A stretch of 34,393 nt of DNA, taken from contig QWPW01000034.1 in the NCBI GenBank assembly GCA_003671025.1, positions 1 to 34,393 on the forward strand, given 5' to 3'. This stretch comes from Planctomycetota bacterium (GTDB lineage Bacteria; Planctomycetota; Phycisphaerae; Phycisphaerales; SM1A02). The notes below the pieces were generated by a model that made no database searches, was not told where the DNA came from, and saw only the letters and a list, made by a program, of their open reading frames with translations. Position 1 is the stretch's first letter. Each line of letters opens with the position of its first letter. Below, in pieces: positions 1 through 34,393 of this stretch. Both the position numbers and the translations under genes were made by a program.

Positions 1-518
1 GGCTTCAGCGGAATCTGCCACGCATTCGCGCCCGTGTACTTCTGCGGAAGTGGGACCTGTTGCTGCCAGGCACGAATGCCTTTCATCATCGTGAAGTCAA
101 GCGGCGCGTGCGGCATGCCGTCGCTTTCAACATAGAGCCATCGCTCGTCGCTGCGAGTGCGGACAAAGGGCGCGAAAAGTGCAAAGAAGTCGGCAGTAGT
201 GGATGAGCGCGACGACGCGTCCATCACACGCGTTTCGTTTGCGGCGCGAATCACCGCAGCACGTTGCGCGACTTCGACTTGGTCATCATTCGAAAGCTCG
301 TCGAGTTCAACTGTGACCAATTCGCCCCCAGCCGTCGAAAGTCCAACGGTTCCGCCGCGGACAAACAAAAAGGTGCCCATGACCGGCGATTCAGTGCCTC
401 GCAGCTTCCATGGTCTCGGCGCGACATCTACGGACGACTCTGGCGGATGCGCGCAGACCCCAGCACAAAGTTGAAGCGCGGCAGCGAGAGAAAGTCCAAG
501 CGTGGGAAATCGAGTCAT
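1..518 (-). CDS. Secreted YHYH-like protein, N-terminal part (cut by window edge)
   Basis: About 172 residues of the amino end are present and the rest lies beyond position 1. The start is the ATG at 516-518; an in-frame TGA three codons upstream fixes it. Residues 1-23 read as a signal peptide (MTRFPTLGLSLAAALQLCAG), so the product is exported. Residues about 35-90 resemble the SHD1-like beta segment common in planctomycete secreted proteins, ending in VELDELSNDDQVEVA. The last visible stretch (AWQQQVPLPQKYTGANAW) matches, from memory, the segment that precedes the YHYH domain in planctomycete YHYH proteins. The YHYH motif itself would lie outside the window, so the family call is inference. 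Molecular function of YHYH proteins is not settled. It was easy to miss because the reading frame runs off the edge. Confidence 0.7.
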   Translation of the reverse strand, partial: MTRFPTLGLSLAAALQLCAGVCAHPPESSVDVAPRPWKLRGTESPVMGTFLFVRGGTVGLSTAGGELVTVELDELSNDDQVEVAQRAAVIRAANETRVMDASSRSSTTADFFALFAPFVRTRSDERWLYVESDGMPHAPLDFTMMKGIRAWQQQVPLPQKYTGANAWQIPLK

Positions 519-858
519 GTGAAGAGATCAAGAAAAAGTGCGAGAGATGTCGTGGCTCAAACGGCCCACGCGGCAAGTCATTGCGTCAAGAAGCGCGAAG
601 CCTCAAGCAGGCGCGCAAGCAAGGAGTGGACAGGCGAGAATTTTGGGGCGACGCAATTGCGTGCTGTGTGCAGAAGCGTCGCATGCCTCGACGCGCATTG
701 CGTGAGCCCATTGCGGTTCCCTTTCTAGACTGCCGCCAGGCGATCACGCCGCGGTGCGCGCAACAATGAAGTTCAGATAGCCCGCCGTGACCTCCGCACT
801 CTCAAGGGTGGAAACCCACGGACTTCAGTCCATCGCAGCGGTTGACGACATGACCACC
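519..858. other. Intergenic stretch without a recognised gene
   Basis: I see no convincing coding frame on either strand. The only structured piece is a short palindrome at 820-831 (ggacttcagtcc) next to a tggg/cccac flank, of the kind found in REP or IS200/IS605-end hairpins. No transposase is nearby, so this is only a resemblance. The region may hold the promoter of the gene that starts at 518. Confidence 0.4.
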
Positions 859-897
859 AAAAACGCGAAACGGAAGGCAGTTACGCCTTCCGTTTCG
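859..897 (-). terminator. Second (duplicated) tRNA-Gly terminator
   Basis: A 13-bp perfect stem (866-878 with 885-897) and 6-nt loop are followed on the minus strand by CGTTTTT. It is a copy of the terminator at 945-983, shifted by 86 bases. One stem pair differs between the copies as A-T versus G-C, a compensated change, so both hairpins are intact. Confidence 0.75.
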
Positions 898-901
898 TCT
901 T

Positions 902-927
902 AAGCGGGCGAAGGGATTCGAACCCTC
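902..927 (-). pseudogene. tRNA-Gly 3'-end remnant
   Basis: These 26 bases are identical to 988-1013, which is the T-arm and acceptor 3' strand of the intact tRNA-Gly. Upstream on the minus strand (928-944) the sequence no longer resembles a tRNA: D-arm, anticodon arm and 5' acceptor strand are missing. Together with the flanking terminator copies it forms an imperfect tandem duplication (859-927 versus 945-1013). It could be a decayed second tRNA-Gly or a scar of recombination at the tRNA 3' end. Confidence 0.75.
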
Positions 928-944
928 TCCCGGAGCCTGACGTG

Positions 945-983
945 AAAAACGCGAAACGGGAGGCTATTAGGCCTCCCGTTTCG
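945..983 (-). terminator. Rho-independent terminator of tRNA-Gly
   Basis: A 13-bp perfect stem (952-964 with 971-983) with a 6-nt loop is followed on the minus strand by CGTTTTT. It begins only a few bases past the 3' end of the tRNA and is the expected end of that transcript. Confidence 0.85.
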
Positions 984-988
984 TTAAA

Positions 989-1060
989 AGCGGGCGAAGG
1001 GATTCGAACCCTCGACATTCACCTTGGCAAGGTGACACTCTACCACTGAGCTACGCCCGC
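989..1060 (-). tRNA. tRNA-Gly (anticodon GCC)
   Basis: The 72-nt minus-strand sequence folds as a cloverleaf: acceptor GCGGGCG pairs with CGCCCGC, the D-arm contains AGCTCAGTGGTAGAGT, the anticodon loop TTGCCAA gives GCC, and the T-arm carries GGTTCGAATCC. The discriminator base is T. CCA is not encoded and must be added by nucleotidyltransferase. Confidence 0.95.
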
Positions 1061-1093
1061 AATTCCCTGCGCGGGTGATGCGCGGGGTTGGGA

Positions 1094-1121
1094 AACATAG
1101 CAGATCTTTGCGCGTGAGCAA
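1094..1121 (-). promoter_or_regulatory. Possible sigma-70-like promoter of tRNA-Gly
   Basis: On the minus strand TTGCTC (1116-1121) and TATGTT (1094-1099) are separated by 16 bases, and the tRNA 5' end lies 33 bases downstream of the -10 element. The match is partial, and promoter consensus in this lineage is not well established for me. Confidence 0.35.
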
Positions 1122-1292
1122 GTGGGGGATGTGAAGTGTGGACGAGTGTTGTTTGCGGCGGCGGAGCAACCGAACTAACCCGCACAAACAGCCACATCGT
1201 CAGACGATCGATCGACCCAAACTGTTTGATGAGATCGGCCGCGGCAAAGTTATTACAGCGCGCACACCGTGTCACAGGTCCGATGCGACGCG

Positions 1293-1610
1293 CTACCAAT
1301 TGCGCACAACTGCAGCGCCCGCGACCACACCCGCCACAATCTTTGCCCCGGAAAACAAGTCACCCAGTGCCAACGGATAGAGCGGATTGAGCACCACCGC
1401 CAAAGCGGCGCAGAGGCCGCACCACACGGCGCTTCCTGACGCGCCAAAGAGCACGGCGCTCACGACGAAGACTGCGCAACTGGCCCAGCGCACGATCTCG
1501 TCGTTGACTGTCGTGGGCAGCAATCCGAATGTTTGGCAGAAGAGAAATGCGCACAGCAGCGCGAGCGGAATGAGAACGCCTTTGTTGGTCGAAGCAGCTT
1601 TGGACGCCAT
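1293..1610 (-). CDS. DUF6804-like small membrane protein
   Basis: A 105-residue protein starting at ATG 1608-1610, with GAGAAG a few bases upstream as a plausible ribosome-binding site. A longer frame exists upstream but runs through the terminator and the end of the protease gene, so it was not used. Three to four hydrophobic segments are visible: residues about 11-30, 35-55, 58-75 and 83-102. The pattern of a helix pair, then WCGLCAALAVVLNPLYPLAL and a final helix, matches my memory of DUF6804, small bacterial inner-membrane proteins of about 100 residues with a conserved NPxxPxxL motif. Function is unknown. It lies downstream of the Tricorn-type gene but is separated from it by a strong terminator, so it probably has its own promoter. 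Confidence 0.7.
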   Translation of the reverse strand: MASKAASTNKGVLIPLALLCAFLFCQTFGLLPTTVNDEIVRWASCAVFVVSAVLFGASGSAVWCGLCAALAVVLNPLYPLALGDLFSGAKIVAGVVAGAAVVRNW

Positions 1611-1656
1611 GACTTCTCTATCGGCGTCGCATCGAGTGGGCGCTGCAATACCCATC

Positions 1657-1700
1657 AAAAAAAAGTCGGGGTCGCGGCGCGATGGCCACAACCCCGACTT
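1657..1700 (-). terminator. Terminator of the Tricorn-type protease gene
   Basis: On the minus strand a stem AAGTCGGGGT / ACCCCGACTT with a 17-nt middle part is followed directly by an eight-T run. It sits about 40 bases past the stop codon at 1738-1740. Confidence 0.85.
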
Positions 1701-1737
1701 CATTTGCACTCGCGCTGTGCGACGCGAGGCCGATGAT

Positions 1738-4700
1738 TTACTTGTCGCTGTCAGGCAAACCCATGCCGGAACGATTCGGATACTTCGGCTTTGGCGTGGG
1801 CTTGTAGCCATTCGCTGCGATTTCTGCGAGCAGAACTTCGACGGCCTTCTCCAATTGTGGATCGCCGCCGTTCTTCATTTTCGCTGGGTCATCGACCACG
1901 CGAATGTCGGGATCGATGCCGTGGCCTTCAACGCCCCACGTTCCGTCGGTCTCGTAGAAACCAAACGTCGGCGCGCTGATCGAACCACCGTCCATCATGC
2001 GTGGATTGCCTGAAATTCCCACCAATCCGCCCCATGTGCGCATGCCGATGATTGGCCCGAGTTGGCTTTGCTTGAACAACCACGGGAACATGTCGCCGCC
2101 TGAACCTGCGAGTCCGTTGATGAGCATCGCCTTCGGTCCGCGATGACCGTCTGGTGGCCATGTCTGATCGCGCGCATCACGACGCGCCCAGTAGTTGGTG
2201 ACGGGACGATTGAGCAACTCGATGAAGCGGGTGGGGATCTGTCCGCCGCCGTTCCAACGATCATCGATCAACAGCGCGGGCTTGAGTCGCTGTCCAAAGA
2301 ACTGACGCACCAATTCAGTCTGGCCATCGACGCCGGTGTTGGGCACATAGATGTAACCAATCTTGCCGCCGGAAAGTTTGTCGACGAGTTGACGTTTGGC
2401 TTCGACCCAATCGCGATAGTGCAACGCGTCTTCGCTGGTGATGGTGTTGACCACGATCTCTTTCGCAGAGTCATCCATCACCGTCTTCTTGGAGACGGTG
2501 AGCACCACGCTCTTGCCCGCAAGTCCGATGAACGGCGCCCAAGGGTCAACGCTCGCATCAACGGGTTCGCCGTTGACTGCGAGGAGATAGTCGCCCTCGC
2601 TCACGCCGAGTCCTTGCGCAGAGAGTGGGCTGCGCGCATCGCTATCGAATGTGCCGCCACCGACAAAACGTGCCAATTTCCAGGCGTTTGCGACGGTTCC
2701 GTCGGCGTTGATCGCAGGAGCAAAGTCCACGCCGAGCATGCCCACGGTGCGCGAAGAAACTTCTTCGACATCGCCTTGGCCTTGCAGATACGCGTGACCG
2801 ACGTTGAGTTCGGAAATCATTTCCGCGATAAGGAAGTTGAGATCCTCGCGCGTGACCACCGCAGGAAGCATCGCTTCGTACTTGGCGCGAATCGCGATCC
2901 AATCGACGCCGTGCATTCCGGGGTCATAGAAGTAATCACGCATGATGCGCCACGCATCGGCGAGAATTTGGGCGCGCTCGTGACGTGGATGAACTTCAAC
3001 CAACATCGGAGAAGTCACCACGGGCTTAGCCGTTCCACCCGCTGATGAAGACGCGATCGACGCGCCGCGTCCGCCGAGCAACAACTTCTTGCCATCGGCG
3101 GAAACATCGAAGCTTGAACCTGTCGCACCAGTCTTCTCGGTGAGAGTCTTTTCGGAAAGATCGAGGATGCGCACCGAGCCTTCGCGTCCGTAGAGCAATT
3201 CGTTGCGATCGTTGAAGCCGAGCGAACCGAAGCCGCCCGCAGCCGCAGGCAATTGCACTGCGCGCGCTTCGAAGCCGGCGATGTCGATGACGACTTCCTT
3301 CTTCTTGTCGTCTTTCTTCGCGCTGTCGCCACCGTTCTTGCTCGCCTCGCTCTTCACGCGCGTTCCACTCATCGCAGTGGTGACGGGACCTTCTTCGCCT
3401 TGAGCCGTCGCGGTGCCTGACATCGAATCACCAGTGATGGTGAGTTCGAGATCGAAGTTCATGTCGTTCACAGTGCCGTTGAGTTTGAGCGCGCCGGTGG
3501 CTGCATCAAACGTTCCCGTGACTGTGCCGGTTCCCATCTTCGACGAGACATTTCCTTTGACCACGCCGTCGCTGAACGTGAGTTCCATGGTGACCTCGAG
3601 GGGTTCCGCGCCGAATTGCACGGTGCACTTCCAAGTACCCACGACGCCTGTTGCAGGCGCTGCGTCGCTTGGCTTCGCGTCTTGCGCAATCTCGTCGCTG
3701 ATGAACGACGCGTTGGTGACAGCATCAAACTCGCCACCAGGACGACGACGACGTCCACCCGCAGGTGGGCCGCCAGCTCCGGGAGGACCACCCGCGCCCG
3801 GCATTACCGAGGGCGCATCGCCACCGCTTGCAGGCTTGCCTTCTTCTTTCTGTCCCTCTTCATCACTCGTGGGAAGCCATGGCAATTTGAAGTCGCTCTT
3901 GAGCGGCACCGCCATCAACACAGTCGACGTGTCGTAGATCCACGTCGAATCAAATTCGCCGTATTTCGGCTGGAAATTGCGCTGACTGGTGAACGCGAGC
4001 CACTCGCCTTTGCGATCGAATGTTGGATTCGAATCGCTGAACATTCCGCTCGTGACTTGCGTGACCGCCTTGGTGGCATCCGCTTCTTTGCTGTCGTAGA
4101 GATAGATCGCATCGAGTTCGCTGGTGTCGCATGAACGACTCCAGGTGATCCAACGCGAGTCATGCGAGAACGAAATGCTCGGGCTGCGCGACTCGGGATC
4201 TTGATCGAGATGCGTGACTGAGCCATCGACGAGTTTCACCAGATCGATGTTGCCCGCTTTGTCCTGAATCACAATCGACTTGGAGTCGGGACTCCACGTG
4301 ATCGCGGTGCGGAACGCGTGGCCGTCCTTGGTGACTTGACGCGGACTTGGATGAACGATCGCGGCCGCAGCGTCTGCAGGTTTCGCGTCTGGCTTCGCAT
4401 CCTGCTTGTTTTCACTTGTGTCTGCGGGCGCGGCGTCGCTCTTCGCATCAGTCTTCGCATCAGTCTTCGCGTCAACTTTGACTTCCGGCTTCTTCGCGTC
4501 GGAGTTCATCGTGTACAGCTCGTATTCGCCGGTGGCGTCAGAGAAGTAGGCGATGAGTTTTCCATCGGGACTCCATGATGCGTTGCGCTCGAAGATTTGA
4601 TCGGTGCGCGTCATGTTGCGCGGCGTGCCGTTCTCCGCAGGCGCCGACCAAATGTCGCCGCGCGCAACCACCGCCACGCGCTTGCCCGTGGGAGAAATCG

Positions 4701-5721
4701 ACGAGCCTTGCAATTGTTCCGCGGCATCGACGATGGCCACACGCAATGTGTCGCGATCACCAGGCACCGTGATGTTCACCGCGCGCGAACTGTTGTTGCC
4801 CAAGTCGAGCACATACATCTGATCGCCATGCTGCAGCACCATCTCGCCCGAACCACCGTTTTCTGGGCCGATTGCGGGCCATTTCACGTCGTGGGTGGTG
4901 AAGCGTGTGATTTGCTTTGACTCACCCGAATCAATGTCGTAGCTCCACACGTTGAGCGTGTTGCCTTCCGCGGCGCTGCGATCAGAGAGGAAGTACACCT
5001 TGCGACCGTGCCACATCGGCAGCGTGTCGGTGCCCTCCCAATCGGTGATTTGTTTCGACTCGCCGGTCTTCAAGTTGGACAGCCAAATGTCGGTGGCCAT
5101 ACCGCCGCGATAGCGCTTCCACGTGCGCGTGTCGGTGGAGTGCGGCGTGTACACCAGCCACTCGCCGGTCGAATCGATCGAACCGTTGGCGCCGTAGGGC
5201 ACACCAAGTTTGCTAGGAAGTCCACCAGTGACGGGCACGGTGTAGAGCTTCTGCGCGCGGGCCAAACCTTCGAGCGCGCTGGTCATGAAGATCAGACCAG
5301 TGCCATCGGGAGTCCAATCGCACAAGCCTTCGGGAGCGGGGTGATGGGTGACGCGCTGGGGAATTCCGCCTTCGGTCGCGAGGGTGTAGAGATCAACTCC
5401 ACCGTCGTAGTTCGCGCGGAATGCGATGGTCTTTCCATCGGGCGAAAATCGCGGCGAGCCTTCAAAGCCCAGCGGACTGGCCACCGGTTGCGCGACGCCG
5501 CCATCTTTGTCCACCATCCACAGATCGTTGCCGTAACTAAAGACGATCGAGTCTTTGGAGATGTCGGGATAGCGGCAGAGGCCGTGGGTTTTCTCGGTGT
5601 CACTCTCGCCTGCAGCACTCCACGCAACACTGCTGACAGCGAGGGTGGTGAGGATGCAGGTTGTGGTGGCAAGAGCGGCGCGGCGCGATGATCGCGTACG
5701 AACGTGAGGCAGGCTTTGCAT
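1738..5721 (-). CDS. Tricorn-type S41 protease, exported
   Basis: Peptide-degrading serine protease of the Tricorn family. Numbered from the ATG at 5721 (1327 residues), residues 1-36 form a signal peptide (Arg-rich start, then TTTCILTTLAVSSVAWSA). The frame is open up to 5799, adding 26 residues without signal character, so 5721 is preferred. Residues about 45-600 carry repeated beta-propeller blades with SPDGK-type turns (RFSPDGKTIAFRANYDGG, SWSPDGKLIAYFSD). The C-terminal half has the C1 helical domain, a PDZ domain (about 990-1080) and the S41 core. By family comparison the catalytic residues are His976 (VGHAYL), Ser1207 (AGSGGD) and Glu1265 (VEGHGIDPD). Two unusual insertions occur: an Asp/Ala/Lys-rich linker (about 410-450) and a Gly-Pro-Arg linker followed by a separate beta domain (about 690-790). 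Likely periplasmic. Confidence in the family is high; substrates are unknown. Confidence 0.93.
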   Translation of the reverse strand: MQSLPHVRTRSSRRAALATTTCILTTLAVSSVAWSAAGESDTEKTHGLCRYPDISKDSIVFSYGNDLWMVDKDGGVAQPVASPLGFEGSPRFSPDGKTIAFRANYDGGVDLYTLATEGGIPQRVTHHPAPEGLCDWTPDGTGLIFMTSALEGLARAQKLYTVPVTGGLPSKLGVPYGANGSIDSTGEWLVYTPHSTDTRTWKRYRGGMATDIWLSNLKTGESKQITDWEGTDTLPMWHGRKVYFLSDRSAAEGNTLNVWSYDIDSGESKQITRFTTHDVKWPAIGPENGGSGEMVLQHGDQMYVLDLGNNSSRAVNITVPGDRDTLRVAIVDAAEQLQGSSISPTGKRVAVVARGDIWSAPAENGTPRNMTRTDQIFERNASWSPDGKLIAYFSDATGEYELYTMNSDAKKPEVKVDAKTDAKTDAKSDAAPADTSENKQDAKPDAKPADAAAAIVHPSPRQVTKDGHAFRTAITWSPDSKSIVIQDKAGNIDLVKLVDGSVTHLDQDPESRSPSISFSHDSRWITWSRSCDTSELDAIYLYDSKEADATKAVTQVTSGMFSDSNPTFDRKGEWLAFTSQRNFQPKYGEFDSTWIYDTSTVLMAVPLKSDFKLPWLPTSDEEGQKEEGKPASGGDAPSVMPGAGGPPGAGGPPAGGRRRRPGGEFDAVTNASFISDEIAQDAKPSDAAPATGVVGTWKCTVQFGAEPLEVTMELTFSDGVVKGNVSSKMGTGTVTGTFDAATGALKLNGTVNDMNFDLELTITGDSMSGTATAQGEEGPVTTAMSGTRVKSEASKNGGDSAKKDDKKKEVVIDIAGFEARAVQLPAAAGGFGSLGFNDRNELLYGREGSVRILDLSEKTLTEKTGATGSSFDVSADGKKLLLGGRGASIASSSAGGTAKPVVTSPMLVEVHPRHERAQILADAWRIMRDYFYDPGMHGVDWIAIRAKYEAMLPAVVTREDLNFLIAEMISELNVGHAYLQGQGDVEEVSSRTVGMLGVDFAPAINADGTVANAWKLARFVGGGTFDSDARSPLSAQGLGVSEGDYLLAVNGEPVDASVDPWAPFIGLAGKSVVLTVSKKTVMDDSAKEIVVNTITSEDALHYRDWVEAKRQLVDKLSGGKIGYIYVPNTGVDGQTELVRQFFGQRLKPALLIDDRWNGGGQIPTRFIELLNRPVTNYWARRDARDQTWPPDGHRGPKAMLINGLAGSGGDMFPWLFKQSQLGPIIGMRTWGGLVGISGNPRMMDGGSISAPTFGFYETDGTWGVEGHGIDPDIRVVDDPAKMKNGGDPQLEKAVEVLLAEIAANGYKPTPKPKYPNRSGMGLPDSDK

Positions 5722-5790
5722 AGGGCGAGATAGTAAGAACTCGCTCTGTGGCGGTTTCAGCATCGGAGACATCAATTGTCTTTTTTCCGC

Positions 5791-5845
5791 AAATGACAAC
5801 CAGAGTGAGGACGCACCTAAGGCGCGTCCTCACTCTGGTGGTCAT
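5791..5845 (-). terminator. Terminator hairpin after the FGE gene
   Basis: A perfect 16-bp stem (5799-5814 with 5824-5839) encloses a 9-nt loop. On the minus strand it follows the stop codon of the FGE gene by about 30 bases and is trailed by TTGTCATTT, a modest T-rich tract. It may also separate the leader of the protease gene from read-through. Confidence 0.65.
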
Positions 5846-5870
5846 GTTCAGTTGCGGCGAATGCCGCGCG

Positions 5871-7049
5871 CTAGCGAGGCTTGGGCACAGACTCCGCATC
5901 GACCGCTGATGGCGTCGCGGAAAGCGCGGGCACGACCGCATCAACCTTCGCGCGCACGCAGCGAAACCCCAGATGCGCGAGCGAGGTGTCCGGCGGTGTC
6001 GACATGCGCGCGCTCGGTCGGTAGCTCGCGCAATACGAGTCGTTGCACAAGAATGATCCGCCGCGATGGACGCGCAACTCAGGCGCACCGGGATGACGCG
6101 GGTCAAAGCTGGTGGTTGGACCAGTTGGATTGACCGTCACTCCTTTCGCGCCCAATTGAAACTCGCGCTGCGCGTAGAGATCAATGAGATAGCGGTCGCT
6201 GCACCACTCCCACACATTTCCCGCCATGTCATACAAGCCGTAACCGTTGGCGGCGAAACTCTTCGCTGGCGCCGCGCCGACGAATCCATCTTGCGCAGTG
6301 TTGTTCGTAGGAAATGAACCTTGCCACGTGTTGCATCGCGTGGCATCGACGGGCTCATCGCCCCACACATTTGCTTTGTCTGCGAGTCCACCGCGCGCAG
6401 CGAACTCCCACTCTGCTTCGGTGGGCAGACGCTTGTTGGCCCACTTCGCATAGGCGAGTGCATCTTCGTAGGCGATTTGCACCACCGGAAAATTCTCTTT
6501 GCCCACGAGGTCACTCTGTGGACCAGCGGGATGACGCCATGACGCGCCGGTGGTCCATGCCCACCATTGCGATGCGTCATGCAGCGGGACGGTAATGCTC
6601 GGCGGAGCAAACACCAACGAGCCGGGCAGAAGCATTTCCTCTGGAGGTTTCGGCGTGCCCGGAGGGACTTGCTTCTTGAGTTCTTCCCAATCCACTGGGC
6701 GTTCGGCCACGGTTTTGTAGTTCGTCGCATTGGCGAACTGCGCGAATTGCGCGTTGGTGACTTCGGTGATGTCCATCCAAAATCCATCGACGCGCACGCG
6801 ATGACGAGGGAGTTCATCGGGTCGCGCGAGTGCGCCGACTCCGCCCATCATGAACTCGCCGCCTGGAATCCACACCATTCCTGCGGGAGTTGTCGTCGTC
6901 GCATCAGGAGTAGTAGTTGCTGGCGTCGTAACTGCGAGCGGTGGAGCAACTCCACACACGAGTGATGCGATTGTGATCGCGCTCATTTGCGCGAGGACAT
7001 GCACGCGCGCGCAAGTGCCACACAGAAACCGAGTGAGGTCGTCATGCAT
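5871..7049 (-). CDS. Formylglycine-generating enzyme (SUMF1 family), exported
   Basis: Oxidises a Cys (or Ser-type site) of sulfatases to formylglycine. The 392-residue protein from ATG 7049 has a signal-like start (VLAQMSAITIASLVCGVAPP, about residues 18-37) and the FGE fold from MVWIPGGEFMMGG to GFRCVRAK. Both active-site cysteines of copper-dependent FGE are present, C335 and C340 in GGSFLCNDSYCASYRP, matching Cys336 and Cys341 of human FGE. Many bacterial members of this fold lack them, so real FGE activity is likely. The frame is open further up to 7136 but that part is the tRNA-Ser, so it was discarded; ATG 7049 is only four bases past the tRNA, and ATG 6986 is an alternative start with a poorer signal sequence. 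No sulfatase gene is in the window; planctomycetes usually have many elsewhere. Confidence 0.9.
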   Translation of the reverse strand: MHDDLTRFLCGTCARVHVLAQMSAITIASLVCGVAPPLAVTTPATTTPDATTTTPAGMVWIPGGEFMMGGVGALARPDELPRHRVRVDGFWMDITEVTNAQFAQFANATNYKTVAERPVDWEELKKQVPPGTPKPPEEMLLPGSLVFAPPSITVPLHDASQWWAWTTGASWRHPAGPQSDLVGKENFPVVQIAYEDALAYAKWANKRLPTEAEWEFAARGGLADKANVWGDEPVDATRCNTWQGSFPTNNTAQDGFVGAAPAKSFAANGYGLYDMAGNVWEWCSDRYLIDLYAQREFQLGAKGVTVNPTGPTTSFDPRHPGAPELRVHRGGSFLCNDSYCASYRPSARMSTPPDTSLAHLGFRCVRAKVDAVVPALSATPSAVDAESVPKPR

Positions 7050-7053
7050 GAAA

Positions 7054-7142
7054 CGGTGGGGGAGGGATTCGAACCCTCGAGACCCTAGAAAGGGTCTGCC
7101 GGTTTTCAAGACCGGTACATTCAACCACTCTGCCACCCCACC
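7054..7142 (-). tRNA. tRNA-Ser (anticodon UGA)
   Basis: The 89-nt minus-strand sequence has acceptor GGTGGGG paired with CCCCACC, discriminator G, the anticodon loop CTTGAAA giving UGA, a long variable arm (CAGACCCTTTCTAGGGTCTC) typical of class II tRNAs, and the T-arm GGTTCGAATCC. CCA is not encoded. The FGE start codon follows almost directly, which suggests a shared transcript cut at the tRNA 3' end. Confidence 0.95.
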
Positions 7143-7212
7143 AACGGGTGCCGCATTGGCGGGGGCGCAGTCTAGCGAAGTCCGCCTGTGCCTTCGATCG
7201 CGTCTGCCCTCT

Positions 7213-9942
7213 TCAATAGAAGTTTCGGTCGGCGAGAAGACTCGAACGCGGCGTCATCAATTTCGCCACGGCCGAAGTCCATCCCGTTTGATGCGATGCG
7301 CCGCAACCGCGACCAGTGTCGCCATCGAAGTACTCGTAGAAGTTGAGCAGCTCCTTGAAGGTCGGGTCATTCGCGTATCTCGGATGCATCGCCATCGATG
7401 GACGCACGCCCTTGGCATCGGCGAGGAAGAGCCGACCGACGCGTCGCGCGATCTCATCACCCGCTTGCTGCAGCGTGACTTTCTTGGCGCTGCCCACAGG
7501 GCACTCGATGAGAAAGTCATCTCCGTAGTAGTGATGAAACTTTTGCAAGCTCTCGATGATGAGCATGTTCATGGGCATCCAGATGGGTCCGCGCCAGTTG
7601 GAGTTTCCGCCGAACAATCCGCTGCGGCTTTCCGACGGCTCGTAGCGCACGGTGTACGGCTTGCCCTCGATGTTGATCGTGTAGGGATTGTCCTTGAGAT
7701 CACGGGAAATGCTGCGAACTCCGAAGGGCGAGAGAAAGTGCTTTTCATCGAGCGCCTTCGTGAGCAGGCATTTCATGCGATGTCCGCGCAAAAGCGAAAG
7801 CAATCGTCGTTCGCCGCGACCGGGTTCTTCCCAACGCGAAACGAGCTTGGCCATTTCGGGACGCGCGTGAAGGAACCACTCCAGTCGCTCGCGAAAGATC
7901 GGAAGTGCGGCCAGTGATTCGGGCTCGATGGTTTCGACAGCGAAGAGCGGGATGAGTCCGACCACCGAAAGAATCTTGATCGGTTCGGTGCGCCCATCAG
8001 GCATGTGCATCATGTCGTAATAGAAACCGTCGTTGGCGTCCCACAATCCATCGCGTCCGTTGCCCATCGAACTCATCGCTTCAGCGATCTGCAGGAAGTG
8101 CTCGAAGAACTTGGCGGCCATGTCTTGATAGAGCGGACGTTCATGCGCGAGCTCGATGGCCATGCGCATCATGGTGAGTGCGAACATCGCCATCCAACTG
8201 GTGCCGTCTGCTTGTTGCAGCGTTCCGCCACCAGGCAATGGTTGCGAGCGATCAAACACGCCCACGTTGTCGAGTCCGAGGAATCCGCCTTCGAAGATGT
8301 TGTGACCTGACGAGTCTTTGCGATTGACCCACCACGTGAAATTCAGCAGCAGACGATTGAAGATCGACGCGAGAAAGTCCATGTCGGCGCGACCAGTGCG
8401 GCGACGATCAATTTGAAAGACACGCCATGCGGCCCACGCATGAATCGGTGGATTGACATCACTGAAACTCCACTCATACGCGGGGATTTCGCCCGCAGGA
8501 TGCATGTAGTGATCGGTGAGCAACTTCGAGAGTTGCCCTTTGGCGAACTCCGCATCGATGTTGGCGATGGTGACGCAATGGAACGCCAAATCCCACGCCG
8601 CAAACCACGGGTACTCCCACGTGTCGGGCATGGAGAGCACGCTTGACGCGGCGAGATGACGCCACTGCGCGTTGCGTCCTCGCTTGCGTTCTTTCGGAGG
8701 AGCAGGTTGCAGCGGATCGCCGTCGAGCCAGCGACGCACATCAAACTCGTAGTACTGCTTGCTCCACAACAAACCCGCGTAGGCCTGTCGTTGCACTGCG
8801 CGTTCATCGTCAGTTTCGAGTCCGCGTTGAATCTGCGCCCAGTAGGCATCGGCGTCTGCTTTGCGCGCTGCGAGAACCGTCTCGACATCCGTGACCGCGA
8901 GCGTGCTCGACGCAGGCACGAGCACGAGGTCAATGATCTGACGCGCGCCCGCAGCGATTTCGAGCTGATGCCACGCGCCCATCTTGGTTCCGCTCGACGA
9001 CGCGTTGCATGCCGCGAGATCACCATGAATGATGCGTTGATGAAACGCATCCTTGGCACCGTTCTCGCCGCGCGGTAAACCAAAGTGCCGCTGGGGATTG
9101 GTGTCGTTCTCGGTGAAGAGCATGGTTGGCCCCGAGGCATGCTTGGCCATACGCAATTCCATGTCGACGCACGATCCACCGATCGCCATGCAATGCGCAT
9201 TCACTGTGTGATTGCCCGCGAGCCCGAGCGCAGGCTTGGACACATCGGCGCGCCATGACCACGTGTTGCGAAAGAACAACTGCGGAATCACATGAATCGT
9301 CGCGGCTTCTGGCCCGCGGTTGAGCACCTCGATGCGCATGACGGTTTCATCTTCGCCCTGCTTGGCGTAGGTGACCCACACTTCGAAGAATCGATCCGCA
9401 TCGAGCGCGGCGGTGTCGAGCAATTCGTATTCATCGTCATGCGCGTGACGACGACCGTTCTCGCGCACCAGCGTTTCATAGGGAAACGCGCCCTGCGGAT
9501 AGACATACATCATGCGATTGAACGCATGCGAGGGCAGCGCATCTTGATGAAACCAAATCTCTTTCGCGTCCTCGCCGTGATTGCCTTCGCTGTTGGTCAA
9601 GCCAAACAGGCGCTCTTTGAGAATCGCATCCTTGCCGTTCCACAGCGCAACCGAGAGACAAATGTTTTGATCCTTGTCGCACCAACCCGCGAGTCCGTCT
9701 TCGCCCCAGCGATAGGCGCGACTGCGCGCGTCATCGTGCGGAAACGAATTCCACGCGTTGCCATCCGCTGAGTAATCCTCGCGCACCGTGCCCCATTGAC
9801 GACACGAAACATAGGGACCCCAACGACGCCAGTTGGCCAGCTCGGCATAGTCGTCACGCATGCGATGGACTTCGGCACCGACGAGGCGTTGTGATTTGGC
9901 CAATGCGGACTCGACGGCGGGAGCTGCTGGTGTTTCACTCAT
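7213..9942 (-). CDS. GH63-type glucosidase (MGH1-like)
   Basis: Cytoplasmic-looking glycoside hydrolase of 909 residues with no signal peptide. It resembles the bacterial branch of family GH63 with an (alpha/alpha)6 barrel that removes glucose or similar units from small alpha-glucosides. The amino half (about 1-370) is a beta-sandwich-type domain beginning LANWRRWGPYVSCRQWGTVREDYS. In the barrel the WFAAWDLAFHCV segment (near residue 450) probably holds the general acid Asp, and NSNWRGPIWMPMN (near 780) is the usual late-barrel signature. The ATG at 9940-9942 overlaps the stop of the GH133 gene as ATGA, and AGGAAA sits upstream, so translation is coupled. It is the last gene of the prfB cluster. 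The exact substrate (glucosylglycerate, sucrose-like or oligosaccharide) cannot be read from sequence. Confidence 0.85.
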   Translation of the reverse strand: MSETPAAPAVESALAKSQRLVGAEVHRMRDDYAELANWRRWGPYVSCRQWGTVREDYSADGNAWNSFPHDDARSRAYRWGEDGLAGWCDKDQNICLSVALWNGKDAILKERLFGLTNSEGNHGEDAKEIWFHQDALPSHAFNRMMYVYPQGAFPYETLVRENGRRHAHDDEYELLDTAALDADRFFEVWVTYAKQGEDETVMRIEVLNRGPEAATIHVIPQLFFRNTWSWRADVSKPALGLAGNHTVNAHCMAIGGSCVDMELRMAKHASGPTMLFTENDTNPQRHFGLPRGENGAKDAFHQRIIHGDLAACNASSSGTKMGAWHQLEIAAGARQIIDLVLVPASSTLAVTDVETVLAARKADADAYWAQIQRGLETDDERAVQRQAYAGLLWSKQYYEFDVRRWLDGDPLQPAPPKERKRGRNAQWRHLAASSVLSMPDTWEYPWFAAWDLAFHCVTIANIDAEFAKGQLSKLLTDHYMHPAGEIPAYEWSFSDVNPPIHAWAAWRVFQIDRRRTGRADMDFLASIFNRLLLNFTWWVNRKDSSGHNIFEGGFLGLDNVGVFDRSQPLPGGGTLQQADGTSWMAMFALTMMRMAIELAHERPLYQDMAAKFFEHFLQIAEAMSSMGNGRDGLWDANDGFYYDMMHMPDGRTEPIKILSVVGLIPLFAVETIEPESLAALPIFRERLEWFLHARPEMAKLVSRWEEPGRGERRLLSLLRGHRMKCLLTKALDEKHFLSPFGVRSISRDLKDNPYTINIEGKPYTVRYEPSESRSGLFGGNSNWRGPIWMPMNMLIIESLQKFHHYYGDDFLIECPVGSAKKVTLQQAGDEIARRVGRLFLADAKGVRPSMAMHPRYANDPTFKELLNFYEYFDGDTGRGCGASHQTGWTSAVAKLMTPRSSLLADRNFY

Positions 9943-12083
9943 GCGTTGTTTCCTACCCCTGGCGTTTCACGCGTGGCTGCGTGAACATCGAGCGCCGCAG
10001 TCAAGCCCTCCAACAAACATCCGACGCTCCACGCTTGCATTGGACAACCACGTGATTCATGCGGAGCATCGCCGTCGACGATTTCGCTCAGCGAGCCGAG
10101 CCCGCCATCGCGCAGATGGGTTTCGAGTTCGGTCAAAATCTTTCGCGCGTGTTGCGCCGCGAGCTCGGGTGCATGCAGTCGCTCCGCTTTCAAGAGCAAG
10201 CCCGTAAGAAACGGCCACGCGGTTCCCATGTGATACGCGCCGTCACGCGTGCGTTGATCGCCTTCGTAGCGACCGCGATAGCCCGCGGCATCAGGACCGA
10301 GTGTGCGCACGGCGAGAGGCAGCGCTAAGTTTTTGGTGACGCGCGCCAACGCGCGTGCGCGCCACTCTTGCGGAAGTGGCGAGTTTTGAGCCGCAAGAGC
10401 CCACAATTGGTTTGGTCGCACCGACGCATCATCACCGTCAGGACCATCAAGTACATCATAGAGGCACTCGGTGCTCGGATTCCAAAAGCGCGCGAAGCTC
10501 GACTCCGCGCGCGCGGCGATGGCGATCAACTCTGCCGCATCATTCGCTTGCGCAAGTGTTGGTGCGATCACCGCCATGCGCCGCAGCGCATCGATCCACA
10601 TCGCCGAAAGTTCCACGGGCTTGCCCATGCGCGGCGTGATCACCGCGTCGCCGACCTTCGCATCCATCCATGTCAGTTGCCGACCAACTTCGCCTGCACG
10701 CACGAGTCCATCGCTGTCGATGCCAATGCCGTGACGGGTGCCACGCATGTACCCATCGATGACTGCGCGCATCGACGGCCACAGCTGGCGCATCCACGCG
10801 ACATCGTTCGTGGCATCAAACGTTTGACAGGCCGCGACCAGAAAGCACAACGGCGCATCGGCGCTGTGATACTCGGGCTCTTCACTCTCATCAGGAAAGC
10901 GATTGGGCAACAAGCCATCGCGCATGTGCTCGGCGAATGTGTTGAGCACCGACTGCGCCTCGCGCGCGCGTCCCGTGCACAGCAACAATCCCGGCAGCGA
11001 AATCATCGCGTCGCGTCCCCAATCTTCGAACCAGGGATAGCCCGCGATGATGGTGCGTCCATCGGAGCCATCACGGCGCATGCGCGCGACTACGAACGCA
11101 TCCGCCGCAAGCATGAGCCAGCGCAGCGCATCGGAACTTGCTGCTATTCCCGAGCACGCGACGAGTGCACGATGACGCTCGCGCGTTTCCGACAACAGCG
11201 TCGCTCCATCGGGCGCGTGTGCGAGTCCTTCATCAATGGTGATGACCAACGCACGCGTCTCCCCCGGCGCAATGGTGAACACGGCGTTGAGCGCGTGATA
11301 CGCCGAACTCGAAAAGTCGTAGCCGCGCGCGCGCTCTTGCGCGAGTTGGTGCCGACGCCACCATGTGCCCGCGACACTGAGCGTTGCATGCTCGCCCGCA
11401 ATGAGCAGCGTGCACTTGCTGTTCGCCTGTGCGTTGATCGGCAGCTCGACACACGCATCGCTCGGATGCAGCGCATCGATGGCGATCGTGGGAGTCCACT
11501 GCGCATCGGGGTCGAGATGATGATGATCGCGATGTTCGACAAACACACGCGCAGAAAGCGTGATGGGCTCAGGCGCATCGACGACAGTCCAAATCACCGC
11601 GACGCCGCGCGGCTCACGCAACATCACCACTCGTCGCTCGAGGCGCACGACGGATCCTTGACTCTCGCACTCGAACATCCACGTAGGAATGCCTTCATCG
11701 AGCGCGAATGAAGCAATGTGGCGATGACCCTCGGGATCGATCGAGCCATCGCTCCAACGGCGCGTCGCCAGTGACATACTCACGCGCGCGCCGCTGATTT
11801 CTTCATCAATGAAGGGCACCAACACCCGTCGCGCCACCGGTGGTCGCGCAGCGGCGATGAGCAATCCGTGATAGCGGCGCGTTGCCAGCAAACACGCGGT
11901 GCCGAGCCCGTAGTCGCCGTGACCGTTGGCGATCAGCCACTCGCGTTTCGCGCCTTCAACCACGTCGCTCGCTTGATGTCGATCAAGCACGAGTGAAGGC
12001 AATGGCGTCGCGAGATGCTGAGGCGGGGGCGACGTTTGATCCATGGACTGACAACCATACTTGAAGTGCTCACGATCGCTCAC
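9939..12083 (-). CDS. Amylo-alpha-1,6-glucosidase, glycogen debranching type (GH133)
   Basis: Hydrolyses alpha-1,6 branch points of glycogen-like polymers. The 714-residue product has the N-terminal debranching domain (KREWLIANGHGDYGLGTACL, about residues 46-65) and the (alpha/alpha)6 catalytic domain with the diagnostic GYPWFEDWGRDAMISLPGLL near 348-367 and EYHSADAPLCF near 404-414. Later MGTAWPFLTGLLL is the usual C-terminal barrel motif. The frame opens with GTG at 12081-12083, nine bases after the stop of the ATPase gene; an in-frame ATG at 12044 (13 residues shorter, MDQTSPPPQH) is an equally possible start because both lie upstream of the first conserved residues. No signal peptide, so it acts in the cytoplasm. 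Its pairing with a GH63 enzyme suggests consecutive steps of alpha-glucan use. Confidence 0.9.
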   Translation of the reverse strand: MSDREHFKYGCQSMDQTSPPPQHLATPLPSLVLDRHQASDVVEGAKREWLIANGHGDYGLGTACLLATRRYHGLLIAAARPPVARRVLVPFIDEEISGARVSMSLATRRWSDGSIDPEGHRHIASFALDEGIPTWMFECESQGSVVRLERRVVMLREPRGVAVIWTVVDAPEPITLSARVFVEHRDHHHLDPDAQWTPTIAIDALHPSDACVELPINAQANSKCTLLIAGEHATLSVAGTWWRRHQLAQERARGYDFSSSAYHALNAVFTIAPGETRALVITIDEGLAHAPDGATLLSETRERHRALVACSGIAASSDALRWLMLAADAFVVARMRRDGSDGRTIIAGYPWFEDWGRDAMISLPGLLLCTGRAREAQSVLNTFAEHMRDGLLPNRFPDESEEPEYHSADAPLCFLVAACQTFDATNDVAWMRQLWPSMRAVIDGYMRGTRHGIGIDSDGLVRAGEVGRQLTWMDAKVGDAVITPRMGKPVELSAMWIDALRRMAVIAPTLAQANDAAELIAIAARAESSFARFWNPSTECLYDVLDGPDGDDASVRPNQLWALAAQNSPLPQEWRARALARVTKNLALPLAVRTLGPDAAGYRGRYEGDQRTRDGAYHMGTAWPFLTGLLLKAERLHAPELAAQHARKILTELETHLRDGGLGSLSEIVDGDAPHESRGCPMQAWSVGCLLEGLTAALDVHAATRETPGVGNNA

Positions 12084-12092
12084 CTCACACGC

Positions 12093-13295
12093 TCAAGCGA
12101 GGCGCATTCCTGGCCACGGCCCCGCGAAAAGATGAACGTCCCGCTCATGGACATGAAAGCGCGTGATCGCATGCATCGGCAGATCTTGCGCCTCATGAGC
12201 ATCAACGCGCGCGCGCAGCACTCGGCCATCGGCGCGTTGTGCGATGAGGTCGGTGAAGATGCCCGCTCCTTCGCGCGCGATGAGTTTTGCGTCGAGGACA
12301 ATCGATGGTTCACGCGGCGCGCCCACGCGAATGTGCCACGGACGAATGCCGAGCAACACCGTTCCATCGTGATTCATCCCATCCATTGCTCCATGGATCC
12401 GCTCTGTGAATGCCGGCGCAAACCAACATTGCGTGGTCGCGAGATCGGATGCGTCATCCACGGTACTTCGCGTCAATTGCTCGTCCGTGAGGGTGATGAC
12501 ATGCATGCCAAGGTCATCGACAAGTTGCGCGACTTCGAGATCAATCGGTCGCGACGCGACTTCCGCCGCAGGACCAAACGCACGCACGCGGCCGTTGATC
12601 AACACCAACAGATCATCGGCGATGGCCAACGCGTCGGTGGGATCATGGGTGACCACGATCGTGGTCGCACCGCTTGAACGCTGCACGTCGCGCACCAAGG
12701 CGCGCACGGTGTATCGATTGCCGCGATCGAGATTGGCCAGCGGCTCATCCAACAACGCCAAGCGCGGCGAGCGAATGAACACGCGCGCCACCGCAATGCG
12801 CCGTCGCTCACCCGCGGAGAGCGTCACGGGAGCGCGTGGTAAGAGATGGGTCACGCCAAGCGACTGCGCCAAACTGGCGACACGCGCGCGTTGCACTTCG
12901 CGCGAATCTCCCCGTGAAACCGCGGCAGAATCGAGGTTTTGCGCGACCGTGAGATGTTCATGCAGCGCGCCATCGTCGAAGCTCATCCCGATGCCGCGCT
13001 CGACCGGTGACTGCTGCTTCCAATCGATGTCGTCGAACAGAATGCGTCCCGCATGCGCCGTCTCGAACCCGGCGAGCAACGCAAGCAGCGTGCTCTTGCC
13101 TGCGCCCGAAGGACCGACGATTGCTAACAGTCGGCCTTCTTCGAGCGTGAAATTCACATCGTCGAGTACGACCTCGCCCGCACGCGCAAAGCACAAGCCT
13201 TCGACGCGCAGTGACGCGCGCGAACGTTGACCTAAGGGAACGACCTCGCGCGGCGCGTCGACGCGAACGCCCTCATGTGGCGCGCGCGGAGACAT
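12093..13295 (-). CDS. ABC-type ATPase, MalK/UgpC-like, with altered Q-loop
   Basis: ATP-binding subunit of 400 residues. Walker A is GPSGAGKST (61-69), the signature is LSAGE (159-163, in place of LSGGQ), Walker B is LALLDEP with D183 and E184, the D-loop is ANLD, and the H-loop is VVTHD with H217. The segment that normally reads GMVFQ reads GMSFDD (103-108), so the Q-loop Gln is replaced by Asp. Residues about 240-400 form a MalK-style regulatory region with a TOBE-like motif, VLLGIRPWHIRV. The ATG at 13293-13295 comes three bases after the prfB stop, and GH133 follows, so it lies inside one operon. No permease or binding protein is present in the window. It could power a sugar importer encoded elsewhere; a non-transport role is also possible. 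Confidence 0.85.
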   Translation of the reverse strand: MSPRAPHEGVRVDAPREVVPLGQRSRASLRVEGLCFARAGEVVLDDVNFTLEEGRLLAIVGPSGAGKSTLLALLAGFETAHAGRILFDDIDWKQQSPVERGIGMSFDDGALHEHLTVAQNLDSAAVSRGDSREVQRARVASLAQSLGVTHLLPRAPVTLSAGERRRIAVARVFIRSPRLALLDEPLANLDRGNRYTVRALVRDVQRSSGATTIVVTHDPTDALAIADDLLVLINGRVRAFGPAAEVASRPIDLEVAQLVDDLGMHVITLTDEQLTRSTVDDASDLATTQCWFAPAFTERIHGAMDGMNHDGTVLLGIRPWHIRVGAPREPSIVLDAKLIAREGAGIFTDLIAQRADGRVLRARVDAHEAQDLPMHAITRFHVHERDVHLFAGPWPGMRLA

Positions 13296-13298
13296 CGC

Positions 13299-14406
13299 TC
13301 AGCCACGCTCCGCGCGTCGGCGCTTGAGTTCGGAATCGATGAACGGCGAGACCGCACCATCAAGCACGCTCTGCGGATTGCCCACTTCGTGTCCCGAGCG
13401 ATGATCCTTCACGCGGTTGTCGTAGAAGACGTAACTGCGAATCTGATTTCCCCAGTCGCGCGAAACTTTTCCGCCGGTGGCGGTGGCAATTTCCGCGGCG
13501 CGTCGCTCCTCTTCGAGCAACTCCAACTTCGCGCGCAGCACTTGCATCGCTTGCTTGCGATTCTGCGGTTGATCGCGATAGGTGCTCGCGACCACTTGAA
13601 TTCCCGTAGGAATATGCGTGACACGCACCGCGCTGGCGACCTTGTTCACGTTCTGTCCGCCAGGGCCACTCGCGCGCACGAACGGGCAGATGTCGAGATC
13701 TTTGTCGGGGATGACGAGATCGTTGTCTTCAAACTCTGGGGTCACATCGACGGTGGCGAAACTAGTTTGTCGCTTGCCTTCCGCGTTGAAGGGCGAGACG
13801 CGCGCGAGGCGATGAGTGCCGCGCTCACAACTCATGTAGCCGTAGGCAAACGGCCCCGACACGCGATACGCAACTTCGCTGACGCCTGCTTCGGCGCCCA
13901 TAGTGCGATTGATTTCTTCGATCTTGAAGCCCATCTCTTCGAAGTAGTACAGGTACATGCGTTCGAGCATGCCCGCCCAATCTTCGGCCTCGGTGCCACC
14001 CGCGCCCGCTTGAATGGCCACGAAGCAACTGCGATGGTCGTGCAGACCAGAGAGCAGTGACTGCTGCTCGACTTTTTCCATCGTGTGCTTGAGCGCCCAC
14101 AGTGTGTCGTCGACTTCCTGCAACAGCGCGGCATCATTCGCTTCGCGCGAGAGTTCGTAACCGATCTTCGCGTCCTCGATCATGTTGACCGCGACTTCGA
14201 GCGGCTCAATCTGCGCGCGGATGACCTTGCTCTCTTCGATGGTTTTTTGCGCGGCTTTGGGGTTGTTCCAAAACTCAGGCGCGTTCATGCGGTCGGTGAA
14301 CGCAGCGCGTTCGGCGATTTTTTGATCGTAGTTAAAGAGAGTCGCGGAGCGTCAAAATCCGCGCCTCTAACTCGTCGATCACTGGCTGATGAGCGTCGTA
14401 ATGCAT
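13299..14406 (-). CDS. prfB: Peptide chain release factor 2, with +1 programmed frameshift
   Basis: Terminates translation at UGA and UAA. The main frame (13299-14333) holds the RF2 signatures: SPF of the codon-recognition loop in RVSPFNAEGKRQTSF and GGQ in ASGPGGQNVNKV. It lacks a proper amino end unless a short upstream frame is joined: ATG at 14404-14406, 24 codons (MHYDAHQPVIDELEARILTL, then RDSL), then UAA at 14332-14334. Skipping one base after CUU gives NYDQKIAERAAFTDRM and runs on into the main frame. The result is 368 residues, close to the 365 of E. coli RF2, and the shift falls where E. coli has it (after codon 25). The stop here is UAA rather than the usual UGA. First gene of the prfB-ATPase-GH133-GH63 cluster; divergent from the aminotransferase gene. 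Confidence 0.92.
14331..14337 (-). promoter_or_regulatory. prfB +1 frameshift site CUU UAA C
   Basis: The minus strand reads CTT TAA C at the junction of the short leader frame and the main RF2 frame. CUU followed by a stop and C is the classical RF2 slippery site, at which low RF2 lets the ribosome move +1. I see no AGGGGG-like element in the preceding ten bases (CTCCGCGACTCT), unlike E. coli. Confidence 0.8.
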
Positions 14407-14478
14407 AGGGTCGACGAGTGTAGCGAACAGTCGTTGATGCGTTCTGCACGTAGAGCGTGAACCACTACGATCCCGCGC

Positions 14479-15699
14479 ATGTTCGTTTCGACTCGCATCG
14501 CATCCATGTCTGAATCCGCCACGCTCGCCGTGGGAGCGAAGGCCGCCGCGGCGCGCGCGCGAGGTCACGATGTCATCGCCTTTGCTACGGGCGAGCCTGA
14601 CTTTGATACTCCAGACAACATCAAGCGTGTCGCAATTCATGCTCTCGAGAAAGGCATGACCAAGTACGCGCCCACACCGGGCGACAAGAGTGCGCGTCTG
14701 GCCATCGCGCACAAACTCACGCAGGAAAACGGAATCGAAACATCGTTCGAGCAAGTCACGGTGACCGCCGGCGCCAAGCACGCGATCTACATGGCGTTGC
14801 AAGCAATCGTGGAACCAGGTCGGATGGATGAAGTGTTGTTGCCTACGCCCGCGTGGGTTTCGTACAAGCCGCTCATCGAACTCGCAGGTGCGAAGTGCGT
14901 TGAGATTGCCGGCGCGCGCGAGAACGGATTTCGCATCACCAGCGCACAACTCGCGGCCGCGATCACTCCCAAGACGGTGGGCATCGTGTGGAACTCACCC
15001 TCGAACCCGTGCGGCATCGCGTACCCCGCGAGCGAAGTGCGCGCGCTGTGCGACGTGCTCATCAAGCACGAACGGATCACCATCATCAGCGACGAGATTT
15101 ACGAGAAGCTCATTTACCCCGAGATTTCCCCAGGATTAGCCCACCTTTCGCCGGGCTCGCTCGCGGCGCTTGCGTCGCGCACCATCACCGTCAACGGATT
15201 GAGCAAGAGCTACGCGATGACCGGTTGGCGTGTGGGCTATCTCGCGGCGCCGTTGGCGATGGCCAAAGAGATCATCAAGTTGCAGGGACAGATGACCAAC
15301 TCGATTCCGAGTTTTTTCTATCCCGCGATCGTCGAAGCACTGAGCAACAGCGCCGCCAGCGTTGAAGCGATGCGCATCACGTTCGCCGCGCGAGCGCAAC
15401 TCATGCATCGGGAACTTTCGAGTGTTCCGAAGTTTCACACCGTGGCACCCAACGCAGCGTTCTATGCATTTCCCGATGTGAGCGGGTACTTCGGCACCGT
15501 GAGTCCCGCGGGGGTAACCATCAACAGCGCGCAAAGTTTCGCTGATGCGCTGCTCAACGAGGCGCACGTTGCCGTCGTCCCCGGCGAGGACTTCGGCGCG
15601 TGCGCGCGCGGAAACATTCGTTTGTCGTTTGCGTGCAGCGACGAAAACATTATCAATGGCATCGGACGCATTCGTACGTGGGTCGCGCAATTGAAATGA
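14479..15699 (+). CDS. Class I/II PLP aminotransferase, aspartate-type
   Basis: Transfers amino groups between aspartate (possibly also prephenate) and 2-oxoglutarate, using pyridoxal phosphate in the cytoplasm. The 406-residue length is usual for the 1-beta subgroup of aspartate aminotransferases. Visible motifs are FATGEPDFDTP near residue 35, YAPTPGDKSAR near 63, NSPSNPCG (172-179, substrate Asn region), SDEIYEKL with D205 and Y208 that contact the cofactor, and GLSKSYAMTGWRVGY with K243 as the Schiff-base lysine. A C-terminal arginine in NIRLSFACSD binds the substrate carboxylate in this family. The start is ATG 14479; there is no strong ribosome-binding site. It is transcribed away from prfB across a 72-base gap. 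Exact substrate preference within the subgroup is not certain. Confidence 0.92.
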   Translation: MFVSTRIASMSESATLAVGAKAAAARARGHDVIAFATGEPDFDTPDNIKRVAIHALEKGMTKYAPTPGDKSARLAIAHKLTQENGIETSFEQVTVTAGAKHAIYMALQAIVEPGRMDEVLLPTPAWVSYKPLIELAGAKCVEIAGARENGFRITSAQLAAAITPKTVGIVWNSPSNPCGIAYPASEVRALCDVLIKHERITIISDEIYEKLIYPEISPGLAHLSPGSLAALASRTITVNGLSKSYAMTGWRVGYLAAPLAMAKEIIKLQGQMTNSIPSFFYPAIVEALSNSAASVEAMRITFAARAQLMHRELSSVPKFHTVAPNAAFYAFPDVSGYFGTVSPAGVTINSAQSFADALLNEAHVAVVPGEDFGACARGNIRLSFACSDENIINGIGRIRTWVAQLK

Positions 15700-16100
15700 T
15701 CGGCGGGCGATGTGCGCGCAACCCACGCGCGTTCTGAAAAATTTGCTTCGCGCTGGGCACGATGGAGAATTATCCGAACCAGTGTCCGTGAGCATCGGAG
15801 TGGCACCGAGCGTGACAAGTGAACATTCGTTACTGCATCGCGAGCAGCCGCTGCGCTCGAGTCAATCCCTTTGCACCAGCGCCTCTCGCGCGCTCATGCC
15901 ACCGAGTCGACGAACTTAGTCCCACTGTCTCGCCCGTCGAAGGCGGTCCCGACCGCGCTTGATCAGAGGCGCTACCAAAGACGCTCGTTTGGTTCACGCG
16001 GTCATGGAGCGGGATCGATAGAGGGCTCCGCGATCGGTCGAGCTAGTCGTTGCATTTTTCGTCCGAACAACAATCAACCGCGAGGCCGGGGGATTGCACT
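15700..16100 (+). other. Intergenic leader before the hybrid kinase
   Basis: Four hundred bases without a convincing coding frame. A short inverted repeat ACCAAA/TTTGGT lies at about 15975-15994. A ribosome-binding site GGGGGA sits at 16088-16093, just ahead of the kinase start. I see no clear terminator after the aminotransferase and no SRP, 6S or tmRNA signature. Confidence 0.4.
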
Positions 16101-18536
16101 ATGGTTCACTCCATGCGATCTGGACGACTGTCAACCGCCTTGCTCTGGTTCACCGCCTGCTCCGCCGTGAGTGCTCTTTTGCTGGCGATTGCGCTTCTCG
16201 CACAGATCGGGGTTGATGGGGGAGAGGCTGTCGGCCCCAATGAGGTCGTGGTCTACGAGGCAACCAAGTCAAATGAACGGGATCACGTGCGCGCGATCGC
16301 GGGCATCACCCGCGCGCGCATCATGCAAGAGGTTCGCCCGGCGATGGCGCGCGCGCAGCTGATCGCTGCCGATCCGCGAGTCATCGCTGCGGCTCGCACC
16401 TGTAAGCGCGAAGAAATTGATCGCCTCGCCAATGAGCTCATTCGTGGCTCGACCGAAGTGGATTTGATCGCCATCTTCGATGCCAAGGGAATGTTGTGCG
16501 GATTCAATTCCATTCGCAACGACGGCGAGCCCTATCCCGAGCAGGGCGTGGCCAGCCTATTTGAGAAGAGTTTTTCGTCGCGCGAGGTTGTGACCAATTG
16601 CCTGCGCGATTCTTCGACCGCGGCGTCGCTGGAATTCCAGCACCAGTGTGATTTCTCTCCCGCGCTCGTCGGAAGCAAGGGGCTCGCGGTTGCGTACAGC
16701 GTCCCGCTGCGCGACCCGACGTCCAACGCGATTCTTGGCGTGGTCAGTGTGCGACTGTGGTTCGATCGCCTGATGGAACTCTTGCCGCAGAACGAGCCCT
16801 CCGCGAACGTCGCGTTTGTTTCCGACGACGGCGAGCTCTTCAGCGAAACTCTCACCCAAGGCGGCGCCGAGTTCCCCATTCCTTTGGACAGCGTGAAGCA
16901 AATGGTCGCGGCGCTGAGCAGTTCGGGAAACCCCGACGCAACCTTTGCGTGGAATGATCTCATCGTTGAACTCGCGGAGGTCACTGATGTTCAATCGCTG
17001 AAAGCGGCTGCCGCCAAGGTGCACTCCAACAAGTTGACTTCACTGGGGATCAAGTCGTTCGATGTCAACGCGCTGAAGGGCGGCAAGATTTTCGTACTCG
17101 CCTACGCGGATCGAACATGGATCACTGGCGATCAAACGCGCGCTCGCACGGCCACCGCGATGGGCGTGCTCATGATCGCACTGTGTGTGTTGGCCGCGTT
17201 TCTGTTTCTGCTCACGATGCACCATCGTGCGCTCGCGCTGCAACTCGCGGTCGCGGGGAAGGCGGCCGACGCTGCCTCGCGTTCCAAGAGCGGCTTCCTC
17301 GCGCACATGAGCCATGAGATTCGAACTCCCATGACAGCGGTGCTGGGTTACCTCGAACTTTTGGGTGGCCCCGAACCTGCCGCGAATTCGAAGCAGCCCT
17401 CACGAGCAGAACTCATTGCCATCGCTCGCCGCAACGCGAAGCACATGCTGGCGATCTTGGACGACATCCTCGACCTCTCACGCATCGAATCGAATGAAAC
17501 CCCGCTGCAATTCGCGTGGATTCGACCGCTCGACATCGCGCGCGAATGCGTTGCGGCGGCCGCGCCCGCTGCTGCAGGACGGGGCATCACGGTGCGGTTG
17601 CAGAGCGCACTCGGCGAAGGTGCGAATGAAATCGGCTCAATGGGAACCGACCCCAATCGGTTGTGGCAAATCCTCACCAATCTCATCGGCAACGCCGTGA
17701 AGTTCACCGATCGCGGCGAAGTGGTGGTCACCGTCGAGCCGTGCGAGGGAGACATATTTGAGTTTCGCGTGCGCGATTGCGGAATCGGTATCGACCCAAG
17801 CAAGCAGTCGCAGTTGTTCAAGCCCTTCTCGCAGATCGACTCGGGCATGAGCCGTCGCCACGGCGGCACAGGACTGGGCTTGGTGATCACGAAGCATTAC
17901 GTCGAATTGCTCGGTGGCACCATCGAACTTCAGTCTGCGCTTGGCGTGGGCACGACGGTGATCGTTCGACTGCCATCGCGCCTGTCGGTCGAGCCGCGCT
18001 CGAGCGCCGCGGCAAACACGAGCGCAGCGGCAAACACGAGTGCAGCAGCAAACACAAGCGCGCCTGCGAACACGAGTGCAGCGGGCGGTCGAGCGGTGGA
18101 CGCTCCAGTTCAACTCGACACAACACCGCTCGCGGGTGCGCGTGTGCTAGTCGCAGAAGACCATGAGGACAATCAGGCGCTCATGCGTTACTACCTCGAG
18201 GCTGCAGGCGCGATTGTGCTGGGTGCGAACAATGGACAAGAGGCGATCGCGCAGATTGAGGCGGCCACGGAGCCATTTGATGTCGTCTTCATGGATATGC
18301 AGATGCCGGTGATGGACGGATACACCGCCAGCAAACAGCTGCGCAAATCGGGCTATCGCGGCATCATCGTCGCGCTCACGGGGCACGCGATGGAAGGCGA
18401 GCGAGAACGCTGCATGGAATCTGGTTGCTCAGATTACCTCAGCAAGCCCGCGACTCGTGAGGACGTGGTGCGCAAGGTGCTTCGCTACGTGCCGGTTCGG
18501 GTCACCCAAGCGAGTGCCGCGCACGGTGGTGCATGA
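16101..18536 (+). CDS. Membrane hybrid sensor histidine kinase with receiver domain
   Basis: Two-component sensor of 811 residues. A first membrane helix (about 11-36) and a second (about 352-373) enclose a 310-residue periplasmic sensor of Cache-like pattern (IRNDGEPYP, then GLAVAYSVPLRDP and ILGVVSVRLWFDRL), with four cysteines at 101, 133, 167 and 183. HisKA follows with H405 in HMSHEIRTPM, then HATPase with N531 (NLIGNAVKF), DCGIGID and the GGTGLGLVI lid. A linker of AAANTS repeats leads to a receiver domain (680-797) with acid pocket E686/D687, phospho-acceptor D732 (FMDMQMPVMDG), T760 and K782. ATG 16101 is chosen for the GGGGGA eight bases upstream; a longer frame to 16050 lacks support. 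The stop overlaps the start of a response-regulator stub. Confidence 0.93.
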   Translation: MVHSMRSGRLSTALLWFTACSAVSALLLAIALLAQIGVDGGEAVGPNEVVVYEATKSNERDHVRAIAGITRARIMQEVRPAMARAQLIAADPRVIAAARTCKREEIDRLANELIRGSTEVDLIAIFDAKGMLCGFNSIRNDGEPYPEQGVASLFEKSFSSREVVTNCLRDSSTAASLEFQHQCDFSPALVGSKGLAVAYSVPLRDPTSNAILGVVSVRLWFDRLMELLPQNEPSANVAFVSDDGELFSETLTQGGAEFPIPLDSVKQMVAALSSSGNPDATFAWNDLIVELAEVTDVQSLKAAAAKVHSNKLTSLGIKSFDVNALKGGKIFVLAYADRTWITGDQTRARTATAMGVLMIALCVLAAFLFLLTMHHRALALQLAVAGKAADAASRSKSGFLAHMSHEIRTPMTAVLGYLELLGGPEPAANSKQPSRAELIAIARRNAKHMLAILDDILDLSRIESNETPLQFAWIRPLDIARECVAAAAPAAAGRGITVRLQSALGEGANEIGSMGTDPNRLWQILTNLIGNAVKFTDRGEVVVTVEPCEGDIFEFRVRDCGIGIDPSKQSQLFKPFSQIDSGMSRRHGGTGLGLVITKHYVELLGGTIELQSALGVGTTVIVRLPSRLSVEPRSSAAANTSAAANTSAAANTSAPANTSAAGGRAVDAPVQLDTTPLAGARVLVAEDHEDNQALMRYYLEAAGAIVLGANNGQEAIAQIEAATEPFDVVFMDMQMPVMDGYTASKQLRKSGYRGIIVALTGHAMEGERERCMESGCSDYLSKPATREDVVRKVLRYVPVRVTQASAAHGGA
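18005..18085 (+). repeat. 18-bp tandem repeat in the kinase linker
   Basis: Four copies with a period of exactly 18 bases (anchors aaacac or gaacac at 18014, 18032, 18050 and 18068) encode AAANTS hexapeptides. It makes a flexible linker between kinase core and receiver, and the length may vary between strains through slippage. Confidence 0.8.
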
Positions 18537-18586
18537 TTGATCGCGTGTGGATGATCGACGACGAACCGCGCGTGCGCAGTTCATGA
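18533..18586 (+). pseudogene. Response-regulator stub (first 17 codons of a receiver domain)
   Basis: The ATG at 18533 overlaps the kinase TGA as ATGA, the usual coupling of a kinase with its response regulator. The frame reads MIDRVWMIDDEPRVRSS and then stops at TGA 18584-18586. RVWMIDDEPRVR is a textbook first strand and acidic pocket of a receiver domain (compare RILVVDDEPxVR). The following 110 bases up to the convergent hydrolase gene do not continue a receiver in any forward frame I read. It is therefore best seen as the surviving head of a deleted response regulator. A genuine 17-residue peptide is possible but less likely. Confidence 0.6.
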
Positions 18587-18698
18587 TCCTTTGACCCAAC
18601 GCGTGGGCATGCAAACGAGTCTTGTTGATTCGGGAGCACGAAGCCGGCGGCGGTCCTTCGGTGCGCGAGAGCATCTTGTTTGCATCTTTCGCGACCGA

Positions 18699-19751
18699 CT
18701 ATTTCGTCACTGACTTTTTTGGAACGGGCTTCGCGGCGTTGTCGTTCGCACTTCGACTCTGCGCGAACATCCAATCAAGCACGCCGTCATCGCCGAAGCG
18801 ATACGCGCTGGTCCACGAGTCATGTCCGACGCCGTCGTATTCGCGATACATCGGATTCGGCGCGCGCTTAGGCATCGGACGCGCGAGGCTCGGATCGAGT
18901 TTGCCTTTCGCGCTGCGGTCATTCGTGTGTTTCGCATCGCGACTGAGATTGGCGCTCGCGCCGGCGATGGCTTCGCGCATGGTGCGACTCAACTCGACGG
19001 GCACAACGGGATCGTCACTGCCGTGCACGATGTAGAAAGGGATACGCGCCAATGTCGCCGCAGTCGATGGATCGCCGCCGCCGCAAATGGGAACCACCGC
19101 CGCGAACAGCTCTGGTCGACGCATCGCCAAATCAAACGAACCGAATCCGCCCAGCGAAAGTCCCGTGAGATACACGCGCGTTGGATCGATGGGCTTGGTC
19201 GCCATCACCTCGTCGATGGCTTGCATGAGTGCGCGCATCGCGTTGGTTGGTGTGCGGTTGAAGGTGGGCAATTCGTCGCGCTCGCGAATGCCTTTGATGT
19301 CCAAGGGTGACCACACATCGTCGACGGGACATTGCATGGCCAACACGAAGCAAGGAGCCTTCGCTTGAAACGCATCACTCGCGCACGCGGCTGCGAAGTG
19401 CACCAACTGCGCGTTGTTGTCGTTGCCTCGTTCGCCTGAGCCGTGGAGAAAGACCACCAGCGGAACGCGCGCGTGGGGATCGGCGAGCGCAGTCGCGCGC
19501 GGCTCGATGAGTCGGTAGCGATAGGTCGTCGCAACCGCATCGTCCGCGCGACGCAGCACTGTTTCGCCTGACGCGATGTTGGGATACTTGTTGACGACGG
19601 GCGCGATTTGCGTCGGCGCATCGACGGGTTTCGCTGCTGCGTCTTTCGCTTTGTTCTGCGCGTGAGCAGCGCTCGCCAGAGTAAGCACGCACAGCGGCGC
19701 GAGAACAAAAACATTGAGAGTGGATTGCAGTTTCGCGCGCGCGTTGATCAT
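18699..19751 (-). CDS. Exported alpha/beta hydrolase (esterase / prolyl-oligopeptidase-like)
   Basis: Predicted secreted serine hydrolase of 350 residues. The ATG at 19749-19751 gives a clean signal peptide (NVFVLAPLCVLTLASAAHAQ, cleavage after AHA); the frame extends seven residues further without need. Core motifs are FLHGSGERG (101-109, oxyanion region), GLSLGGFGS with nucleophile S199, HGSDDPVVP with D245/D246 as candidate acid, and YDGVGHDSW with H310. The arrangement is that of the PHB-depolymerase/prolyl-oligopeptidase-like esterases found in planctomycete polysaccharide and xenobiotic metabolism. The basic tail (KPVPKKSVTK) is unremarkable. It lies 54 bases downstream of nuoB on the same strand, and converges with the kinase/stub. 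Substrate unknown. Confidence 0.85.
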   Translation of the reverse strand: MINARAKLQSTLNVFVLAPLCVLTLASAAHAQNKAKDAAAKPVDAPTQIAPVVNKYPNIASGETVLRRADDAVATTYRYRLIEPRATALADPHARVPLVVFLHGSGERGNDNNAQLVHFAAACASDAFQAKAPCFVLAMQCPVDDVWSPLDIKGIRERDELPTFNRTPTNAMRALMQAIDEVMATKPIDPTRVYLTGLSLGGFGSFDLAMRRPELFAAVVPICGGGDPSTAATLARIPFYIVHGSDDPVVPVELSRTMREAIAGASANLSRDAKHTNDRSAKGKLDPSLARPMPKRAPNPMYREYDGVGHDSWTSAYRFGDDGVLDWMFAQSRSANDNAAKPVPKKSVTK

Positions 19752-19805
19752 GCGCTCAGGGTAACGCTGCACACATGAGTGCAGCGCCTCATCGAATGCA
19801 TCACC

Positions 19806-20378
19806 TCAACCGCGAAGTGGCATACCCAGCGACACGGGCTGCGGGCGGACTTCGTAGTTGGGCGTGAGCGCGATGTTGAGCGGAAGACGCTTGCCCGTGG
19901 GATCACGCGGGATATTGTCCTCATCGATGATGCGCTGAATCGCCATGATTCCTTCGATGAGCATCTCCGGGCGCGGCGGACATCCTGGGACATACACATC
20001 AACAGGGATGTATTGGTCGACGCCTTGCACGACCGCATAGGTATCGAACACGCCACCAGTCGAAGCGCACGCGCCCATGGAGATGACCCACTTCGGTTCG
20101 GCCATCTGCATGTAAATGCGCTGCAGAACTGGGAGCGTCTTCACACTCACACGGCCCGCGACGATGAGCAAGTCCGCTTGACGCGGCGAGAAACGCATGA
20201 CCTCAGCGCCAAAGCGCGCGAGATCAAAGCGCGAACACGCGGTCGCCATGAGTTCGATTCCGCAGCATGCGGTGGCGAAGGGAAGCGGCCACACACTCGA
20301 TCGACGCGCCCAATTGACGACGCGATTGAGTTGGGTGGTGACGACGCTGTCGGTGGGGAGTGCTGCTTCGATGCCCAT
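19806..20378 (-). CDS. nuoB: NADH-quinone oxidoreductase subunit B
   Basis: Iron-sulfur subunit of respiratory complex I that carries cluster N2 and passes electrons to quinone on the cytoplasmic side of the membrane. The 190-residue protein keeps all four N2 cysteines: the vicinal pair C38/C39 in [12 protein letters not shown]104 in [10 protein letters not shown] and C133 in [11 protein letters not shown]. The amino end ([19 protein letters not shown]) is typical. The ATG at 20376-20378 has no clear ribosome-binding site. No other nuo gene lies within the window: upstream is a STAS protein and downstream an esterase. Either the nuo genes are scattered in this genome, or this is an extra copy or part of a NuoB-like hydrogenase module; the sequence itself favours a true NuoB. 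Confidence 0.93.
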
Positions 20379-20508
20379 AGGGATTCACATACTAGCGAGC
20401 CCATGCAGAACGCGGACGCAGCGTATGTGCGCATTATTCGAGCGACGCGCTCGCATCAGGAGAGACAAATTTCGTGGGACGCAGCAAGCGTGCTCGAGCG
20501 TCGCTGAC

Positions 20509-20907
20509 TCAGCCGAGAATGTTGCCGAGCTCATCACGACCGTGGACCACCGTGTAAAGGCGGTCGATGCGCATCATGCGGAAGAGGTCGAGCAGACTGC
20601 GGCTCGTTCCCGTCATGTACGGCTTCATCTTTGCGGCTTCGGCGCGATTGCGCAGATCGACGCACATTCCAAGACCCATGCTCGAGAGCATGGTCACGCC
20701 GGAAAATTCGAGCACAAACGAGCTGCCTTTGGGCATGTTTGCCGCCGCCAGCGCCTCGGTCACCTCGGAGGAGATGATCGGCGCTTCGCGCTGCCCAATC
20801 GACGGACAAACCACGCGAGCGAGCAACCCCTTGGGGAAGCGCTCGATCGCGACGAACTGGGACAAATTGGTCTCGCGGTTGTTCGTCGTCAGCGTGTACG
20901 GGGTCAT
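20509..20907 (-). CDS. STAS-domain protein (anti-sigma-factor-antagonist-like)
   Basis: A 132-residue protein with a single STAS fold. The central strand-helix reads SSFVLEFSGVTMLSSMGLGM, where family members normally have D-SS-GLG; S75 or S76 aligns with the serine phosphorylated in SpoIIAA-type antagonists. The acidic residue that usually precedes the serines is missing (MLSS instead of xDSS). The ATG at 20905-20907 lies shortly after an AGGGG stretch, which is closer than ideal for a ribosome-binding site. It sits between the coiled-coil gene and nuoB, all on the minus strand. A terminator hairpin at 20967-20992 suggests its own promoter or partial read-through. The partner kinase or anti-sigma factor is not in the window. 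Confidence 0.8.
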   Translation of the reverse strand: MTPYTLTTNNRETNLSQFVAIERFPKGLLARVVCPSIGQREAPIISSEVTEALAAANMPKGSSFVLEFSGVTMLSSMGLGMCVDLRNRAEAAKMKPYMTGTSRSLLDLFRMMRIDRLYTVVHGRDELGNILG

Positions 20908-20966
20908 GCCCCTGATTTCGGCAGTCGCAAGGAGCGACTTCTGCCCAAGCCATCCGAGAAGCGAAA

Positions 20967-20992
20967 ACCGCCCCGAAAATTTCGGGGCGGTT
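20967..20992 (-). terminator. Terminator after the coiled-coil gene
   Basis: A perfect palindrome AACCGCCCCGAAA/TTTCGGGGCGGTT forms a 13-bp arm and is followed on the minus strand by a short T run (the stem itself ends in TTTT). It lies about 50 bases past the stop at 21044. Confidence 0.75.
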
Positions 20993-21043
20993 GCAATCGG
21001 TGCGCATTGGGGGAGTTGCGCGCGCATTTCGCGGCGCGCTCGC

Positions 21044-22552
21044 TCAGAAATTCCCCGAGTGGCCACTGGAGGATTGAGCGGAGTGATGCAGTTCGTCGCC
21101 GCGGTCTTCGTTGTCGTGGTCTCGCACGCGGTTGCCAGCGATGTCCAGCTCGAGCGCGCGATTGACCGCGATGCTCGGGAGTTGCAGCGCATCACCAGCG
21201 TTGCTGTGGGCGTGACGTGAAAGATCGAGACGCGAAATTTCGGTGGCAAAGGTGCGCGCGAGTTCGCGTGGATCGGCCGTGAGATTAGGCGCATCGATAC
21301 GAATGTTGGCAAACGCGCCGTCCGCGCGCGCCGCCAATTGGCGCAGCGCCGAAGAGAACCCGCGCATGTCCGCCGAGAGTTCGTCGCGCACGCCCGCGCT
21401 GATGGCATCGGTAAGCGGACGAATGCGCGCGCGGTCGGATCCGTTGAGCAGTGGCGCCCATGTCGAGAGTTCGGCGATGAGCGGAGCGGCAACATTGCTG
21501 GCGTTGCACAGCGTGGCGGTGGTGATCACCGCGTGATCCGCGCGTTCCACCAATTCGCCCGTGAGTCGCTCGCTCTTCTCAACCAACCAACCGAGGTCAT
21601 CGCGCATGCGTCGCATCTCGCCTTGCACCACTTCGCGCGAAGCGGCAACCTCGTGCACCAGTGTGCTCAGCGCTTCGCGAAGCGCGCCCGCGTCACTGGT
21701 TCGCTGTGCGAGGGTTTCGATGTGCCGTTCGCCTTCGGCAGAAAGTCCTGCGAGCGCGGCGGTCGCGCGTTCGGCGCGATCGACGGTGGCCGTGATCGAA
21801 TCGACGCGGTTCATCACAGTCTCGGTGTGCGCAGAAACCATTTCGGCTTGCGACACCGCGAGACCGAGTCGGCCCAATCGCTGCTCGATCTCGTTGTCGA
21901 GCCACGCAAGTTTGCTGTTGGCGGCCTGTTCGATGCGCGCTTCGACTTCTTGCACGCGCTCGAAGCGCCAGTTGAGTTCACGCTCGAGCCATTGGAATTT
22001 CTCTTGCGCCAATCGTTCGATCGAGGCATGCAGCGCGGATTCGGATTCCTGATTGCGCACGCGCAGCGTCTCGTCGGCTTGCGCGATCGCTTCGTTTGCC
22101 CGCGTGGCCGCGCCTTCACCGCGCTCGACTTGCACATCAAACGCTTGCAGCATGCGCACACCTAAACGCAAGCGCTCGTCGATGTCGGCACTGGCGCGAG
22201 CGGCGCGCTCGGCAGCGGCGCGTTCATCGGCGAGGCGATTTTCGAGGTGGCCGACGATGCTCTCTGCGCGATGAACCAACTCGACGAGTCGCGCGGGACC
22301 AGTGCTCGGTGTGAGGCTTGCGCGCGGCGCGAGCGAGATCGTCGGAGTGATCTCGCAGGTCGTCGTCGGGGTGTTGATTTCGTGCGCGGGCGCGCTGGTT
22401 TGGGCGCAGGGGAGCGGCGCTGGGTGACCATTCAAGCCCTGCCCGTTCGACGCGTGCGTGTTGGGAAACCCCGTGTTTGAAAGCGCCGGGCCCGACAACG
22501 AGAACGTCGCGATCAGCGGCAGTTCCGGATTCTTCGTTTGCTCTCCGAGCAT
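21044..22552 (-). CDS. Long coiled-coil protein of unknown function
   Basis: A 502-residue protein I do not recognise. The first 85 residues are Pro/Thr/Ser-rich and without a signal peptide or membrane helix. Residues about 88-330 are Ala/Glu/Arg-rich heptads (for example ELVHRAESIVGHLENRLADE and WLERELNWRFERVQEVEARI) that predict a long coiled coil, with a recurring A-W-L-E/D-x-E-x-x-x-R pattern. Residues 330-500 are mixed helix and end in a His/Asp-rich disordered tail. The ATG at 22550-22552 is the first in frame. Such proteins in bacteria often act as scaffolds or methyl-accepting-like signalling rods, but no MCP hairpin signature is visible. It is followed by a terminator and then the STAS gene. 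Composition (high Ala, Arg, Glu) equals its neighbours, so no sign of recent transfer. Confidence 0.75.
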   Translation of the reverse strand: MLGEQTKNPELPLIATFSLSGPALSNTGFPNTHASNGQGLNGHPAPLPCAQTSAPAHEINTPTTTCEITPTISLAPRASLTPSTGPARLVELVHRAESIVGHLENRLADERAAAERAARASADIDERLRLGVRMLQAFDVQVERGEGAATRANEAIAQADETLRVRNQESESALHASIERLAQEKFQWLERELNWRFERVQEVEARIEQAANSKLAWLDNEIEQRLGRLGLAVSQAEMVSAHTETVMNRVDSITATVDRAERATAALAGLSAEGERHIETLAQRTSDAGALREALSTLVHEVAASREVVQGEMRRMRDDLGWLVEKSERLTGELVERADHAVITTATLCNASNVAAPLIAELSTWAPLLNGSDRARIRPLTDAISAGVRDELSADMRGFSSALRQLAARADGAFANIRIDAPNLTADPRELARTFATEISRLDLSRHAHSNAGDALQLPSIAVNRALELDIAGNRVRDHDNEDRGDELHHSAQSSSGHSGNF

Positions 22553-22925
22553 TCCATTATTCGCTTTCTGGCATCCATGCCTGAGCGGTCATCATTGCGC
22601 AACCCACACACATACACACGCTGTCGTGATGGCGCGGCGAACCGATGCCGCTCACACGCGAGGCCTCAAGAGGCTCTCATACAAGCCGCCACGGTAGCGA
22701 ACTATTTCGGCACGCACGACCGAGAAGCACCAATGTTGTCGTGAATCTCTGCGTGTGGGGTGTTCGCCAAGCGTTCGCGGTCGACGCGTGACATCACATG
22801 AGGCCGCATCAGCAGCGGATTCAACCGACATCACCTCGAAGTACTTGCGATCCATAGTGGGGCCAACCATGCGTGGGGTGTACTCACGACATCCCTTTCA
22901 CTGCGACAATCGACCATCAACTCCA
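22553..22925. other. Divergent intergenic region
   Basis: It separates the minus-strand coiled-coil gene from the plus-strand HRI1-like gene and must hold both promoters. I see a short CA-rich tract at about 22604-22620 but no hairpin, tRNA or plausible reading frame with family character. The plus-strand frame is open from 22755 but its first 57 codons look non-coding. Confidence 0.4.
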
Positions 22926-23783
22926 ATGACCCAAACTCCTGAAGCCAATCGCGACAGCGCGCCAAGGTGGTTCGTCGGTGCATGGAAGCGCGAGTGGATG
23001 CGCCTGCGCGGCGAGCTCGCGGGCGAGACATTGATCGTGCGCGATCTGCAGACGCCGACGATCTTTGGCTCATGTCGAATCGCGCTCGATCGCCCGACGT
23101 TTGTCGGCGCGCACTCATTCGCCGATCTCGATGACGCGCAACTCGCGGCACTTCTTACCCAACGCGGCGGATTCGCGGGCACGGCGTCGTTCGTCGGAGA
23201 GGTTGCGCCAGTGCCGCCAGTTTCGGCCGTTGCGACGTGGGATCACGAGATCGACTTTCAACCGCGCAACAGCGTCGACACCGCGCGCCTTACGCAGACA
23301 AGCGCGACGACGGTGCTCGAAGAATCGCTCGACGAAACCTTCGATGAGTTGTGGTGCTCGATGTCACCACACGAGGGTCGATGCCTAGGACTGAAGATCA
23401 CGCGTGCCAATCGACTCGAGCGCATGCTGATCGTCGTGGACGATCACTTTGTCTACGCGCGTAATCGCACCCACGATCTCCCTCACGCGCACTCGCTCAC
23501 CGAACTCGTCGCCAGAACTCGGGCGACGCGCGCGCAAATCATCGAGCTGCTCGACTGCGAGTTTTCCTACGGGCTCGTGCGCGGCGGACAAGTTGGGTGG
23601 CAAGTACGCCACTCGACGTTGCCATGGCGCGAGGGCAGGGCGCTTGAGTTCGCGAATGAAGTCGCGACCGATGACCGCGGTGCACCGCGCGCGCGTGTTG
23701 CAGTCGACGGCGAAGCGTGGACGGTTCCAATCAACACGATGACGCGCGAGGATTTGGTGGAGATGTTTCGTGCGCCGCGGTGA
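22926..23783 (+). CDS. HRI1/lipocalin-like hypothetical protein
   Basis: A 285-residue cytoplasmic protein beginning at ATG 22926 (MTQTPEANRDSAPRWFVGAW). The part upstream in the same frame has no conserved character. Two halves with similar logic are visible: WKREWMRLRGELAGETLIVR followed by GSCRIALDRPTF, then GGFAGTASFVG and TWDHEIDFQPRNSVDTARL with FDELWCSMSP. This order (FVGxWKRxxxR, FAG, WxHxIDFQP, ExW) resembles, from memory, the HRI1-type beta-barrel proteins of fungi and bacteria, which have a lipocalin-like fold. No cofactor or catalytic residue is evident. It stands alone between divergent and convergent neighbours. The family assignment is an inference from pattern, and the function is unknown. 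Confidence 0.6.
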   Translation: MTQTPEANRDSAPRWFVGAWKREWMRLRGELAGETLIVRDLQTPTIFGSCRIALDRPTFVGAHSFADLDDAQLAALLTQRGGFAGTASFVGEVAPVPPVSAVATWDHEIDFQPRNSVDTARLTQTSATTVLEESLDETFDELWCSMSPHEGRCLGLKITRANRLERMLIVVDDHFVYARNRTHDLPHAHSLTELVARTRATRAQIIELLDCEFSYGLVRGGQVGWQVRHSTLPWREGRALEFANEVATDDRGAPRARVAVDGEAWTVPINTMTREDLVEMFRAPR

Positions 23784-23927
23784 GGAGCGGCCATCTGGGG
23801 CAGGCACATTTTTTCGTTTTGCTCGCACCTGCGCAACGTGACTTGCGGGCGTTGCGTGTCCCAGAGTTCTCAGCGAGACACATGTTCTGTCCACGAAAGT
23901 GTTGCGAGGTCATACACCGCGCGTGCC

Positions 23928-26330
23928 TCAAGGCGCCGGCGTCGAATTCGCATCCACAAACACGCTGTCGTGATTCGCCAGTTCGGTCCCTGTGCTTTCG
24001 TCGCTGAACTCGATGCGGTTGTTGAAGCGCGTCAGCGGATAGCAGTCGAGTCCTGCGAGGTCGAAGAAGATCGCCAGCGATCCGAGTTTCGTTGCGGCGT
24101 AGTGATAGTCATTCGTGCTCGCTGCGCCCAAGGTGGTCGGTGGAGTTTTCGTGAGCGGCATTTGTGACAACTGACTCACGTAACTTTGGTCTGGCGAGAT
24201 TCCCAGCACCGCCATCGCGTTGTTGGTGACGCGATAGATGTCTGCGCCGCTGCGATCAACAGCAATACCCAACGCTTGTTGCGCGGCTGCGCCGAGCGAG
24301 AGCGCGTCGACGCGGTACGAATCATCGCCGCCTTCGTCGACGAAGATCGCGATCGATTCGTCCCACGCGCCGCCGATTTGCGCGGCGGTGCGCGCGATGT
24401 AGGTGTCGTTGCCTGCGAGGTCGAGCGCGACTCCCGCGGCTTGATGCGCGGCCGATCCGATGCCGTATCGATCGCTGATGGAAACGTCATCGCCCGACTC
24501 GTCGAGCAGAATGCCGAGTCCCAAAAAGTAGCCGCATCCCTGGGAAAACTCGCCTGATCGACGAATGTCGCGGCCGGCGAAATCGATGTATGCGCCCACG
24601 CCTCCCGCGGCGGCGAGTCGAAAGCCGACACCCAATCCCATGCCAAAGCCTGAGTGTTCTCCTGCGACTCCGTACACCGAATCGCGATGACCGAGCGTCG
24701 CCGTGTCATCGCCTGCGACATCGATCACCGCGCCGATTCCGAGCGGTCCGCCGACTCCCAGCGCCATGCCTTCGCCGTCGTACGTGTCGCGTCCGTTGAG
24801 GTCGAGCAGAATCGCCGCGCCGCCTGCGGATGCGCCGAGACTCCACGCGCCGCCGTGATAGACATCGTCGCCCGCGCGGTCGAGCAGCATCGAGATGCCG
24901 AGCACCGAACCGACCGTGAGCGCGCCGCCGTTGTAAATGTCGTTGCCCGCGTGGTCATCGATGATCGAGACGGCGCCGATCGAACCTGCGGGTCCAACGA
25001 CACCGTCGCCGTTGTGCACATCGTTGCCCGCGAGATCGACGACGAGACGATGTGATTTCGCTGCGGCATTCCACTGGTAGTGATCGTCGCCGCCGAAGTC
25101 GAAGACTGCAGCAACGACTCCGAGGTCGTAACGATTGTTGCCTGTGCCGCCGATGACGACCCAACCGAGCTCTGCGATTTCGCTCGCGGCAAGAATGGTT
25201 CCATCAACAGCGCCCACGAGTGCGGCGGGAAGTTCTGCTGCGGGACTCGACGCAACCGTGGGCGCAATGTTTGGTGTGACTTCGAAGTGGGCGATGATCG
25301 CGGCAGCGTCGATCGGTGTGAACGCAGGCAACTGCGCCAGCGCGCGCATCGACTCGCGCGAGTTCACTCCGCTCACGATCAAACGATCGAGTCGCTCGAC
25401 GACCAGTGGACGAAGACCGGGCATCTGCGCAATCTCATCGGTGACGTGCGCGCGAAACTGCGCGCGCGCTTCGTTGAGCAAGAAGTCGAGGTACCACACC
25501 GCGGCATCGGTGTGTTCGATCGCGAACTTGCCGTGCGCGATGGGCAATGCGCAATCGCGATTTCCCGCGAGGCCTGCGATGAGTTGCGCGGTCGTATGAA
25601 ACGGCGCAGTGGTGAACGCCTCTTTCGCGGGAACCGCCGCGCGAATGAGTGCAGGAGATTTTTGAGGTTGCGCGAAGATCGCGCGCAAGAGCGGTGGAGT
25701 AGTCGAGTCTTGTTCGCGAGACGGAAGATCTGCGAGCCACGTCAAGAGTTTCTCTGAGCGACTGCGTGCGGCGGGACCGAGCAGGATGAGCGCAGCATCC
25801 GTCGCGCTGCCGTCAACGCCTTCTTGCAGGGGAAATTCTGCAAGCGGAGCGAGTGGCGCATGTCCCGCAATGCCCGCGCGTTTCCATGAACCCGACCAAA
25901 CGTTCGCGTCATCAAGGATGAACTTGATTGTGCGTTGTGCGCCTTGGGTGTTGGGCTTGCCGCTGACGCGATCGATTCCTTCGCGATAGCCGAGCGTGAC
26001 TTCGCTGCCCACCGCGCGCGTGATCAGTGCATCCCACGTCGCACGGGTGGCGGGTGCGCCGTCGATGAGTTCGATGAGGTCGCCGCGCGCGAGTGTGCTC
26101 GACGAAATCATCTCGCCGTCAAGCGGCCCCGGACCGACGCGCCACACCATGAGTCCCTCGTTGCGCTCGACGATGTGGATTCCGTGAAACGCTTCGCTCC
26201 TCGTGGGGATCGGTTCGCTCGAGACGACGAGGCTTGGCGCGGCGGAATCTTGCGCAGCATCAGCTTCAGAAATGTCGCGCGTGTGAGCGAGTGCGATCAG
26301 CGACGCACACGCGAACAGCGCGACAGTCAT
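23928..26330 (-). CDS. Exported PDZ protein with VDxAGxDxY solenoid repeats
   Basis: An 800-residue protein with a signal peptide (MTVALFACASLIALAHT). Residues about 45-140 form a PDZ-like domain (FHGIHIVERNEGLMVWRVGP, RGDLIELIDG). A helical middle (140-370) follows. From about 380 on, some twelve repeats of 25-40 residues carry the core hydrophobic-D-x-x-G-x-D-x-Y (LDRAGDDVYHGG, LDLNGRDTYDGEG, VDEGGDDSYR), separated by glycine-rich GxGxGxG turns. The even spacing suggests a beta-solenoid with aspartates in a line, which could bind calcium as RTX repeats do. No catalytic motif is seen. Its ATG (26328-26330) overlaps the stop of the pseudouridine synthase gene as ATGA, so the two are translated together. 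Function unknown; probably an envelope or surface scaffold. Confidence 0.8.
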   Translation of the reverse strand: MTVALFACASLIALAHTRDISEADAAQDSAAPSLVVSSEPIPTRSEAFHGIHIVERNEGLMVWRVGPGPLDGEMISSSTLARGDLIELIDGAPATRATWDALITRAVGSEVTLGYREGIDRVSGKPNTQGAQRTIKFILDDANVWSGSWKRAGIAGHAPLAPLAEFPLQEGVDGSATDAALILLGPAARSRSEKLLTWLADLPSREQDSTTPPLLRAIFAQPQKSPALIRAAVPAKEAFTTAPFHTTAQLIAGLAGNRDCALPIAHGKFAIEHTDAAVWYLDFLLNEARAQFRAHVTDEIAQMPGLRPLVVERLDRLIVSGVNSRESMRALAQLPAFTPIDAAAIIAHFEVTPNIAPTVASSPAAELPAALVGAVDGTILAASEIAELGWVVIGGTGNNRYDLGVVAAVFDFGGDDHYQWNAAAKSHRLVVDLAGNDVHNGDGVVGPAGSIGAVSIIDDHAGNDIYNGGALTVGSVLGISMLLDRAGDDVYHGGAWSLGASAGGAAILLDLNGRDTYDGEGMALGVGGPLGIGAVIDVAGDDTATLGHRDSVYGVAGEHSGFGMGLGVGFRLAAAGGVGAYIDFAGRDIRRSGEFSQGCGYFLGLGILLDESGDDVSISDRYGIGSAAHQAAGVALDLAGNDTYIARTAAQIGGAWDESIAIFVDEGGDDSYRVDALSLGAAAQQALGIAVDRSGADIYRVTNNAMAVLGISPDQSYVSQLSQMPLTKTPPTTLGAASTNDYHYAATKLGSLAIFFDLAGLDCYPLTRFNNRIEFSDESTGTELANHDSVFVDANSTPAP

Positions 26331-28183
26331 CGGCTGCGTCCCTTGGGCGATGAGGACTTGCCGCCAAACGGCTTACTGCTGAAACTCTTGCCGCCGGACT
26401 TGCCTCCCGATTTGGGGAACGATTTCGGCTCGCGTTCGCGCGTGTCTTCCCGTGATTCAGCGCGCGAATCCGCGCGACGCTTCGTGATGGGAACAACGCG
26501 TGTTGCGCGCACAGGTGCGCTCGCTCCGCGCTCTGTTGCCTGCGAACGCGTCGCGCCTGATGCGCCGTGTTTGGAGTTGAAGCGCTGCGCATGACCGCCA
26601 TCGTTGCGCGGCGCGCGTTTGCTGTCCTTGCGCGCCGCTGGTTCGGCACGCGGCGCACGCTCGGCCGCCGGCTTGCGCGAGGCAGCGCGCGGCGATTGCG
26701 ATGGACTGCGCGGCGGACGCTTGCTTGCGCGTGCGTCTGCGCGCGGAGCTTTCGATTCGGCGCGAGGCGCATCGCGTTTCGAAGGATGAATCTCGCGCGG
26801 CGGTTCGGCCGACTCGTATCGATCTTCGCGTGGCGCACGTGGCGCTTTGAAATCACCGCGCGGCGCACGCGTATCTGCACGCGGCGCTTTCGAATCGAAG
26901 CGCGGCGCGCGCGTATCTGCACGCGGAGCTTTCGAATCGAAGCGCGGCGCGCGCGTATCTGCACGCGGCGCTTTCGAATCGAAGCGTGGTTCGCGCGTAT
27001 CTGCACGTGGCGCTTTGGAATCGAAGCGTGGCGCACGCGTGTCTGCGCGCGGAGCTTTCGCTTCGAAGCGTGGCGCACGCGTATCTGCGCGTGGCTCCTC
27101 GCGTGTGTCTTCTCGATCATCTGTGCGCAGTCTCGGCGTATCGACATTCAACGGACGCGCACCTTCACGCGAAGGTCGCGGCGCAGTGCTCGGACCGCTG
27201 CGATCCATGCGTCCCAGGCGCGGCGCGTGCAACTTCTTCGACTTCATCACCTTGAGTGATTTCAGCGGATTGAACGGTTGCACCGACTTGTCGCGCGCGG
27301 CGGTTTCGTTGCGCGAAGGTGCCGCGGCCATGCGCGTGCTCTTGCCTCCGGTCGTTCCCTTACTCACTGTGGCCGTGCTCGCATTCGCCTCTTCATTGCG
27401 CGAGGCGCGCTTGAGTTGTTGAATCTCGCGCGCAGTCAACTCACGCCACTCGCCCACCGCAAGTCCCTTGAGTTTGAGCGGACCAAAGCTCGTGCGCCGC
27501 ATCTTCTTCACGGGATATCCCAGCGAAAGCATGAGCGGTTTGAGTTGGAGATTGCGATGCTCGCACAGTTCCATGTGCACCGTCGTCGCATCGCGATCGC
27601 GCTTGAGCATGCGCAGCGAACTCTTCGCAGGACCGCCACCTTCGGCTTTGAAGATCGCATGTTCGATCTTGGCGATGGTGTACTCATCGATGCTTCCATC
27701 GAGCGTGACGTCGTATCCCTTGAACACTTCGTAGCGTGGATGCGTGAGTCGATTGGCGAACTCACCGTCGTTGGTGAGGATGAGCAAACCCGACGCATCA
27801 AGATCAAGTCGACCGACGCAATAGAGGCGCGGCCGCGAAGGATGATCAACCAAGTCAATCGCGCGCGGACGTCCTTCGGGATCGCTGTTGGTGCACACGG
27901 TTCCGCGCGGCTTGAAGAGCATGATCGAGACATGCTTCTCCGCTTTGCGCAACGGGCGTCCGTAAACCTCGATGCGATCCTCGTCGGGATTCACCCACGC
28001 GGGCAGCATGTCCACCGTCTTGCCGTTCACGGTGACCGCACCGTTACGCACCAATTCTTCGCACTCGCGCCGCGCCGCAACGCCTGCGTCGGCCAACACC
28101 TTTTGCAGGCGTGTTCCGCGATTTTTGTCGGTGTAATCGTGCGTTCTAATTTCGCTTGCGCGCGTCGGGCGTTCACTGGTCAT
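26327..28183 (-). CDS. RsuA/RluB-family 23S/16S rRNA pseudouridine synthase with long basic tail
   Basis: Isomerises a uridine of rRNA to pseudouridine. From ATG 28183 the 618 residues contain an S4 RNA-binding domain (about 23-75, RLQKVLADAGVAARRECEEL), then the catalytic domain with Asp127 in GRLDLDASGLLILTNDGE and KPRGTVCTNSDPEGRPR. The fold ends at about residue 270 (PLKLKGLAVGEWRELTAREI). That is the usual family length; the remaining 340 residues are an Arg/Lys/Ala/Pro-rich disordered extension with six near-identical 14-residue repeats (APRFDSKAPRADTR). E. coli RluB has a shorter basic tail. It overlaps the next gene (PDZ-solenoid) by four bases. A longer start at 28225 is possible but adds a segment without similarity. 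RluB-like is more likely than RsuA, but this is not certain. Confidence 0.9.
   Translation of the reverse strand: MTSERPTRASEIRTHDYTDKNRGTRLQKVLADAGVAARRECEELVRNGAVTVNGKTVDMLPAWVNPDEDRIEVYGRPLRKAEKHVSIMLFKPRGTVCTNSDPEGRPRAIDLVDHPSRPRLYCVGRLDLDASGLLILTNDGEFANRLTHPRYEVFKGYDVTLDGSIDEYTIAKIEHAIFKAEGGGPAKSSLRMLKRDRDATTVHMELCEHRNLQLKPLMLSLGYPVKKMRRTSFGPLKLKGLAVGEWRELTAREIQQLKRASRNEEANASTATVSKGTTGGKSTRMAAAPSRNETAARDKSVQPFNPLKSLKVMKSKKLHAPRLGRMDRSGPSTAPRPSREGARPLNVDTPRLRTDDREDTREEPRADTRAPRFEAKAPRADTRAPRFDSKAPRADTREPRFDSKAPRADTRAPRFDSKAPRADTRAPRFDSKAPRADTRAPRGDFKAPRAPREDRYESAEPPREIHPSKRDAPRAESKAPRADARASKRPPRSPSQSPRAASRKPAAERAPRAEPAARKDSKRAPRNDGGHAQRFNSKHGASGATRSQATERGASAPVRATRVVPITKRRADSRAESREDTREREPKSFPKSGGKSGGKSFSSKPFGGKSSSPKGRSR
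26850..27100 (-). repeat. 42-bp tandem repeats in the pseudouridine synthase tail
   Basis: Six units spaced exactly 42 bases apart (anchor gtatctgc or gtgtctgc at 26871, 26913, 26955, 26997, 27039 and 27081) encode 14-residue units on the minus strand. The frame is kept throughout, so copy-number changes would lengthen or shorten the tail without breaking it. Confidence 0.9.
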
Positions 28184-28249
28184 GGTCGCAGTGTACGAGT
28201 CGATCGCATGAGTGCGAGCGAGCAATCATCGAGCCGCTATCCTGTCGCG

Positions 28250-28495
28250 ATGCCCATTTACGAATACGAAGCTGTTGAAGATGGAGAAGTGATCGAGCTC
28301 ATGCGCTCGATGAAGGACGCGGATGTTCCGGTGGAAGATCCCCAGCAGCGCGGACGAATCTTTCGACGACGGCTTTCGGTGTTTGGCGTCGCGGGCAGCG
28401 CGAGCGCGAGTGCTCCACAAACTGCCTCAACGGGACATGTGCACTCGTCAGGCTGCGGCTGCGGACGACCAATGGGAAGTTGCGGAAACTCGTGA
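28250..28495 (+). CDS. FmdB-like small protein without the zinc ribbon
   Basis: An 81-residue protein starting MPIYEYEA, the hallmark opening of the FmdB/FmdE regulatory family. In typical members a CxxC pair follows (MPIYEYRCxxCG) and a second pair about 20 residues on, forming a zinc ribbon. Here those cysteines are absent (EAVEDGEVIELMRSMKDADV). The first 50 residues are otherwise colinear with the family, including RRRLSVFGV. The end carries a new cysteine cluster (SSGCGCGRPMGSCGNS, four Cys). ATG 28250 is chosen because the family always starts at MPIYEY; ATG 28208 would add 14 residues. Its stop overlaps the GTG of the next gene. Role unknown. Confidence 0.75.
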   Translation: MPIYEYEAVEDGEVIELMRSMKDADVPVEDPQQRGRIFRRRLSVFGVAGSASASAPQTASTGHVHSSGCGCGRPMGSCGNS

Positions 28496-29310
28496 GTACA
28501 TCTGCTTCGTCTCGTCCCGCTGCTGAGCGCGGCCTCATCCTGCACGGTGTTGACTTTGGTGGTTGTGACAGCGCGGGCTCTGCGAAGATTCGCATTGCCG
28601 AGCGCGTGCTCGCGCCTAAGAGTGCGGTGACGGTGCGCAATCGCATCGATCGTCACGCGCTGCGCCGAGCAATTCTCGAAACTATGAACGATGGCGGCGA
28701 ACACTTGTGGCGCATCAACGCGCCCTTTGGTTTGCCCATCGAGTGCTTTGCAGAAGCGCGTCCCGAAGGACTCGCTGCGGGCGAACTCACATGGCAGAGC
28801 ATCGCGCAGTGGATGAGCGGCTTCGCATCGGCGCGCGAGTGGCGTGCGGCGATGCGCGAGTTCACGCGACGCGAGCCCAAGCGCGCCTGCGATCGCGCAC
28901 TTCATGCGCCGCTGGCACCGATGAATCTGCGCATGTTCAAGCAGACATTCGTGGTGATCACGGAGATTCTCGTCCCGCTGGTCAACGAGGGTGTGCCCAT
29001 CATGCCCGTGTCGATGCCGCACGGCCGAACTGCTTCGGCGACGCGCGTGTGCGAGAGTTGTCCCGCGAGTGTGCTCGCGAGCTATCGCTGGCCCGCGAAG
29101 GGATACAAGGGCGTCGGCGAGCCACCGCGCAAACTGCGCGAAGACATCATTCGACTGCTGCGCAAAGAGGGCATCGACATCCCCTCGGCGTTTGCCGTCG
29201 AAGCGATTCATGATGTCGAAGGCGGACTGCTCGACGCGCTCATCATGCTCACGCCTCCCATCAGCAGCGAGCTTTCACATGAAGCCGCGGTTGAGGGTTG
29301 GATCTATTGA
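28492..29310 (+). CDS. DUF429-type protein (RNase H-like fold)
   Basis: A 272-residue protein from the GTG at 28492, which overlaps the preceding stop codon as GTGA. The opening GLILHGVDFGGCDSAGSAKI has the GxDF acidic strand seen in DUF429, whose fold is RNase H-like. Later segments fit the same family as I remember it: PHGRTASATRVCESCPASVL (about 180-199) with WPAKGYKG, and FAVEAIHDVEGGLLDALIM near 243-261, which offers conserved Asp and Glu. No characterised activity is known to me for this family. The context, between an FmdB-like protein and QueE and coupled at the translational level, suggests a shared pathway. Confidence in the family name is moderate. Confidence 0.7.
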   Translation: MSTSASSRPAAERGLILHGVDFGGCDSAGSAKIRIAERVLAPKSAVTVRNRIDRHALRRAILETMNDGGEHLWRINAPFGLPIECFAEARPEGLAAGELTWQSIAQWMSGFASAREWRAAMREFTRREPKRACDRALHAPLAPMNLRMFKQTFVVITEILVPLVNEGVPIMPVSMPHGRTASATRVCESCPASVLASYRWPAKGYKGVGEPPRKLREDIIRLLRKEGIDIPSAFAVEAIHDVEGGLLDALIMLTPPISSELSHEAAVEGWIY

Positions 29311-29323
29311 CGGAGCGGTGTTG

Positions 29324-30028
29324 ATGGAACCAGCGCATGACATCCTGACCTCGACGCTGCGGATCAACGAAACATTTTTTTCGATCCAAGGCGAGTCCAC
29401 GTGGGCGGGATGCCCGTGCTTTTTTGTGCGCCTCACCGGTTGTCCGTTGCGTTGCCACTACTGCGACACCGAGTACGCGTTTCGCGAAGGCGCGCCGCGC
29501 ACGTTGCAGATGATTCTCGATGAAGTGCGCGCGTCGGGCGCCACGCTGGTGCAACTCACCGGCGGCGAACCGTTGGCGCAGAAGCGCGCGTTCGACTTGA
29601 TCGCGCTGCTGTGCGACGCGGGCTACACCGTGCTCATCGAGACCTCGGGCTCGATCGACATTCGCCCCTGTCACCCGCAGGCCATTCGAATCCTCGACAT
29701 CAAGACGCCAGGATCGGGCGAAGTCGAACGCAATCGCTGGGAAAACCTCGATGATCTTCGCCCGCACGACGAGATCAAATTCGTACTCGTCGACCGCGCC
29801 GATTACGAATGGGCCCGCGCGTGCATCCGCGAGCATCACCTCGAAACTCGCTGCCGCGCCGTGTTGCTCAGCCCCGCGTTTGCGCAGAAGAAGGGCCTCG
29901 AGATTCAGGGATGTCCCGGGCTCGACCCGCGCGCGTTGGCCGAGTGGATCCTCGAAGATCGCTTGCCCGTGCGTCAGCAAACCCAGTTGCACAAGTTGAT
30001 TTGGGATCCAGGCATGCGCGGGGTGTGA
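29324..30028 (+). CDS. queE: 7-carboxy-7-deazaguanine synthase
   Basis: Radical SAM enzyme that contracts 6-carboxytetrahydropterin to 7-carboxy-7-deazaguanine in queuosine and 7-deazaguanine biosynthesis. The 234-residue product opens with LRINETFFSIQGESTWAG, the QueE signature that binds substrate. The cluster motif C-x3-C-x2-C is at C40, C44 and C47 (GCPLRCHYCDTEY). GGEP follows at LTGGEPL, and SGSIDI, DIKTPGSGE and EIKFVLVD continue the partial TIM barrel. ATG 29324 has GGAGCGG about seven bases upstream and starts 13 bases after the DUF429 stop. An upstream extension in the same frame lies inside the DUF429 gene and was rejected. No queC, queD or queF lies in the window. Confidence 0.93.
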   Translation: MEPAHDILTSTLRINETFFSIQGESTWAGCPCFFVRLTGCPLRCHYCDTEYAFREGAPRTLQMILDEVRASGATLVQLTGGEPLAQKRAFDLIALLCDAGYTVLIETSGSIDIRPCHPQAIRILDIKTPGSGEVERNRWENLDDLRPHDEIKFVLVDRADYEWARACIREHHLETRCRAVLLSPAFAQKKGLEIQGCPGLDPRALAEWILEDRLPVRQQTQLHKLIWDPGMRGV

Positions 30029-30049
30029 GCGCGTCGTTGCGACGGACCG

Positions 30050-30100
30050 TTGCTCGAAAAAGACAACGACCCGCGCTGAATTTCTTCAGCGCGGGTCGTG
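30050..30100 (-). terminator. Terminator of tRNA-Leu
   Basis: A 13-bp perfect stem (30068-30080 with 30085-30097) around a 4-nt loop is followed on the minus strand by GTTGTCTTTTT. It begins about ten bases beyond the tRNA 3' end. It may also stop the convergent queE transcript, although no T run is present on the plus strand. Confidence 0.85.
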
Positions 30101-30107
30101 TCATTAG

Positions 30108-30192
30108 TGCCCACGAGAGGGCTCGAACCTCCAAGGTTTTTACACCACCAGCACCTCAAGCTGGCGCGTCTGCCAATTCCGCCACATGGGCA
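30108..30192 (-). tRNA. tRNA-Leu (anticodon GAG)
   Basis: The 85-nt minus-strand sequence has acceptor GCCCATG paired with CGTGGGC (one T-G pair), discriminator A, the D-arm segment TGGCGGAATTGGCAGACGC typical of tRNA-Leu, anticodon stem CCAGC/GCTGG with loop TTGAGGT (GAG), a long variable arm, and the T-arm GGTTCGAGCCC. CCA is not encoded. Confidence 0.95.
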
Positions 30193-30335
30193 TACGTGGT
30201 CCTCGCATGTAATGAGATCGAGGGATGGAAACCTTAGCCGAAAGCACTGTGCGCGGCAACCGTGCGAGAAACAAATGCTTGATGCAGATTCGGGCCGCAA
30301 CTGCTCGACGAAGCTTCTCGCCTCAATCGCGCGCC

Positions 30336-30375
30336 GCAAAAACAAAGCGGAGGTCCCGAGTGTCGGGACCTCCGC
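30336..30375 (-). terminator. Terminator of the metalloprotease gene
   Basis: A perfect 13-bp stem (30347-30359 with 30363-30375, GCGGAGGTCCCGA) with a 3-nt loop is followed on the minus strand by TTTGTTTTT. It lies 45 bases beyond the stop at 30420-30422. Confidence 0.9.
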
Positions 30376-30419
30376 GGAGATGTTGGTGATTGTAACTGTC
30401 GTGTCTTACGCGGTCGCGC

Positions 30420-33284
30420 TTAGCCGTTCCACGCGTTGAGCAGGATGGTGAGGTCAGCGCCGTTGATGAATCCGTCGCCATCGATGTCACCCAGGCCCGA
30501 GCCGCCCCAACCGTTGAGCAGGATGGTGAGGTCAGCACCGTTGATGAATCCGTCGCCGTTGAGGTCAGCAGGAACTGCGCAGGTCACGCTGCTGATGCTG
30601 ATCTCGTCCACCGCCGCTTCGATGACCGAGCCCGTGCCCGCGTCGTCTGCGATGAAGCGGACCTTCACTTGCGCCGATGGCGTAACGAAGTCAGAGACGC
30701 GGAAAGACTTGGCAACCCAGCCGCCGCTGGTTTCTGGTCCGGTTGGACCGACGGTTTCCAACGCAACCCATGTCGTGCCGTTGTTGCCAGAGATTTGCAC
30801 GCGGAAGGTGTCCGCGTTCGGCGAACCGCCGCCGGTGTTGGAGTACCAACGTGCGTAGGAGACGGTCGAACCAGCTGCGAGCGCATTCATCGCGGGGGAG
30901 GTCAACGTGGTGAAGCCACCATCGACATCATTCGTGCCCACTGCACCGCCAGCGGCGCCTTGGCCGGTGAAGTAGCAGTTGACGCCTGGATTTGAGTAAT
31001 CATTTTCTGGTTGCACTTCGAGGCCGTTCGCCGTGCTCGCGACGGGATCTCCACGCACCCAGATTCCGGTGGTGGCGGTGTCGCCCGCAGTGGTCGTGGT
31101 CCAAGCCAATGCTGTCTCAACGGTGTCGTTGAACGTGGTCGCGGTGCCGGTGGCCGACAATGCCGAGTAGAGCGCAGTCGGCGCAGTCGCTGGTGAATAC
31201 GCGAGCGCTCCACCAGGAGTCGACGCCGAGAAGTAGTACTGCAAGGTTGAGCCACATGCCGAAGCGGGCAGCGTCGCCGTGTACGAGTTCGCCGCGCCTT
31301 CGGTCATGCTGCCCTGCGTGAAGGCGCCCGAGGTTCCGACGCGGTAGAAGATCTTGCCCGAGCCCGAGAGCGGAACGCTCGCGATGCCCACCACATTCAC
31401 CGGGAATTGCGTTCCACCAGCAGGGCTGGCCAACGCGGGACGGCCAGCAGGGAAATCGAATCCGATCAGTTGCAGCGCAGGACCCGCGAGTCCGTGCGCG
31501 GAAAACGCCATGTTGATCGGCGAGTAGTTTGGCGTGCCGTTGGCGATGTTGCCGTCGTTGTCATCGAGCGTCAAGAAGTCGATGGTGATCGAATTGGTGA
31601 TGCTCGTGCCCGAGTGCAACAGCACCGAGTCGCAGCAGAGGTTCGAGAGAATCGAACGGTAGGTTGATGGATAGAGCGCGAGGAGGTTGTTGCGCAGGCT
31701 CCACACGCAGCCGCTGAGGAGCGTGCCGCACGCATGGATTGCAGAACCCGCAGATGAGCAACCCGTCGCCGAATACTGCACGGTGTTGTTCGCATCGCGA
31801 AGACCAGTCGCGCACGTCTGGAAGCCGACGGCGAGACGCGACTCGTCGACGACGAGCACGCCCATGACGTCGCCAAAGCCTTCGCCGTACGCGCCTTGGC
31901 CGGAGCCGGCTGTCGCGACGATGTGGTGTCCATACTCGTGATGAACGATGGGGCCAAACGCCGTGTTGTTGCAACCACCACCAGCGGGATAAAAGTTGAT
32001 CGAACTGCCGTCATAGAACGCGTTGCACGTTCCTGAGACTTGCACATTGATCGGCCACGACAACTGCGTGCCCAAGGTGGGGAACGATGGGTTGTGGGTG
32101 AGCAAGAGGTCGCGCACCATGTTCGCTTGGACGTACGCGTTCACTTCGGCGCGGTCGGATTCATCCGTGTTCAAGCTGTTGTGCAGGAACGAGAGCAATC
32201 CACCGGTGCTCGATTGCGACTGCGTGCTTTCCGCGCCAACGATATCGTTGACATTGAAGTAACGACCCGCGGTCAACATCGTCGAGACGATGGTGAGGTT
32301 CGCTCCCGCAGCGTTGGGGATGACCACGTTGCCCGCCGCGTTGGCGTAGTAGCTGGTCGCGCCCACAGCAACACGCGCGTACGGCAGCGGCGTCGAAGCT
32401 TCGGGATTGCACGCGTCGGCGGCAGAGCCCGTGGTGGCGATGCCGTTGACGGTGACGTTGATGTCCGCGTGGGAGATCTGATCCTCTTGGAACAAGATCT
32501 TGCCGCTCGCCGCATCAACGACGTAGAGCATGCGCTGATAGAGCTCGCGGTCAAACACGCCCGTACCAGTCACGATGAACTTGATCGCGAGACGTGGAGT
32601 GGTCGCGGTGGCCTCTTCGTAGCCCGCCCAGATGACTTGTTCTTGATTGGAGATAGTCGCGCCTGGACCGAACTGATTGAGCGGCGAACGCGAAGCCTTG
32701 CTCACATTGACTTTCGAAGGCGAGATCGGCCGTCCAGTAAACGTCGCAGGGAAATCTCCAAGGTTCTTGAGCGCGTTGGCGACGAGCACCAGCGGCGAGC
32801 CCGGCTCATTGCGCACGAGGCATCGCACATCGCCGCGGAAGACAGGCACGCCGTTGACGTGTTGGCTGTATCCGACCAGCGAGAAGCGGTAGGTTTCGGT
32901 GGCGGGGTCGTAGCCCATCGGCACGACGTGGGTGCCTTCGGAGTTTGGACCGACGGCCATCAGATGATTGAAATCGCTTGAGAGCACCGCGGCGTTCGCG
33001 CGCAGGAAGCTGTCGGCGCTGGCAACGGGGTTGGCTCCGTGCGAGAACGCAGCGCCGTAAATGCGGGCAATTGCGCCGTTTTCTTCGATGAATCCAGTGC
33101 CAGGATTGTTCTCAAGGAACGAAGCGCCGATGGGGCTCGCCGAGATTTCGCCGACATTCTGGATAGGGCTGACTTGCGCACTCAGGGTGGTTGATGCCAC
33201 ACCAACGGCAGCGACAAGTGAAAAAGCGAACGTGAGAGGGAGCGTGGCGGCGATTGCCGTCTTACGCGAATTGCTTACTGACAT
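30420..33284 (-). CDS. Secreted zinc metalloprotease (fungalysin-like) with dockerin-like end
   Basis: A 954-residue exported protease. The start at ATG 33284 is fixed by AAGGAG at 33290-33295 and a clear signal peptide (AATLPLTFAFSLVAAVGVAS, cut near LSAQ). Residues about 40-290 form a pro-region of FTP/PepSY pattern, including VVDAASGKILFQED. The zinc site HEYGH (H449, E450, H453) is in GPIVHHEYGHHI, and E468 in AYGEGFGDVMG is the likely third ligand, as in M36-type enzymes. A beta-sandwich region follows (VNVVGIASVPLSGSGKIFYR). The last 50 residues hold two copies of DGFINGADLTILLN, the calcium-binding dockerin-like repeat common in planctomycete secreted proteins. The frame runs on upstream to 34058, antisense to smpB, and this part is not coding. 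Substrates are unknown. Confidence 0.92.
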   Translation of the reverse strand: MSVSNSRKTAIAATLPLTFAFSLVAAVGVASTTLSAQVSPIQNVGEISASPIGASFLENNPGTGFIEENGAIARIYGAAFSHGANPVASADSFLRANAAVLSSDFNHLMAVGPNSEGTHVVPMGYDPATETYRFSLVGYSQHVNGVPVFRGDVRCLVRNEPGSPLVLVANALKNLGDFPATFTGRPISPSKVNVSKASRSPLNQFGPGATISNQEQVIWAGYEEATATTPRLAIKFIVTGTGVFDRELYQRMLYVVDAASGKILFQEDQISHADINVTVNGIATTGSAADACNPEASTPLPYARVAVGATSYYANAAGNVVIPNAAGANLTIVSTMLTAGRYFNVNDIVGAESTQSQSSTGGLLSFLHNSLNTDESDRAEVNAYVQANMVRDLLLTHNPSFPTLGTQLSWPINVQVSGTCNAFYDGSSINFYPAGGGCNNTAFGPIVHHEYGHHIVATAGSGQGAYGEGFGDVMGVLVVDESRLAVGFQTCATGLRDANNTVQYSATGCSSAGSAIHACGTLLSGCVWSLRNNLLALYPSTYRSILSNLCCDSVLLHSGTSITNSITIDFLTLDDNDGNIANGTPNYSPINMAFSAHGLAGPALQLIGFDFPAGRPALASPAGGTQFPVNVVGIASVPLSGSGKIFYRVGTSGAFTQGSMTEGAANSYTATLPASACGSTLQYYFSASTPGGALAYSPATAPTALYSALSATGTATTFNDTVETALAWTTTTAGDTATTGIWVRGDPVASTANGLEVQPENDYSNPGVNCYFTGQGAAGGAVGTNDVDGGFTTLTSPAMNALAAGSTVSYARWYSNTGGGSPNADTFRVQISGNNGTTWVALETVGPTGPETSGGWVAKSFRVSDFVTPSAQVKVRFIADDAGTGSVIEAAVDEISISSVTCAVPADLNGDGFINGADLTILLNGWGGSGLGDIDGDGFINGADLTILLNAWNG

Positions 33285-33476
33285 CGAGACTCCTTCGAAA
33301 TTTTTGATGAGACTACAGCGGCGCTCGCGCTGCCTATCGCGCGATGCCCTATCTTGGATCACTTTCGCTGAACTGCCTACAGCGATCCATAAAAAACAGG
33401 AAGATTGTGATAGTCGATGTTCGAGTGGATGGTTCGCTCGATCAAACAACGACGAGTGATTTGGATCGTGTCGCAC

Positions 33477-33965
33477 ATGAGTAAGCGCAAAAAAGATTCC
33501 GAGGCTGATCACTCCCCTGTGATCGAGAACCGCAAGGCTCGGTTCGACTACGCCATCACCGACACGCTCGAATGCGGCCTCAAACTCGTGGGAACCGAGG
33601 TGAAGAGCCTGCGACTGGGACAGGCAAGCCTCGCCGAAGGTTGGATCCGCGCGCAGGTCGAGCCGCCCGAATTCGCGCTCCTCAACGTCACCATCGCCGA
33701 ATATCCGCCCGCGGGAATGCACCGCCAGCATGACCCGATAAGGGTGCGCCGACTTCTCGCCCACAGCCGCGAAATCGTCAAGATGGCCACCGCCGCACGC
33801 GCCATCGGAGCAACGCTCGTGCCCCTCAAAATCTATTGGGTGAAGGGGCGAGCAAAGATCCTCATCGGCATCGGTCTGGGCAAGAAGCAACACGACAAAC
33901 GACAGGATCTGGCCAAGCGCGAGGACCGGCGGGATATGGATCGCGCGACGAGCCGGCGGCGGTAG
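33477..33965 (+). CDS. smpB: SsrA-binding protein
   Basis: Partner of tmRNA in rescue of stalled ribosomes. The 162-residue protein starts at ATG 33477 (MSKRKKDSEADH) and contains the beta-barrel motifs ENRKARFDYAITDTLECGLK, LVGTEVKSLR and GQASLAEGWIR. The family then continues with HDPIRVRRLLAHSREI, LVPLKIYWVKGRAKILIGIG and GKKQHDKRQDLAKREDRRDM, and ends in a basic helix tail (RATSRRR). Length is standard. The frame is open twenty codons further up, but that part has no family similarity. It is divergent from the metalloprotease gene. The ssrA gene itself is not seen within this window. Confidence 0.97.
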   Translation: MSKRKKDSEADHSPVIENRKARFDYAITDTLECGLKLVGTEVKSLRLGQASLAEGWIRAQVEPPEFALLNVTIAEYPPAGMHRQHDPIRVRRLLAHSREIVKMATAARAIGATLVPLKIYWVKGRAKILIGIGLGKKQHDKRQDLAKREDRRDMDRATSRRR

Positions 33966-34115
33966 GGCCCATGCGTAACCGCACGGAGGTGGTGCGTTCC
34001 GAGTGGGGCAGTTCCGCGAGTGTGGATCCGTGAACGGCATCCGCGCGTTCGGTGTCACGCATTCCCGCGCGGCTTCGAGTGCTCAATCTTTCTGCAGTCG
34101 ATTGACCACTCTCCT

Positions 34116-34143
34116 TTGACCTCGCTCTGTTGCGTGATAAGTT
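34116..34143 (+). promoter_or_regulatory. Possible promoter of the type-3 repeat protein gene
   Basis: TTGACC (34116-34121) and TAAGTT (34138-34143) are 16 bases apart, about 45 bases before the proposed start. The -10 match is weak, so this is only a suggestion. Confidence 0.25.
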
Positions 34144-34188
34144 TCATCTGTCTCAACTCAACGGTAATGAATGGGAATGGATGCACCT

Positions 34189-34393
34189 ATGACCAATCGA
34201 TCGGCTCTCGCGGCATTCACCTACGCAACTCTTTGCACGCTGCTGTGCGCAGCTCCCGTCTACGCGCAAGATGGCGACGGCGATGGCGTGCGCGATGCGA
34301 GCGACAACTGTCCGCTCATCGCCAATCCCACGCAGTCGGATTGCGATAGCAACGGAGTGGGGGATGCGTGCCAGACTTCGGTCACGCGAACAA
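34189..34393 (+). CDS. Secreted thrombospondin type-3 repeat protein, N-terminal part (cut by window edge)
   Basis: The first 68 residues are present. MTNRSALAAFTYATLCTLLC with APVYAQ forms a signal peptide. It is followed by DGDGDGVRDASDNCPLIANP and TQSDCDSNGVGDACQ, a thrombospondin type-3 calcium-binding repeat with its two flanking cysteines. In-frame ATGs at 34171 and 34177 are alternative starts; stop codons lie directly before 34171 (TAA TGA), so the true start is one of the three. Such repeats occur in large planctomycete surface proteins, where they act as stiff calcium-bound linkers. The gene continues beyond 34393, so domain content cannot be judged. Confidence 0.8.
   Translation, partial: MTNRSALAAFTYATLCTLLCAAPVYAQDGDGDGVRDASDNCPLIANPTQSDCDSNGVGDACQTSVTRT

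Follow-up and report, generated by a model that had tools for sequence, protein, structure and literature searches.

A conserved mRNA hairpin as a candidate replacement for the Shine-Dalgarno-like stimulator of the prfB frameshift in Phycisphaerae

What stimulates the +1 frameshift of prfB, the gene for release factor 2 (RF2), when the Shine-Dalgarno (SD)-like sequence that usually accompanies it is missing? This question is raised by a locus in a 34,393-nucleotide stretch of planctomycetotal DNA, the whole of which is called the window here. The accessible text of two papers describes the internal SD of prfB as hyper-conserved (PMC12421855) and the frameshift cassette as remarkably conserved (PMC5009743). 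In the window, the RF2 coding sequence is split by an early in-frame stop and joined via a +1 shift (Table 1). The locus shares with the canonical E. coli system (CUU UGA C with the internal SD AGGGGG) a short leader ORF, CUU, a stop codon readable by RF2, a C after it, and RF2 in the +1 frame. In contrast to that system, its order has no SD-like element at the site, carries an upstream mRNA hairpin instead, and uses UAA in about half of the members. The split RF2 frame, CUU UAA C, and the missing SD-like element had been described in an earlier note on this DNA, and all three were confirmed; neither AGG nor GGA occurs in the 12 bases 5' of CTT in the window (CTCCGCGACTCT). What that note had not seen is a conserved, covarying RNA hairpin, whose 3' half is formed by the bases 5' of CUU. 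On comparative sequence evidence, we consider it very probable that the locus carries an autoregulatory prfB +1 frameshift in which an intramolecular mRNA hairpin has replaced the usual internal SD-like sequence.

Table 1. Features of the prfB locus, in window coordinates
Feature	Position	Strand	Details
prfB leader ORF	14332..14406	minus	24 codons; ATG 14406; stop TAA 14334-14332; MHYDAHQPVIDELEARILTLRDSL
GAG	14365..14367	minus	Possible stem extension across a G-A mismatch; pairs with CUC 14341-14339
Hairpin 5' arm, CGCGGAU	14357..14363	minus	-26 to -20 relative to the C of CUU
Hairpin loop	14350..14356	minus	7 nt, sequence variable
Hairpin 3' arm, CUCCGCG	14343..14349	minus	AUCCGCG in most order members
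CUC, partner of GAG	14339..14341	minus	With CUU in the P site, its last two bases fall in UCU, the E-site codon
Shift site CUU UAA C	14331..14337	minus	Slippery CUU 14337-14335; stop UAA 14334-14332; then C 14331
RF2 main frame past the +1 shift	13299..14333	minus	Resumes at 14333 (AAC); internal ATG 14288

The 329-aa part from the internal ATG was identified as RF2 by TIGR00020 (379.3 bits; cut-off, 370). A search of Rfam with window positions 13200-14700 for known RNAs returned three weak unrelated matches only, with E values up to 5. We surveyed 101 genomes, the window's own and 100 relatives from its genus, family, and order, and found RF2 at an E value of ≤1e-60 in 91 of them. The shift site was examined in 90 of these, with one fragment omitted. 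CTTTRA was present at the expected place in 82 genomes and absent in 8, all of which had no stop at the site. The leader ATG lay at the window's position in 75 of the 82. Among the 13 genus sequences, variation in the leader fell mainly on the third position of leader-frame codons (0.338 versus 0.114 and 0.035), and variation in the 45 nt past the shift fell mainly on the third position of RF2-frame codons (0.331 versus 0.118 and 0.098). Because the coding constraint in the genus changes frame at the site, the frame switch looks real. Across all 82 order sites, the codon-position contrast past the shift was weak (0.542 versus 0.458 and 0.410). Two repeats were observed elsewhere in the window: a tandem array of 42-bp units in about 6 copies (26835-27095) and an 18-bp repeat in 4.7 copies (18001-18084), the latter encoding an NTSAAA-type peptide repeat within a large kinase-like ORF (16050-18536).

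The stop codon at the shift site was TAA in 44 and TGA in 38 of the 82 order members. All 13 genus members read (the window and 12 relatives) had TAA, with a near-identical upstream block, and three more genus genomes gave no RF2 match at an E value of 1e-60. A base error at this stop, with UGA in relatives, had been proposed as grounds for doubting the site, and the genus-wide TAA rules it out. The earlier note had also taken UAA versions to be rare, and had predicted weaker feedback by RF2 level from a stop that RF1 reads as well. The rarity holds for bacteria as a whole, since TAA was reported at the prfB site in 1.4% of 8,164 genomes (PMC12421855; mBio 2025), but not for this order. The sites in that report have the same CTT TAA and, by its accessible text, are not broadly fixed in clades, in contrast to the genus and order studied here; we found no mention of another stimulator at TAA sites in that text. 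A quick tree of RF2 from 142 rows of order and class requires at least 18 changes of the stop, of which 16 fall inside the order, and UAA and UGA thus look interchangeable there. UAG was found at none of 193 sites, where TAG was allowed outside the order and the order search covered TAA and TGA. A C followed the stop in all 82 order sites, which had been found as CUUURA; one class member outside the order (L191) reads CUU UGA G, without the usual C. Although high UGA use is reported to accompany loss of the prfB frameshift, in a small, mechanically chosen sample UGA ended 59 of 103 long ORFs in the order (window and L423-L430) versus 25 of 79 outside the class (L435-L442).

Within the order, the 30 nt 5' of CTT are strongly conserved and read GAGGCGCGGAU, 7 nt, and AUCCGCGACUCU, followed by CUU, which makes an inverted repeat. 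The consensus hairpin, CGCGGAU-7 nt-AUCCGCG, has a 7-bp stem that ends 5 nt 5' of CUU, with its 3' arm spanning -12 to -6, and the stem lies directly upstream of the E site. The distance between stem and CUU was identical in all 82 order sites. In the window, the pair that closes the loop is mismatched, and 6 bp are left. The fold of 38 nt in the window had an energy of -13.6 kcal/mol and a z score of -2.1, and that of 29 nt had a z score of -1.3, which are modestly better than shuffled sequences. A basal helix of GAG and CUC can form in most order members; it was rejected as a core part of the element, as it does not extend across the class.

A covariance model (R1), built from 73 distinct order rows, matched 221 of 298 class genomes, order members included. 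Sixty class loci outside the order were hand-picked for spread among the stronger listed matches of this model, which rewards pairing, and all 60 are at RF2. Five class genomes without an R1 match were added, and these have 5 to 7 of the 7 pairs; the 65 class rows consist of both sets. When the order and the 60 loci were taken together as 132 distinct rows, with the 5 left out, 98.2% of cells showed pairing. Pair -25/-7 is GC in 74 rows, CG in 41, GU in 14, and AU in 3, and pair -22/-10 is GC in 126, AU in 5, and GU in 1. The covariation score of these rows was 0.190, compared with a mean of 0.067 after shuffling (none of 500 shuffles as high) and at most 0.057 when the pairing was slid. The order alone gives a small signal, with three cells changed on both sides in its 73 distinct rows. 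When all 147 order and class sites were counted, standard pairs were present at -25/-7 in 147 and at -22/-10 in 146.

Both variable pairs join the wobble positions of two codons. In the 144 of 147 rows with GCN and CGN codons, the Ala/Arg combinations were GCG-CGC (83 rows), GCC-CGG (44), GCG-CGT (14), and GCA-CGT (3), with no nonpairing combination. Ala, Arg, and Ile codons were then drawn according to usage in the same genes (2,000 draws). Both pairs were complementary in 66 of 66 eligible order rows and 57 of 57 eligible rest-of-class rows, compared with 5.2 and 6.3 expected (maxima of 14 and 15), or jointly 123 of 123 compared with about 11. Rows lacking these amino acids were excluded (16 of 82 in the order and 8 of 65 in the class); the former include all 13 genus members, as the window and its 12 genus relatives have Leu in place of the second Ile. 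The rows are related, and these counts are not independent. The RF2 tree implies at least 8 changes at pair -25/-7; three independent contrasts on well-supported branches all go in the expected direction, a number insufficient for a sign test. Named genomes were also scanned with a pattern in which -25 and -7 could each be G or C, and at least 119 stretches were obtained. Among the matches listed, 103 had G-C, 16 had C-G, and none was unpaired at this pair; 115 of the 119 continue into RF2 by BLAST, and the other four are readable for 3 to 37 residues only. Covariation of the wobble pairs thus supports an RNA-level stem as the upstream element.

As an alternative, the conserved leader peptide (ARI..IRDSL) might stimulate the shift as a nascent chain or be retained because RF2 folding needs it, and its codons would produce the stem incidentally. 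Conservation of the peptide does extend through much of the class, and ARI..IRD alone dictates five of the seven pairs, which leaves only two pairs to carry the RNA-level argument. However, the peptide-neutral wobble positions of these two covary almost without exception, whereas the wobble positions of the loop codons vary. The relatives that have lost the frameshift also speak against the peptide, as their first Arg codon is CGC in 7 of 8, versus CGG in 81 of the 82 with the frameshift. We regard this explanation as quite improbable, though it survives better than the others.

The eight order relatives with an in-frame prfB have 4 to 5 of the 7 pairs in register, compared with 6 to 7 in the 82 with the frameshift. 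Seven of the eight miss at least one wobble pair, and one (L086) retains both. The apparent decay of the stem where the frameshift is lost is supporting evidence and not proof, because the peptide alone gives up to five pairs. The same comparison bears on the idea that the hairpin, rather than serving the slip, attenuates transcription or binds a protein in the prfB mRNA. A GC-rich stem followed by CUCUCUUU does look like a weak terminator, but the U-run is the shift site itself, the spacing between stem and CUU is fixed throughout the order, the stem decays without the frameshift, and SD-like elements fill the same place outside the class. This idea is slightly less probable still than a role of the peptide.

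We next compared SD pairing at the shift site across Planctomycetota, to which all genome searches except the pattern scan were confined. The outside-class sample comprised RF2 starts of 55 Planctomycetota chosen for family spread, with a shift site in 46 and none in 9. A site was scored as SD capable when an SD:anti-SD duplex of -4 kcal/mol or better could form at -15 to -2. Such a duplex was possible in 0 of 82 order sites (median, +0.4), 46 of 65 sites in the rest of the class (median, -4.0), and 39 of 46 sites outside it (median, -5.6). No internal SD-like sequence was found shortly 5' of CUU in any of the 82 order sites, the window included. GTGA, a 4-mer of the extended SD, occurs at 15 of them without a duplex of -4 kcal/mol. 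Conversely, more than four of the seven stem pairs were present in all 147 order and class sites versus none of the 46 outside the class, and TGA was the stop at all of these 46. GGGA is kept in the 3' arm of 46 of the 65 rest-of-class sites, where, judging by the sequence, SD pairing may also be active. The view that UAA occurs only where SD pairing is lost is nearly but not strictly true and was rejected in that form; TAA accompanied 1 of the 16 C-G stems versus 64 of the 103 G-C stems among the listed matches of the pattern scan.

No altered anti-SD was seen: GGATCACCTCCTTTCT is intact in 10 of 10 16S genes read from relatives, one of them from the genus, and a 16S search of the window's own assembly returned no match. 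Upstream of ORF starts in nine order sequences, SD tetramers remain more frequent (37% of 70 mechanically picked starts) than at internal ATGs (10% of 677), similar to the sequences from outside the class (38% of 60 versus 12% of 396), and loss of SD use in the lineage is thus not supported. A different, undetected mRNA:rRNA pairing could still be thought to stimulate the shift, with self-complementarity of the arms being secondary, and the GGGA of the 46 class sites would permit weak anti-SD pairing. However, both arms change together while the anti-SD stays intact, and no order site reaches -4 kcal/mol in a comparison that covered the anti-SD as the rRNA partner, which leaves such a pairing among the two least probable explanations. 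The other of these two, that RF2 arises solely by internal initiation at ATG 14288 behind a vestigial leader, had been raised in the earlier note and is disfavored: this codon is ATG in 79 of 82 order members, but it is CTC in 3 of 82, the genus codons between shift site and ATG are constrained in the RF2 frame, and the C after the stop is kept at every CUUURA site of the order.

The stem is not strictly limited to the class. A class-wide model (R2), used to search beyond the class, found the full stem in one genome (L419) and six pairs in another (L418). R2 matches outside the class came from 18 genomes; among 12 examined, 10 were at prfB and 2 were elsewhere. Weak model matches in five genomes (L133, L136, L137, L138, and L417) were set aside, with RF2 absent within the fetched stretch. 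Shorter stems of the CCCG..CGGG type were also observed (L130, L134, L135, L412, L413, and L420). The full, near-full, and shorter stems, which occur in a few planctomycetotal families outside the class, are either older than the class or evolved again. By title, the listed pattern-scan matches were Planctomycetota in 113 cases, lacked a phylum in 5, and were a cyanobacterium in 1, which looks mislabeled. The metagenome-assembled contigs titled 'Leptolyngbya sp. PLA1' (L354), 'Singulisphaera sp. GP187' (L282), and 'Isosphaera sp.' (L302) bear a Phycisphaerae-type prfB element, and as their RF2 is 62 to 75% identical to that of the window, these titles look wrong. The titles of relatives that share the element agree with the placement in Phycisphaerae that had been guessed from the sequence.

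The earlier note had left two possibilities, an alternative stimulator or a different regulation in this lineage. Our results favor the first, as the covarying upstream hairpin is a candidate stimulator. We infer stimulation of the shift, a pulling step, and autoregulation by RF2, as follows. During leader translation, the ribosome would unfold the hairpin. Once CUU occupies the P site and the stop the A site, the stem could form again where the mRNA leaves the ribosome. There, 5 nt 5' of the P-site codon, it would sit about where an SD:anti-SD helix would. In most order members, the three extra pairs of GAG and CUC could zip into the E-site codon, which would pull the mRNA back by one base and loosen the E-site tRNA. 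When release factor is scarce, the peptidyl-tRNA would re-pair on UUU, and RF2 would be made. For comparison, AGGGGG, the SD-like sequence of E. coli prfB, lies at -9 to -4, as placed from the order AGGGGG UAU CUU in the accessible text of PMC13245932.

Two precedents for a stem behind the ribosome are known. T4 gene 60 is a case of long-gap bypass, in which a gap of 50 nt is passed with the help of a nascent peptide and a take-off stem loop, in contrast to the one-base slip at prfB. Its 5' stem loop is an mRNA stem that forms behind the ribosome, as proposed for the prfB hairpin, and has been proposed to pull the mRNA in the 5' direction (PMC5009743, accessible text). The closer precedent is engineered: an upstream hairpin of 12 bp, adjoining the E site of a CUU-stop shift site as here, gave about 60% of SD-stimulated +1 shifting at CUUUGA in E. 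coli 70S lysate, and only without RF2. The accessible text of that paper, by Huang, Cho and Chang in 2018, discusses release of the E-site tRNA as a cause (PMC6321510). That hairpin is artificial and has a UGCG loop, whereas the Phycisphaerae hairpin is natural and covarying, with at most 7 bp and a 7-nt loop. The natural hairpin fits both precedents and may stimulate the shift as the engineered one does. No natural prfB hairpin was found in searches of an open-licence library, and a natural hairpin-driven prfB shift is likely to be new.

Altogether, in most of the class an mRNA:mRNA hairpin has probably taken over the place of the mRNA:rRNA helix that drives the RF2 frameshift, and its 3' arm would derive from an ancestral SD-like block, GGGAC. 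Where the class has CCGGGAC, either helix would be available; the order of the window has CCGCGAC or CCGTGAC and would depend on the hairpin alone. A natural +1 shift with an upstream hairpin as its motor would be a first, and the stop codon may have become free to alternate between UGA and UAA through the swap. The order also shows that UAA can be common at the prfB site, contrary to the view that it is poorly tolerated. In such a lineage, which seems to keep the feedback loop of RF2 while exchanging the rRNA-pairing stimulator for a hairpin, two candidate causes of the slip come apart: pairing with rRNA and a helix as such at the mRNA exit. The exchange would also turn the engineered hairpin result into an evolved one, with many natural variants of a stem behind the ribosome.
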